NCBI GenBank assembly: GCA_937943575.1
Contig: CALEAV010000014.1
Location: 1-51,856 of the forward strand
DNA from: an uncultured bacterium
GTDB taxonomy: Bacteria > Desulfobacterota > Desulfobaccia > Desulfobaccales > 0-14-0-80-60-11
DNA: 51,856 bases
Direction: 5' to 3'
The notes below the pieces were generated by a model, which was not told the origin of the DNA, did no database searches, and worked only from the letters and a program-made list of their open reading frames with translations. The stretch's first letter is position 1, and every line of letters starts with the position of its first letter. A program made the translations under genes and the position numbers. Of the stretch, positions 1-51,856 are shown one piece after another.

Positions 1-41
1 CGAAAACCCCCCGGGGGTGGCGGGAGGATGAAAAAAAACTA

Positions 42-70
42 TTGACCCGGGGGGTGCGGCAAGTTATATA
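42..70 (+). promoter_or_regulatory. Sigma-70 promoter of the speD operon
   Basis: TTGACC (42-47) and TATATA (65-70) are separated by exactly 17 bases. The transcript would begin near 77 and carry a leader of about 200 nt before speD. This is the only good promoter ahead of speD, the corC-like gene and lnt. Confidence 0.7.
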
Positions 71-115
71 AGTTTGACTTGAATCACCGCTTCTGGCGGG
101 GCGTTGGCAGGCGGC

Positions 116-139
116 TACCCTTTCCTTGAGGGAAGGGTA
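116..139 (+). other. Leader hairpin upstream of speD
   Basis: TACCCTTTCC (116-125) pairs with GGGAAGGGTA (130-139) around a TTGA loop, giving 10 pairs with one G-U. It lies in the presumed speD leader. The sequence after the stem (AATTTCCG) is only weakly T-rich, so it is not a clear terminator; it may be a leader structure or a weak attenuator. I could not match it to a known SAM or polyamine riboswitch. Confidence 0.4.
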
Positions 140-277
140 ATTTCCGTTTAAGGGCCGCGGCCAGGGCCACCAGGCTGACGGCCGGGTGGGCGGCAGGCGG
201 GAGGCTGCGTCCAGGGCCGGCCGGCGAGTCAAGTCATCTTCAGGGGACCGCATGCCTGGTTGGAGGAGGATGGGAAC

Positions 278-715
278 TTGCAAAACCTTGCTCTCGGCTA
301 CGGATTGCACCTCACCCTGGACGGGTACGACTGCGATCCGGAGCGGCTGGCCAATCTGGACGTGATCTATGAGTTCCTGGATCGGTGTCCCGCCCTGATT
401 CACATGACCAAGATCATGCCCCCGTACGTGTTCAAGTACCGGGCCCAAGTGCCTGAGGACTGGGGGGTGTCCGGCTTCGTCCTCATCGCCGAGAGCCATA
501 TCAGTATCCATACCTATCCGGAACGTGCCTATCTCAGCCTGGACATCTTCTCCTGCAAGGACTTTGATCATCTCAAGGCGGCGGCCTACGCCACCGAAAC
601 CTTCGGCATCGGACGCCACGAGATCCACCTGCTGGACCGGGGCCTGGAATTCCCCCGGAATGTCAAGGCGGTGGAACGGTTTCTCCGGGAAGAGCGCAAA
701 TCACTGCGAGGCTGA
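278..715 (+). CDS. speD: S-adenosylmethionine decarboxylase proenzyme (SpeD, prokaryotic short form)
   Basis: Decarboxylates S-adenosylmethionine to supply aminopropyl groups for spermidine synthesis in the cytoplasm. The family cleaves itself at a conserved Ser to form a pyruvoyl cofactor; here the site is in AESHISIHTYPE, with Ser73 as the likely pyruvoyl precursor. The length of 145 aa fits the class 1B form. I chose the TTG at 278 because GGAGGAGG at 262-269 sits 8 nt before it; an in-frame TTG at 260 would place that ribosome binding site inside the coding region. It is first in an operon with the corC-like gene (3 nt gap) and lnt. No speE follows, so the spermidine synthase must lie elsewhere. 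Confidence 0.92.
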   Translation: MQNLALGYGLHLTLDGYDCDPERLANLDVIYEFLDRCPALIHMTKIMPPYVFKYRAQVPEDWGVSGFVLIAESHISIHTYPERAYLSLDIFSCKDFDHLKAAAYATETFGIGRHEIHLLDRGLEFPRNVKAVERFLREERKSLRG

Positions 716-718
716 TGC

Positions 719-1576
719 ATGGGCGAGGGCGACAGTCCCCGGCCAGGCCTGCTCCAACGTCTCTGGCAGCGGTTGGTCCGCCGCACCCTGTCCCAACCGG
801 AAGATCTCGAGCGGGAGATCCAAAACATCATCACCGTGGGCGAGGAGCGGGGCTTGCTCAGCCGCGAGGAAGGCGAGCTGATCGAGTCCATCTTCGAGTT
901 CCGGGACACCCTGGTGCGAGAGATCATGGTGCCCCGCCTGGAGATTGTGGGGGTGGAGGCCGCCACCCCCCTCAACCGCATCATCGCCCTGGTCCTGGAG
1001 AAGGGCCACTCCCGCCTGCCGGTCTTTGAGGGCAGCATCGACCACGTCATCGGCATCCTTCTCGCCAAGGACCTGCTGGTCTTCTGGCAGACCCCGCCGG
1101 AGGCCTTTGACCTGGCCAAGGTCCTGCGGCCTCCCTATTTCATTCCGGAAAGCAAGAAAATCAGCGATCTGTTGCGGGACTTTGTGGAACGCAAGATCCA
1201 GATCGCCATCGTCATTGACGAATACGGCGGCACCGCCGGTCTGGTCACCCTGGAGGACATCATCGAGGAGATCGTGGGGGAGATCTACGATGAGTACGAC
1301 CGCCAGGAGGCCCGCCTCCTGCCCCAGGAGGACGGCTCGCTGCTGGTGGATGCCCGCCTCAACGTGGAGGACCTCCTGGAACACCTGCCCCTCACCCGGC
1401 CGGAGGGCAAATTCGAATCGGTGGGCGGCCTCCTCATCCACCTCCTGGGCCGGGTGCCCCAGGTCAACGACCGGGTGATTCTGGGGGGCTACGAATTTCT
1501 GGTGGTGGCCGCGGATGAGCGCCGCGCCAAGCAGGTGCGCATCCGGCCGCTGGCCGCCCGGGAGCCGGCCTCATGA
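719..1576 (+). CDS. CorC/HlyC-family CBS-domain protein
   Basis: A 285-aa soluble protein of the CorC/YbeX family: an N-terminal amphipathic segment with EIMVPR at about residue 70, two CBS domains (about 75-190, containing DEYGGTAGLVTLEDI), and a C-terminal CorC/HlyC transporter-associated domain (about 205-280). Family members bind adenosyl ligands and are linked to Mg/Co efflux and to ribosome and membrane-lipoprotein functions. It lies between speD and lnt; the ybeX-lnt pairing is widely conserved, which supports the call. The ATG at 719 starts 3 nt after the speD stop. The exact biochemical role is unproven for most members. Confidence 0.88.
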   Translation: MGEGDSPRPGLLQRLWQRLVRRTLSQPEDLEREIQNIITVGEERGLLSREEGELIESIFEFRDTLVREIMVPRLEIVGVEAATPLNRIIALVLEKGHSRLPVFEGSIDHVIGILLAKDLLVFWQTPPEAFDLAKVLRPPYFIPESKKISDLLRDFVERKIQIAIVIDEYGGTAGLVTLEDIIEEIVGEIYDEYDRQEARLLPQEDGSLLVDARLNVEDLLEHLPLTRPEGKFESVGGLLIHLLGRVPQVNDRVILGGYEFLVVAADERRAKQVRIRPLAAREPAS

Positions 1577-1628
1577 GGCCCGGCAGCGGCTGTGCGCCCG
1601 GCCCGGCCGCCGCCCGGCGAGGCCGGTG

Positions 1629-3173
1629 ATGAGCCCCGGCCTCTCCTTTTCCTCCCGCTCCCGGGGGGGCTTAGGGCCGGTGGCGGCCGCGGCGGTCTTC
1701 GGGCTCTGCTACGCCGCCGCCTTTCCCAAGTGGGACTACACCTTCCTCCTGCCCCTGGCCCTCCCCTTCCTTTACTGGGCCATCAAAGACGTCACCCCCG
1801 GCCGGGCCCTGCGGTTGGGCTTCTTTGCCGGGCTGGTGGCCAACGCCGGCCTCCTCTACTGGATCGTCTACGTCACCCACGTCTTCGGCCGCCTGCCGAT
1901 CCCCCTGGCCGTGGGGGTGATGCTGCTTCTGGCCGCCTATCTGGCCCTCTACCGGGCCCTGTGGGCCTGGGGGGTGGTCCGGGCCGGCGCCGCCGGCATC
2001 AGCCCCTTATGGTTCGGGCCGGCCCTGTGGGTGGCCCTGGAGTACGTCCAGACCTATCTCCTGAGCGGCTTCCCCTGGGGGCTTCTGGGCAGTGGCCTCT
2101 ACCGTTTCCCGCTCTTTATCCAGGTGGCGGACCTGGCGGGGGTCTATGGGGTCTCCTTCCTTCTGGCCCTGGCCGGCACCTGGCTCTTCCTCACCGGCTT
2201 TCCCCGCTTCCAGGCGGTGCGCCACGAGCGGCGGCGGGAGGCCCTGGCCCTGACGCTGTTGATGCTGTGGGTGGGCTACGGCGCCTATCGCCTGGACGCG
2301 GTGGGCAAACAGGCGGCCGCCGCCCCCAGGATCGCCGTGGGGGTCGCCCAGGGGAACATCCAGCAGGGGGAGAAGTGGAACCCCAAGATGGTGGCGGCCA
2401 CGTTGGACCGCTACGCCGAGCTCACCCGGCGCCTGAAGGGGGCCCGCCTCATCATCTGGCCGGAGACCGCCGCGCCCTTCCTGTTCCTGCGCCACCCGGA
2501 ATTCACCCCCCGGGTGCAGGAGATCGGCCGCCACAGCGGGGCCTATCTCTTCTTCGGGGCCCCGGCCTACGAGCTCACCCCGGCGGGGGAGCGCTTCTTC
2601 AACCGGGCCTACCTCCTGGACCCCGAGGGCCAGGTGGCGGGCTATTATGACAAGGCCCACCTGGTGCCCTTCGGCGAATACGTGCCCCTGCAGCGTATCC
2701 TGTTCTTTGTCCCCAAGATGGTGCCCATGGTGGGGGATATGGCCGAGGGGCCGGTGGGGGCGCTGCTGCACCTGCCGGAGGCCCCCGTGGGCCCCCTCAT
2801 CTGCTTTGAGTCCATCTTCGCCTATCTCTCCCGGGCCCAGGTGATAAACGGCGCCCGGCTGCTGGTCACCATCACCAATGACGCCTGGTTCGGGGAGACC
2901 AGCGCCCCCTACCAGCACCTGGCCTGGGGGGTCTTCCGGGCTGTGGAGGGCCGGGTGGCCCTGGCCCGGGCCGCCAACACCGGCATTTCCGCCTTCGTCG
3001 GGCCGGAGGGCAGGATTTGGTGGACCTCCGCCCTGAATACCACCGCCGCCCACAGCCTGGAGCTCCCCCTGATGCCGGGGGGCAGCCTCTACAGCCGGGT
3101 GGGGGACATCTTCGCCTGGCTCTGCCTGGCCGGCGTCTGCCTGGCGCCGCTCCTCCGCCGCCGCCGGCGCTGA
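1629..3173 (+). CDS. lnt: Apolipoprotein N-acyltransferase
   Basis: Adds the third acyl chain to the N-terminal Cys of lipoproteins in the inner membrane, the last step before Lol export. At 514 aa it matches the E. coli enzyme (512). The N-terminal half holds several membrane segments; the C-terminal half is a nitrilase-like domain. The catalytic triad is visible as Glu in IIWPETAA (about 279), Lys in YYDKAHLVPFGEY (about 341) and Cys in LICFESIF (about 393). An ATG at 1629 is preferred because it gives family length and puts membrane segment 1 near the N terminus; the frame stays open upstream to about 1515, overlapping the preceding gene. It is the third gene of the speD operon. Confidence 0.95.
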   Translation: MSPGLSFSSRSRGGLGPVAAAAVFGLCYAAAFPKWDYTFLLPLALPFLYWAIKDVTPGRALRLGFFAGLVANAGLLYWIVYVTHVFGRLPIPLAVGVMLLLAAYLALYRALWAWGVVRAGAAGISPLWFGPALWVALEYVQTYLLSGFPWGLLGSGLYRFPLFIQVADLAGVYGVSFLLALAGTWLFLTGFPRFQAVRHERRREALALTLLMLWVGYGAYRLDAVGKQAAAAPRIAVGVAQGNIQQGEKWNPKMVAATLDRYAELTRRLKGARLIIWPETAAPFLFLRHPEFTPRVQEIGRHSGAYLFFGAPAYELTPAGERFFNRAYLLDPEGQVAGYYDKAHLVPFGEYVPLQRILFFVPKMVPMVGDMAEGPVGALLHLPEAPVGPLICFESIFAYLSRAQVINGARLLVTITNDAWFGETSAPYQHLAWGVFRAVEGRVALARAANTGISAFVGPEGRIWWTSALNTTAAHSLELPLMPGGSLYSRVGDIFAWLCLAGVCLAPLLRRRRR

Positions 3174-3277
3174 GAAGACCCGGCCCCTGCCGAGGCAGCC
3201 CCCGTTAGCGCCCGGCCGCCGTTCCGCCCAGCCTGGCATGGACGTCGGATCCGGGGGCTGCTGCCTCCCTCCCCCTC

Positions 3278-3306
3278 TCGACAAACTTTCCCTTCGGCCC
3301 CATCAT
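3278..3306 (+). promoter_or_regulatory. Possible leaderless promoter of era
   Basis: TCGACA (3278-3283) and CATCAT (3301-3306) are spaced 17 bases apart, and the era ATG begins 6 bases after the -10 box. Transcription would start at or next to the A of the start codon. No Shine-Dalgarno sequence precedes that ATG, which agrees with a leaderless mRNA. The -10 match is only moderate. Confidence 0.4.
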
Positions 3307-3312
3307 ATAGGC

Positions 3313-4200
3313 ATGGAAGCGCCTTTCCGTTGCGGCTATGTGGCCCTCATCGGTTTTCCCAATGTGGGCAAGTCCACCCTCCTCAACCGTCTGGCGGGGG
3401 AGAAGCTGGCCATCACCTCCCCCAAGCCCCAGACCACCCGCCATCGCCTGCTGGGCATCGTGCACCGCCCCGGGGCCCAGCTTTTGCTCCTGGACACCCC
3501 CGGCATCCTGGAGCCCCGGGGGCCCCTCAACGCCGCCATGCTGGAGGCGGCCCTGGGCGCCCTGGGGGAGGCCGACGTGGTGGTCTGGCTCACCGAGCCC
3601 CGGCCCCCCGACCTCCAGGACCGCCTCCTCATGCCCCGCCTTAAGGCCCTGCGGCAGCCCCTGGTGGTGGCGGTGAACAAGATCGACCTCATCCACAAGC
3701 CCGAGCTCCTGCCGCTGATGGCCGCCCTGCATGAGAACTTTCCCCAGGCGGCCATCGTGCCCATCTGCGCCCTCACCGGCGAGGGGGTGGAGGAGCTGGT
3801 CGGCGAGATCATTCAGCGGCTGCCGGCGGCCCCGCCCCTCTTTCCCGAGGACCAGCTCACCGACCAGACCGAGCGCTTCCTGGCGGCGGAGATCATCCGG
3901 GAGCGCTTCTTCCACCACACCGGCGAGGAGATCCCCTATGCGGTGGCGGTGGCCATCGAGGAGTTCGACGAGAGCCGGCGCCCGGAGCTGGTGCGCATCC
4001 GGGCGGTGATCTACGTGGAGAAGGAGTCCCAGAAGGGGATCGTCATCGGCAAGGGGGGCAAACTCCTCAAGGTCATCGGCCAGGAGGCCCGGGAGGATAT
4101 CGAGCGGCTCCTGGGGAGCAGGGTCTTCCTGGAGCTCTGGGTGAAGGTGTGGAAGAACTGGCGCCGGGACCCCAAGGCGGTGCGCCGCCTGGGCTACTGA
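3313..4200 (+). CDS. era: GTPase Era
   Basis: Essential Ras-like GTPase that binds the 3' end of 16S rRNA during small-subunit assembly. The G1 motif GFPNVGKS lies at residues 14-21, G3 DTPG at about 60, and G4 NKID near 123. A C-terminal KH RNA-binding domain shows GIVIGKGGKLLKVIG and ends in the usual WVKVWKNWR. The length of 295 aa matches E. coli Era (301). I start at ATG 3313 because family members have 10-15 residues before G1; the upstream extension from 3238 is unlike Era. No ribosome binding site is seen. The usual neighbours rnc and recO are absent. Confidence 0.95.
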   Translation: MEAPFRCGYVALIGFPNVGKSTLLNRLAGEKLAITSPKPQTTRHRLLGIVHRPGAQLLLLDTPGILEPRGPLNAAMLEAALGALGEADVVVWLTEPRPPDLQDRLLMPRLKALRQPLVVAVNKIDLIHKPELLPLMAALHENFPQAAIVPICALTGEGVEELVGEIIQRLPAAPPLFPEDQLTDQTERFLAAEIIRERFFHHTGEEIPYAVAVAIEEFDESRRPELVRIRAVIYVEKESQKGIVIGKGGKLLKVIGQEAREDIERLLGSRVFLELWVKVWKNWRRDPKAVRRLGY

Positions 4201-4207
4201 CCTCTGA

Positions 4208-4237
4208 TTGACAGGTTCCCAAAACCTCTGACATAAT
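4208..4237 (+). promoter_or_regulatory. Sigma-70 promoter of the membrane sensor pair
   Basis: A perfect -35 box TTGACA (4208-4213) and CATAAT (4232-4237) are spaced 18 bases apart. The expected start near 4244 leaves only about 3 nt before the ATG at 4247, so the mRNA would be nearly leaderless. This is one of the best sigma-70 sites in the window. Confidence 0.7.
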
Positions 4238-4246
4238 CAAGGTACC

Positions 4247-4723
4247 ATGCCCGTTGCCCCTTTTTTTGGCCGCCTCAGCCTGGTGCTCGCCGCGGCGTTT
4301 CTCCCCACCCCGGCCTGGGCCGAGGCTTGGGCGGGCTGGTTCCAGTGGGGCACGCAGGGTTCCTACGTCCATCAGTTCTCCCACCTCCTCTTCACCCTGG
4401 CCATGCTCTTTTTCCTCAGGGAGATCTACTGGGGCGAATACCGGGCTCTGCCCGGGTTCAACTATCTGTGGTGGGCCTGCTGGATCCTGGTGCTGTGGAA
4501 TGTGGACGCCATCATCGGGCACACGGTGGAGTGGTCCCTGACCAACCCGGTGATTCTGGGAAAGGGTCTCTCCCGGCGCCTCCTCATGGAGGATCTGCGC
4601 ACCTGGTGGTTTTACATTTTCAAATTCAACCATTTTTTCTGGCTCATTCCGGCCTTTTATCTGATCTACCGGGCCATGGAGACCTTCGCCCGCAAGGCGG
4701 GGGAGGCGGAGAAGGAGTCATGA
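4247..4723 (+). CDS. Uncharacterised His/Trp-rich membrane protein, partner of the downstream kinase
   Basis: A 158-aa protein that I do not recognise. It has an N-terminal hydrophobic signal-like segment ending near PTPAWAEA (residues 1-26), then hydrophobic segments around 43-57, 68-90 and 130-145. Histidines lie at membrane edges (HQFSHLL, IIGHTVEW, KFNHFFW) among many Trp and Phe. Its stop overlaps the ATG of the histidine kinase by 4 nt (ATGA), so the two are very likely translated together and may form one membrane sensor. The histidines could bind haem or metal, which is inference only. The promoter abuts the start codon. Confidence 0.7.
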   Translation: MPVAPFFGRLSLVLAAAFLPTPAWAEAWAGWFQWGTQGSYVHQFSHLLFTLAMLFFLREIYWGEYRALPGFNYLWWACWILVLWNVDAIIGHTVEWSLTNPVILGKGLSRRLLMEDLRTWWFYIFKFNHFFWLIPAFYLIYRAMETFARKAGEAEKES

Positions 4724-5886
4724 TCAGCCTCCCCCTGTGGCCCCTGTGGCTGGTGGAGGGGGTGAGCGCCCTGCTGACCCTGGTGTTCACCGCTCTCGCC
4801 TTCTGGCACAGCCGCCGGCTGATGGCCCGGGACCCGGACAACCCCCTGGGCCTCTTTTTGAACTGGCTGACCCTGGCCTTCATCATCTTTGCCCTCTCCC
4901 ACGCCATCTCCCACACCATTCAGAACATCATCACCTTCCACGGGGCCACCGCCTGGCTGGGCCAGCTGCGGCGCATCTTCGGGGGCTTCGACAGCATCAT
5001 TTACGTGGTCATCGCCACCATCACCCTCTTCTTCCATCATCTGCAGCGGGTCTACCGGCGCATGCAGGAGGACCACCACCAGCTGGAGGCCACCAGCCAT
5101 GAGATCCTGGCCCTGAACCGGGAGATGGAGGCCCTGGTGATGGAGCGCACCATGAGCGAGATGGCCCTGGGCATGGCCCACGGCATCCGCAACCCCCTGC
5201 ATGTCATCGGCGGCTTCAGCCACCGGCTGCTGAAAAAGACCGACCCCGCCGACCCCACCCGCTCCTGGCTCCAGGCCATCGCCGAGGAGGCCAAACGCAT
5301 CGAGCAGATGGTGGAGCGCTTTGAAAACCTGGCCCGGCGCAAGTCCTCCTTCTTCACCCAGGTGGACCTCAACGACATCGTGCGCACCACCCTGGAGCTC
5401 ATCATGCCGGAGATCCGGGCCAAGCGGCTGAAGCTGGTGACGGAACTCCACCCGGAGCCCATCGTGGGCCGCCTCAACGCCCACCTCCTCAAAGTGGCCC
5501 TGGCCCATCTCCTCCGGAACGCCATCGAGGCCACCAGCCCCCATGGCACCATCACCGTCAAGACCGCGGTGGAGAAGCACTACGCCGTCATCGTCATCAA
5601 GGATACCGGCCGGGGCATGCCCCCGGAGGTGGTGGACAAGGTCTTTGTGCCCTTTTACACCACCAAGATCGGCGGCACCGGCCTGGGCATGGTCTTTGTG
5701 CGCCAGATCGTGGATGAGCACCGGGGCGTCATCACGCTGGACAGCCAGGTGGGGGTGGGCACCACCGTGACCATCCGCCTGGCCCTGCTCTTCGGGGAGG
5801 CTCCGGGGGTCTCCGAAGCTGCCTGTCCCCCCGCCCCTCCGGCCGGCCCCGCCGCCGGTCCGCAGGCTCCCCCCACCCCCTCCTGA
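4720..5886 (+). CDS. Membrane-bound sensor histidine kinase, NtrB-like (HPK4 type)
   Basis: 388 aa. Three hydrophobic segments (about 5-25, 45-65, 85-105) with a histidine cluster in FALSHAISHTIQN, a short coiled coil (110-145), a HisKA domain with phospho-acceptor His about 154 in MAHGIRNPLHVIGG, and an HATPase_c domain with N box HLLRNAIEAT, G1 DTGRGMPPE and G2 GGTGLGMVF. RNPL is typical of NtrB-like kinases, but the acidic residue that normally follows the His is Gly here. The C-terminal tail of about 30 residues is Pro/Ala-rich. No response regulator gene is adjacent. It overlaps the preceding membrane gene by 4 nt. Confidence 0.9.
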   Translation: MISLPLWPLWLVEGVSALLTLVFTALAFWHSRRLMARDPDNPLGLFLNWLTLAFIIFALSHAISHTIQNIITFHGATAWLGQLRRIFGGFDSIIYVVIATITLFFHHLQRVYRRMQEDHHQLEATSHEILALNREMEALVMERTMSEMALGMAHGIRNPLHVIGGFSHRLLKKTDPADPTRSWLQAIAEEAKRIEQMVERFENLARRKSSFFTQVDLNDIVRTTLELIMPEIRAKRLKLVTELHPEPIVGRLNAHLLKVALAHLLRNAIEATSPHGTITVKTAVEKHYAVIVIKDTGRGMPPEVVDKVFVPFYTTKIGGTGLGMVFVRQIVDEHRGVITLDSQVGVGTTVTIRLALLFGEAPGVSEAACPPAPPAGPAAGPQAPPTPS

Positions 5887-5910
5887 GGCCGTCAGCCCGT
5901 GCCTTCCCTC

Positions 5911-5939
5911 TTGCCAAACCCGGCGGGATGGATTAGGCT
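5911..5939 (+). promoter_or_regulatory. Possible promoter of the small lipoprotein gene
   Basis: TTGCCA (5911-5916) and TAGGCT (5934-5939) are spaced 17 bases apart, about 40 nt upstream of the lipoprotein start. The -10 box is a weak match. Confidence 0.35.
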
Positions 5940-5981
5940 GGCTCTGTGCCTTTTTTCACAAATCCCAGGGAGCAGGAAAGC

Positions 5982-6422
5982 ATGAAGACGTGGATGGCGC
6001 TGATGGTGCTGGTGGGGCTGGTGACGGGATGCGGCCGGGGGGAGGAGCCCGCCCCCCGGGGAGCGGCACCCCGGGAACCCGTCCTCCGGGAAAGCAAGCC
6101 GGCCACCCCGGAGCTCCGGGCCCAGCCCCTGACCCGGGAGGATTACCTCCGGCAGGCGGAGGCCCAACTCCAGGAGGTGCAGCGGCGGGTGGCCGACATG
6201 CAGGAGCGGCTGGAGAAGCTCTCCCCGGAGCTCAAGGCCCGGGTGGCGGAGCAGCTCCAGGCCCTGGAGCCCCAGCTGAGGACCGCCCGGCGCAAGCTCC
6301 AGGAGCTGAAATTCGCCGGCCGGGAGGCCTACCGGAGACTGCAGGAGGAGCTGGAGGAGCTTCTGAAGGAGCTGAAAAGGCGGGCCGAAGACCTCCCGGC
6401 GGGCTTTCAGTTCAAACCATGA
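5982..6422 (+). CDS. Small coiled-coil lipoprotein
   Basis: 146 aa. An N-terminal lipoprotein signal (MKTWMALMVLVGLVTGC) ends in the lipobox LVTGC with Cys17. A Pro/Ala-rich linker to about residue 45 is followed by a long charged, Leu/Glu-rich helix (about 50-135) that should form a coiled coil. ATG 5982 has AGGAAAG just upstream and starts the signal cleanly; the frame is open from 5946. The substrate or partner is unknown. It could be an outer-membrane-anchored spacer or scaffold, like other small helical lipoproteins (inference). Confidence 0.8.
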   Translation: MKTWMALMVLVGLVTGCGRGEEPAPRGAAPREPVLRESKPATPELRAQPLTREDYLRQAEAQLQEVQRRVADMQERLEKLSPELKARVAEQLQALEPQLRTARRKLQELKFAGREAYRRLQEELEELLKELKRRAEDLPAGFQFKP

Positions 6423-6540
6423 GAGCTGGCGGGGCGGAGGGGCCACTGGCATGGGCCGGCCACCCCACCCCGGCAGGCAGGGCAGGCGGGCGGCCCTGCG
6501 CTCTCAGGGACCGCCGGTCCATTGTCGGCCCCGGCCCCCT

Positions 6541-7434
6541 TTAGGCGCCATAAATCGCCGCCAGGGCCTGCTCCAGGGTGGGATACCGGAAGTCAAACCC
6601 CGCCGCCTGGAGCTTTCCGGGCACCATGCGCTGGGAGGTGAGCACCGCCTCGGAGAGCTCTCCCAGCACCAGCCGCAGCATGAAGACCGGCGCGGCGAGG
6701 AAGCTGGGGCGGCCCAGGGCCCGGCCCAGGGCCTTGGCGAAGTCCCAGTTGCGCACCGGGGTGGGGGCGCAGAAATGCACCGGCCCGGAGAGCTCCGGGT
6801 GCGCCGCCACAAAGAGATAGGCCCGGCACAGATCCTCGTGGTGGATCCAGGGCATCCACTGGCGGCCGTCCCCGGCCGGCCCCCCCACAAAGGCCCGGAA
6901 GGCGGGCTCCAGGGTGCCCAGAATGCCGCCGCCCCGCCCCAGCACCAGGCCGAAGCGGGTGATCACCACTCTGAGGCCCAGCTCCCGGGCCTTGAGGGCC
7001 TCCTCCTCCCATTCCAGGGCCACCTGCCCCAGAAAACCGTCCCCGGGGGGCGACTCTTCCGTGAGCACCTCCTCCCCCCGGTGGCCGAAATACCCCGGCG
7101 CCGAGGTGCTGCAGAAGAGCTGCCGCCGGTCCCCGGCGGCCAGAGCCTTCACCAGGTTCCGGGTGGTGAGGATGCGGCTGTCGTGGATGATCTTCTTCTT
7201 TTCCTCCGTCCAGTGGGCGAAGATGGAGGCCCCGGCCAGATTGATGATCCAGTCATGCTCCGGCACCGCCGCCATCCAGGGCCCCTCCCGGGTGGGATCC
7301 CCGGTCAGATAACGGAAGCCTTCCTGAGGGGCCGCCCGCCGGGTGAGGATGGTCACCTCATGGCCCGCCTCCGCCAGTGCCCGGCACAGAAAGCCCCCGA
7401 CAAACCCGGTGCCGCCGGTGACAAAGACTTTCAT
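6541..7434 (-). CDS. TIGR01777-family NAD(P)-binding epimerase-like protein (YfcH/SDR39U1 type)
   Basis: 297 aa. An atypical short-chain dehydrogenase with the nucleotide-binding motif VTGGTGFVGGFLCRAL at the N terminus, the INLAG motif near residue 75, and a C-terminal DUF1731 region (LGELSEAVLTSQRMVPGKL). The physiological substrate of this family is unknown. ATG 7434 is preferred over an in-frame GTG two codons upstream because AGGAGG lies 5-6 nt before the ATG. It follows mgtE on the minus strand after about 125 nt and could be the last gene of that transcript. Confidence 0.88.
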   Translation of the reverse strand: MKVFVTGGTGFVGGFLCRALAEAGHEVTILTRRAAPQEGFRYLTGDPTREGPWMAAVPEHDWIINLAGASIFAHWTEEKKKIIHDSRILTTRNLVKALAAGDRRQLFCSTSAPGYFGHRGEEVLTEESPPGDGFLGQVALEWEEEALKARELGLRVVITRFGLVLGRGGGILGTLEPAFRAFVGGPAGDGRQWMPWIHHEDLCRAYLFVAAHPELSGPVHFCAPTPVRNWDFAKALGRALGRPSFLAAPVFMLRLVLGELSEAVLTSQRMVPGKLQAAGFDFRYPTLEQALAAIYGA

Positions 7435-7560
7435 AACCACCTCCTGCGAGGAAATCTGTGGCAGGCGTGCCCGGGGGGCGAAGGGCTCCGGGCGTCCTGA
7501 GGGGGCCGGCGTCCCCCGCCTTAACCCCCCTTCCCCAGCCCTCCGGCCCCCCTTGGCGAC

Positions 7561-8850
7561 TCACAGCACCCAGCCCAGGATGAGCCGGGCCACCTGCAAA
7601 TAGATGAAGACCCCCAGGATATCCACCAAAGTAGTGATGAGGGGCGCGGAGATCAAGGCCGGGTCCAGGCCGAATTTGTGGAACACCAACGGCCAGACGC
7701 TGCCGGCCAGGGTGGCGAAGGTGGAGATGGCCACGAGGCTCAGGCCCACGGTCAGGGCCACCCAGCCGTTGCCCTGGAGCCAATACGCCCAGGCGGTGAC
7801 CAGGGAGGCCAAAAAACACCCCAGCAGCAGGCCGGTGCTCACCTCCCGCAGGATGAGGGGCAGGGCATTCTTGCGGCTGACCTCCTGCAAGGCCAGGCCC
7901 CGGACAAACACGGTGGAGGTCTGGGAGCCGATGTTGCCGCCGCTGCCGATCAGCAGCGGGATGAAGGCCGTCAGGGCGATGACGGACTCCAGGAGCTGGG
8001 ACTGCCTCAGGATCAGGCTGCCGGTGACGGTGTTGGCCACCAAAAGCAGAAGCAGCCAGCCCACCCGGTTGCGGGCCAGGGTGACGATGCCGGTCTTGAA
8101 GTAATTCTGCTCCGGCACCTGCACCGCCCCCAGGCGGTAGATGTCCTCGGTGGCCTCCTCCTGGAGGATGTCCAGGATGTCATCGTGGGTGACGATGCCC
8201 ACCAGGCGGTGTTCCCGGTCCACCACCGGCAGGGCCAGGAGGTCGTATTTCTGCATCTTCCGCGCCACCTCCTCCTGGTCCTCGTCGGTCATGGCATAGA
8301 TGACCTCCCGCTCCATGATCTCGGCCACCCGGGTGTTGGGGTCGGCCAGAACCAGTTGCCTTAAGGAGACGATGCCCTGCAGCCGCCGCTGCTCATCCGT
8401 GACGTAGCAGTAGTAGATGGTCTCCTTGTCCAGGCCCACCCGGCGGATGCGCTCCAAAGCCTCGGCGGCGGTGTAGGAGCTCTTGAGGTCGATATACTCG
8501 GGGGTCATGATGCCCCCGGCCGTATCCTCCTGATAGCCCAGAAGGAGGAGGGTGGCATGGCGCTCCTCCGGGGTGAGGAGGGAGAGCAGCCGTTTGGCCA
8601 CCTTGGCGGGCAGCTCATCCAACAGGTCGGCCCGGTCGTCCGGGGACATGTTCTCCACCAGGTGGCGCACCTGCTCGGTCTTGAAGCTCTCCAGCAGGGC
8701 CTGCTGGTCCTCCACCGGCAGGTATTCAAAGACCTCCACCGCATGGTCCTTGTCCAGCAGGCGGAACAGGAGAACCCGCTCCGGCGCCGGGAACTCGCTG
8801 ATGATCCCGGCCACGTCCACCGGGTTCATGGGACGGAGCAGCGCCTTCAC
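7561..8850 (-). CDS. mgtE: Magnesium transporter MgtE (N terminus interrupted by an amber codon)
   Basis: 429 aa from the first start after the amber codon. It has an N-terminal MgtE_N superhelical domain (about 1-115), two CBS domains (about 120-245, AGGIMTPEYIDL and LPVVDREHRLVGIVTHDDIL), and a C-terminal five-helix pore domain with IGSGGNIGSQTSTVFVRGLAL and LDPALISAPLITTLVDILGV. Homologues are about 450 aa. Reading further upstream in frame gives 14 more codons and a strong ribosome binding site, but a TAG at 8865-8863 separates them from this start. The GTG at 8850 has no clear ribosome binding site. It is co-directional with and downstream of the ABC transporter genes. Confidence 0.85.
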   Translation of the reverse strand: MKALLRPMNPVDVAGIISEFPAPERVLLFRLLDKDHAVEVFEYLPVEDQQALLESFKTEQVRHLVENMSPDDRADLLDELPAKVAKRLLSLLTPEERHATLLLLGYQEDTAGGIMTPEYIDLKSSYTAAEALERIRRVGLDKETIYYCYVTDEQRRLQGIVSLRQLVLADPNTRVAEIMEREVIYAMTDEDQEEVARKMQKYDLLALPVVDREHRLVGIVTHDDILDILQEEATEDIYRLGAVQVPEQNYFKTGIVTLARNRVGWLLLLLVANTVTGSLILRQSQLLESVIALTAFIPLLIGSGGNIGSQTSTVFVRGLALQEVSRKNALPLILREVSTGLLLGCFLASLVTAWAYWLQGNGWVALTVGLSLVAISTFATLAGSVWPLVFHKFGLDPALISAPLITTLVDILGVFIYLQVARLILGWVL

Positions 8851-8907
8851 CCGGTCCCAGTGCTAGGCGGCAAATTCTTCCTGGATGGTGCAAAGAGTGT
8901 CGTCCAC
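8851..8907 (-). other. In-frame 5' extension of mgtE containing a TAG codon
   Basis: GTG at 8907-8905 is preceded by AAGGGGAA (8918-8911) and opens a 14-codon stretch reading MDDTLCTIQEEFAA, then TAG (8865-8863), then HWDR leading straight into the annotated MgtE. This layout resembles the N-terminal helix of known MgtE proteins, and the GTG lies 10 nt after the ATPase stop, as expected in an operon. It may be a sequencing error, a real nonsense mutation with reinitiation downstream, or readthrough. Confidence 0.55.
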
Positions 8908-8916
8908 AGGTTCCCC

Positions 8917-10230
8917 TTACAGGGGCGCGGCCCTGGCCGCCCCCGGCTCAAGGTAGATGATCTCGCTGGAGTCATCGTAGGCCAGGATTTCGGCATAGCG
9001 GCCCCAGTTAATCACGGTCTCCAGCTGGCGCTCCGCCTCCTCGGCGGGGAATTCCAGCTCCAGGGCTTTTTGCACCACATCCCACCTCAGCTGGTGACGC
9101 TCCGCAGCCTGGAGCAGACCCACAAGCCAGCGGACGATGGGCACGCGGCGCAGCCGGGTGGCAAAGATCTCCTTGCGGACGGGGATGCTGGCCTCGGCGA
9201 AGGTCTCCCCCAGGCCGGTGAGGGTGATGTCACCCTGGGCCACGGTGGCAAACCCCAGAATCTCCGCCGCCTCAATGAGCTGCAGGAGGTGATCGGAGCT
9301 CATGTGGAGCTCCCGGGCCAGGGCGTAGATGTCCGCCTCATTCCCCGGCAGGGCGTCCAGGTGCTCCACCAGGCCCGCCAGGTCGTCAATGGAGATGTGG
9401 GGCAGGGCCCGGGTGCGGCCCGGCTCACCGGGCGCGGTGCCCAGCTCCAGGTGCTCGGGCTGGGTGTGGCCCGCCAGAATCATGTACACCCGGTCCACCA
9501 GGTCCAGAAAGCGGGGATCCTTACGCTGGCGGGGCTGGGGATAATCCACCTTCACGTCGGTGATCACCCGGCCGGGATCCTTGTCCATGATGACAATGCG
9601 GTCGGCCAGCAGCACCGCCTCCTCGATGTTGTGGGTCACCAGGAGGATCGCCTTGGTGGGGATATTGCCTCCGGTCCACAATTCCAAAAGCTCCCCCCGC
9701 AGGGCCTCGGCGCTTAAGACATCCAGGGCGGAGAAGGGCTCATCCAGACAGAGGAGCTCCGGCTCCACCGCCATGGCCCGGGCAAAGCCCACCTTCTGGC
9801 GCATGCCGCCCGAGAGCTCCCGGGGATAAGCGCTCTCAAAGCCGTCCAATCCCACCCGGTCCAGGAGGTCCAAGGCCCGGCTGGTCCGCAGCTTGGCGGG
9901 CACCCCCTTGGCCTTCAGGGCCACCTCCACGTTTTCCAGTACTGTGAGCCAAGGAAAAAGGGCGAAGGTCTGAAAGACGATGGTGGCGTAGGGATTGACA
10001 CCCCTGAGGGGCTCCCCCCGGTAGAGGACCCATCCGGAAGTGGGCGTCTGCAAGCCGGTGATGATGCGCAACAGGGTGCTCTTGCCACACCCAGAAGGAC
10101 CCAGCAGGGCGACAAACTCCCCCTCCTCCAGGTGCAGGTCAACGCCCTGGATGGCCGTGAAACTGCGGCCGCCGCTCCAATAGACTTGGCTGACTTGGCT
10201 AAGCTCTACCAGGGTGGCGCGGGCGTTCAT
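8917..10230 (-). CDS. NitT/TauT-type ABC transporter ATPase with AAA-associated C-terminal domain
   Basis: 437 aa. The N-terminal ABC ATPase has Walker A GPSGCGKST (about 45), Q-loop in FQTFALFPW, signature LSGGMRQK, Walker B LLCLDEPFSALD and switch His in VTHNIEEA. After about residue 275 there is an extra region of about 160 aa of the AAA-associated type (winged-helix-like), found in a subset of these ATPases and thought to be regulatory. It starts 4 nt after the fused permease stop, so the two form one importer. The substrate is unknown and no binding protein is encoded nearby. Confidence 0.9.
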   Translation of the reverse strand: MNARATLVELSQVSQVYWSGGRSFTAIQGVDLHLEEGEFVALLGPSGCGKSTLLRIITGLQTPTSGWVLYRGEPLRGVNPYATIVFQTFALFPWLTVLENVEVALKAKGVPAKLRTSRALDLLDRVGLDGFESAYPRELSGGMRQKVGFARAMAVEPELLCLDEPFSALDVLSAEALRGELLELWTGGNIPTKAILLVTHNIEEAVLLADRIVIMDKDPGRVITDVKVDYPQPRQRKDPRFLDLVDRVYMILAGHTQPEHLELGTAPGEPGRTRALPHISIDDLAGLVEHLDALPGNEADIYALARELHMSSDHLLQLIEAAEILGFATVAQGDITLTGLGETFAEASIPVRKEIFATRLRRVPIVRWLVGLLQAAERHQLRWDVVQKALELEFPAEEAERQLETVINWGRYAEILAYDDSSEIIYLEPGAARAAPL

Positions 10231-10234
10231 GGTT

Positions 10235-11974
10235 TCACTCCAGACGGTAGCGTTCTTCGGCCAGGCGGTAGAGCCGCCGCCACAACAACCTGTTGAGGGA
10301 GACCACCGCCAGGATCATGACCAGGGTGGCAGCCAGAAGCAGGGGATAATCCCCCTCGGCGGTGGCCTGGGCGATGATGGCCCCGATGCCGGTGGTGGTG
10401 AGGCTTTGCCCGCCGAAATGCACATACTCCCCCACAATGCTGGCGTTCCAGGCTCCGCCGCCGGCGGTGATGCCCCCGGTGATCACGTAGGGGAAAATGG
10501 CGGGTAAAATCAGGGTGCGCCAGCGGTCCCACCGGCTCTGTCGCAGCAGGATGGAGGTGTAGTGTAGATCTCGGGGAATGGCGCTGGCCCCGGCAATGAT
10601 ATTGAAGAGGAGATACCACTGGGTGCCCAGGAGCATGAGAAAGATGGCGGCCACGTTCAAGCCGCCGGGCAACTCCAGGAAAAAGAGAAGCACCACGGGA
10701 AAGAGCGCCGTGGCCGGGATGGAGGCCACCACCTGCACCAGGGGCTGCAGCACTGCGGCCAGGCGCGGGTTGGTGCCGATGAGCACCCCCAGGGGCACCG
10801 TCCAGGCCATGGCAAGGACCAGAGCCGCCACCACCCGCACCAGCGTGGCCCCCAGGCCCTCCAGGAGGGCCAGCCACTGCCCCGGGGGAATCCGGCCAAG
10901 AAAGCGGCCCACCTCCCAGAGCCCCACACCCAGAAGCAGCACCCCCACCACGGCGGCGAGATACCGCCACCAGGACCGCCCGGTCTCAGGTGCCGGTCTC
11001 ACCCCGGGCGGACCGAACCAGGTGAGCAGGCGCTGATCCAGCCAGGCAAAAACCGGGAGCAGGGTCTTTTGCCACAATGCCCTGACCAGAAAAGAGCCCC
11101 GCAGAACATCGTAGAACCAGGAGGTGAGGGGATACTCCGACTCCACCAGCTGCAGTTTGAACTTTTCCGACCAGGCCAGCAAAGGCCGCCACACCAGTTG
11201 ATCCAGGAGCACGATAATGCCCACCATGGTGGCCAGCCCCCAGACCAGGGAGGGGATGGACCCCTGATTGGCCGCCTCCTGCAGATAGGAGCCCAGCCCC
11301 GGCAGGCGGAAATCCCGTTGGCCGGCACTGAACATTTCTGCGGCCATGAGGAAGAACCAGCCCCCGGCCCAGCTCATCATGCTGTTCCAGATCAGGGAGA
11401 TGGCGGCGAAGGGCAGCTCCAGAGACTTAAAGCGGAGCCAGGCGGGAAAGCGGAAGACGGTACTGGCCTCCTCCAGGTCCCTAGGGAGGGTGCGCAGGGA
11501 CTGATACCAGGCGAAGGTCAGGTTCCAGGCCTGGCTGGTGAAGATGAGGAAGATGGCGGCCAGCTCCACCGCCACCGGGAGCGGCAGGAAGGCGCTGAAG
11601 CTGAGGAGCGCCACCGGCAGAAAAGAAAGGATGGGGACGCTCTGCAACACGTCCAGCAGCGGCAGGAGGATCTTCTCCGCCAGGCGGTGTTTGGCCGCCA
11701 GGGTGCCATACACCAGGGAAAAACCGAGGGACAAAAGATAGGCGGCCAGCATGCGGCCGCAGGACAGAACGGCGTAATATGGCAGCACCCCGGGAGCCAG
11801 GGAGATCTCGTTGGCCTGCAGGATCTCCGGAACAGCCTGCCCCAGTCTCACCCCGGCCCACAGCCCCACCCCCATAAGGGCCAGGACGACAAAGTCCGCC
11901 CCGGACAAGGGCCGCAAAAGCGGCTGGACAAACCGGAACAGACGAATAGGGTGATTGAAGTCGCGGTCAGTCAT
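10235..11974 (-). CDS. Fused two-domain ABC permease (NitT/TauT family)
   Basis: 579 aa containing two BPD_transp_1 permease domains in one chain, about residues 60-275 and 370-575, each with its own ATPase-contact (EAA) loop: the first around LEEASTVFRFPAWLRFKSLE, the second around LRQSRWDRWRTLILPAIFPY. Most relatives carry one domain per chain and dimerise; here the duplication is covalent but the halves have diverged. ATG 11974 follows GAAGGT; an in-frame TTG lies 24 nt upstream. Together with the ATPase just downstream it makes a complete importer core without a periplasmic binding protein. Confidence 0.9.
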   Translation of the reverse strand: MTDRDFNHPIRLFRFVQPLLRPLSGADFVVLALMGVGLWAGVRLGQAVPEILQANEISLAPGVLPYYAVLSCGRMLAAYLLSLGFSLVYGTLAAKHRLAEKILLPLLDVLQSVPILSFLPVALLSFSAFLPLPVAVELAAIFLIFTSQAWNLTFAWYQSLRTLPRDLEEASTVFRFPAWLRFKSLELPFAAISLIWNSMMSWAGGWFFLMAAEMFSAGQRDFRLPGLGSYLQEAANQGSIPSLVWGLATMVGIIVLLDQLVWRPLLAWSEKFKLQLVESEYPLTSWFYDVLRGSFLVRALWQKTLLPVFAWLDQRLLTWFGPPGVRPAPETGRSWWRYLAAVVGVLLLGVGLWEVGRFLGRIPPGQWLALLEGLGATLVRVVAALVLAMAWTVPLGVLIGTNPRLAAVLQPLVQVVASIPATALFPVVLLFFLELPGGLNVAAIFLMLLGTQWYLLFNIIAGASAIPRDLHYTSILLRQSRWDRWRTLILPAIFPYVITGGITAGGGAWNASIVGEYVHFGGQSLTTTGIGAIIAQATAEGDYPLLLAATLVMILAVVSLNRLLWRRLYRLAEERYRLE

Positions 11975-12128
11975 GGTACCTTCGTCCGGATCGCCCAAGC
12001 GGATGATATAGTATGGTGATGAAAGCCTCAGGAATGTCCGGTGCCGGGAAGACGACGGCGCCCAGGGCGCCCATTTTCCCTGTCCCCCGGCAGGGAAAGA
12101 CTCCGTGCAGGTCCACCTGGGAGACTGT

Positions 12129-12146
12129 CCTGCCGCCTCCGGCAGG
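12129..12146. repeat. Inverted repeat between the transporter operon and the MscS gene
   Basis: CCTGCCG and CGGCAGG flank a 4-base loop. It lies in the divergent gap of 245 bp between the permease and the MscS gene. No T-run follows on either strand. The sequence just before the MscS gene (12150-12183) is AT-rich for this genome and probably holds its promoter, but I could not place clear -35 and -10 boxes. Confidence 0.4.
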
Positions 12147-12219
12147 TTGCAGTCCTAAGATTCTAACAGAAATTGTTAATTAAGTGAACAGGAGAATTTT
12201 CCCCCGCGAGGGAGGAGGC

Positions 12220-14841
12220 ATGGGTTTTCCTTTCGCCCGTCTCTGGATGATGGTCAGCCTGCTCTTCTGCCTTTTCCTGACCCCACCGCCCGCCGGGTCC
12301 CAGGGCAGTGCGCCGGCGCCGGCCACCGCGCCCCGGGAAGGCGCCCTGTCCCCCGACCTCCTGCCCCGGCTCCTGGCTGAGGGCGCCGCCGCCCTGGAGC
12401 AGGCCGCGGCCAGGCTTAAGGAGGTGCAGGCCCAGGCCGAGCGGCTGGCTGAGAAAGCCGCCGGCGAGCTCCAGCTCTACAAGGCCAGGGCCGCCACCCT
12501 CAAGGCCTCCCTGGCGGTGGGGGAAGTGGCCTGGCAGCAGGCCGAGGCGGAGCTGAAGGAAGTGACCCAGGGGCTGGAGCGGCTGACCGCTGACCTGAAG
12601 GCTCTGGGGCAGCTCAGGGACCAGGTGGTCCAGGAGGCCCAGGCCAAGGCCAGGGCCCGGGCCACCCTGGAGGAGGAGCTGGCCCGACTGGCCAAGGCCC
12701 GTCACCCCATCAGCGGCACCCCGGCACTGCGCCAGGCCGCCGGCCGCTATCTCCAGCTGGCCAGGGACTATGAGCGGGAGGCGGCCCGGCTTCAGGGGCT
12801 GATGGACAAGCGCCTCTCGGAGCTCACCCAGGGCAGGGGGGAGCTGGCCGCCGCCCGGGAGCAGCTGGCCGCCTCCCTGGACCAGGCCTGGTGGTCCCGG
12901 CTCTTCACCCGCTCCACCTATGTGGCCGGCTTAAAGCGCCTGCAGGCCCAGGTGGAGGATACCCGGCAGGCCCTCCTGGCCCTGCCCGGCCGGGTGGCCG
13001 AGCTGGGGGGCCGGGTCATCGCCTCCGGAGCTCTGGCGGCCTATCTGAAATCCAGGGCCGCACCGCTCACCGGGCTGGTGCTGCTGCTCCTGGGCCTGAC
13101 CGTGGCTGCCCTGCGCCTGAGGCGTCTTGTGCTGCCGCACCTGGAGGGCTGGCAGGGCCAGGCGGAGGAACTGAGCCCCAGGGTGATCCTGCACCTGGCC
13201 CAGGTGGCGGTCTCCCAGCTGACGCTGGTGGCCTGGTGGGCCTGGCTGCTCCTGGCGCTCCTCACCCTGGAGCTGCTGCCCCATCCCGCCGCCTCCCTGA
13301 CGGTGCTGGCCACCGGGGTGCTTCTGGCCCGGCGGCTGGGCCGCCGGTTGGTGCATCGTGTCTTCGCCGGGCCCGAGGCCGGGGGGATTCTGCCCCTGGA
13401 TGCGGCCACGGCCCGGTTTTACCGGCGCCACTTAAGGCGTCTGGCCACCTATATCCTCCTTTTTGGCGTGCTGGGGCTCACCGCCGCCCGGGTGCTGGGG
13501 TTTTCCCCCGGCAGCCGGGAGCTCCTCACCTACCTCTTCCAGGTGGGGCTTTTGGGCTGGTCCCTGTGGATCCTCCGGCCCCGCTACTTCGAGACCCTGG
13601 TCTCGGAGCTGCCCGTCCCGGCCTGGTTCCAGCGCCGGGGCGTGCTCCGGCTCCTCAGGGGGCTGATCTTTCTGCTCCTGGGCCTGATCATCCTCACCGA
13701 GCTGCTGGGCTTTCAGGCTCTCTCCCTTTATCTGGCTCAGGCCGCGGCCGCCAGCGGTTTGGCGGTGGTGGCCGCCTGGGTTCTCTGGCAGGGGCTCCGG
13801 GCGGCCGTGAAGCATTTCCTCCACCCCCGGCACGGCCGCCTCACCGCCCGAATGGCGGTGCGCCCCGAGGTGGCGGAGCGCTCCTACCGCACCCTGAAAC
13901 ATGCCCTGCTCACCCTGGTGGTGGCCGCCACCCTGGTGGCGGCCCTGTCCTTCTGGGGCATCCGCCCGGCGCATCTGGCCCGGGCGCTGGAGTGGCTGAG
14001 CTACGGCCCCGCCCTGGGTCCCCTCCGCCTCAGCCCCCTGTCCCTGGGGGCCGTCGTCCTCATCCTTTACGGGGGCTTCTGGTTCTCCCGCCTTAGCAGG
14101 GCCTTCCTGGAGGTGAACATCTACCCCCGCCGGGACTGGGATCCCGGCATCACCTACACCATCTCCACCACCCTCCATTATGTGGTGCTCATCCTCAGCG
14201 GGCTCCTGGCGCTGAATGTCCTGGGGGTGCCCCTGGCCAACGTGGCTCTGGTGGCCGGCGCCCTGGGGGTGGGCATCGGCTTCGGCCTGCAGAATATCGT
14301 CAACAATTTCCTGAGCGGCCTCATCCTCCTCTTTGAACGGCCCATCAAGGTGGGGGATCTCCTGGTGGTGGACGGCCAGTGGGGCACGGTGAAGGAGATC
14401 CGGGTCCGGAGCACCGTCTTCCAGACGGCAGACAAGGCGGTGCTTATCATCCCCAACTCGGAGCTCCTCTCCAGCAAGATCGTCAACTGGACCCACTTCG
14501 GCTGGGGCCCCACCCGCATCACCCTGAAGGTGGGGGTGAGCTACGGGTCGGACGTGGCTCTGGTGACCCGGATTCTGCTGGACATCTGCGCCGCCAACCC
14601 CCGGGTGGCCCCGGAGCCGCCGCCCCAGGTCTTTTTTGAGGCCTTCGGGGACAGCAGCCTGAATTTTAACGTCTGGGTGCACGTGAACACCCCGGCGGAC
14701 CGCATCCCCGCCACCCATGAGCTCAACAGCGCCATCTTGGCGGCCTTCCGGGCCCAGGGCATTGAGATACCCTTCCCGCAGCGGGATCTGCACCTGAAGA
14801 CCTGGCCCCTGCCGCCGCTGCCGCCTGCGGAGGGGGCATGA
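12220..14841 (+). CDS. Large mechanosensitive channel of the MscS family (MscK/MscM-like)
   Basis: 873 aa. A signal peptide (1-29), a periplasmic coiled-coil region (about 35-275, ALEQAAARLKEVQAQAERL and similar), a multi-helix membrane block (about 285-640), then the MscS core. The pore helix lies near 675-700 (VGIGFGLQNIVNNFLSGLI), followed by the beta domain (FERPIKVGDLLVVDGQWGTV) and the cytoplasmic cage. It should open under membrane tension on osmotic downshift. ATG 12220 is preceded by GGGAGGAGG; the frame is open from GTG 12184. Its stop overlaps the start of the kinase gene by 4 nt. Confidence 0.9.
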   Translation: MGFPFARLWMMVSLLFCLFLTPPPAGSQGSAPAPATAPREGALSPDLLPRLLAEGAAALEQAAARLKEVQAQAERLAEKAAGELQLYKARAATLKASLAVGEVAWQQAEAELKEVTQGLERLTADLKALGQLRDQVVQEAQAKARARATLEEELARLAKARHPISGTPALRQAAGRYLQLARDYEREAARLQGLMDKRLSELTQGRGELAAAREQLAASLDQAWWSRLFTRSTYVAGLKRLQAQVEDTRQALLALPGRVAELGGRVIASGALAAYLKSRAAPLTGLVLLLLGLTVAALRLRRLVLPHLEGWQGQAEELSPRVILHLAQVAVSQLTLVAWWAWLLLALLTLELLPHPAASLTVLATGVLLARRLGRRLVHRVFAGPEAGGILPLDAATARFYRRHLRRLATYILLFGVLGLTAARVLGFSPGSRELLTYLFQVGLLGWSLWILRPRYFETLVSELPVPAWFQRRGVLRLLRGLIFLLLGLIILTELLGFQALSLYLAQAAAASGLAVVAAWVLWQGLRAAVKHFLHPRHGRLTARMAVRPEVAERSYRTLKHALLTLVVAATLVAALSFWGIRPAHLARALEWLSYGPALGPLRLSPLSLGAVVLILYGGFWFSRLSRAFLEVNIYPRRDWDPGITYTISTTLHYVVLILSGLLALNVLGVPLANVALVAGALGVGIGFGLQNIVNNFLSGLILLFERPIKVGDLLVVDGQWGTVKEIRVRSTVFQTADKAVLIIPNSELLSSKIVNWTHFGWGPTRITLKVGVSYGSDVALVTRILLDICAANPRVAPEPPPQVFFEAFGDSSLNFNVWVHVNTPADRIPATHELNSAILAAFRAQGIEIPFPQRDLHLKTWPLPPLPPAEGA

Positions 14842-15860
14842 TTCCCGGCCTGCCGGCCAGCTCCCGGCTCCTGGCCGAGGCCCGGTGCCTGGGGGTGAGC
14901 CTTGGGGGGGCCCGGCCCCTCGCCGGCGGCTCGGAGCGCCGCTTCTTCCGCCTCCCGGGCAGCCCCCCGGTGGTCCTCCTGTATCACCCCCAGCCTCCCG
15001 GGGCCGCAGTGAATGAAAATGATTCGTACTTTCACATCGGCCGGCACCTCCGGCGGCAGGGGGTGCCGGTGCCGGAAATCTTCGCCTATTGCCGGGAGGA
15101 GGGCTGGCTCTTGCTGGAGGACGTGGGCGACCTCAGCCTGGAGGCGGCCCTGGCCCGGCCCGGGGCGGACTGGCGCAGCCTGTACCGGGAGGCCCTGGAG
15201 ACCCTGCTGCGCCAGCAGCTGGCCGGCCGGGAGGGCTTCGACCCGGCCTGGTGCTTCGACACCCCCCGGATCACCCGGGAGTTCCTCCTCGCCCGGGAGT
15301 GCCGCTACTTTGTGGAGGCCTTTCTCCGGGGCTATGTGGGCCTGGAGGTCACCTTTGCGGACCTGGAGGCGGACTGTGAGGAGCTGGTGGCCGCGGCCCT
15401 GCCCGAAGGCGCGGAGGCGGTCTTCCTGCACCGGGATTACCAGTCCCGGAACCTCCATCTCCATGAGGGGCGTCTCAGGGTCCTGGACTTCCAGGGCGGC
15501 CGCCTGGGGCCGGCGGGCTATGATCCGGCGGCCCTGCTGATTGACCCCTATGTGGACCTGGGGGAGGCCCGGGAGGCGGAGTTGCTGGAACTTTATCTGA
15601 CCCTGCTCCGCCGCCGGCTGCAGGTGGCGGCGGCCGCCTTCCGGGAGCGCTTCTTCCACCTGGCGCTGTGCCGCCATCTCCAGATCCTGGGGGCCTTCGG
15701 CTTTCTCACCACGGTCAAGGGCAAACCGCAGTTTGCCGCCGCCATCCCTGCGGCCCTGAGGGGACTGCGGCGGCGCCTGGCCAGGCGTCCCGGGGCCTTT
15801 CCGGCCCTGGAGGAGGCCGCCCGTCTGGCCGCCCTGCGCCTCCACGCCACGCAGGGGTGA
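14838..15860 (+). CDS. Aminoglycoside-phosphotransferase-fold sugar kinase, AmgK-like
   Basis: 340 aa with the APH/choline kinase fold. The catalytic loop LHRDYQSRNLHL (about 193-204) and metal-binding LDFQGGRLGPAGYDPAALL (about 217-235) closely resemble AmgK, the anomeric kinase that phosphorylates N-acetylmuramate and N-acetylglucosamine in peptidoglycan recycling. AmgK genes usually sit beside murU; here no nucleotidyltransferase is adjacent, and the gene is instead translationally coupled to the MscS channel (ATGA overlap). The fold and catalytic motif are clear; the substrate is inferred. Confidence 0.75.
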   Translation: MIPGLPASSRLLAEARCLGVSLGGARPLAGGSERRFFRLPGSPPVVLLYHPQPPGAAVNENDSYFHIGRHLRRQGVPVPEIFAYCREEGWLLLEDVGDLSLEAALARPGADWRSLYREALETLLRQQLAGREGFDPAWCFDTPRITREFLLARECRYFVEAFLRGYVGLEVTFADLEADCEELVAAALPEGAEAVFLHRDYQSRNLHLHEGRLRVLDFQGGRLGPAGYDPAALLIDPYVDLGEAREAELLELYLTLLRRRLQVAAAAFRERFFHLALCRHLQILGAFGFLTTVKGKPQFAAAIPAALRGLRRRLARRPGAFPALEEAARLAALRLHATQG

Positions 15861-16364
15861 AAGGGCGGGAGGAAGGGCGCCACGGGACATCTGGCCGGAA
15901 CGGCGGGCAGCAGGGACCCCTGCTGGTGGAACTGGCACCTCCCGGGCCCTTCCCCGGCGTCGATTTCCCCGGAAAAAGCGACACACACTGCCATGGCGAG
16001 GATCACCGTGGTCCGCCCCCCGGTCAGGCGGCGCCCCCCGCTGTTGAGGTCCTGTCCGATGACAGCTGCCGGTGACCAGACCTTTCCCGGCCCATCGCCT
16101 CTTCCGTGATGCGTCAGCCGGAACCGGGAGGGCACTCCATATTCATGCAGGTTCCTGTTTCATCGTGCGGAGGGAGCCGCGGCGGACGCCATCTCCGGGG
16201 GGCTGCCCCTGCCGGTCGTCAGCCGGCTTTCGTGCTCCGGGCCAAGGGCCGCTGCCGGAAGCCCTGGGGATCTTTCTTCCTGTCCTTCCCCGCCGGGATG
16301 GGCCCCGAAAATGGCAGACCACTTGTCGCACCAGCAAGGTAAACGCCCGGAAAAGGAGGCATGA
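15861..16364. other. 504-bp intergenic region
   Basis: No convincing gene on either strand; the short open frames have Arg/Pro/Ser-rich composition typical of GC-rich shadows. It contains an imperfect inverted repeat (GGAACC at 16120-16125 and GGTTCC at 16150-16155) flanking CATATT, which could be a -10 box for the amidotransferase gene, though no -35 fits at 17 bases. Confidence 0.5.
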
Positions 16365-17090
16365 GTGTCGGGGAGAAGTATTCTGATTGTCCAGCACATG
16401 GAGTGGGAAGGGCCTGGGGGGCATTTGCGCCGGGCCCTGGACGGAGCCGGGGTTCCCTGGGAGGTGGCGGAGGTCTGGCGGGCCCCGCTCCCGCCCCTGG
16501 AGCCCTTCGCGGCCCTGGTCGTTTTGGGGGGCTCTCCCAACGTGGACCAGGAGGAGGAATTTCCCTACCTTCGCCCCCTGAAGGCCCTGATCAGGCAGAC
16601 CCTGGCGTCAGGACGGGCCTATCTGGGGTTTTGCCTGGGGCACCAGCTGCTGGCCCAGGTTTTGGGATGCCGGGTGGGCCCTTTGCCTCAAAAGTCGGTG
16701 GGCTTTGTCACCGGGCATCTCACCCCCCGGGGTCGGAATCACCCGGTATTTCAGGGCCTGCCCCCCCGTTTCCGCCTCTTCAAGTGGCATGGGCAGGGGG
16801 TGCATCTGCCCCTGCCCCGGGGTTTGAGCATCCTGGCCACCTCCCCGGCGGCCACGGTGGAGGCCCTGGGGCTGCTGGACACCCCCCGGGTGGTGGGGCT
16901 CCAGTTTGACAACCACGCCGACGCCCAGGATGTCGCCGCCTGGCTGGCCCACGACCGGGAGTGGGCCCTGGCCGGCACCGGCGTGGAGCCCGCCACCCTC
17001 CTTAAACAGGCCCGGGAGGAGGAAGAGGAGATGGGCCGGCTTTTTCAGCGATTGGCCGGCAATTTCCTCAGGGTGGCCGGTTTGGGGTGA
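16365..17090 (+). CDS. Class I glutamine amidotransferase-like protein
   Basis: 241 aa. Nucleophile Cys is in GFCLGHQLLAQVLG (about residue 88), and KWHGQGVHLPLP matches the loop that follows in GMP-synthase-like amidotransferases. The usual C-terminal HxE of the triad (QFHxE) reads QFDNHAD here, so either H-A-D replaces H-x-E after a two-residue insertion or the site is degenerate. GTG 16365 is chosen because AAGGAGG (16353-16359) ends 5 nt before it; an ATG at 16361 is out of frame. It is a single-gene unit with no synthase partner adjacent, so its substrate is unknown. Confidence 0.82.
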   Translation: MSGRSILIVQHMEWEGPGGHLRRALDGAGVPWEVAEVWRAPLPPLEPFAALVVLGGSPNVDQEEEFPYLRPLKALIRQTLASGRAYLGFCLGHQLLAQVLGCRVGPLPQKSVGFVTGHLTPRGRNHPVFQGLPPRFRLFKWHGQGVHLPLPRGLSILATSPAATVEALGLLDTPRVVGLQFDNHADAQDVAAWLAHDREWALAGTGVEPATLLKQAREEEEEMGRLFQRLAGNFLRVAGLG

Positions 17091-17288
17091 ACCGGGGGGC
17101 CTCAGGAGGCCGGGGGCTGCCGGGAGGGTCCTGCGAAAGAGGGGCGGCACCCGGCCCCGGCGGCGGCCGCCGGCCGGCCCCGCCCCCCGGCCTCCGGGGG
17201 AGCCGGGTGAGCGGGTAAATGCGGCCTGGGGAAGGGGGAGGCCCGCCCTTAGGGGCAGCCATCAGGGCACAGCCTCCTGACGGCCGGG

Positions 17289-17302
17289 AAAAAAAGAAAA
17301 GA
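17289..17302 (-). terminator. T-run downstream of tRNA-His
   Basis: On the minus strand a T-rich run (positions 17300 to 17289, with one C) follows the tRNA 3' end by about 35 nt. The upstream sequence forms only short GC stems, so this is a weak terminator call. Confidence 0.35.
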
Positions 17303-17334
17303 GCCGGGCCCTCAGACCCAACTCCGGGTTATCC

Positions 17335-17412
17335 TGGGGTGAGCGACGGGATTTGAACCCGCGACCTCCGGGGCCACAACCCGGTGCTCTCACCAGCTGA
17401 GCTACGCCCACC
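17335..17412 (-). tRNA. tRNA-His (GTG)
   Basis: On the minus strand the acceptor stem GTGGGCG pairs with CGCTCAC (one G-U). The anticodon loop is TTGTGGC between CCGGG and CCCGG, giving anticodon GTG. The T-arm has GGTTCAAATCC, the discriminator is C73, and CCA is encoded at 17337-17335. The extra G-1 needed by histidyl-tRNA synthetase is at 17412, opposite C73. A possible promoter lies upstream on the same strand: GGGACA and TAGTAT, 16 bases apart, about 20 nt before the gene. Confidence 0.97.
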
Positions 17413-17502
17413 ACATGCTATAAAGGTAACATACTATCCGGGGCTTGGGAAGTGTCCCAGATTTTTCCGGCCCCGGCAAGGGGCAGGCCCGGGGGCTCCA
17501 TC

Positions 17503-17531
17503 TTTACATCCCGGACCCGGAGGCCTATGTT
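17503..17531 (+). promoter_or_regulatory. Sigma-70 promoter of amrS
   Basis: TTTACA (17503-17508) and TATGTT (17526-17531) are spaced 17 bases apart. The resulting leader is about 155 nt and GC-rich. The rest of 17413-17692 holds the divergent tRNA-His promoter and no gene. Confidence 0.5.
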
Positions 17532-17692
17532 TATGGGAAAGGGGGTGAGGACCCCGGGGCCGGGCCACCTCCGGGGCCCCGGCCGGACCCGGCTTTCCGA
17601 CTCCCGGATCAGAAGGATAAGCCGCAGAGGGGAGCATCCGGGGTCCGCACACCGGGGCGGTTCTCCCGGCAGGATCCACCCGAGGACAGGCC

Positions 17693-18706
17693 ATGCGCGA
17701 AGCCCGCTTTTACGACAAGCTGGACGAAAACAAGGTGCACTGCCATCTGTGCGCCCACGAATGCCACATCGACCCCGGCAAGCGGGGTATTTGCCAGGTG
17801 CGGGAAAACCGGGAGGGCACGCTCTACTCCCTGGTCTACGGCCGGGTGGTGGCGGAGAACCTGGACCCCATCGAGAAAAAGCCGCTCTTTCACTTCCTCC
17901 CCGGGTCCCGCTCGTATTCCATCTCCACCGTGGGCTGCAATTTCCAGTGCCTCCACTGCCAGAACTGGGACATCTCCCAGTACCCCCGGCTGCATGAGGG
18001 CCGCATCATCGGCACGGAGCGCACCCCGGAGCAGATAGTGGCCGCGGCCCAGGCCAGCCGGGCCGCCACCATCTCCTACACCTATGTGGAGCCCACCATC
18101 TTCATGGAATTCGCCCAGGACATCGGCCACCTGGCCCATGGGAAGGGCATCCGCAATGTCTTTGTCTCCAACGGCTTCATGACGCCCGCCTCCGCCGACG
18201 CCCTGGCGGAGTTTGTGGATGCCGACAATGTGGACCTGAAGAGCTTCTCCGACGATTTTTACCGCAAGGTGTGCAAGGCCAGGCTGAAGCCGGTGCTGGA
18301 GACCATCGCCCGGCTGAAGGAAAAGGGGGTGTGGCTGGAGATCACCACCCTCGTTATCCCGGGGCTCAACGATTCGGAGGAGGAGCTCACCCAGATCGCC
18401 CGCTTCATCCGCGGCCTGGACGCCGGCATCCCCTGGCATGTGAGCGCCTTTTACCCGGCCTACCAGATGCTGGATCGGCCCCGCACCCCGCCGGAGACCC
18501 TCCTCCGGGCCCGGGAGATCGGTCTGGCCGAAGGGCTGCGCTACGTCTATACCGGCAACATCCCCGGCCGGGGGGGCGAGGACACCGTCTGCCCCCGGTG
18601 CGGCGAGACCCTCATCGCCCGCCTGGGCTACCAGATCCGGGGGTTCATCCTGAAAGACGGCGCCTGCCCCCGGTGCGGCACCGCCATCGACGGGGTGTGG
18701 AAATAG
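17693..18706 (+). CDS. amrS: AmmeMemoRadiSam-system radical SAM enzyme
   Basis: 337 aa. The radical SAM cluster motif CNFQCLHC (about residues 83-90) is preceded by an N-terminal Cys motif (CHLCAHEC...GKRGICQVR) and followed by VEPTIFMEFAQD and DNVDLKSFSDDFYRKVC, all hallmarks of the AmrS family. A C-terminal zinc-ribbon-like region (CPRCGETL...CPRCGTAI) closes the protein. The family is genetically linked to AMMECR1 and Memo proteins, but neither partner is beside it here. Its product is not settled. ATG 17693 has AGGACAGG just upstream. Confidence 0.9.
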   Translation: MREARFYDKLDENKVHCHLCAHECHIDPGKRGICQVRENREGTLYSLVYGRVVAENLDPIEKKPLFHFLPGSRSYSISTVGCNFQCLHCQNWDISQYPRLHEGRIIGTERTPEQIVAAAQASRAATISYTYVEPTIFMEFAQDIGHLAHGKGIRNVFVSNGFMTPASADALAEFVDADNVDLKSFSDDFYRKVCKARLKPVLETIARLKEKGVWLEITTLVIPGLNDSEEELTQIARFIRGLDAGIPWHVSAFYPAYQMLDRPRTPPETLLRAREIGLAEGLRYVYTGNIPGRGGEDTVCPRCGETLIARLGYQIRGFILKDGACPRCGTAIDGVWK

Positions 18707-18718
18707 CGCGACCGCGAC

Positions 18719-18760
18719 GGGAGAGGGGGCCAGGAGGCATGGACCTGGTCCCTGTCTCCC
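18719..18760. terminator. Long hairpin between convergent amrS and cobO
   Basis: Positions 18719-18734 pair with 18744-18760 through about 16 base pairs (two G-U, one bulged G) around a 9-base loop. A second small hairpin (CCCC, TTAAAT, GGGG) follows at 18758-18771. There is no T-run, so it would be a U-less terminator or an RNA 3'-end stabiliser for either convergent transcript. Confidence 0.45.
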
Positions 18761-18815
18761 CTTAAATGGGGTGGGGAGGGCGGAGGAGCCTCAGCTCCCC
18801 GGCCCTGCCCTCGCA

Positions 18816-19352
18816 TCAATACTCGATGCCCCGGCGGGCGGTGAGGCCCACCTCCCAGTAGTGTTTCACCGGCCGCATCTCGGTGACCAGGTCCGCCAGC
18901 TCCAGGAGTTCCGGGGGCGCGGCCCGGCCGGTGAGGACCACCTCCACGTGGGGCGGCCGGCTTTTGAGCAGCTCCAGGACCTCGTCCAGGGGCAGGAGGC
19001 CCCAAGCCAGGGCCACATTGATCTCATCCAGGACCACCACATCAAAGCGGCCGGAGAGAATAACCTCCCGGGCCAGCTCCAGACCCTGGCGGGCCAGCTC
19101 CCGGTCCCGGGGGGCGGGGTCCTTCAGGTTCACCAGCCCCAAGCGGCCAAAGGTGCGCAGGGTGAGATCCGGGGCCAGCCGCGCCGCCGCGGCAATCTCC
19201 CCCGTGTCCTGGCCTTTCATGAACTGCAGGAAAAAGACGGTGAGGCCCTGGCCCACGGCCCTAAGCGACAGGCCCAGGGCGCAGGTGGTCTTGCCCTTGC
19301 CGTCCCCGGTATAGACCTGGATGCAGCCCCGGGTGAGCCGGCCTGTGGTCAC
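18816..19352 (-). CDS. cobO: Corrinoid adenosyltransferase (CobO/BtuR type)
   Basis: Transfers the adenosyl group of ATP to the cobalt of corrinoids in adenosylcobalamin synthesis or salvage. At 178 aa it fits the family. The P-loop YTGDGKGKTTCALGL is at the N terminus, LQFMKG near 43, the DEINVAL motif at about 110, and a conserved EMRPVKHYWE near the C terminus. GTG 19352 has AGGGAC upstream. It lies 14 nt after the acyl-CoA dehydrogenase stop, so it shares that transcript, and is close to the divergent cobU-cobT-cobS genes of the same pathway. Confidence 0.93.
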   Translation of the reverse strand: MTTGRLTRGCIQVYTGDGKGKTTCALGLSLRAVGQGLTVFFLQFMKGQDTGEIAAAARLAPDLTLRTFGRLGLVNLKDPAPRDRELARQGLELAREVILSGRFDVVVLDEINVALAWGLLPLDEVLELLKSRPPHVEVVLTGRAAPPELLELADLVTEMRPVKHYWEVGLTARRGIEY

Positions 19353-19366
19353 CTGTCCCTCCCTCC

Positions 19367-20509
19367 TTATGACTTCAGCAGCTCCCGGGCGATGATGAGG
19401 CGCATGATCTCGTTGGTGCCCTCGTAGATCTGCCCGGCCTTGGCGTCCTCAAAGAGCCGGGCCACCGGGTGGTCGGTGAGGAGGCCGTAGCCGCCTAAGA
19501 TCTGCACCGCCTCCACGGTGGCCTGCATGGCGGCGTCGGTGGCCAGGCGCTTGGCCATGGCCGCGGCGGCGCCAAACGGCCGGCCCTGGTCCCTGAGCCA
19601 GGCGGCCTTGAGGGTGAGGAGGGCTGCCGCCTCCAGCTCCGTGGCCATATCCGCCAGTTTGAACTGGATGGCCTGAAACTGGGCCAGCGGCTGGCCGAAC
19701 TGCCGGCGGCTCCGGGCATGGTTCAGGGCATGGCGCAGGGCGGCCCTGCCCAGCCCCACGGCCTGGGCCGCAGCACCCACCCGGGCGCCGTCCAGCACGG
19801 TCAGGGCGATCTTCAGTCCCTCCTCCGGCGCCCCCAGGAGGTTCTCCGCCGGCACCGGCGTCTCCTGAAAACGCAGGGTCACGGAAGGGGCGCCCCGGAG
19901 GCTGATTCTCTCCTCCGGCGGACTGATGGTCAGCCCCGGCGTGGCACCGGGCTCCACGAGGAGGGCGCTGATGCCCTTGGCCCCTTTCTCCGGGGCGGTG
20001 AGGGCAAAGACGATCCCGAACCGGGCCCGGTCTCCGGCGGTGACGAAATTCTTGGTGCCGGTGAGGAAGTAGAGCTCCCCCTGCCGCCGGGCCACGGTGG
20101 CCATGCCTCCGGGGTCCGAGCCGGCCCCGGGTTCGGTGAGGGCAAAAAAGCCCAGGGCCTCCCCCCGCGCCAAAGGCGGAAGGAAGCGCTCTTTGTGGGC
20201 CGGGGCGCCGAAGCGGGCCAGGGCCATGCCCACCAGGGAGTGGTTCAGATGCACCAGCAGGGCCGCGGACGGCGAGACCTGGGCCAGCTCCATCTGGGCG
20301 AGGCAGTAGGAGACATACCCGGAACCCTGGCCGCCGTATTCCCGGGGCAGGGCCAGCCCGCACATGCCCGCCGCGGCCCAGGCGGAGAACACCGGCGCCG
20401 GAAAGGCCCCCTGCCGCTCCAGCCGGGCCGCCTCCTCAGCCGCCTGGGCGGCCAGCTCCCGGGCCCGGGTCTGGATCGCCTGTTCCTCGGCGGACAACTC
20501 AAAGTCCAT
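19367..20509 (-). CDS. Acyl-CoA dehydrogenase
   Basis: 380 aa, flavoprotein of the acyl-CoA dehydrogenase family that oxidises a CoA thioester to the enoyl form and passes electrons to ETF. It shows FALTEPGAGSDPGGM (FAD/substrate loop), RRQFGQPLAQFQAIQFKLAD, ILGGYGLLTDHPVARLFEDA and the C-terminal YEGTNEIMRL, whose Glu is the expected catalytic base. ATG 20509 follows AAGGGGG; an in-frame TTG lies two codons upstream. No ETF or CoA-transferase gene is next to it, so the substrate (short-chain, branched or aromatic acyl-CoA) cannot be read from context. Confidence 0.93.
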   Translation of the reverse strand: MDFELSAEEQAIQTRARELAAQAAEEAARLERQGAFPAPVFSAWAAAGMCGLALPREYGGQGSGYVSYCLAQMELAQVSPSAALLVHLNHSLVGMALARFGAPAHKERFLPPLARGEALGFFALTEPGAGSDPGGMATVARRQGELYFLTGTKNFVTAGDRARFGIVFALTAPEKGAKGISALLVEPGATPGLTISPPEERISLRGAPSVTLRFQETPVPAENLLGAPEEGLKIALTVLDGARVGAAAQAVGLGRAALRHALNHARSRRQFGQPLAQFQAIQFKLADMATELEAAALLTLKAAWLRDQGRPFGAAAAMAKRLATDAAMQATVEAVQILGGYGLLTDHPVARLFEDAKAGQIYEGTNEIMRLIIARELLKS

Positions 20510-20668
20510 GGGCAAAGCCCCCTTTTGCCGCCGGGGGTTTCATCCCCGGCCCCGTTTTGTCTCCATGATTTCAGATTTGCCGGGCCGGGTCAATGGGAAT
20601 CTCCCGGGAGGGGGGTTGTGCTTGGCACCGGATGGGAGTAAGTTTTCAGGGTGCAGGAGACCGACGCC

Positions 20669-21223
20669 GTGCCCGGCCCCCTTGACTTCCGGCTGGCCCT
20701 GATTGTGGGCGGCGCCAAGAGCGGCAAGAGCCGCCTGGCCCAGGAGCTGGCGGAGAGGCACCCGCCGCCGCTGCTCTACCTGGCCACCGCCGAGGCCGGG
20801 GATGCGGAGATGGCGGCCCGCATCCGGCGCCACCGGGAGGCCCGGGGCCCGGCCTGGGAGACCTGGGAGGTGCCCCGGGAACTGCCGGAGGCCCTGGCGC
20901 AGGCGGGGGACCGCTACGGCGCCGTGCTGGTGGACTGCCTCACCCTGTGGCTCAGCAACCTGCTCCTGGCCGAGCCCCGGGAAAGGGAGCTGGAGGCGGC
21001 TCAGGAGCGGCTCCTCCTGGCCGCGGCGGCGGCCGCCTGTCCCCTCATTGTGGTCAGCAATGAGGTGGGGTGGGGGATCGTGCCGGACAACCCCCTGGCC
21101 CGCCGCTTCCGGGACCTGGCCGGCGGCCTGCACCAGCGCCTGGCCGGCATGGCCGATCTGGTAATCCTGGCCGTGGCCGGGCTGCCTTTGGTGCTCAAAC
21201 CTTCTTTCCAAGGACTGCCCTGA
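20669..21223 (+). CDS. cobU: Adenosylcobinamide kinase / adenosylcobinamide-phosphate guanylyltransferase
   Basis: Phosphorylates adenosylcobinamide and then transfers GMP to give AdoCbi-GDP, the activated half of the nucleotide loop. The P-loop is VGGAKSGKSRLAQ near the N terminus; DCLTLWLSNLL and VVSNEVGWGIVPDNPLAR are family signatures. At 184 aa it matches E. coli CobU (about 180). I prefer GTG 20669, with AGGAGA at 20655-20660, over an in-frame GTG at 20651 that lacks a ribosome binding site. It is first gene of cobU-cobT-cobS, with cobT starting directly after its stop. Confidence 0.93.
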   Translation: MPGPLDFRLALIVGGAKSGKSRLAQELAERHPPPLLYLATAEAGDAEMAARIRRHREARGPAWETWEVPRELPEALAQAGDRYGAVLVDCLTLWLSNLLLAEPRERELEAAQERLLLAAAAAACPLIVVSNEVGWGIVPDNPLARRFRDLAGGLHQRLAGMADLVILAVAGLPLVLKPSFQGLP

Positions 21224-22282
21224 ATGGAAGCTGCCCTGAGAGAACTTGTGGACCGCATCCAGCCGGTGGAGAACGCCTGGCTGGCCAAAGCCCAGGCCCG
21301 CCTGGACGCCCTCACCAAACCCCCGGGGAGCCTGGGGCGGCTGGAGGAGCTGGCCGCCCGCTATGTGGCCATCCGGGAGGTGGAGATGCCGCCCCTCCCC
21401 AAGAAGCGGGTGGTGGTCTTCGCCGCCGACCATGGGGTGGTGGCCGAGGGGGTGAGCGCCTACCCCCAGGAGGTCACCCATCAGATGGTCCACAACTTCC
21501 TCCGGGGCGGGGCCGGCATCAATGTGCTGGCCCGGCAGGCGGGGGCCGAGGTGGAGGTGGTGGACATCGGCGTCAACCACGACTTCGACCCCGACCTGCC
21601 CCTTATGCACCGCAAAGTGGCCCGGGGCACCCGTAATCTCGCCCGGGAGCCCGCCATGAGCCGGGAGGAGGCCCTCAAGGCCCTGTGGGTGGGGGTGGAG
21701 CGGGCCCGGGAGGCGGCCAGGGCCGGGGTGGAGGTGCTGGCGGCGGGCGATATGGGCATCGGCAACACCACCGCCGCCGCCGCCCTGGGGGCGGTGTTCA
21801 CCGGCCGTCCGGTGGCCACCCTCACCGGCCGGGGCACCGGCATCGACGATCAGGCCCTGCGCCACAAGGTGGCGGTGATCAACCGGGCCCTCTCCCTGCA
21901 TCGGGTGGATCCCGCCGATCCGGTGGGCGCCCTGGCGGCGGTGGGGGGGCTGGAGATCGCCGCCATCGCCGGCCTCATCCTGGGGGCGGCCGCAGCCCGG
22001 CAGGCCTTCCTCCTGGACGGCTTCATCGCCACCGCCGGGGCCCTGGTGGCCGCTGCCCTGGCCCCCACGGTGACGGATTACCTCCTCGCCGCCCACCGCT
22101 CCGCCGAGCCCGGCCACCAGATCATGTTGGACACCCTCAACCTGAAGCCCCTCCTCACCTTCAACATGCGCCTGGGGGAGGGCACCGGTGCCGCGGTGGG
22201 GATGCTGCTTTTGGAGGCGGGTCTGCGCATTTACCGGGAGATGGCCACCTTCGCCGAAGCCGGGGTGTCGGAGAAGGCCTGA
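21224..22282 (+). CDS. cobT: Nicotinate-nucleotide--dimethylbenzimidazole phosphoribosyltransferase
   Basis: Makes alpha-ribazole phosphate, the lower ligand of cobalamin, from nicotinate mononucleotide and a benzimidazole. 352 aa, the family length. Motifs include LTKPPGSLGRLEELA, VVVFAADHGVVAEGVSAYPQ, GDMGIGNTTAAAA and GRGTGIDD; the catalytic Glu is in RLGEGTGAA (about 315). The ATG directly follows the cobU stop with no gap. Whether the base is dimethylbenzimidazole or another lower ligand cannot be decided from sequence. Confidence 0.95.
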   Translation: MEAALRELVDRIQPVENAWLAKAQARLDALTKPPGSLGRLEELAARYVAIREVEMPPLPKKRVVVFAADHGVVAEGVSAYPQEVTHQMVHNFLRGGAGINVLARQAGAEVEVVDIGVNHDFDPDLPLMHRKVARGTRNLAREPAMSREEALKALWVGVERAREAARAGVEVLAAGDMGIGNTTAAAALGAVFTGRPVATLTGRGTGIDDQALRHKVAVINRALSLHRVDPADPVGALAAVGGLEIAAIAGLILGAAAARQAFLLDGFIATAGALVAAALAPTVTDYLLAAHRSAEPGHQIMLDTLNLKPLLTFNMRLGEGTGAAVGMLLLEAGLRIYREMATFAEAGVSEKA

Positions 22283-22424
22283 AGGACGGTCCACGGAGGG
22301 CCGGGAAGACAGCAGGGCGCGGCCTCCCCGCAGGCGCCACCGGGAGGAGGGGGAGCCAACGGGGGCCTATGACCCCCGGCCGGGCGATGGCAGAGGACCG
22401 GCAAGATTGCGGAGATGAACCCAG

Positions 22425-23213
22425 GTGAGCCCACAGAGTGACCCCAACCCCCGGGGGAGCCGGCCCCCCTCCTCGGGCTCCTGGACCTTTCCTTTGGCCC
22501 TGACCTTCCTCACCGTCCTGCCTTGGCCCCGCCCGGTTCTGGCCGGTCCCGGGGAGCTGGCCCGCTCCCTCATCTGGTTCCCCTGGGTGGGGCTGCTCCT
22601 GGGAGGCCTCTACGCCGCCGCCGGCCGCCTGGCCCTCACCCTCTGGCCCCCCGCCGGCGCGGCCGCCCTGCTGGTCACCCTCACCGTCCTCCTCACCCGG
22701 GGCCTGCACCTGGACGGCCTGGCCGACACCCTGGACGGCCTGGGAGGCGGCCGGGACCCGAAAAGCCGCCTGGCGGTGATGAAGGACTCCCGCCTGGGGG
22801 CCTTCGGGGCCCTGGGACTGGTGCTGGCCCTCCTCCTCAAGGGCGTCTTCCTGACCCTGCTTTTGGAAGCCGGCCGCTTGAGCGCCCTCCTCCTCTTTCC
22901 GGCGGTGAGCCGGGGCGGCATGGTGCTGCTCGCCTGGCTCTCCCCTTATGCCCGGCCGGAAGGCGGCCTGGGCCGGGCCATGACCGAGGGCGTGAGCGGA
23001 CAGATCACGCTTGTGGCCTTGATTCCTGTGCTCATTGCCTGCCTCCTTCTCCAAGGGATGCGGGGCATCGTGCTCGTTGCGGCCGCCGGGCTTCTCATCC
23101 TTACCTTAAGCCGCCTCTTCACCCGGCTTTTGGGGGGTATTACTGGCGATGTCCTCGGTGCCGCCAACGAACTGCTGGAGGTTCTGGCCCTGGCCCTCTT
23201 AAGCGCCGGGTAG
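22425..23213 (+). CDS. cobS: Adenosylcobinamide-GDP ribazoletransferase (cobalamin synthase)
   Basis: Integral membrane enzyme joining AdoCbi-GDP and alpha-ribazole to finish cobalamin. 262 aa with several hydrophobic helices and the family signature RGLHLDGLADTLDGLGGG followed by MKDSRLGAFGALG. GTG 22425 starts after a 142-nt gap from cobT; GGAGA lies about 10 nt upstream. The gap holds no recognisable gene. A cobC phosphatase is not adjacent. Third gene of the nucleotide-loop cluster. Confidence 0.92.
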   Translation: MSPQSDPNPRGSRPPSSGSWTFPLALTFLTVLPWPRPVLAGPGELARSLIWFPWVGLLLGGLYAAAGRLALTLWPPAGAAALLVTLTVLLTRGLHLDGLADTLDGLGGGRDPKSRLAVMKDSRLGAFGALGLVLALLLKGVFLTLLLEAGRLSALLLFPAVSRGGMVLLAWLSPYARPEGGLGRAMTEGVSGQITLVALIPVLIACLLLQGMRGIVLVAAAGLLILTLSRLFTRLLGGITGDVLGAANELLEVLALALLSAG

Positions 23214-23263
23214 GGGTTCAGCCTGGGATGGCCCGGATGGTTTCCGGCCCCAAATTTTTGTGC

Positions 23264-23269
23264 TATATT
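23264..23269 (+). promoter_or_regulatory. Possible -10 box upstream of prfB
   Basis: TATATT is a strong -10 match in otherwise GC-rich sequence about 185 nt upstream of prfB. The best -35 at 17 bases (TTTCCG) is poor. Confidence 0.35.
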
Positions 23270-23323
23270 GAAATGGTTATGACCCTCGTGCCCTTCTCCG
23301 GCTATCCTTGACTCGGCCCCGGC

Positions 23324-23344
23324 GTCTCCGGATGCGCCGGAGAC
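23324..23344 (+). other. Hairpin in the prfB leader
   Basis: GTCTCCGG (23324-23331) and CCGGAGAC (23337-23344) form a perfect 8-bp stem with loop ATGCG; GGC and GCC outside extend it across a bulge. No T-run follows. It may end the cobS transcript or structure the prfB leader. Confidence 0.4.
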
Positions 23345-23453
23345 CGCCCTCTTCCCCGGAAATCCGTCCCTCGGACACGCCACCTGCCCCCAACGGCCAC
23401 GCATGCGGCTGACTGGGGCTGTTGGTGATTTTTATTTTAATTAAGGAGGACTT

Positions 23454-24561
23454 ATGCTGCCCGATCTTGCCGACACCCGCAACCGCATGAAAAACCTCCG
23501 GGACAAACTCGCGCAACTCCGAGGTCATCTTTGATCTGGAGGGGAAGCAGGCCCGCATCCGGGAACTGGATGAGCTCATGGGCCGGCCCGGCTTTTGGGA
23601 CGACCCCAACGCCTCCGCCCCCCTCCTCAAGGAGCGGGCGTCCCTGGCGGCCACCCTGGAGGAGTTCCAGCGCCGGGAGCAGCAGCTGGAGGACCTGGAG
23701 GTGCTCCTGGATTTGGCGGCCGAAGAGGATGATGTAAAAGCCCTGGGGGAGGTGCACCGGGACCTGGCGGCCCTGGAGCGGGACTTCCGCAACTGGGAGC
23801 TGCAGCTCCTCATGTCCGGCGAGGAGGATGAGAAGAACGCCATCATCACCATCCACGCCGGCGCCGGCGGCACCGAGGCCCAGGACTGGGCCGAGATGCT
23901 GCTGCGCATGTATCTGCGTTACGCCGAGCGCAAAGGCTTCCAGACCGAGACCATCGACCTGTTGCCCGGCGATGAGGCGGGGGTCAAAAGCGTCACCTTC
24001 ACCGCCTCAGGGCCGTATGCCTACGGCTATTTCAAGAGCGAACACGGCATCCACCGTCTGGTGCGCATCTCCCCCTTTGACGCCAGCGGCCGCCGGCATA
24101 CCTCCTTTGCGGCGGTGCAGGTGCTCCCCGAGGTGGACGAGCGCATCGAGGTGGAGATCAACGAGAAGGATCTCCGCATCGACACCTTTCGGGCCAGCGG
24201 CCCCGGCGGCCAGCACGTCAACAAGACCAGCTCGGCGGTGCGCCTCACCCATCTGCCCACCGGGATTGTGGTCACCAGCCAGTCGGAGCGCTCCCAGCAC
24301 CGCAACCGGGAGCTGGCCCTGAAGGTGCTGCGGGCCCGCCTCTACGACCTGGAGCGCCGCAAACGGGAGGCCAAAAAGCAGGAGCTGCAGGAGGCCCAGA
24401 AGGAGATCGCCTGGGGCAGCCAGATCCGCTCCTACATCCTGCAGCCCTACCGCCTCGTCAAGGACCACCGCACCAGACACGAGGAGGGCAATGTGGAGGC
24501 GGTGCTGGACGGCGATCTGGACGCCTTTGTGGAGGCCTTTCTCCTGCAGCGGGAGGAATAG
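23454..24561 (+). CDS. prfB: Peptide chain release factor 2, with programmed +1 frameshift
   Basis: Recognises UGA and UAA and triggers peptide release. The coding region is joined from 23454-23531 and 23533-24561 (368 aa). Twenty-six codons end at CTT followed by in-frame TGA (23532-23534); slipping one base forward continues as [12 protein letters not shown], normal RF2 sequence. The stop-codon-recognition tripeptide SPF (about 205) and the catalytic GGQ (about 250, [10 protein letters not shown]) are at the positions seen in E. coli. ATG 23454 has a perfect AAGGAGG. Low RF2 allows pausing at TGA and frameshifting, giving autoregulation. Confidence 0.95.
23521..23534 (+). promoter_or_regulatory. 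RF2 programmed frameshift site
   Basis: The internal Shine-Dalgarno-like GAGGT (23521-23525), a 3-nt spacer CAT, the slippery CTT (23529-23531) and TGA (23532-23534) reproduce the bacterial prfB recoding signal. The base after TGA is T, where E. coli has C. Confidence 0.92.
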
Positions 24562-24681
24562 GGCCGGCAGGCTGCACCACCTTCTCGGGGGACACAGGGA
24601 CCTGACGGCCTCCGGCCCCTCTCCCAACCTCATCAGAGGGAAGCTTAAGGGGCGGGGGGACCCCGGTTCCTTTGGCCCTCC

Positions 24682-26022
24682 TCACCTTTGCGTCGAGCTC
24701 ACGGACACCTCCTGCCGCCACCTCTCCAGGGCCGCCAGGGCTCGGGCCGCATAGGCCCGGCCCCGCTCCCGTTTGGGCACCCGTCCGGGCAAGGGCGGGA
24801 ACAGCCCGAAATTGACGTTCATGGGCTGGAAATCCCGGCTGGCGGTGTTGGTGATGTGGCTGATGAGGGCGCCCAGCGCCGTGACCCGGGGCGGGGTCAC
24901 CAGGGGGAGGCCCCGGGCCAGGCGGGCGGCGTTGAGCCCGGCCAAGAGACCCATGGCGGCGGACTCCACATAGCCCTCCACCCCCGTCAGCTGCCCGGCC
25001 AGAAAGAGGCGGGGGAAGCGGAAGAAATTCAGATACTCGCTCAGCAGCCCGGGGGAGCGGAGGAAGGTGTTGCGGTGAATGGCCCCCAGGCGGACAAACT
25101 CGGCGTGCTCCAGCCCCGGGATGAGGCGAAAGACCCGCTCCTGGGCCCGGTAGGTGAGCTTGGTCTGGAAGCCCACCAGGTTGTAGAGGGTGCCCTCCCG
25201 GTTTTCCGGCCTGAGCTGCACCACCGCGAAGGGCTGGCGGCCGGTTCTGGGGTCCACCAGGCCCACGGGCTTCATGGGGCCGTACACCAGGGTGAGGTAG
25301 CCCCGGGCCGCCATCACCTCGATGGGCAGGCAGCCCTCAAAATAGCGGGGCTCCTCAAAATCCCTGAGGGGCACCTGCTCAGCGGTCATCAGCGCCTGAT
25401 AAAAGGCGGCATACTCCTCTTCGGTCATGGGACAGTTGAGGTAGTCCTCCCCCGCCCCCCAGCGGGAGGCCCGGAAGATTTTGCTCATGTCCAGGCTGTC
25501 GGCGGTGACGATGGGCGCCAGGGCATCGTAGAAATGCAGCTGCTCCTGGCCGGTGAGCGCCGCCAGGGCCCGGGCCAGGGGATCGGAGACCAGCGGCCCG
25601 GCCGCCACCACGGTGAGGCACTCCGGATCCAGGGCGGTCACCTCCTCCCGGATGATGGCGACGAGGGTCTCCGCCTCCAGCGCCCGGGTGAGGTAAGCGG
25701 CAAAGGCCTCCCGGTCCACCGCCAGGGCCTTGCCCGCCGGCACCCGGGTGGCCTCCGCCGCTCGCATGACCAGGGAGTCCAAGCGGCGCATCTCTTCTTT
25801 GAGCAGCCCCACCGCGCTCTCCACGTCGGCGGAGCGCAGGGAATTGCTGCACACCAGCTCCCCCAAAAGCGGCGAACGGTGGGCCGGCGAGAACTTGCCG
25901 GGCTTCATCTCATACAGACGCACCGGCACCCTGAGCCTCGCCGCCTGCCAGGCCGCCTCCACCCCGGCCAGTCCGCCGCCGATGATGGTGAGGTCGGGGC
26001 ATGGAAGGATTTCCGCCGTCAT
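24682..26022 (-). CDS. trmFO: Folate-dependent tRNA (uracil-54-C5)-methyltransferase TrmFO
   Basis: Flavoenzyme that makes ribothymidine at position 54 of tRNA using methylene-THF and NAD(P)H. 446 aa. The FAD-binding motif [16 protein letters not shown] is near the N terminus, followed by [40 protein letters not shown] near residue 340 is also diagnostic. ATG 26022 gives the usual short lead before the FAD motif; no strong ribosome binding site is seen. It follows topA on the same strand, 482 nt away, a pairing also found in Firmicutes. Confidence 0.94.
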
Positions 26023-26504
26023 CGGATCACGTCGGGGAGGGAAAGAGATATTCGCCAAGAACTGGGCAGAGGAGAAATGTGGGCAGGGCACCGTGGCCCC
26101 TCTCCTTTACCCAACCCATTGAATAAACTATATAAATCGAGACCGTTAGGAAAGTGGTTTTGGAGGGGGAACCGTCGAAGGGCTGGCTCCTTCGCCTTCC
26201 CTCCTCCCTTAGACTTCTTGCATGGTGGGGGTATAAAGGGACCACAACCCCAGGTCCCCTGTCCCCACGCTTTTGCCACGATCTCAAATGGAGGGCTCAG
26301 CCTGAGATCCCTTCAAAAGAAACAGAGGGGGGATTGGGCGAGTCTTGGTCACGAACCCTTAAACAAGCGATTCCGCCCCGCCCTGTGGCTACAAAACACT
26401 GATCGGCGGCCGGGCAGAAGAAAAGCAACGGCCTGCGCCTGGCGGTTTCCATCCGGCTTCCCGGTCCCCCTCAGATCCGCCACACCCCGGTGTCGCTCCG
26501 GCTC
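26023..26504. other. 482-bp non-coding region between topA and trmFO
   Basis: No credible gene, although the stretch is less GC-rich than its surroundings. It contains a plus-strand -10-like TATAAA (26232-26237), a hairpin GGGACC/GGTCCC (26238-26243 and 26253-26258), and a nested hairpin GATCTCA/TGAGATC (26280-26286 and 26303-26309) with inner GGC-TCA-GCC. On the minus strand AT-rich sequence at 26122-26142 may hold the trmFO promoter. A small RNA here is possible but unproven. Confidence 0.5.
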
Positions 26505-28628
26505 TCATTCGTTCACCGCCTCGGACATGGCGCTGTCGCTGTAGCCGCAGGCCTCCCGGGGGCACACGAGCTTCCGCCCCTTCTTCATCATCCAGGGGAA
26601 ATCGCACTCCGGACAGGGGTGCAGGACCGGCTCCTTGTTCACCAGGAAACGGCATTCGGGATAGCGGCTGCACCCGTAAAAGACCCCCCGGCGGGAACGC
26701 CGCTTCACCAGGGTGCCGGTGCAGCCCTCCTGGGGACAGGGCAGCTCCCCGGCGCGGTCAGGGGGCGACAGGACGATCTGCCCCCGGGCATCCACCGTGA
26801 AGTTGGCCGTATAGGTGCACTCCGGGTAGCGGGAGCAGCCGATGAATTCGCCGTTTTTGCCCCAGCGCACCACCATCTCGGCCCCGCAGGCGGGGCAGGA
26901 AAGCCCGGTGGGCACCCGCTTCACCGCCGGCATGGCCGCTTTGGCCTGCTCCAGCTGCTCACTGAAGGAGCCGTAAAAATCCCTGAGGAGCTGCCGCCAT
27001 GAGAGTTCCGCCTCGGCGATGCGGTCCAGGTCGGATTCCATGCGGGCGGTGAATTTGGTGTCCATGATGTCCGGGAAGTTCTGCACCAAAAGATCGCTCA
27101 CCACCATGCCCAGGCGGGTGGGCCGCAGGCCGGTCTTCTCCTTCACCACATAGTTGCGGTCCTGCAGGTTGCTTAAGATGGTGGCGTAGGTGGAAGGGCG
27201 GCCGATGCCCTGGACCTCCAGCTCCTTGATCAGGCTGGCCTCGGTGAACCGGGGCGGCGGCTTGGTGAAATGGCGCTGGGGGGTGACATCCTTCAGTTCC
27301 AGCACCTCCCCCGGCTCCACCGGTGGCAGCTTGGCCTCCGGCTCCTGGGCCGGGGTCTCCGGGCTCTCCTGGTAGACCAGGGTAAAGCCGGGAAATTCCA
27401 GCACTGAAGCGCTGGCCCGGAAGAGGTAGTCCCCGGCGCTCACCTCCACGGTGGTCACCTGATAGACGGCCGGCGCCATCTGGCTGGCCACAAAGCGCCG
27501 CCAGATGAGCTCATAGAGGGCCAGTTCGTCTTTGCCCAGGAAGGCCTTGAGGTCTCCCGGCCTGCGAAAGACGCTGGTGGGCCGGATGGCCTCATGGGCC
27601 TCCTGGGCGCCCTTGGGACTTTTGTAGCGGGGCGGGCTCTTGGGCAGATAGGGCGCCCCGAAGCTCTCCCCGATGAATCTGCGGGCCTCCTCCACCGCGT
27701 CGGCCGCCACCCGGGTGGAATCGGTGCGCATATAGGTGATGAGCCCCACCGGCCCCTCCTCCCCCAGCTCCACCCCTTCATAGAGACGCTGGGCCACCAG
27801 CATGGTCTTTTTGGGGGGAAAGCGCAGCTTGCGGTTGGCCTCCATCTGCAGGCTGCTGGTGATGAAGGGGGGCGCCGGCTGGCGGCGCTGGGGCTTGACC
27901 GCCACCTTGCTGACCCGGAAGGGGACGCCCTCCAGGGCCTCCAGGATCTCATCCACCTGGGCGGCGCCGGTGATCTTCAGCTCCCGCCCCTGATACTGCA
28001 CCAGCCGGGCCTCAAAGGCCGGCGGCTGAGCCGCGGCCAGACAGGCCGTCAAAGACCAGTACTCTTCCGGCACAAAGGCGGTGATGGCCCGCTCCCGGTC
28101 CACCACCAGCCTCAGGGCCACCGACTGCACCCGCCCGGCCGAGAGGCCGGTCTTCACTTTCTTCCAGAGCAGAGGGCTGAGCTGGTAGCCCACCAGCCGG
28201 TCCAGGATGCGCCGGGCCTGCTGGGACTCGTAGCGGGGCCGGTTGAGGGGCACCGGGTGTTCCAGGGCCTCCCGGATCCCCTTGGGGGTGAGCTCCATGA
28301 GCAGCACCCGGTGGAAGCGGTGGTCGTTTTCCCCCAAAGCCTCGGCAATGTGCCAGGCGATGGCCTCCCCCTCCCGGTCCGGGTCCGGCCCGAGGTAGAT
28401 GTCCCGGATGCCCGCCGCCGCCTTTTTCAGTTCCTGGATGACCTTGGCCTTGCCCAGAATGGTGACATAGGTGGGCTCAAAGTCGCGCCTGATATCCACC
28501 CCCAGCTCGTTTTTGGGCAGGTCCCGGATATGACCCTTGGTGGAGCGCACCATGAAGTCGCCCCCCAGGTATTTCTGCAGGGTCTTGGCCTTGGTGGGGG
28601 ATTCCACGATGAGAAGGGACTTGGACAT
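26505..28628 (-). CDS. topA: DNA topoisomerase I (type IA)
   Basis: Relaxes negative supercoils through a transient 5'-phosphotyrosine. 707 aa. The TOPRIM domain begins LLIVESPTKAKTLQKYL, with GPDPDREGEAIAWHI supplying metal ligands; the catalytic Tyr is in GLITYMRTDSTR (about 300). Three C-terminal Cys4 zinc ribbons are visible (CPACGAEM...CSRYPEC, CPQEGCTG...CSRYPEC, CPECDFPW...CPREACG), so it is the long form. ATG 28628 directly opens the TOPRIM domain. It lies in the order dprA, peptidase, topA, trmFO. Confidence 0.96.
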   Translation of the reverse strand: MSKSLLIVESPTKAKTLQKYLGGDFMVRSTKGHIRDLPKNELGVDIRRDFEPTYVTILGKAKVIQELKKAAAGIRDIYLGPDPDREGEAIAWHIAEALGENDHRFHRVLLMELTPKGIREALEHPVPLNRPRYESQQARRILDRLVGYQLSPLLWKKVKTGLSAGRVQSVALRLVVDRERAITAFVPEEYWSLTACLAAAQPPAFEARLVQYQGRELKITGAAQVDEILEALEGVPFRVSKVAVKPQRRQPAPPFITSSLQMEANRKLRFPPKKTMLVAQRLYEGVELGEEGPVGLITYMRTDSTRVAADAVEEARRFIGESFGAPYLPKSPPRYKSPKGAQEAHEAIRPTSVFRRPGDLKAFLGKDELALYELIWRRFVASQMAPAVYQVTTVEVSAGDYLFRASASVLEFPGFTLVYQESPETPAQEPEAKLPPVEPGEVLELKDVTPQRHFTKPPPRFTEASLIKELEVQGIGRPSTYATILSNLQDRNYVVKEKTGLRPTRLGMVVSDLLVQNFPDIMDTKFTARMESDLDRIAEAELSWRQLLRDFYGSFSEQLEQAKAAMPAVKRVPTGLSCPACGAEMVVRWGKNGEFIGCSRYPECTYTANFTVDARGQIVLSPPDRAGELPCPQEGCTGTLVKRRSRRGVFYGCSRYPECRFLVNKEPVLHPCPECDFPWMMKKGRKLVCPREACGYSDSAMSEAVNE

Positions 28629-29137
28629 ATCAAAGCAGCCATGCAGGCCCTGGGCCTGTGAGCCTTTCTCCTGAATTTAAGATTTCGGGGTGGAGCGCCT
28701 GGAGGGGCCCCCCACCGCCCCACCCCCGCCCGCCGGGGAGAGATCCCCGGGCGACAGACCGCCCGGGGCCCACTCACCTTCCGGGCCGAGGATTAATCAT
28801 GCCCCGGCCGGGAGGGAAAAGCAAGGGACGGCGGCTTTGCGGCCCCCACCCTCCCCCGGAGGCCGTTGCCCGGCGTCCGCACCCCGGGGAATTCTGATGA
28901 CGCCCTCCCACTTCCTCCTGGGGGAACGTGGCTGCCCCGCGTGGCGTGGCGGCCGTGTTTCCACCCCTTTTGGGGGGAAAAGCCCCAACCTCCGGAAGCG
29001 GGATTTTCACTCCCTCCCCCCTCTTTGGGTTGGAGGATGGCGGCCGTGGCGATGCAGCCGCCCCGGTGCCTCCTCCCCGGCCCGAAGCCGCCGACCGCCA
29101 CGAGCACCGGCACCGGAACTGACGCTTTGCCCCCCAT
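28629..29137. other. 509-bp intergenic region between the peptidase gene and topA
   Basis: Very GC-rich with several G/C hairpins (for example GGGG-CTTTT-CCCC on the minus strand around 28970-28985), but I see no gene and no clear promoter. Plus-strand open frames across it run into the peptidase gene and look like shadows. Confidence 0.5.
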
Positions 29138-29848
29138 TCAGTCTCCCTCCAGGTCCTCCAGACCCAGATCTCCCTCCAGGAGCAGGCGGACCTCCGCCTC
29201 CCGGAGCGCCGCCGCCGCCCGGGCCAGGCGCAGGATTTCCTCCTCAGGCAGGCAGCGCACCGCCGAGGCGCCCACCTGCCAGACGTCAATGGGCGGCCCC
29301 AGGCCGTAGGCGTCCACCGCAATGGCCTCCTCCATGACCTTGTAGGCCAGGACGGCGGCCCGGTCCAGGGACAGGGGGCGCCCCTGATACTTGCGCAGCA
29401 GGGCGTAGGCAAAGAGATCTCCGGAGCCCAGGGCAAAGGGGGCCTCCTGGATCCACTCCGGCACCCCGTCCACGGTGATGTGCAGGATGCGGGGGGTGCC
29501 GTCAAATTCGGCGAAGACAAAATCCGCCGGGTGCAGCTTCAGCAGGGTGTCCGGGTCCTGGGAAAAGAAGCTGGTGCGGAAATCCAGGTTGATGAGCTCC
29601 GTGGCGCACTGCTTCACCAGCATGCCGATGTCATCCCGCAAGGACGCCAGGGAGCGCCCCCGGGGGAGCGAGCCCATGCGCTCCGCCACCCGCTGGATGA
29701 GGGCCAGCTCGCCGGAGGCGGCCCAGGCCAGGCGGCCGTCCACCTCAAAGATCTTTTTGCCCGGCACCCGCACCAGACCGGTGGTCACCTGCCCGTCCGA
29801 GGCCAGGACCACGCCGTCGGTCGCCGGGATGGCCACTACCAGGGTCAT
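29138..29848 (-). CDS. Proteasome/HslV-family Ntn-hydrolase peptidase
   Basis: 236 aa, starting Met-Thr with no propeptide, so Thr1 is exposed after Met removal, as in HslV. Counting from Thr1, Asp17 is in LASDGQVT and a Lys in PGKKIFEV (about 31) matches catalytic Lys33; ALGSGDLFAYALL and IAVDAYGLGPPIDV match the Ser129 and Asp166 regions of 20S beta subunits. It is about 60 aa longer than HslV and closer to 20S beta size. No hslU, alpha subunit or regulatory ATPase is nearby. It sits between dprA and topA, near where hslV lies in Firmicutes. I infer an active peptidase whose ATPase partner is unknown. Confidence 0.78.
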   Translation of the reverse strand: MTLVVAIPATDGVVLASDGQVTTGLVRVPGKKIFEVDGRLAWAASGELALIQRVAERMGSLPRGRSLASLRDDIGMLVKQCATELINLDFRTSFFSQDPDTLLKLHPADFVFAEFDGTPRILHITVDGVPEWIQEAPFALGSGDLFAYALLRKYQGRPLSLDRAAVLAYKVMEEAIAVDAYGLGPPIDVWQVGASAVRCLPEEEILRLARAAAALREAEVRLLLEGDLGLEDLEGD

Positions 29849-30214
29849 CTGCCTCAGCCGCCCCCCTTTCTATGGGCATGATGGCTGCCGGATGCAAGCC
29901 TGCCGGGAAAATTTTCCCGCACCCGCCATCCTCGGGCCCCTTCCCCTTCCCCCAAGGCCCCGTATCCGGGAAAAGGGGGAGGGGACCGCGGCGCAGCCCC
30001 CTTTCCCCCAGGGTGGTGCCGGAGCGCCGCCCTCCGCTGCCTGTACGCCCCAGGCCCCCCGTCCCCCCGGGTGGGGCACAAAGATCCCGGGGGGCTCCCC
30101 GCCCTTCCGTGGATCTGCCCCCAGGACCGCCGGTCACTTAGCCCCGGTTGCTGCCGGCTCCGGGGCCAGGGGAGGGTGCCGGGCGCCCCGCCGGCCGCAT
30201 TGAGCCCGGGGCCC
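29849..30214. other. 366-bp region between dprA and the peptidase gene
   Basis: No gene. It holds the perfect palindrome at 29904-29919. A possible minus-strand promoter for the peptidase gene (TTGCAT and CATAGA, 17 bases apart, around 29895-29867) is a moderate match. Confidence 0.45.
29904..29919. promoter_or_regulatory. Perfect 16-bp palindrome upstream of the peptidase gene
   Basis: CGGGAAAA is followed directly by TTTTCCCG with no spacer. The site lies 56-71 bases upstream of the peptidase start, just beyond the proposed -35 box, so it may be an operator for a dimeric regulator. Confidence 0.45.
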
Positions 30215-31357
30215 TCAGGTGGCCAGCACGTAGCACTTGCCCGGCAGCTCCCGGATGAGGCCCTGAAGCTCCAGCAGGGTGAGGCGGCTTAAGACCTCCG
30301 CGGCCGGCAGCCGGGAGAGTCCCACCAGCTCCTCCAGCTGCAGGGGCTCGGCGCCCAAAAAGGGGAGCAGGGGGTCCTCCACCCGGGGGGATGCCGGCTT
30401 GGCCGGCGCGGGAGGAGACAGGGCGACACCCTGCCCTGTGCCGGGTCCCGGCCGGCTCTCCCATCGGGGGAGCTCCGCCACAATGTCCGCCGCCTCCCGG
30501 GCCAGCCTGGCCCCCTGCTGAATGAGCCGGAGGGGCCCCTGGCTGGTGGGGGCGTCCGCCGGCCCCGGCACCGCCAGCACCTCCCGCCCCTGATCCAGGG
30601 CGTATTGCACCGTGATGTAGGTGCCGCTGCGGCTCCCGGCCTCCACCACCACCACGGCCTGGGCCAGGCCGCTGATGAGCCGGTTGCGGATGGGAAAATT
30701 CCGGGCCTCCGGGGGCGTCCCCAGGGGAAACTCGCTCACCAAGGCCCCGGCCCCGGGGATCTGATCATAATAGGCTTTATTTTCCGGGGGATAGACCACA
30801 TCCAGGCCGCAGCCCAAAACCGCCACCGTGGGTCCCCCGGCCTCCAGGGCCCCGGCGTGGGCGGCGGTGTCGATGCCCCGGGCCAGGCCGCTGACCACCG
30901 TCACCCCCGCCTCGGCCAGCTCCCGGGCCAGCCGGCGGCTCATGCGCAACCCGTAGTGGCTGGCCTGGCGGGTGCCCACCAGCGCCACCGCCGGCCCCTC
31001 ACAGACGGAGAGGTCCCCCTGCACATACAAAAAAGGAGGTGGAAAGGGGATCTCCCGCAGGCGGGAGGGGAAATCCGACTCCGCCAGAGTGACCAGCCGG
31101 CCCCCCCGGGTGGTCAAGCGCTTCAGTTCCGCCTCCCAGCGGTCCCAGTCTCTGAAGCCCAGGATGGCCGCGGCCACCGCCGGGGTCACCCCCTTGATGG
31201 CCCGAAGCTCACTTTCCGGGGCCTCAAAGACCGCCGCCGGGTCGCCAAAGGCGGTCACCAGGCGCTGAAACAGCACCAGCCCCACCCCGGGAATGGACCG
31301 GAGGGCCAGCCAGGGGAGGTAGGCCAGGAGGTCGTCTGGGGGCTGTCCGGTCACCAT
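30215..31357 (-). CDS. dprA: DNA processing protein DprA (Smf)
   Basis: Binds incoming single-stranded DNA and loads RecA during natural transformation; many non-competent bacteria also keep it. 380 aa: an N-terminal HhH/SAM-like region (SIPGVGLVLFQRLV), the Rossmann fold domain (ALVGTRQASHYGLRMSRRLA, VVSGLARGIDTAAHAGAL, AVLGCGLDVVYPPEN, RNRLISGLAQAVVVVEA) and a C-terminal winged-helix domain (residues about 320-380). The usual SGSLITA segment reads SGTYITVQ. ATG 31357 is used; an in-frame GTG precedes it. It is first of the dprA, peptidase, topA, trmFO series. Confidence 0.94.
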   Translation of the reverse strand: MVTGQPPDDLLAYLPWLALRSIPGVGLVLFQRLVTAFGDPAAVFEAPESELRAIKGVTPAVAAAILGFRDWDRWEAELKRLTTRGGRLVTLAESDFPSRLREIPFPPPFLYVQGDLSVCEGPAVALVGTRQASHYGLRMSRRLARELAEAGVTVVSGLARGIDTAAHAGALEAGGPTVAVLGCGLDVVYPPENKAYYDQIPGAGALVSEFPLGTPPEARNFPIRNRLISGLAQAVVVVEAGSRSGTYITVQYALDQGREVLAVPGPADAPTSQGPLRLIQQGARLAREAADIVAELPRWESRPGPGTGQGVALSPPAPAKPASPRVEDPLLPFLGAEPLQLEELVGLSRLPAAEVLSRLTLLELQGLIRELPGKCYVLAT

Positions 31358-31440
31358 CACCTAAAGACAGGGGCGACAAGGTTGTGAGCTGGGAAAACCG
31401 GGAGAACGGGCGGCCTCCCCCTCCCCTTCCGGCCCCCTGC

Positions 31441-31478
31441 CGATAGGAATATCGCTTATACCGTCCCAAAAGTATAAG
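31441..31478. promoter_or_regulatory. Two adjoining inverted repeats upstream of dprA
   Basis: CGATA-GGAA-TATCG (31441-31454) directly abuts CTTATAC-N10-GTATAAG (31455-31478). They lie about 85-120 bases upstream of dprA in a 278-bp gap without genes. Both arms of the second repeat contain -10-like TATA sequence, so the site may be an operator overlapping a promoter. A GC hairpin (GGCGGC/GCCGCC, 31599-31618) lies at the other end of the gap, just past the SnoaL-like stop. Confidence 0.45.
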
Positions 31479-31635
31479 GGAGGTCCGGGCGAAGAGGCAG
31501 AAGCCCCTGCCCCTTTTGTCTCTCTCCAAAAATTATCTGCCCAAGCCTCACAGGAACACCACCGGGAAGGTGACCCGCCCCCGAGCTTCCCCTTTGAGGG
31601 CGGCGACCTTTGGCCGCCATGGCATCTCCTGCGTC

Positions 31636-32010
31636 TCAGCCGGAGTCGGAATGGTAATGGGAACAGACCCGGGAAATCAGCCCCTGGGCATTCAGGAACA
31701 TCACGTCGGCCGCCATGACCTCATCGGCGCCGCGATAGACCACCACCAGGCTGTGGAGACCGGCAAACACCTGGAGCACGGTGACCGTCAGATCCGGAAA
31801 CAGGGACAGCCCCAGGGTGAGATACATCCGCAGGTTCTCCTTCCCCCGCAGAGTCCCCCCGGGGTCGTTGAGCAGCTGCATTACAAAGGGCGAGGTGAGC
31901 TCCACCTCCGGGGCATAGAGGGCTAAAAGGGCCTCCAGGTCCCGGCGGTTGATGGCCTGGGCCCAGGTGGACGCCAGCTTTTCGGCCTCCGGCGGGGTCA
32001 GCACCCTCAC
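31636..32010 (-). CDS. SnoaL-like / NTF2-fold protein
   Basis: 124 aa with the pattern of the SnoaL-like polyketide cyclase/NTF2 fold: WAQAINRRDLEALLALYAPEVELTSPF near the N terminus, then a short helical segment and beta strands, ending VMFLNAQGLISRVCSHYH. The family includes enzymes, binding proteins and domains of unknown role, so no function is assigned. GTG 32010 overlaps the stop of the dynamin-like gene (GTGA), so the two are translated together. Confidence 0.7.
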   Translation of the reverse strand: MRVLTPPEAEKLASTWAQAINRRDLEALLALYAPEVELTSPFVMQLLNDPGGTLRGKENLRMYLTLGLSLFPDLTVTVLQVFAGLHSLVVVYRGADEVMAADVMFLNAQGLISRVCSHYHSDSG

Positions 32011-34229
32011 CCCCCGTTCACCTGCGCGGCCAGGGAGGTCAGCCGGGCCTCCACCAGGCGCACCCGGGGCGCCAGGGCATCCAGCCGCCGCCGCCGTCCC
32101 TCCCGGTCCGCCTCCCCGTGGCTCAGGGCCTGGGTGAGGCCCTCCAGGTCAACCAGGAGGCTTTTCAGCTGCCTCTCCAGACCCTCCTCCAGCCCTTGGG
32201 CCAGCTCCGCCACCAGGGGCAGGAAATAGCGGAACTTCAGCCGTTCTCCGAAATCCACCAGCTGGACCTTGAGCTCCTCCCGCACCCAGCGGCGGATGGC
32301 GGCCAAGGCCCGGCGCAGGTCCTGCTCCGCCTGCTGGCGGGGGTCGAGGCTGCCCCAGCCCGCCTTGGCCTTCAGCCGCTGCCAGAGGCGCTCCAGCACC
32401 CCCATCCCGGAGCGCAGCCAGACCTCCCCCGCCCAGCGCCAGCCCGGCTCCAGAGCCAGGGAGAGCAGAGGCACCTCCAGCTTCGGCGGCCGGGGCGGCA
32501 CCTCCAGTTTCAGGGAAGGGGGCTCCCCGGGCAGGCCCAGGGCGGCGGTTTCCCGGTAGTAGAGGGCCAGGGTCTCCTCCAGGGCCACCACCAGGGGCTC
32601 GCAGAGGCGATGCAGCTCCTGGCGCAGCCACTCCTCCTGCCGGCGCACGAATTCCACCACCTGGAGGTTGAACTCCCCCCCGGCCAGCTTGAGGAGCTCC
32701 TGCTGAAATTCCTGGAAGAGGCGGTAGAGCTGGTGCCGCAGGGGCGCCGCCGGCTCATCGGCCAGGAGGCGTTCCCAGTCCGGCTCATAGGTGAGGACGA
32801 AACTGACCAGGGAGGCCTCCCGGCTGCCCTGCTCCGAAAGAAAGGCGTCCACCCGGTGCTTGAGCTCCGCCCCCAGATGGCGGGTGGCGCCCTCCAGGGT
32901 CTGGTGCAGGCTGGCCCGCACCGCGGTGAGGGGCTGGCGCCGGGCCTGGAGTCTGGCCGCCAGCTCCCGGTAAGCCCCGGCATCCCGGTCCAGGAGCCGC
33001 CGGGCCCAGTCCACCTGCTCCGCCAGGCCCTTGGCCACCATGAGCACCTGCGGGAGAGCGCCGCCGGCCAGCCGCCCCGCCCGCACCCCCTCCACAGCCT
33101 GCCGGAAGAGGCCCTGGAACTCCTCCCAGCCCCGGCGGCTCAGCTCGCTCTTGCCCGGATCCCCCTGCACAAGGGCCAGGAAGGCCTCCTCCTGGGGCGC
33201 AAGCCCGCCGGCCTCCCGCCGGCGTTCCAGAAGCACCTGGAGAGCGGAGAAGGCGCAGAGCCTGGGCTTGGGCACCCAGGGGGCCAGCTCCCGGCGCACC
33301 CGGGCGATCAGGGCCTCGCAGTCGGCGGCATCCCGGTGATCCCCCAGGTCCAGATTGAGGACGAAAATGAGGTGCTCCCCCATCCCCATGCGCCTCAGTT
33401 CCTGGAGGAACTGGAAGTCCGCCTGCCTGAGCCCCATGCGGGAGCTGATGACATAGAGGGCCAGGTCGCACTTCAGGAGATAGGCCAGCACCTGGGTGAG
33501 GTGCTGGGGCAGGGGCGAGTCGCTCCCCTGGCAGTCCCCCAGCTCCAGGAAGGGGGGGAGGTCAGCCGCCGGCAGGGTGAGGAGGGCGTCCGCCAGATAG
33601 ACCGCCAGCTCCTCTTGGGTCACCAGCTCCTGGTGCCGCTCCACGTCCGGGCCGCAAAGCTCCAGAGACCCCCGGGCCAGCGCCTCCTCCACCCGGCCAT
33701 ACCCCGCCAGATAGGCCGTCAGCAGCACGTAATTCTGGTTGAGGCTGCCGTTGGCCCACAGGGAGGCCGCCTCCTGGCCCGCCAAAATCTGCGCCAGCAG
33801 CTCCCGGTCCTGGGGCCGGCTGAGGGTGAAGGGCTCGGGATGGTTCTCCAGCCGGGCATCCGGGAGGAAGTTCAGGGCCTGCTGAATCTCCCCGGCGATG
33901 ACCTCCGGGGCCTTGAAGAGCAGCAGGGCCCGCTCCTCCGGCCCGGGCCGGACCCGGGTGATCATGGCGGTGAGGATGCCGGCGCCCCGCTTGAGCACCT
34001 CCCGGCCCATGAGGGCGTTGACCAGGGTGCTCTTGCCGGATTTCACCGCGCCCACCACCGCCACCCGCACCACCTCTTCGGCCAGGTGCGCCTGGACCTC
34101 CGCGAGCACGTGCCGCCAATGCCCGGCCTGCTCCGCCGCCTGGGGGAAGAGGGCCTGCCACTCCTGGATCAGCTCGAGAAGGTGGGTGATCTCCCCGGCC
34201 AACTCGCCGGGCGGGGCGCTGTCAGACAA
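32007..34229 (-). CDS. Bacterial dynamin-like GTPase
   Basis: 740 aa. The N-terminal GTPase has the P-loop VVGAVKSGKSTLVNALMG (about 58-75), a likely switch Thr in GAGILTAMITRV, G3 GDCQG (about 232) and a G4-like LNLD (NKxD is not conserved). The C-terminal two thirds are long amphipathic helices with coiled-coil character and a hydrophobic stretch near 575-600, as in membrane-remodelling dynamins. A single gene is present, whereas bacterial dynamins often come in pairs. It lies 105 nt after yajC and overlaps the SnoaL-like gene. Confidence 0.8.
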   Translation of the reverse strand: MSDSAPPGELAGEITHLLELIQEWQALFPQAAEQAGHWRHVLAEVQAHLAEEVVRVAVVGAVKSGKSTLVNALMGREVLKRGAGILTAMITRVRPGPEERALLLFKAPEVIAGEIQQALNFLPDARLENHPEPFTLSRPQDRELLAQILAGQEAASLWANGSLNQNYVLLTAYLAGYGRVEEALARGSLELCGPDVERHQELVTQEELAVYLADALLTLPAADLPPFLELGDCQGSDSPLPQHLTQVLAYLLKCDLALYVISSRMGLRQADFQFLQELRRMGMGEHLIFVLNLDLGDHRDAADCEALIARVRRELAPWVPKPRLCAFSALQVLLERRREAGGLAPQEEAFLALVQGDPGKSELSRRGWEEFQGLFRQAVEGVRAGRLAGGALPQVLMVAKGLAEQVDWARRLLDRDAGAYRELAARLQARRQPLTAVRASLHQTLEGATRHLGAELKHRVDAFLSEQGSREASLVSFVLTYEPDWERLLADEPAAPLRHQLYRLFQEFQQELLKLAGGEFNLQVVEFVRRQEEWLRQELHRLCEPLVVALEETLALYYRETAALGLPGEPPSLKLEVPPRPPKLEVPLLSLALEPGWRWAGEVWLRSGMGVLERLWQRLKAKAGWGSLDPRQQAEQDLRRALAAIRRWVREELKVQLVDFGERLKFRYFLPLVAELAQGLEEGLERQLKSLLVDLEGLTQALSHGEADREGRRRRLDALAPRVRLVEARLTSLAAQVNGG

Positions 34230-34334
34230 AGCCTTTCTCCAAACGGGTTATCTGCTGCTCATCAGGGTGGGAGGGGAATGCTCCGGGCAGGGCTTCACGC
34301 CCCGGTGGTCCCCCGGGCATCCCCCCGGAAGCCG

Positions 34335-34643
34335 TCACTTCTTGGGCGCATACCCGGTGATATAGGGCTTGGAGACCTCCACCCGCACCTTGTCGGCAAT
34401 CTCCAGGGTGAGAACCTGGTCGTTGATGGCCACGATCTCCCCGATGAGGCCGCCGGCGGTGAGCACCCGGTCCCCCCGTTTCAGGCTGTCCAGCATGGCC
34501 CGGTGCTCCTTGGCCTTGCGCTGCTGGGGCCGAATGAGCAGAAAATAAAACACCGCCACCATGAGGACCAGGGGCACGACCATGGTCCACAGGGGGCTCT
34601 CAGCGCCGCCCGCACCGTTGGCGGCATAGGCAATCTCAACCAC
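34335..34643 (-). CDS. yajC: Preprotein translocase subunit YajC
   Basis: 102 aa. One membrane helix (VVPLVLMVAVFYFLLI) is followed by RPQQRKAKEHRAMLDSLKRGDRVLTAGGLIGEI, the YajC signature. It associates with SecDF at the Sec translocon. GTG 34643 is chosen because GGAGGAG lies 6 nt upstream; it overlaps the end of tgt by 8 nt. The usual secD-secF pair does not follow; a dynamin-like GTPase comes next instead. Confidence 0.93.
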   Translation of the reverse strand: MVEIAYAANGAGGAESPLWTMVVPLVLMVAVFYFLLIRPQQRKAKEHRAMLDSLKRGDRVLTAGGLIGEIVAINDQVLTLEIADKVRVEVSKPYITGYAPKK

Positions 34644-35760
34644 GCGCCTCTCCTCCACTCTGTCGTTGACGGTAGAATTCCCGGTAAAACTCGGGGAAGC
34701 GGCCGGCTTTGACGGCCTGCCGCATCCGGGCCATCAGGCTGAGGTAATAATATAGATTATGCAGCGTCAAAAGGCGATAGGCCAGCATCTCCCGGGCCTG
34801 AAAAAGATGGCGCACATAGGCCCGGGAGTAGTGCCGGCAGGTGTAGCAGCCGCACCCCTCCTCCAGGGGCCGGGGATCCTCGGCGTAGGCGGCATGGCGG
34901 ATCATCAGGGCCCCCTGGGCGGTGAAGACCTGGCCGTTTCTGGCGTTTCTGGTGGGGATGACGCAATCGAAGAGGTCGGCGCCCCGGGCCACCCCCTCCA
35001 CCAGGTCCTCGGGCAGACCCATGCCCATGATGTAGCGGGGTTTCTCCACCGGCAGCACCGGCAGGGCCGCCTCCATCATGGCGAAGGTGAGCTCCTTGGG
35101 CTCCCCCACGCTCAGGCCCCCAAGGGCGAAGCCGGAAAAGGGGAGCTCCCCCAGCTCCTGGGCCTGTTCCCGCCGCCAGTCCGCCCGGGTGCCTCCCTGG
35201 ACGATGGCAAAGAGGGCCGGGCCCTGCTGCCGCCACGCCGCCAGGGATCGCCGGGCCCAGCGGCCGGTGAGCTCCGTGGCCCGCTTAAGCTCCCCCTCCG
35301 GGCAGGGGTAAGGGGGGCACTCGTCCAGGCACATCATGATATCCACCCCCAACTCCTCCTGGAGGGCCACCACCCGCTCGGGAGTGAGCATGTGCAGATC
35401 GCCGTTGAGGTGGGAGCGGAAGGTCACCCCCTCCTCGCTGAGGGTGCGGAAAGGCGCCAGGCTGAAGATCTGGAAGCCCCCGGAGTCGGTGAGGATGGGA
35501 CCCGGCCAGTTCATGAAGCGGTTGAGGCCCCCCAGCCGCCGGATGAGTTCCACCCCGGGCCGCAAGTAAAGGTGATAGACATTGCTGAGGATGATCTGGG
35601 CCCCCAGGCCCCGCACCTCCTCGGGGGTCAGGGTCTTCACCGTGGCATAGGTCCCCACCGGCATGAAGGCCGGGGTCTCCACCTGCCCCCGGGGGGTGGT
35701 CATCAGCCCGAGACGCGGCCCCCCTGAGCCGCTGCCGGCCAGAAGCTTAAAGGTGAACAT
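34636..35760 (-). CDS. tgt: tRNA-guanine (queuine) transglycosylase
   Basis: Exchanges guanine-34 for preQ1 in GUN-anticodon tRNAs, including the tRNA-His in this window. 374 aa. ILTDSGGFQIFSL holds the substrate-binding Asp, DCVIPTRNARNGQ the nucleophile Asp, and CGCYTCRHYSRAYVRH the zinc site. It overlaps yajC by 8 nt; tgt-yajC is a common pair. queA, which acts next in queuosine synthesis, is encoded upstream on the same strand. Confidence 0.96.
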   Translation of the reverse strand: MFTFKLLAGSGSGGPRLGLMTTPRGQVETPAFMPVGTYATVKTLTPEEVRGLGAQIILSNVYHLYLRPGVELIRRLGGLNRFMNWPGPILTDSGGFQIFSLAPFRTLSEEGVTFRSHLNGDLHMLTPERVVALQEELGVDIMMCLDECPPYPCPEGELKRATELTGRWARRSLAAWRQQGPALFAIVQGGTRADWRREQAQELGELPFSGFALGGLSVGEPKELTFAMMEAALPVLPVEKPRYIMGMGLPEDLVEGVARGADLFDCVIPTRNARNGQVFTAQGALMIRHAAYAEDPRPLEEGCGCYTCRHYSRAYVRHLFQAREMLAYRLLTLHNLYYYLSLMARMRQAVKAGRFPEFYREFYRQRQSGGEARG

Positions 35761-35814
35761 AGCAGCGCGGGTTCAGACACAGGCGCTTGTCCGGCCCCTG
35801 GACCCTTTTTGCGG

Positions 35815-35830
35815 TTATTTTCACAAATAA
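35815..35830. repeat. AT-rich inverted repeat upstream of tgt
   Basis: TTATTT-TCAC-AAATAA lies about 60 bases before the tgt start in an otherwise GC-rich gap, where a promoter is expected. Confidence 0.4.
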
Positions 35831-35871
35831 TTGCAGGAACTCCGGCTATTTCGTCCTCAGATTCCCGTCTC

Positions 35872-35885
35872 TCCCCTCGAGGGGA
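35872..35885. repeat. 14-bp palindrome TCCCCTCGAGGGGA between queA and tgt
   Basis: A perfect spacer-less palindrome 37 bases past the queA stop. There is no T-run, so it could be an operator, or the base of a terminator without U-tail. Confidence 0.35.
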
Positions 35886-35921
35886 AAGCAGGTCATCAGG
35901 TCATTCCGGCTCCCCCCCGCC

Positions 35922-36971
35922 TCAGCGGATGAGCATGCAGTCGCCGTAGCTGTAGAAGCGGTAGCGCCGCCGCACCGCCTCCGTGTAAGCCTTGAGGATC
36001 AGCTCCCGGCCGGCAAAGGCGCCCACCAGCAACAGCAGGGTGGAGCGGGGCAGGTGGAAATTGGTGAGGAGCCGGTCCACCGCCCGGAAGCGATACCCCG
36101 GGTAGATGTAGAGGTCGCACCAGCCCGCCCCGGGGCGGAAGCCCTCCTGCGTCCGGCAGCTCTCCAGCACCCGCACCGTGGTGGTGCCCACCGCCACCAG
36201 GGCCCGCCCCTCCCCTTTGGCGGCCGTGAGTTGCCGGGCGGCCTCAGGCGGGAGTTCATAATACTCCGGCGCCAGCCGGTGGGCGGTGTAATCCCGGGTG
36301 CGCACCGGGGTGAAGGTCCCCGGGCCCACGTGCAGGGTGACCGCCACGGTCTCCACCCCTTTGGCCGCCAAATCCGCCAGCACCCGGGGAGTGAAGTGCA
36401 GCCCGGCGGTGGGGCAGGCGATGGCCCCGGTCTTCCGGGCAAACAGCGTCTGGTAGCTTTCCCGATCCGCCGCGGTGGGGGCCCGTTTGAGATAGGGCGG
36501 CAGCGGCACCTCCCCCGCCGCGCCGACCGCCTCCACCACCCCGCCCCTCGGACTCACCAGGCGCACCTCCGCCACCCCTGGCCGGGGCAGGGCCACCACC
36601 TCCCCGGTCAGGCCCTCGCCGAAAGCCAGCCGCACCCCGGGCCGCAGCCGCCCCCGATACCCTGCCAGCGCCCGGCCCGCCGCCGGGTCCCCGCCATTGT
36701 CCGGCACCGGCAGGTGATGCAATAACAGTTCCACCCTGCCGCCACTCTCCTTCACCCCCACTAGGCGGGCGGGGAAGACCCGGGTGTCGTTCACCACCAG
36801 GACGTCCCCGGGCTCCAGGAATTCGGGCAGTTCCCGGAAAATGGCGTGCCTCCAGGTGCCGGAGGAACGGTCCAGAACCATCATCCGGGCGGCATCCCGG
36901 GGCTGGGCCGGAAAGGCGGCCACCAGCTCCGGGGGCAGATGGTAATCAAACTCCTGGATGGAGGGGCTCAT
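35922..36971 (-). CDS. queA: S-adenosylmethionine:tRNA ribosyltransferase-isomerase
   Basis: Builds epoxyqueuosine on preQ1-modified tRNA using the ribosyl part of S-adenosylmethionine. 349 aa, family length. It begins FDYHLPPELVAAFPAQPRDAARMMVL, with LVVNDTRVFPARL, PTAGLHFT, TLHVGPGTFTPV and the C-terminal YSYGDCMLI. ATG 36971 is taken as start, although an in-frame GTG at 37001 is possible and neither has a clear ribosome binding site. It is followed by tgt after 160 nt. A minus-strand -10 box TATAAC (37033-37028) lies upstream. Confidence 0.95.
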   Translation of the reverse strand: MSPSIQEFDYHLPPELVAAFPAQPRDAARMMVLDRSSGTWRHAIFRELPEFLEPGDVLVVNDTRVFPARLVGVKESGGRVELLLHHLPVPDNGGDPAAGRALAGYRGRLRPGVRLAFGEGLTGEVVALPRPGVAEVRLVSPRGGVVEAVGAAGEVPLPPYLKRAPTAADRESYQTLFARKTGAIACPTAGLHFTPRVLADLAAKGVETVAVTLHVGPGTFTPVRTRDYTAHRLAPEYYELPPEAARQLTAAKGEGRALVAVGTTTVRVLESCRTQEGFRPGAGWCDLYIYPGYRFRAVDRLLTNFHLPRSTLLLLVGAFAGRELILKAYTEAVRRRYRFYSYGDCMLIR

Positions 36972-37064
36972 CTCCGTGATGTCCGGGAGGCTTGAGGGCA
37001 CTTTTTGCCGCCCGGCCGCCGGAATAAGTTATAGTAATATTTGGCGCCCGGCGAAAGAGGGCCA

Positions 37065-37093
37065 TTGTCTTTTCGGGAAGATAAATCTATACT
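37065..37093 (+). promoter_or_regulatory. Sigma-70 promoter of the lolA-like gene
   Basis: TTGTCT (37065-37070) and TATACT (37088-37093) are spaced 17 bases apart. The predicted leader is about 140 nt. The divergent queA promoter lies in the same gap. Confidence 0.65.
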
Positions 37094-37238
37094 AATTTGC
37101 TATGAGACCGGGCACGGTGCCGGGGACCCCAGAACCTTCGCCAAGGATGGACGGCCCCTGGCAGGGGCAGATGGGAGCCGCATCACCGGCTTTTGATCTC
37201 CCTCCCGGCCCTGGTCTCCTTCATCAGCGAGGAGAAAC

Positions 37239-37925
37239 ATGCGCCGGTTGAGATTCGCCGTGTTGGCAGCTTTGTTTGTCGTGCTGGCAGCTGGGGCTGC
37301 GGGCCCGCAGGGGGCGCCGGAACCCGGCGCGGAGGAGGTGGTGGCCAGGGTGCAGGCCCGATACGACCGGGCCGGCGGCTTCAAGGCCTATTTCCGCCAG
37401 GAGTCCCGCCTCAAAGGCGGCGCCCAGAGCGACACGGCCGAGGGCTGGGTCTACTTCAAGCGCCCCCTCAGGATGCGCTGGCAGTACGAAAAACCCCCGG
37501 AGCAGAAAAAAGAGCTGATCTCCGACGGCAGCCAGGTCTACATGTACATCCCCCAGGACGGGGTGGTGATGGTTTATCCCCTGACCCGGGTTTTGAAAAG
37601 CGATTTGGTGCTGCGCTTTTTCTCCGGCATCGCCCAGGTGCGCCAGGACTTCCAGATGGCTTGGGCCCGGCCGCCCCGCCCCGGGCAGATGTATCTCATC
37701 CAGCTCACGCCTGTGACCCCCCAGGCGGAGCTCACCCGCCTCACCCTCACCATCCACCCGGGGACCTATCAGGTGGAGCGCCTGGAATTCACCAACGCCG
37801 TGGGCGAGGAGACCGCCTTCCTTTTCACCCGGGTGCAGCTGGACTACCAGGTGCCGGCCGATTTCTTCACCTTCACTCCGCCCCCGGGGGTGCAGGTGGT
37901 GCGGGACCCGGCCGGGGCCGGCTGA
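37239..37925 (+). CDS. lolA: Periplasmic outer-membrane lipoprotein carrier, LolA-like
   Basis: 228 aa with a signal peptide (1-21, ending near AAGAAG). The mature part follows the LolA pattern: VVARVQARYDRAGGFKAYFRQES, then GWVYFKRPLRMRWQYEKPPEQKKELISDG and VYMYIPQDGVVMVYPL. LolA shuttles lipoproteins from LolCDE to LolB across the periplasm, consistent with lnt elsewhere in the window. ATG 37239 has GAGGAG upstream. The C-terminal half is less typical, so an outer-membrane sterol or lipid carrier of the same fold is possible. Confidence 0.83.
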   Translation: MRRLRFAVLAALFVVLAAGAAGPQGAPEPGAEEVVARVQARYDRAGGFKAYFRQESRLKGGAQSDTAEGWVYFKRPLRMRWQYEKPPEQKKELISDGSQVYMYIPQDGVVMVYPLTRVLKSDLVLRFFSGIAQVRQDFQMAWARPPRPGQMYLIQLTPVTPQAELTRLTLTIHPGTYQVERLEFTNAVGEETAFLFTRVQLDYQVPADFFTFTPPPGVQVVRDPAGAG

Positions 37926-37988
37926 GCCGGCAGACCCAGACTTGGGGCAAAAACGTCTCCGGGTGACCGGAAAGTCTAGGCTTACACC

Positions 37989-38903
37989 ATGAGCATCCTG
38001 GCCCTTCAACAGGAAATCCGGGAATGGCTGGCCAAACGCCAGGCCATCCTTTTGGCCCACAATTATCAGCCGCCGGAGATCCAGGATATTGCCGATTTTC
38101 TGGGCGACTCCCTGGGGCTCTCCCTCACCGCCTCCCAGACTCCGGCGAAAATCATCGTCTTTGCCGGGGTGCATTTCATGGCGGAGACCGCCGCCATCCT
38201 CTGCCCCGACAAGACCGTGCTTTTGCCCCGCCTGGATGTGGGCTGCTACATGGCCGACACCATCAGCGCCGAGGCCCTGCGCCGGCGCAAGGCCGAGCTC
38301 CCGGGGGTGCCGGTGGTCACCTACGTCAACTCCTCCGCCGCGGTGAAGGCGGAAAGCGACATCTGCTGCACCTCGGCCAACGCCGTCCGGGTGGTCAACT
38401 CCCTGGATGCCCCCCGGGTCCTCATGGTGCCGGACAAGAATCTGGCCCTCTACACCGCCCGGCACACCGACAAGGAGGTGCTTTACTGGGAGGGCTGCTG
38501 CAACATCCACGATGGCCTCACCGCCGCCCAGGTCCAGGCCTGCCGGGCGGCGCACCCCGAGGCCCTCTTCCTGGCGCACCCCGAATGCCGCCCGGAGGTG
38601 CTGGCCCTGGCCGACGCCGTCCGCAGCACCAGCGGCATGCTGGAGTACGTCCGCACCTCCCCCGCCCGGGAATTCATCATCGGCACTGAACAGGGCATCA
38701 TTTACACCCTCAAGCGCCAGAATCCCGGGAAAATCTTTCATTCCCCCTCCCCGGGGCTGCTCTGCCCGGACATGAAGCGCATCACCCTGGAGGATATCCT
38801 CACCGCCCTGAAGGAAGAGCGCCATCGCATCACCCTCCCTGATGAGGTGCGCCTGAAAGCCCTCAGGGCGGTGCAGCGCATGCTGGCCGTGCCCCGGGAT
38901 TAA
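37989..38903 (+). CDS. nadA: Quinolinate synthase
   Basis: Condenses iminoaspartate with dihydroxyacetone phosphate to quinolinate for NAD synthesis, using a 4Fe-4S cluster. 304 aa. LAHNYQPPEIQDIADFLGDSL is the N-terminal signature, and the three cluster Cys are in DVGCYMAD, HPECRPEV and LLCPDMK. No ribosome binding site precedes ATG 37989; a -10-like TAGGCT ends 6 nt before it, so a leaderless mRNA is possible, although no -35 box fits. nadB and nadC are not adjacent. Confidence 0.96.
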   Translation: MSILALQQEIREWLAKRQAILLAHNYQPPEIQDIADFLGDSLGLSLTASQTPAKIIVFAGVHFMAETAAILCPDKTVLLPRLDVGCYMADTISAEALRRRKAELPGVPVVTYVNSSAAVKAESDICCTSANAVRVVNSLDAPRVLMVPDKNLALYTARHTDKEVLYWEGCCNIHDGLTAAQVQACRAAHPEALFLAHPECRPEVLALADAVRSTSGMLEYVRTSPAREFIIGTEQGIIYTLKRQNPGKIFHSPSPGLLCPDMKRITLEDILTALKEERHRITLPDEVRLKALRAVQRMLAVPRD

Positions 38904-38938
38904 TCGCCCAGCCCCGGGTCTTTTGCAGGCTCCTGGAT

Positions 38939-38954
38939 TGGCATGGTATTTGCT
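38939..38954 (+). promoter_or_regulatory. Sigma-54 promoter of the orphan HisKA gene
   Basis: TGGCAT-GGTAT-TTGCT matches the -24/-12 consensus TGGCACG-N4-TTGCW at every position but one, with correct spacing between GG (38940-38941) and GC (38952-38953). Transcription should begin near 38965, giving a 33-nt leader. An imperfect repeat GGGAA-AAA-TTCCC (38963-38975) overlaps the start point. Confidence 0.7.
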
Positions 38955-38997
38955 CCTTAGTGGGGAAAAATTCCCAGTATGGGTGGGGAGCAAGGCC

Positions 38998-39267
38998 ATG
39001 GCCCAGTCAGACCCTCTGAGGGATATCCGGCATTCGCTGCATGAATTGGCCCAGCCCCTGGCGGCGGTCACCGGGCTGGTGGACCTCCTGCTCCTGGACC
39101 GCCAGCTGGACGCCGAGATCTTTGAAGACATCCGCATGATCAGTGAAAAGCTGGACCAGGTGCTGGAGATCATCTCCCGCATCCGGGAGATCGTCCGGGC
39201 CCACACCCAGGCCCTGGAGGAGGAGGCTCTGGCTCCGGGCGTGCACGCCCTCACTGACCGCCCCTAA
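38998..39267 (+). CDS. Orphan HisKA-type (DHp) domain protein
   Basis: 89 aa that look like a free-standing dimerisation/histidine-phosphotransfer domain. RHSLHELAQPLAAVTGLVDLL (from residue 11) resembles the H box of kinases reading HELxQPLAAI, with His15 as candidate phospho-acceptor and Glu16 retained. The second helix is EIFEDIRMISEKLDQVLEIISRIREIV. There is no ATPase domain here or in the downstream sequence. ATG 38998 has GGGGAG 7 nt upstream. A near-perfect sigma-54 promoter drives it. It may be a phosphorelay intermediate, a kinase inhibitor or a remnant; function unknown. Confidence 0.7.
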   Translation: MAQSDPLRDIRHSLHELAQPLAAVTGLVDLLLLDRQLDAEIFEDIRMISEKLDQVLEIISRIREIVRAHTQALEEEALAPGVHALTDRP

Positions 39268-41943
<2,676 letters not shown>

Positions 41944-41944
<1 letters not shown>

Positions 41945-42225
41945 TGGCGGAGTTGGCCCGTGCGCATCTGCTGATCAGCGGCCGGGTGCAGGGGGTGTTC
42001 TACCGGGCCCACACCCGGGATGAAGCCCGGAGGCGTGGTCTCACCGGCTGGGTGCGCAACCTCCCCGACGGCCGGGTGGCGGCGGTGGTGGAGGGCGACC
42101 GCCGCCGGATTGAGAGCCTCATCGACTGGTGCCGGCATGGCCCTCCGTATGCTTACGTGGAGGAGGTCCAGGTGGACTGGCACCCCTACCAGGGGGAGTT
42201 TGACGACTTCCGCATCGCCTATTGA
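41944..42225 (+). CDS. acyP: Acylphosphatase
   Basis: 93 aa. Hydrolyses acyl phosphates. The signature RAHLLISGRVQGVFYRAHTRDEA holds the catalytic Arg (GVFYR), and GWVRNLPDGRVAAVVEG holds the catalytic Asn. ATG 41944 shares its A with the ligA TGA stop (TGATG), so translation is coupled. The pathway role is generally unclear for this family. Confidence 0.94.
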
Positions 42226-42464
42226 GGGCCGCAGGCAGGACTGGGGGCAGGTCGGGGCACCCGGGGGGACCTCGCCTCGGACAGGCACCCGGCCTCTGGC
42301 TGAAGGAGGAAGGCGGCCAAAGTTCCGCGGGAAAGGCAGCGGCCTCCCGTGGCCGTCCCCCTCCCGTCTTCGGGCTGCACAGAGGGGGCAGGGACCCCTC
42401 CCCCCCGGTCCATTCTTTCACGGGCTGTCGGCCGCAGCCCCAATTTGACCATACGAGGGAATAC

Positions 42465-43406
42465 ATGACCCGACTGGCCCTGATGTTTCCCGGACAGGGC
42501 TCCCAATATGTGGGCATGGGGAAAGAGTTTTACGATACCCTGCCCCAGGCCCGGGAACTCTTTGATCTGGCAGAGGACATCACCGGCCTCCCTTTAAGGC
42601 GCCTGTGCTTCGAAGGCCCTTTGGAGGAGCTCACCCTGACGGTGAATCTGCAGCCGGCGGTGACGCTGGTGAATCTGTGCGCCTATGAGGCCCTGAAAAA
42701 TGCGGGCGTGACCCCGGCGGCGGTCTGCGGCCACAGCCTGGGGGAATACAGCGCCCTCTATGCCGCCGGGGTGCTCTCCGCGGCCGACACCCTGGCGGCG
42801 GTGCGGCAGCGGGGGCTCCTGATGCAGCGGGAGGCCGAGCGCCATCCCGGTAGTATGGCCGCGGTCATCGGCCTGGGCCCCGACCAACTGGCGGAGCTCC
42901 TCAAGCCCCTCACCGACCGCGGCCCCTTGGCCCTGGCCAACTTCAACACCCCGGAGCAGACGGTGATCTCCGGCACCGCCGAGCTGGTAGCCCAGGCGGT
43001 GAGCCACGTCAAGGCCGCCGGCGCCCGGGCGGTGCCCCTGAAGGTCTCCGGCGCCTGGCACTCGCCCCTCATGGCCGAAGCCGGCCCGGATTTTGCCGCC
43101 TTCCTGGAAACCCTGGAGTTCCGGCCGCCCCGGACTCCGGTCTATCTCAATGCCACCGCCGCCCCGGAGAGGGATCCCCACCTCCTGAGACAGGCCATGG
43201 CCCGCCAGCTCACCAGCCCGGTGCGCTGGGCCGAGCTTATCCGGCGGCAACAGGCGGATGGCATCGACACCTGGGTGGAGGTGGGGCCCAAAAACGTGCT
43301 GGTGGGCCTGCTGAAGAAGATCCTGCCCCAGCTCCCGGCCGAGCGCGGCCTGCAGGTGGACAATCCCGCCACCCTCCAGGCCTGCCTGGCCGCCTTGGGC
43401 TCCTGA
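42465..43406 (+). CDS. fabD: Malonyl-CoA:ACP transacylase
   Basis: Loads malonate onto acyl carrier protein for fatty acid synthesis. 313 aa. It begins LMFPGQGSQYVGMGKEF, with nucleophile Ser in GHSLGEYSAL (about 93), catalytic His in SGAWHSPLM (about 200), and the usual VEVGPKNVLVGLLKKI. ATG 42465 is preceded by GAGGGA; the frame is open upstream to 42222 but that part is unlike FabD. No other fab genes are next to it. The 239 bp before it hold no recognised feature. Confidence 0.95.
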   Translation: MTRLALMFPGQGSQYVGMGKEFYDTLPQARELFDLAEDITGLPLRRLCFEGPLEELTLTVNLQPAVTLVNLCAYEALKNAGVTPAAVCGHSLGEYSALYAAGVLSAADTLAAVRQRGLLMQREAERHPGSMAAVIGLGPDQLAELLKPLTDRGPLALANFNTPEQTVISGTAELVAQAVSHVKAAGARAVPLKVSGAWHSPLMAEAGPDFAAFLETLEFRPPRTPVYLNATAAPERDPHLLRQAMARQLTSPVRWAELIRRQQADGIDTWVEVGPKNVLVGLLKKILPQLPAERGLQVDNPATLQACLAALGS

Positions 43407-43439
43407 CCCACAACCGTCCAATCCCTCAAGGAAAACTGT

Positions 43440-43901
43440 ATGCAGAACCTCATAGGTAAGCTGGTGGGGGGCGCAGTCCTGGTCCTGATGTTAAGCTCCC
43501 TGGCCTCCGGCGCCACCCTCACCGGCGGCGATGTGGCCGCCGCCGTGGCCGCCATCAAAAGCGACCGGCCCAGCCCGGCACAGAAAAAGGTGGTGGACCT
43601 GGTGTTGGCCTCCATGCTCCAGGAACATTACAAAAAACTGGGCCTCACCCCCTCCCAGTCCACCCCTCAGATGAACGAAAGCCTCAACCAGGTGAGCCGC
43701 CTGACCCTGATGACGGTGGCGGCCATGACGGACCATGATCCCCCTGCCGCCCGGCAGTTTTCTTTGGAGGATCTCATGGCCATCTCCGGCGTGGTGATGG
43801 GGAAGATCCGGGATCTGAAGATCGACTCCGCCAAGCTCAAGGACCGGACTTACGTGGTGGATACCCTCATCCCCGCAATCATCGAAGAGCTGGCCAAGTA
43901 A
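43440..43901 (+). CDS. Uncharacterised secreted protein
   Basis: 153 aa with a Sec signal peptide (MQNLIGKLVGGAVLVLMLSSLASGA, cleavage near 25). The mature part is helical with no Cys and no recognised domain; DLVLASMLQEHYKKLGLTPSQ and FSLEDLMAISGVVMGKIRDLKI are its most distinctive stretches. ATG 43440 has AAGGAAA 7 nt upstream. It is 33 nt after fabD and could be cotranscribed. Function unknown. Confidence 0.75.
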   Translation: MQNLIGKLVGGAVLVLMLSSLASGATLTGGDVAAAVAAIKSDRPSPAQKKVVDLVLASMLQEHYKKLGLTPSQSTPQMNESLNQVSRLTLMTVAAMTDHDPPAARQFSLEDLMAISGVVMGKIRDLKIDSAKLKDRTYVVDTLIPAIIEELAK

Positions 43902-43919
43902 TATAAGGCACCGGTAACA

Positions 43920-43961
43920 GGCTGGAGGAAACCAAGGGGCCCTGGTCCCTCTCCCCCAGCC
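43920..43961. terminator. Hairpin past the secreted-protein gene
   Basis: GGCTGG (43920-43925) and CCAGCC (43956-43961) enclose a second pairing segment (ACCA...TGGT). It lies in a 237-bp convergent gap before the cyclase stop, which also contains CTCAGGCCTGAG at 43989-44000. There is no T-run, so this is a weak terminator call. Confidence 0.35.
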
Positions 43962-44138
43962 TCCTCCCCCTTCAGCTTAATCCCTCCCCTCAGGCCTGAG
44001 CCGATTCACCACCAGAGGGAGGGGGGGAGGGAGAGCTGAGGGAAGACGGGGGGCACCAGTCCACCGGCTGTCTTCCACGCTCCATTTCGGCAGCCGCCTC
44101 ACCATAAAGAGGCTGCCCTTTCCAGAGGGATCAGGACA

Positions 44139-46415
44139 CTACTTGTCGTGCATCTCCGCCACTGCCTTCCAGTCCGGGGGGGGCGGCTGCCGGAGACAGG
44201 CCTCCACACAGCCGAGGAAGCGCCGCAGATGGCGGTTTTCCGGCTCCAGGGGGAGGACTGACCGGAAGGCCTCCCGGGCCTCGGCGAAGCGGCCCGCCCG
44301 GTAGAGCCGGAGACCCTCTGCATATCCGGCCAGAAAGCGGCGCCAATGGGCTTCCCCCTGCCCCAGGCCCAACACCTCGTAGATCCTGAGGGGCCGGGTC
44401 CTGCCCTTCACCCGCACCCAGTCCACCTCCTGGAGGATCACGGCCTCTTCCACCCGAACTGCGGTGAATTCGCTCACCAGGATGGTGGTGCCGTAATGCT
44501 TGTTCAGCCCCTCCAGGCGGGAGGCCAGATTGACGTGGTCTCCCACCGCGGTGTAATCAAAGAGGCGGTCCGAGCCCAGATTGCCCACCGCCACCGGCCC
44601 GGTGTTGATGCCGATCCCCACCGCCAGGCTGGGGCGCCCCTGGTTCTGCCAGAGGCGGTCCAGGCGCTTCAGCTCCGCCACCATGGCCAGGGCCGCCCGG
44701 CAGGTCCGGAGGGCATGGTCCTCCTGGGGCAAAGGCGCGCCGAACAGGGCCATGATGGCATCCCCCATATACTTGTCCAGGGTGCCGCCGTGCTGCACAA
44801 TGAGCTCGCTCATAGGGGTGAGGAAATCATGCAGCACCGCCGCCAACTCCTCAGGCTCCAGGGATTCGGCCAGGGTGGTGAAGCCCCGGATGTCGCAGAA
44901 CAGGATGGTCAGCTCCCGGCGCTCGCCCCCCAGCCGCAGCTTCTCCGGATGGCGGATGAGCTCCTCCACCACCGCCGGGGCCACGTAGGACTGGAAGGCC
45001 CGCTTCAGCTGGCTCCGGGCCCGCTCGGTGGCCACAAACCGCTGCACCGTCACGCCGGTGTAGGCCGCGCCGATCTGCACAACCGGATAGAGCACCTCCA
45101 GCTGCCAGCCCAGAAAGTGAAAAGCCAGATAGTTCGCCGCCAGATACCCCAGGGCCAGCCCGGCCGCCAGCAGGAACCCGGACATGGCCCCCAGGCGGGG
45201 GAGAGCCCCTGCCAGCAGTCCCCCCAGCGCCACGATGACTCCCATCAGGAACAGCCGTCCTCCCGGAGGCAGGCGCACAAACCGGCCGCTCAGGAGATTG
45301 TCCACGACGGTGGCCTGGATCTCGATGCCCGGGGTGATGGCGGCAAAGGGGGTCACCCTGAGATCATAGATGCCCACCGCCGTGGCCCCCACCAGCACCA
45401 GCCGGTCGGTGAGCCTCTGCGGCGGCACCGAGCCCTCCAAGACCTCCGCCGCCGACACGGTGGGAAAAGTGCCGGGGGGCCCCAGGTGATTGATGAGCAG
45501 GCGGCCGAAGCGGTCCACCGGCAGGGTCCTCTGCCCCAGGCGGATCTCCTCGACGCCGCCGGCGGAAAGGGTGAGGGTGAGCGGCTCGCCCCCGATGAAA
45601 TGCCGGCAGGCCACCAGGGCCAGGGGGGCATGGACATCCCGGCCGTAGGCCAGGGTCAGAGGCAGCCAGCGCACCCCGCCGTCGGGGTCGGGAATCATGT
45701 TGAAGTAGCCGCTCCCCGCCGCCTGGGCCGTAAGCTCCGGCAGGTTGCCCTCCACCCCTTGGGCCCCCAGAACCGGCAGGCGGCTTGAGGCGCCCCCCAC
45801 CAATCGCACCGCCTGGTATCTGCCCCCGGGAGGGCTGGCGCGTTCGGGGTCGGAAGACGCGGTCTCCCGGATCCCACCCACCCCGGTGAAGAAAAACCCG
45901 AGGATGGTGGGCGGCGGCGCGCCGATCTCCCGGGCCAGGCGGCGGTCCACATCGGCCCGCTCCTCCTCCCGGGCCAGGAGACGGGAAAGGGAGGGGGTGG
46001 CGAGTCCCGCCTGCTCCAGCTCCTGCCTCAGACGCCGCAGCGCCGTCAGCCCGGCGGTCTCCTGTCGCTCCGCAAAGATGATGTCCACCGCCACCACCCG
46101 GGGGCCGGCGGCCTTGATGCGACTGAGCAGCCGGGCGATGACCTCCCGGGACCAGGGCCAGCGGCCCAGCCTTTTCAGGCTGTCATCGTCCACCGCCACC
46201 ACGACCACCGGGGAGGCGTGGGCCAGCGGCCCCCGGAGGCGGAACTTCAGATCGGCAAACTTGTATTCAAAGAATTCCGTGAGCGGAAACCGCACCAGGG
46301 CCAGAGCCAGCACCGCCAAGGTGACAGCCAGGCTCAGCAGGGCCGGCCCCCGCTCCCGGGGAAAGCCGGCATTGCCTGGGGGGGAGGGATGATCGGCCGC
46401 CGGCATCCGACTCAT
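44139..46415 (-). CDS. CHASE2-domain adenylate/guanylate cyclase
   Basis: 758 aa. An N-terminal membrane helix (about 27-45), a periplasmic CHASE2 sensor (about 50-380, with VVVVAVDDDSLKRLGRWPWSR), three membrane helices (about 390-470), then a class III cyclase catalytic domain (about 510-680): LFCDIRGFTTLAE with metal Asp, KYMGDAIMALFGAP with the second Asp, GIGINTGPVAVGNLGS and YTAVGDHVNLASRLE. A short C-terminal TPR-like tail (GYAEGLRLYRAGRFAEAREAF) follows. It should make cAMP or cGMP in response to a periplasmic signal; the nucleotide is not decided. No clear ribosome binding site at ATG 46415. Confidence 0.92.
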   Translation of the reverse strand: MSRMPAADHPSPPGNAGFPRERGPALLSLAVTLAVLALALVRFPLTEFFEYKFADLKFRLRGPLAHASPVVVVAVDDDSLKRLGRWPWSREVIARLLSRIKAAGPRVVAVDIIFAERQETAGLTALRRLRQELEQAGLATPSLSRLLAREEERADVDRRLAREIGAPPPTILGFFFTGVGGIRETASSDPERASPPGGRYQAVRLVGGASSRLPVLGAQGVEGNLPELTAQAAGSGYFNMIPDPDGGVRWLPLTLAYGRDVHAPLALVACRHFIGGEPLTLTLSAGGVEEIRLGQRTLPVDRFGRLLINHLGPPGTFPTVSAAEVLEGSVPPQRLTDRLVLVGATAVGIYDLRVTPFAAITPGIEIQATVVDNLLSGRFVRLPPGGRLFLMGVIVALGGLLAGALPRLGAMSGFLLAAGLALGYLAANYLAFHFLGWQLEVLYPVVQIGAAYTGVTVQRFVATERARSQLKRAFQSYVAPAVVEELIRHPEKLRLGGERRELTILFCDIRGFTTLAESLEPEELAAVLHDFLTPMSELIVQHGGTLDKYMGDAIMALFGAPLPQEDHALRTCRAALAMVAELKRLDRLWQNQGRPSLAVGIGINTGPVAVGNLGSDRLFDYTAVGDHVNLASRLEGLNKHYGTTILVSEFTAVRVEEAVILQEVDWVRVKGRTRPLRIYEVLGLGQGEAHWRRFLAGYAEGLRLYRAGRFAEAREAFRSVLPLEPENRHLRRFLGCVEACLRQPPPPDWKAVAEMHDK

Positions 46416-46512
46416 AGTTGTAGAGGGGGCCGGGGGGCGGTGGGGCAGCCGAAGCTCCCTGTCTCCTCTTCAACGTCCATCAAAAGAAAGGAAAAATTCA
46501 ACCCGCCTCCCT

Positions 46513-46543
46513 CCCTCTCGACGGACTCCCCTGAGCGAGAGGG
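46513..46543. repeat. Inverted repeat between the regulator and cyclase genes
   Basis: CCCTCTCG (46513-46520) and CGAGAGGG (46536-46543) form a perfect 8-bp stem with a 15-base loop. It lies in the 192-bp gap between the HTH-zinc-ribbon gene and the cyclase on the minus strand. T-rich sequence on that strand begins about 15 bases after the stem. Confidence 0.4.
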
Positions 46544-46607
46544 CCGGAGACCCGCCGCCCCTCGGCCTCCAGCCTTCGGTAGCCCGGCGCCGGGACGGCC
46601 CCCTGGC

Positions 46608-46928
46608 TCAGAGGGCATCCGTCTCCCCTGCCCGTCGCCCCCTTGGCCGCAACCGCAGGTGAAAGCGGGGCCGCCGGAGGGACTGGCCCCGGCAGCGGGG
46701 ACAGCGGCTGGGAGTGGTGAGGCGCTCCCGCTTGGCAAAGGTGAAGCCGCAGAGTTTGCACACCGGCGGCTCCATGACAAACTCCAGGCCGGGTCCCGGC
46801 GCCCGGGCCAGGTGCGCCAGGTGCTCCAGGACCTCCTTTTCCGGCAGGCCCAGCCGCCGGGAGAGCTCCAGGGCGGAAAGGGGTTGCTCCAGCAGGAGCT
46901 CTCTGATAGCCTGTCGCAGGGTGAGCAC
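46608..46928 (-). CDS. Small HTH plus zinc-ribbon transcriptional regulator (COG3357-like)
   Basis: 106 aa. An N-terminal winged-helix-like segment (LRQAIRELLLEQPLSALELSRRLGLPEKEVLEHLAHL) is joined to a zinc ribbon (CKLCGFTF...CPRCRG), with a basic Arg-rich tail. This matches predicted regulators with an HTH fused to a Zn ribbon, better known from archaea. GTG 46928 has AAGGAGG just upstream; a longer frame reading to 47336 runs opposite the panE-like gene and is a shadow. It is divergent from that gene and upstream of the cyclase, so either could be a target (inference). Confidence 0.75.
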   Translation of the reverse strand: MLTLRQAIRELLLEQPLSALELSRRLGLPEKEVLEHLAHLARAPGPGLEFVMEPPVCKLCGFTFAKRERLTTPSRCPRCRGQSLRRPRFHLRLRPRGRRAGETDAL

Positions 46929-47036
46929 CCTGCCTCCTTCAGGGGTTCCGGTCCCCACCGGGTGCGGGCGCGGGGCAGTCAGGCCCGGCTCCCGCCCTGC
47001 GGGGGGCTGCAGATGAATGTCATGCAGGATGGGCAC

Positions 47037-48008
47037 ATGCGCTACCTGATCCTGGGGGCGGGCGCCCTGGGCACCGTCTTCGGGGCCTTCCTGCTCCGGG
47101 CCGGTCACCCGGTGGACTTCCTGGGGCGGGGGGCGCATTTCCAGCGCCTCCTCGCCGCCGGCCCCCGCATCGACGGCATTTGGGGGGAATTCACCCTGGG
47201 GCCGGTCTCCACCCCCGGACCACACCCTGAACCATATGACATTATCCTCCTGTGCGTCAAATCCTTTGACACCCGCATGGCCTGCGAGCAGGCCCGCCAT
47301 CTCCTGGCGCCGGGGGGACTCATCATCTCCCTGCAAAACGGCCTGGGCAACCTGGAGGAGATCAGCCGGGTCTTCGGGGCGCGGCGTACCGTGGGCGGCC
47401 GGGTCATCTTCGGGGCCCGCATCCCGGAACCCGGCCGGGCCACGGTGACGGTCTACGCCGCCCCGGTGCTGTTAGGAGCCCTGTCCCCGGATGCCGACCA
47501 TGACCTTTTGACCCGGGTGGCCCGGGACCTCCAGGAGGCCGGCATTCCCACCCGGGTGGTTGCCGACATTATGCCCCCCCTGTGGGACAAAGTGCTGTAC
47601 AACTGCGCCCTCAATGCCCTGGCCGCCCTGTTGGGGGTGCCCTACGGCGAGTTGGCGGCGGATCCGGACACCCGGGAGTGCATGCGCCAGATCGTCGCCG
47701 AAATCTACGCCGTGGCCCAGGCCCTGGGGATCGCCCTGACGTTCCCCACGGCAGACGACTATTTCGAGCACTTCCTCACCCGGCTGGTCCCCCCCACCGC
47801 GGCCCACCGCCCCTCCATGTGGCAGGACCTGCAGGCCGGCCGCCGCACCGAGATTGAGGCCTTAAACGGCGCCATCTGCCGCTACGGGGCGGATGCGGGC
47901 CTGCCCACACCTTACAATGAGACCGTGACCCGGCTGATCCGGTTTCTGGAGCGGCGATCCTGCCCTCACCGGGGGGAGGGGGAAACCTCCCCCCCGGTTT
48001 GTGCCTGA
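47037..48008 (+). CDS. Ketopantoate reductase family protein (PanE/ApbA)
   Basis: 323 aa. NADPH-binding motif ILGAGALGTVFGAFLLRAGH at the N terminus, CVKSFDTRMACEQA and LQNGLGNLEEI in the Rossmann domain, and WDKVLYNCALNALAALLGVPYGEL carrying the catalytic Lys (about 184), then GRRTEIEALNGAI in the C-terminal domain. This fits 2-dehydropantoate 2-reductase of pantothenate synthesis, but paralogues of unknown substrate are common and panB/panC are not adjacent. ATG 47037 has AGGATGGG upstream; ATGs 24 nt earlier and nearer are also in frame. It is followed 12 nt later by the hyuA-like gene. Confidence 0.87.
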   Translation: MRYLILGAGALGTVFGAFLLRAGHPVDFLGRGAHFQRLLAAGPRIDGIWGEFTLGPVSTPGPHPEPYDIILLCVKSFDTRMACEQARHLLAPGGLIISLQNGLGNLEEISRVFGARRTVGGRVIFGARIPEPGRATVTVYAAPVLLGALSPDADHDLLTRVARDLQEAGIPTRVVADIMPPLWDKVLYNCALNALAALLGVPYGELAADPDTRECMRQIVAEIYAVAQALGIALTFPTADDYFEHFLTRLVPPTAAHRPSMWQDLQAGRRTEIEALNGAICRYGADAGLPTPYNETVTRLIRFLERRSCPHRGEGETSPPVCA

Positions 48009-48020
48009 GGGCGTGGACCC

Positions 48021-50003
48021 ATGCGCCTCGGCATCGATACCGGCGGCACCTTCACGGATTTCGTGGCCCTGGGAGAGGCAGGGGGCCAGGTCCACAAGGT
48101 GCCCTCCACCCCCGACAACCCCTTGCGGGCCGTGCTCCAGGGCCTGCAGGAGCTCTGTCCCCAGGGCCTGGCCGGGGCCGAGGTGGTTCATGGCACCACC
48201 GTGGGCACCAATGCCTTCCTCACCCGCCAGGGCGCCAGGGTGGTGCTGGTCGCCACCGCCGGCTTCGAGGAGGTGCTCTTCATCGGCCGTCAGACGCGGG
48301 GGGAGCTCTTCAGCCTCTCCCCCCGCCAGCCGCCGCCTCTGCTGCCCCGGGACCGGGTGGTGGGCGTCAGGGAGCGCCGGGCCGCAAACGGTGGCGTGAT
48401 TGTGCCCTTGACTCCGGAGGAAACGGAGCGGGTGCGGCGCCGGGTGGCGGAGCTGGCTCCGGAGGCCGTGGCCATCTCCCTTTTGCACGCCTATGCCTGG
48501 CCGGAGCATGAGGAACGGCTGGCCGACGCCCTGGCGGATCTGGGCGTGCCCCTTTCCCTCTCCAGCCGGGTGCTTCCCGAAATCCGGGAGTTTGAGCGCA
48601 CTGCCGCCACCGTCCTCAATGCCTACCTCACCCCGGTCCTGGAAAAGTATCTCATGGCCTGGGACCGGCAGGTGCCGCAGGCGACCCTCCATCTCATGCA
48701 TTCCGGCGGCGGCTGTCTCCCTGCCCGGCGGGCCACCCATCTGGGATTGGCCACGGTGCTCTCCGGGCCCGCCGGCGGGGTGGTGGGGGCCTGGAAGCTG
48801 GCCCGGGCCCTGGGCCGGGACCGGATCCTCACCCTGGACATGGGGGGCACCTCCACCGATGTGGCCCTGGCGGCCGGGGAGCTGCCGTTTACCTCGGACT
48901 ATGTCCTTCAGGGTTTCCCTTTGGGGATTCGGGTGCTGGACATCCACACCGTGGGGGCCGGCGGGGGTTCCCTGGCCCGGCGGGATCGGGGCGGGGCGCT
49001 GAGGGTGGGGCCGGAGAGCGCCGGCGCCGACCCGGGGCCGGCCTGCTACGGCCGGGGGGAGGGGGTGACGGTCACCGACGCCCAGCTTTATCTGGGGCGC
49101 CTCCTCCCCGAGGCCTTTCTGGGCGGCCGCCTGGCCCTGGAGGAACGGGCCGCGGCCCACGCCCTGGAGCGCCTGGCCCGGAAGTTTCCGGTCCCGCCCC
49201 GGGAGCTGGCCCGGGGCATCATCCGGGTGGCCAACACCCACATGGCCCGGGCGCTGGCCAGGGTGAGTCTGGAGCGGGGCCACGACCCCCGGGACTTCAC
49301 CCTGGTCTGCTTCGGCGGTGCCGGCGGCCTGCATGTCTGCGAGCTGGCCCGGGAACTGGGGGTGCGGCGCCTGCTGGTGCCGGCCCACGCCGGGGTGCTC
49401 TCGGCCCTGGGGCTGGCCCTGGCGGCGCCGCGGCGGGATGTCTCCGCCACCCTGCTTCTGGCCGGCCCGGCCCTGACGTGGGAAAGGCTCACCCGGGCGG
49501 CCCGGGAACTGGAGTCCCGGAGCCGGGCGGAGCTTAAGGCGGACGGTCTGTCGGCGGCCGCCTTTGCCGTGGCCGGCGAGGTGGAGCTGCGCTACCGGGG
49601 GCAGACCGACACCCTGGCCGTGCCCTTAAAACCCGATTTCCGGCAGCGCTTCATCGCCCGGCACCGGTTCCTCTACGGCCACGCCTGGGAGGACCGGGAG
49701 CTGGAGGCGGTGACTCTGCGGCTCCATTTCCTGGGTCCGGAGCCTTTCCCGGGTCCGCCGCCGCTGGCCCCGGCCCGCCCGGGCCCCCGGCCCACCCCCG
49801 TGGCCCGGCGGCGGCTGGTCCTGGAGGAGGGGGAATTTCGGGACGTGCCCTTCATCTGGCGCCCGGAGCTGAGCCCCGGGGACCTGCTGCGCGGTCCGGC
49901 CCTCATCGGGGAGGATTTTGCCACCCTCCTGCTCTTGAGGGGATTTCAGGCCCGGGTGACGGGGGAAGGGCACCTCCTCTTGGAAGATCCCGGGGCGGGA
50001 TAA
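48021..50003 (+). CDS. Hydantoinase/oxoprolinase A-type protein
   Basis: 660 aa. It starts LGIDTGGTFTDFVAL, the phosphate-binding motif of the HyuA/5-oxoprolinase/acetone carboxylase-beta family, with VHGTTVGTNAFL, LDMGGTSTDVALA, DIHTVGAGGGSLAR and ESAGADPGPACYGRGEG. Members use ATP to phosphorylate a cyclic amide or ketone before hydrolysis or carboxylation. They nearly always act with a HyuB-type subunit, which is not adjacent here: the gene ends at an intrinsic terminator. The substrate is not predictable. Confidence 0.88.
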   Translation: MRLGIDTGGTFTDFVALGEAGGQVHKVPSTPDNPLRAVLQGLQELCPQGLAGAEVVHGTTVGTNAFLTRQGARVVLVATAGFEEVLFIGRQTRGELFSLSPRQPPPLLPRDRVVGVRERRAANGGVIVPLTPEETERVRRRVAELAPEAVAISLLHAYAWPEHEERLADALADLGVPLSLSSRVLPEIREFERTAATVLNAYLTPVLEKYLMAWDRQVPQATLHLMHSGGGCLPARRATHLGLATVLSGPAGGVVGAWKLARALGRDRILTLDMGGTSTDVALAAGELPFTSDYVLQGFPLGIRVLDIHTVGAGGGSLARRDRGGALRVGPESAGADPGPACYGRGEGVTVTDAQLYLGRLLPEAFLGGRLALEERAAAHALERLARKFPVPPRELARGIIRVANTHMARALARVSLERGHDPRDFTLVCFGGAGGLHVCELARELGVRRLLVPAHAGVLSALGLALAAPRRDVSATLLLAGPALTWERLTRAARELESRSRAELKADGLSAAAFAVAGEVELRYRGQTDTLAVPLKPDFRQRFIARHRFLYGHAWEDRELEAVTLRLHFLGPEPFPGPPPLAPARPGPRPTPVARRRLVLEEGEFRDVPFIWRPELSPGDLLRGPALIGEDFATLLLLRGFQARVTGEGHLLLEDPGAG

Positions 50004-50114
50004 AAATTTGTCCGGGGGGCCAAGCTTTTGCATTTGATAAACTTGTAACTAAAACAAAGACTTAACCTCATCAAGAGTCTCAGGGGGCCTTCTCCGTCCA
50101 AATTTTTGAACTCC

Positions 50115-50143
50115 CCGGGCCCCCGATGTGGCGCCGGTTTTTT
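50115..50143 (+). terminator. Intrinsic terminator of the panE-hyuA-like operon
   Basis: CCGGGCC (50115-50121) pairs with GGCGCCGG (50130-50137) with one bulged G, around an 8-base loop, followed directly by six T (50138-50143). Confidence 0.7.
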
Positions 50144-50197
50144 CCTTTCCAGCCTTAACCATCTGAAAATAATTGCAAATATAGCCTTATCCCGTTT

Positions 50198-50213
50198 TGG
50201 CACAGAATCTGCA
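50198..50213 (+). promoter_or_regulatory. Sigma-54 promoter of the small RNA
   Basis: TGGCAC-AGAAT-CTGCA, preceded by TTT. The invariant GG (50199-50200) and GC (50211-50212) are correctly spaced; only two positions of TGGCACG-N4-TTGCW differ. The predicted start is G50224. Confidence 0.7.
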
Positions 50214-50223
50214 GAGGCAGTAA

Positions 50224-50339
50224 GGCGTATATGAACCCAACATAAGGTTCCCACATCCCCCCTTACAGAGTTCATATACCATTTTCTCCTTTCACCCGAC
50301 CGGCCGGGTTCCTCCCCCACCCGGCCGGTCCCTTTTTTT
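50224..50339 (+). ncRNA. Candidate sigma-54-dependent small RNA with C/U-rich loops
   Basis: About 116 nt. GTATATGAAC (50227-50236) pairs perfectly with GTTCATATAC (50270-50279); inside it TAAGG (50243-50247) pairs with CCTTA (50261-50265). A single-stranded linker TTTTCTCCTTTCACC (50282-50296) leads to the terminator stem. The apical loop (TTCCCACATCCCC), the linker and the terminator loop (TCCTCCCCC) are all C/U-rich and complementary to Shine-Dalgarno sequence. No plausible reading frame: the only ATG runs three codons to TAA. It has its own promoter and terminator and is insulated from hyuA by the terminator upstream. I match it to no named RNA family. Confidence 0.7.
50298..50339 (+). 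terminator. Strong intrinsic terminator of the small RNA
   Basis: Positions 50298-50309 pair perfectly with 50319-50330 (12 bp) around loop TCCTCCCCC, then CC and seven T (50333-50339). The opposite strand has no T-run, so it acts on plus-strand transcripts although no plus-strand gene lies within 290 bases upstream. Confidence 0.85.
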
Positions 50340-50341
50340 CC

Positions 50342-51193
50342 TCACTCCCGGGCCAGACGGTAATGCAGGGCGGTGATGAGCTGGCATAGAAGTTCGCCCT
50401 CGATCCTGGCCTTCTGGAGATATCCCGTCAGGCCGATGGCCCCGGTGGCCGCCGCCACCCCCACCGGACCGAGAAGGAGGCCCAACAGGGAGCTGGTGAG
50501 CAAATACGCCTTGAAGGGCAGAGTGATTCCCAGGAGCAGAGACAGGGCCTTGAGCCCGGTGGCGGCGGCCAGGTAGACCCCAAAGCCCGTCATTTTCAGG
50601 GCGGCGATGGTCCCCAGGGTCAGCGAGCCGGTCCTCAGCATGGCCACCAGCGCCTGGGCCGACAGCCTCTCCAGGCCCAGGGCCTGGCGGATGGCCTCCT
50701 GCTCCCCGGCGCTCATCTTCTCCAGGAGCCTCCTCAGGTGCTCCTCCAGCCGGGTCTGCTCCTCCGGGGATAACTGCTGCAGACTCTCCTCCAGCTGCCG
50801 CAGCATCCGCTCCAGGGATTTTTCTGAGACCTGCGCTTCCAGCTGCGCCAGCGAGGGCAGGTCCGTTTTGATTCCCAGATGCCGGGCAGCCGCCAGAAGC
50901 GCCTGGCGGGACACCGTCTCCGGGTTGTCCCGCTTGGCTCCCCTCACCCCCCCCAGGTCGGCCAGGCGGTTATAGAGCCGGCGGCGCAGACCCTGGTCGG
51001 TGAGGTCCTCCAGCTCCCGGCGCCTCTTCCCGAGCTCTTCCTCCAGGGGGTGGCGGGTGCTTAGGCGCAGCCGACGCAGGCCGCCAAAGACCATTTCCTT
51101 CATGCCGGTGCGCAGCCCCAGGGTGTGGGAGACCGCGGCGAGATCCAGCAGTTCCTCCCGGGTCAGCTTATCCAGGGCCGCCAGAAACACCAT
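50342..51193 (-). CDS. Helical membrane-associated protein, YaaW/UPF0174-like
   Basis: 283 aa. The N-terminal two thirds are charged helices (ELGKRRRELEDLTDQGLRRR, MLRQLEESLQQLSPEEQTRL) and the last third has hydrophobic segments with LGITLPFKAYLLTSSLLGLLLGPVGVAAATG, resembling the conserved core of the poorly known YaaW family. ATG 51193 lies inside the end of the upstream gene (26-nt overlap) and has GAGAGGGG before it, so the two are translationally coupled. Biochemical function is unknown. The family assignment rests on architecture and the LPF-x-Y...GPVG pattern. Confidence 0.6.
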   Translation of the reverse strand: MVFLAALDKLTREELLDLAAVSHTLGLRTGMKEMVFGGLRRLRLSTRHPLEEELGKRRRELEDLTDQGLRRRLYNRLADLGGVRGAKRDNPETVSRQALLAAARHLGIKTDLPSLAQLEAQVSEKSLERMLRQLEESLQQLSPEEQTRLEEHLRRLLEKMSAGEQEAIRQALGLERLSAQALVAMLRTGSLTLGTIAALKMTGFGVYLAAATGLKALSLLLGITLPFKAYLLTSSLLGLLLGPVGVAAATGAIGLTGYLQKARIEGELLCQLITALHYRLARE

Positions 51194-51856
51194 GACCCCT
51201 CTCCCTTCCCGCCGGCCCGAAGAGCTCCAGCATCTTTTCCTTCACCCACCCCATCTCCTCCCCCAGGGCCAGGACAAAAAACTCCTGGGACATCTGGAAG
51301 CACCACAGGGCGTTGCCCAGAAGCCACACCCGGTCATCCACCAGGGTGCCGTTCACCAGGGAGCCGATACCGGGGAAGATGACCGCCTTGGGCTGAAAGG
51401 TATCCACCAGCAGGTGCACCCCCACCCCGAAGGCCCCCGCCCCCAGGGCCACCCCCACCATCTTGCGCACCACCAGATCCTTCAGGCTGCCGCGTTCCTC
51501 CCCCACATACGCCAAGGCCGCCTGGTGCAGTTTTTTCAGCACCCACACCCCAACCCCGGAGTGGTAGAGGAAAAACCGGTGGGAGCCGATCCCCAGGTGG
51601 GAGATGTCCAGGTCGGGGAACTGGCAGCCGGCGCCCACGGCAAAATACCCCGTGGGCATAAGGACCGTCAGTTTCCCGGCGGAGGCGCTGTATTCCCGCC
51701 ACTGACCCGCCTGCCGCCGCACCTCTTCGTAGAACTCCGGCCCGAACATGCCGGTGGCGCTCAGGCGCTCCACCCCCTCCGCCACCTTCAGGGCGATGCG
51801 CCTGGGCAGGATCCACCGCCCCACCAGCCGCCGCAGCGGGTCGTCGTCCTGCGTCA
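51168..51856 (-). CDS. Uncharacterised membrane protein with YdjM-like metal motif, 5' end beyond the window
   Basis: The frame runs open to the right edge; the last bases read (x)TG ACG CAG, so the start codon may lie exactly at the edge, giving about 230 aa. A GTG at 51824 is an alternative internal start. FPDLDISHLGIGSHRFFLYHSGVG and GVGVHLLVDTFQPKA recall the metal-ligand pattern (PDxD, HR...HS, HLxxD) of YdjM/DUF457 membrane-bound metal-dependent hydrolases. It overlaps the YaaW-like gene by 26 nt and probably works with it. The function call is motif-based and tentative. Confidence 0.55.
   Translation of the reverse strand, partial: TQDDDPLRRLVGRWILPRRIALKVAEGVERLSATGMFGPEFYEEVRRQAGQWREYSASAGKLTVLMPTGYFAVGAGCQFPDLDISHLGIGSHRFFLYHSGVGVWVLKKLHQAALAYVGEERGSLKDLVVRKMVGVALGAGAFGVGVHLLVDTFQPKAVIFPGIGSLVNGTLVDDRVWLLGNALWCFQMSQEFFVLALGEEMGWVKEKMLELFGPAGRERGHGVSGGPG

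Follow-up and report, generated by a model that had tools for sequence, protein, structure and literature searches.

A 51,856-nucleotide stretch of DNA (the window; G000:C14:1-51856, from a genome within the order Desulfobaccales) had been predicted to carry an autonomous small RNA (sRNA) gene with a sigma-54 promoter and three segments resembling anti-Shine-Dalgarno (anti-SD) sequences. The locus raises three linked questions: is there an sRNA gene, what would switch it on, and on what would its RNA act? The features that bear on them are listed below.

48021-50003, plus strand: preceding gene, hydantoinase/oxoprolinase (Pfam PF01968/PF05378); outside the sRNA unit
50096-50111, no strand assigned: candidate activating palindrome GTCCAAATTTTTGAAC, one mismatch to GTWCAAANNTTTGWAC; putative site of an NtrC-family regulator
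50115-50143, plus strand: weak terminator-like hairpin 3′ of the preceding gene (sequence and fold, -11.6 kcal/mol)
50197-50213, plus strand: sigma-54 promoter TTGGCACAGAATCTGCA, exact consensus match (GG 50199-50200, GC 50211-50212)
50224-50339, plus strand: sRNA gene, from its predicted start through the T run (fold, conservation, covariation)
50227-50279, plus strand: stem-loop 1, a 10-bp stem (50227-50236/50270-50279) enclosing a nested 5-bp stem (50243-50247/50261-50265)
50250-50262, plus strand: anti-SD-like segment 1, C-rich loop CCCACAUCCCCCC (unpaired probability 0.85; conserved)
50282-50293, plus strand: anti-SD-like segment 2, linker UUUUCUCCUUUC (unpaired probability 1.0)
50298-50339, plus strand: intrinsic terminator, a 12-bp stem (50298-50309/50319-50330), then T7 (50333-50339)
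50310-50318, plus strand: anti-SD-like segment 3, terminator loop UCCUCCCCC (unpaired probability 1.0; conserved)
G000:C14:169816-169906, minus strand: shorter sibling RNA (L086) of the same genome, outside the window, preceded by a sigma-54 promoter and a palindrome of its own
G000:C7:3855-5219: putative cognate regulator in the same genome, unlinked to the sRNA, with a kinase gene just upstream

Promoter, fold and parts of the sRNA gene

The promoter has the form TTGGCAC-N5-CTGCA and is the sole match within the window to the sigma-54 consensus when up to one mismatch is allowed (0.32 expected by chance). Its GG/GC spacing, which we read directly, is correct and therefore places the start of the sRNA near 50224, as originally proposed. 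RpoN is encoded in the genome, so that both marks of a sigma-54-dependent gene, the GG-N10-GC element and an encoded RpoN, are present.

The 10-bp stem, nested 5-bp stem, linker, 12-bp terminator stem and seven T's of the original prediction were all recovered to the base. The outer arms of stem-loop 1 read GTATATGAAC/GTTCATATAC and the nested arms TAAGG/CCTTA. The linker between the hairpins can also be read as CAUUUUCUCCUUUCACC. The terminator arms, GACCGGCCGGGT/ACCCGGCCGGTC, enclose a loop containing CCUCCCCC and are followed by CC and the T run. The sRNA, predicted to be ~115 nt long, folds at -39.6 kcal/mol compared to -19.5 kcal/mol for shuffled sequences (z -7.6; 0/200 shuffles as good), and the three anti-SD-like segments are accessible, with mean unpaired probabilities of 0.85, 1.0 and 1.0.

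No Rfam family matched the locus in the gathering search, whose only match in the window was a tRNA gene (17338-17411, minus strand). In a permissive scan of Rfam 15 all families stayed below their gathering cut-offs at the locus: the best weak match was LhrC (RF00616; 20.2 bits, E 1.1, cut-off 110), and suhB/mmgR (RF00519) and ar14 (RF02344) reached 18.7 bits (cut-off 41) and 18.4 bits (cut-off 58.8). The family is absent from Rfam, in line with the suggestion that it might be new.

Conservation, covariation and sibling RNAs

A BLAST search with a 156-base query found the sRNA in 27 of the 29 Desulfobaccales genomes (families f1 and f2), G021 and G027 giving no match to the element; the same search of the rest of the phylum gave no match below E 0.008. 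A covariance model finds it in 18/18 sampled genomes of the order. The 38 aligned copies share both stems of stem-loop 1 and the terminator: pairing holds in 94% of alignment cells, and both sides have changed in 11 of 28 pairs. Compensatory changes occupy 38 cells, compared to 8.3 in shuffles (0/500 shuffles as high), and sliding the pairing abolishes the signal; kin sequences may exceed such shuffles without any structure, and the slid controls and the fold concur with the count. These changes are found in both main stems, six terminator pairs having changed on both sides.

Some of the least variable stretches are unpaired, namely the loop CAUCCCCCCCUUAAUC, the linker UUUUCUCCUUUCACC and the loop of the terminator, CCUCCCCC. 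The sequence GUUCAUAUACCAUUUUCUCC, which covers the 3′ arm and the linker, varies less than the 5′ arm, beyond what stem pairing needs. Many genomes carry several copies, in several of them as tandem copies ~310 nt apart with one promoter each, and a -24/-12 element lies upstream of nearly all homologs. The locus often retains its neighbours, namely hydantoinase/oxoprolinase (the same neighbour as here), PanE-like and HisG genes. An exact-pattern search of a species collection also returned matches outside the order, in Burkholderiales, Muribaculaceae, Ferruginibacter, Pseudoalteromonas, Kiritimatiellaeota and Chitinophagales; these look like chance and have no sigma-54 promoter in the 110 nt upstream of them.

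The locus sits between two genes, the downstream one convergent, and might in principle be a neighbour's 3′ UTR or terminator, or a short protein gene missed in annotation, the promoter match then being due to chance. We regard this as extremely improbable given the strong conservation and covariation and the existence of both tandem and dispersed copies that each have their promoter; a short-protein gene was rejected on the three frames of the transcript strand, where, as the original prediction had it, no credible reading frame was found. The preceding operon had been given a separate terminator at 50115-50143: the hairpin is present but only moderate. On the other side, a convergent 283-aa frame (50342-51193, minus strand), for which no Pfam match was found, ends 3 nt past the T run. 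Judged by its sequence and its relatives, the locus is a genuine bacterial gene for a small regulatory RNA that evolution has conserved. The reading as a sigma-54-type sRNA gene, which had been staked on conservation and covariation of the stems in relatives, thus stood, both being found.

The RNA has siblings. The covariance model also brought out a shorter type (GGUUACCCCCGAAA...CCAAUUUCUCCUUUCUCC, then a terminator containing CCUCCCCCUCCC), likewise preceded by a sigma-54 promoter. Most f1 genomes have this second type, that of the window among them. A third type (GAGCGAGAUUCCCCCUUAAUC...CCAUUUUCUCCUUUCUCC) with a sigma-54 promoter was seen at L042, L043 and L044 (family f2, genus g11). A more distant type was traced from weak covariance-model matches in family f16: its promoter is the same, its linker (CCUUUUCUCCUUUCC) is very much alike and a terminator is present; a promoter-plus-linker pattern recovered it again. 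A linker match on G032:C42 lacked the promoter and was set aside as chance; the real G032 copy adjoins its regulator. The linker is a module common to all siblings and distant relatives, and across families it alone is universal, the C-rich loops being lineage additions. The term 'autonomous' therefore holds for the gene's own promoter and terminator, but the RNA is one of at least two siblings apparently under one two-component system.

The upstream palindrome and a kinase/regulator pair

The palindrome at 50096-50111, together with the conservation in relatives, goes beyond the original reading and lifts the feature far above chance. Allowing up to two mismatches, GTWCAAANNTTTGWAC occurs upstream of 72 of 87 distinct sRNA copies (200 bases examined for each), against 0.5 expected from Markov shuffles. 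Each of five f16 genomes searched contains a single match, upstream of the sRNA.

A candidate reader of this site was suggested by families f51 and f7, in which the sRNA lies directly 3′ of genes for a histidine kinase and an NtrC-family response regulator. The regulator carries Response_reg, Sigma54_activat and HTH_8 domains and is AtoC-like by an NCBIfam score below the cut-off. Genomes of Desulfobaccales, f16 and other families have one clear best match each, tens of orders of magnitude above the next activator (orthology being based on best hits, not on a tree), and a conserved kinase (A2) adjoins it. At E <= 1e-135 the regulator matches in 154 of 395 Desulfobacterota genomes, where the lower-scoring matches may be paralogs. 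At 25 loci in 11 families a sigma-54 promoter lies 120-390 nt past the regulator's stop codon. Each of these promoters has UUUCUCC, UUUCCUCC or a near variant behind it, and a terminator was recognised by eye in nearly all cases. Scanning the phylum for the promoter plus UUUCCUCC gave 67 matches compared to 13 in a reversed control, and 17 of the 67, counted by hand, fall within ~400 nt downstream of the regulator.

Two variants of this arrangement were observed. In family f7 (L184, L220), two tandem sigma-54 sRNA genes ~200 nt apart follow the kinase/regulator pair, the second with a GUCCCCCCCCAG terminator loop. The related regulators at L250 (f38) and L256 (f91) end not in a Fis-type HTH but in what resembles a different DNA-binding domain, and one or sometimes two matches to the promoter-plus-UUUCCUCC pattern occur in the same genomes.

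Could a different activator, NtrC or another enhancer-binding protein, act at the sigma-54 promoter here, the link to the two-component pair being coincidental? The window's genome encodes many other NtrC-type activators and carries the regulator apart from the sRNA; moreover, family f18 (L241, L244, L245, L260) retains a regulator whose recognition helix is the usual one, and neither an adjacent sRNA nor a clear palindrome was found there. Against this, the same palindrome marks sRNA copies both linked and unlinked to the regulator, and most regulator-linked sRNA loci in other families carry it, often twice (at those of f7 none was recognised). In three cases a recognition helix other than TKSLLQYK/TKSLIQHK is accompanied by an altered palindrome: SRHLMHYK goes with GTTAAAATATTTTAAC, EKNLLKYK with GTAAAATTATTTTTAC and GKSGLSKK with GTTTCCANNTGGAAAC. 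Of the indirect evidence that the regulator would read the palindrome, this co-variation of helix and site is the strongest, though imperfect: GKSGLNQK regulators (f85, f37) keep GTTCAAAATTTTGAAC, the common palindrome. We therefore hold a different activator to be quite unlikely, and consider a dedicated two-component sensor system, together with sigma-54, to be the probable switch for the sRNA.

The nitrogen control proposed originally is unsupported, the site and the linked regulator pointing instead to a dedicated NtrC-family regulator paired with a kinase whose sensor is extracytoplasmic. That sensor gave a weak sCache_3_2 match below the cut-off, for which reason no ligand is proposed. 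From the shared palindrome and the linkage to the kinase/regulator pair elsewhere, the sRNA of the window appears to be a relocated, duplicated output of a phylum-wide two-component/sigma-54/sRNA module. Across the genomes compared, this kinase-plus-RNA module appears to recur in many families of Desulfobacterota, without Hfq.

Mode of action and known systems

Hfq was not found in nine genomes (G000, G001, G007, G022, G024, G033, G042, G079, G098), while 5/5 control genomes were positive; regulation by sRNAs in these Desulfobacterota must therefore do without it. The C/U-rich exposed segments look built for blocking the ribosome-binding sites of other mRNAs. Calculated pairing energies reach -20.0 kcal/mol for the linker with GAAAGGAGAAAAUG and -19.7 kcal/mol for the C-rich loop with GGGGGGAUG, but C/U-rich single strands complement SD sequences almost by definition, so that these energies alone do not show targets. 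Together with the exposure of the segments and the absence of Hfq, the universality of the linker, compared to the C-rich loops added in particular lineages, leads us to infer Hfq-independent repression of translation at ribosome-binding sites as the likeliest action.

The RNA might be real and under the same regulator and still act mainly otherwise, by sequestering an RNA-binding protein through its C/U-rich segments or by recognising one dominant target through the highly conserved 3′ arm and linker rather than by generic SD pairing. The constancy of GUUCAUAUACCAUUUUCUCC, exceeding the need of the stem, speaks for such an action. The element universal among distant families is nevertheless the pyrimidine linker, UUUCUCC/UUUCCUCC, which matches SD complementarity, and a CsrA decoy was rejected as the transcript contains no GGA motif. 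We judge these other actions unlikely, though less so than a different activator.

Our preferred reading, to which we give a good measure of confidence, is thus a trans-acting, Hfq-independent anti-SD sRNA. It builds on what sequence and comparison establish: the gene, its promoter and conserved structure, the palindrome, the kinase/regulator pair, the absence of Hfq and the presence of RpoN. A membrane-bound histidine kinase, whose small sensor lies outside the cytoplasm, would phosphorylate the NtrC-family regulator (G000:C7:3855-5219). The regulator would bind GTCCAAATTTTTGAAC at 50096-50111 and activate the RpoN-holoenzyme at 50197-50213. An RNA of ~115 nt would then be transcribed, ended by its own terminator, and would present three single-stranded C/U-rich segments: the hairpin loop, the linker and the terminator loop. 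These may pair with the Shine-Dalgarno regions of target mRNAs and so repress translation without Hfq.

RsaE/RoxS and the cuckoo RNAs, cited as precedents in the original prediction, are fair analogies, but LhrC and Pxr are closer. In Myxococcus xanthus, the kinase PxrK and the NtrC-like sigma-54 regulator PxrR are encoded immediately upstream of the ~108-nt sRNA Pxr, which has a sigma-54 promoter and enhancer region, has paralogs in some species and functions in an organism without an Hfq homolog; Pxr is described as exclusive to myxobacteria and its direct targets as uncharacterised (PMC5684412, PMC10217877, PMC5568312). Compared by description and not by sequence, the same gene order is found in 11 Desulfobacterota families, the sRNA of the window likewise has a sigma-54 promoter with an upstream activator region, and paralogous copies and the absence of Hfq recur in the Desulfobacterota module. 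The sRNA of the window differs in being unlinked from its regulator, in contrast to its relatives in the 11 families, and in folding into two stem-loops, of which the first encloses a nested stem, where Pxr is predicted to have three. In D. vulgaris, DVU0679/Dv_sRNA2 and DVU0653/ncRNA are NtrC-family regulators with a sigma-54-dependent ncRNA just downstream, and the DVU0679 RNA is expressed (PMC3333781, PMC4641369); the likeness, drawn from these descriptions only, lies in that pairing of regulator and downstream ncRNA.

Listeria LhrC (RF00616) has a three-site layout and two-component control, and Hfq is dispensable for it (PMC4132741). The layout and control are those proposed here, by analogy and not homology, LhrC belonging to Firmicutes. 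LhrC is not known to be sigma-54-dependent. Response regulators also activate the Qrr (LuxO) and GlmY (QseE/QseF) sRNAs from sigma-54 promoters, Qrr being a set of siblings; lineages and regulators differ. Qrr sRNAs work with Hfq, unlike the Desulfobacterota examined (Hfq in 0/9 genomes). The closest precedents would thus be PxrK/PxrR-Pxr, the D. vulgaris regulator-ncRNA pairs and Listeria LhrC; by analogy, the sRNA would work like these systems but is filed as a member of none. More tentatively, an ancient kinase/regulator/sigma-54/sRNA module may be common to Desulfobacterota and Myxococcota, with Pxr as its myxobacterial branch: a broad Hfq-independent anti-SD repressor that became unlinked, was duplicated and gained extra pairing sites in Desulfobaccales. 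We offer this as a possibility that we doubt rather than favour.

Of the regulatory RNAs in sulfate reducers and related bacteria, few are understood. The present sRNA family is a defined one, for which a promoter, an activator site, a regulator and a sensor kinase can each be named as probable; since it is present also in complete genomes, each step can be tested. It would provide a comparative handle on the role of the D. vulgaris sigma-54 ncRNAs, and on how Pxr works and where it came from.
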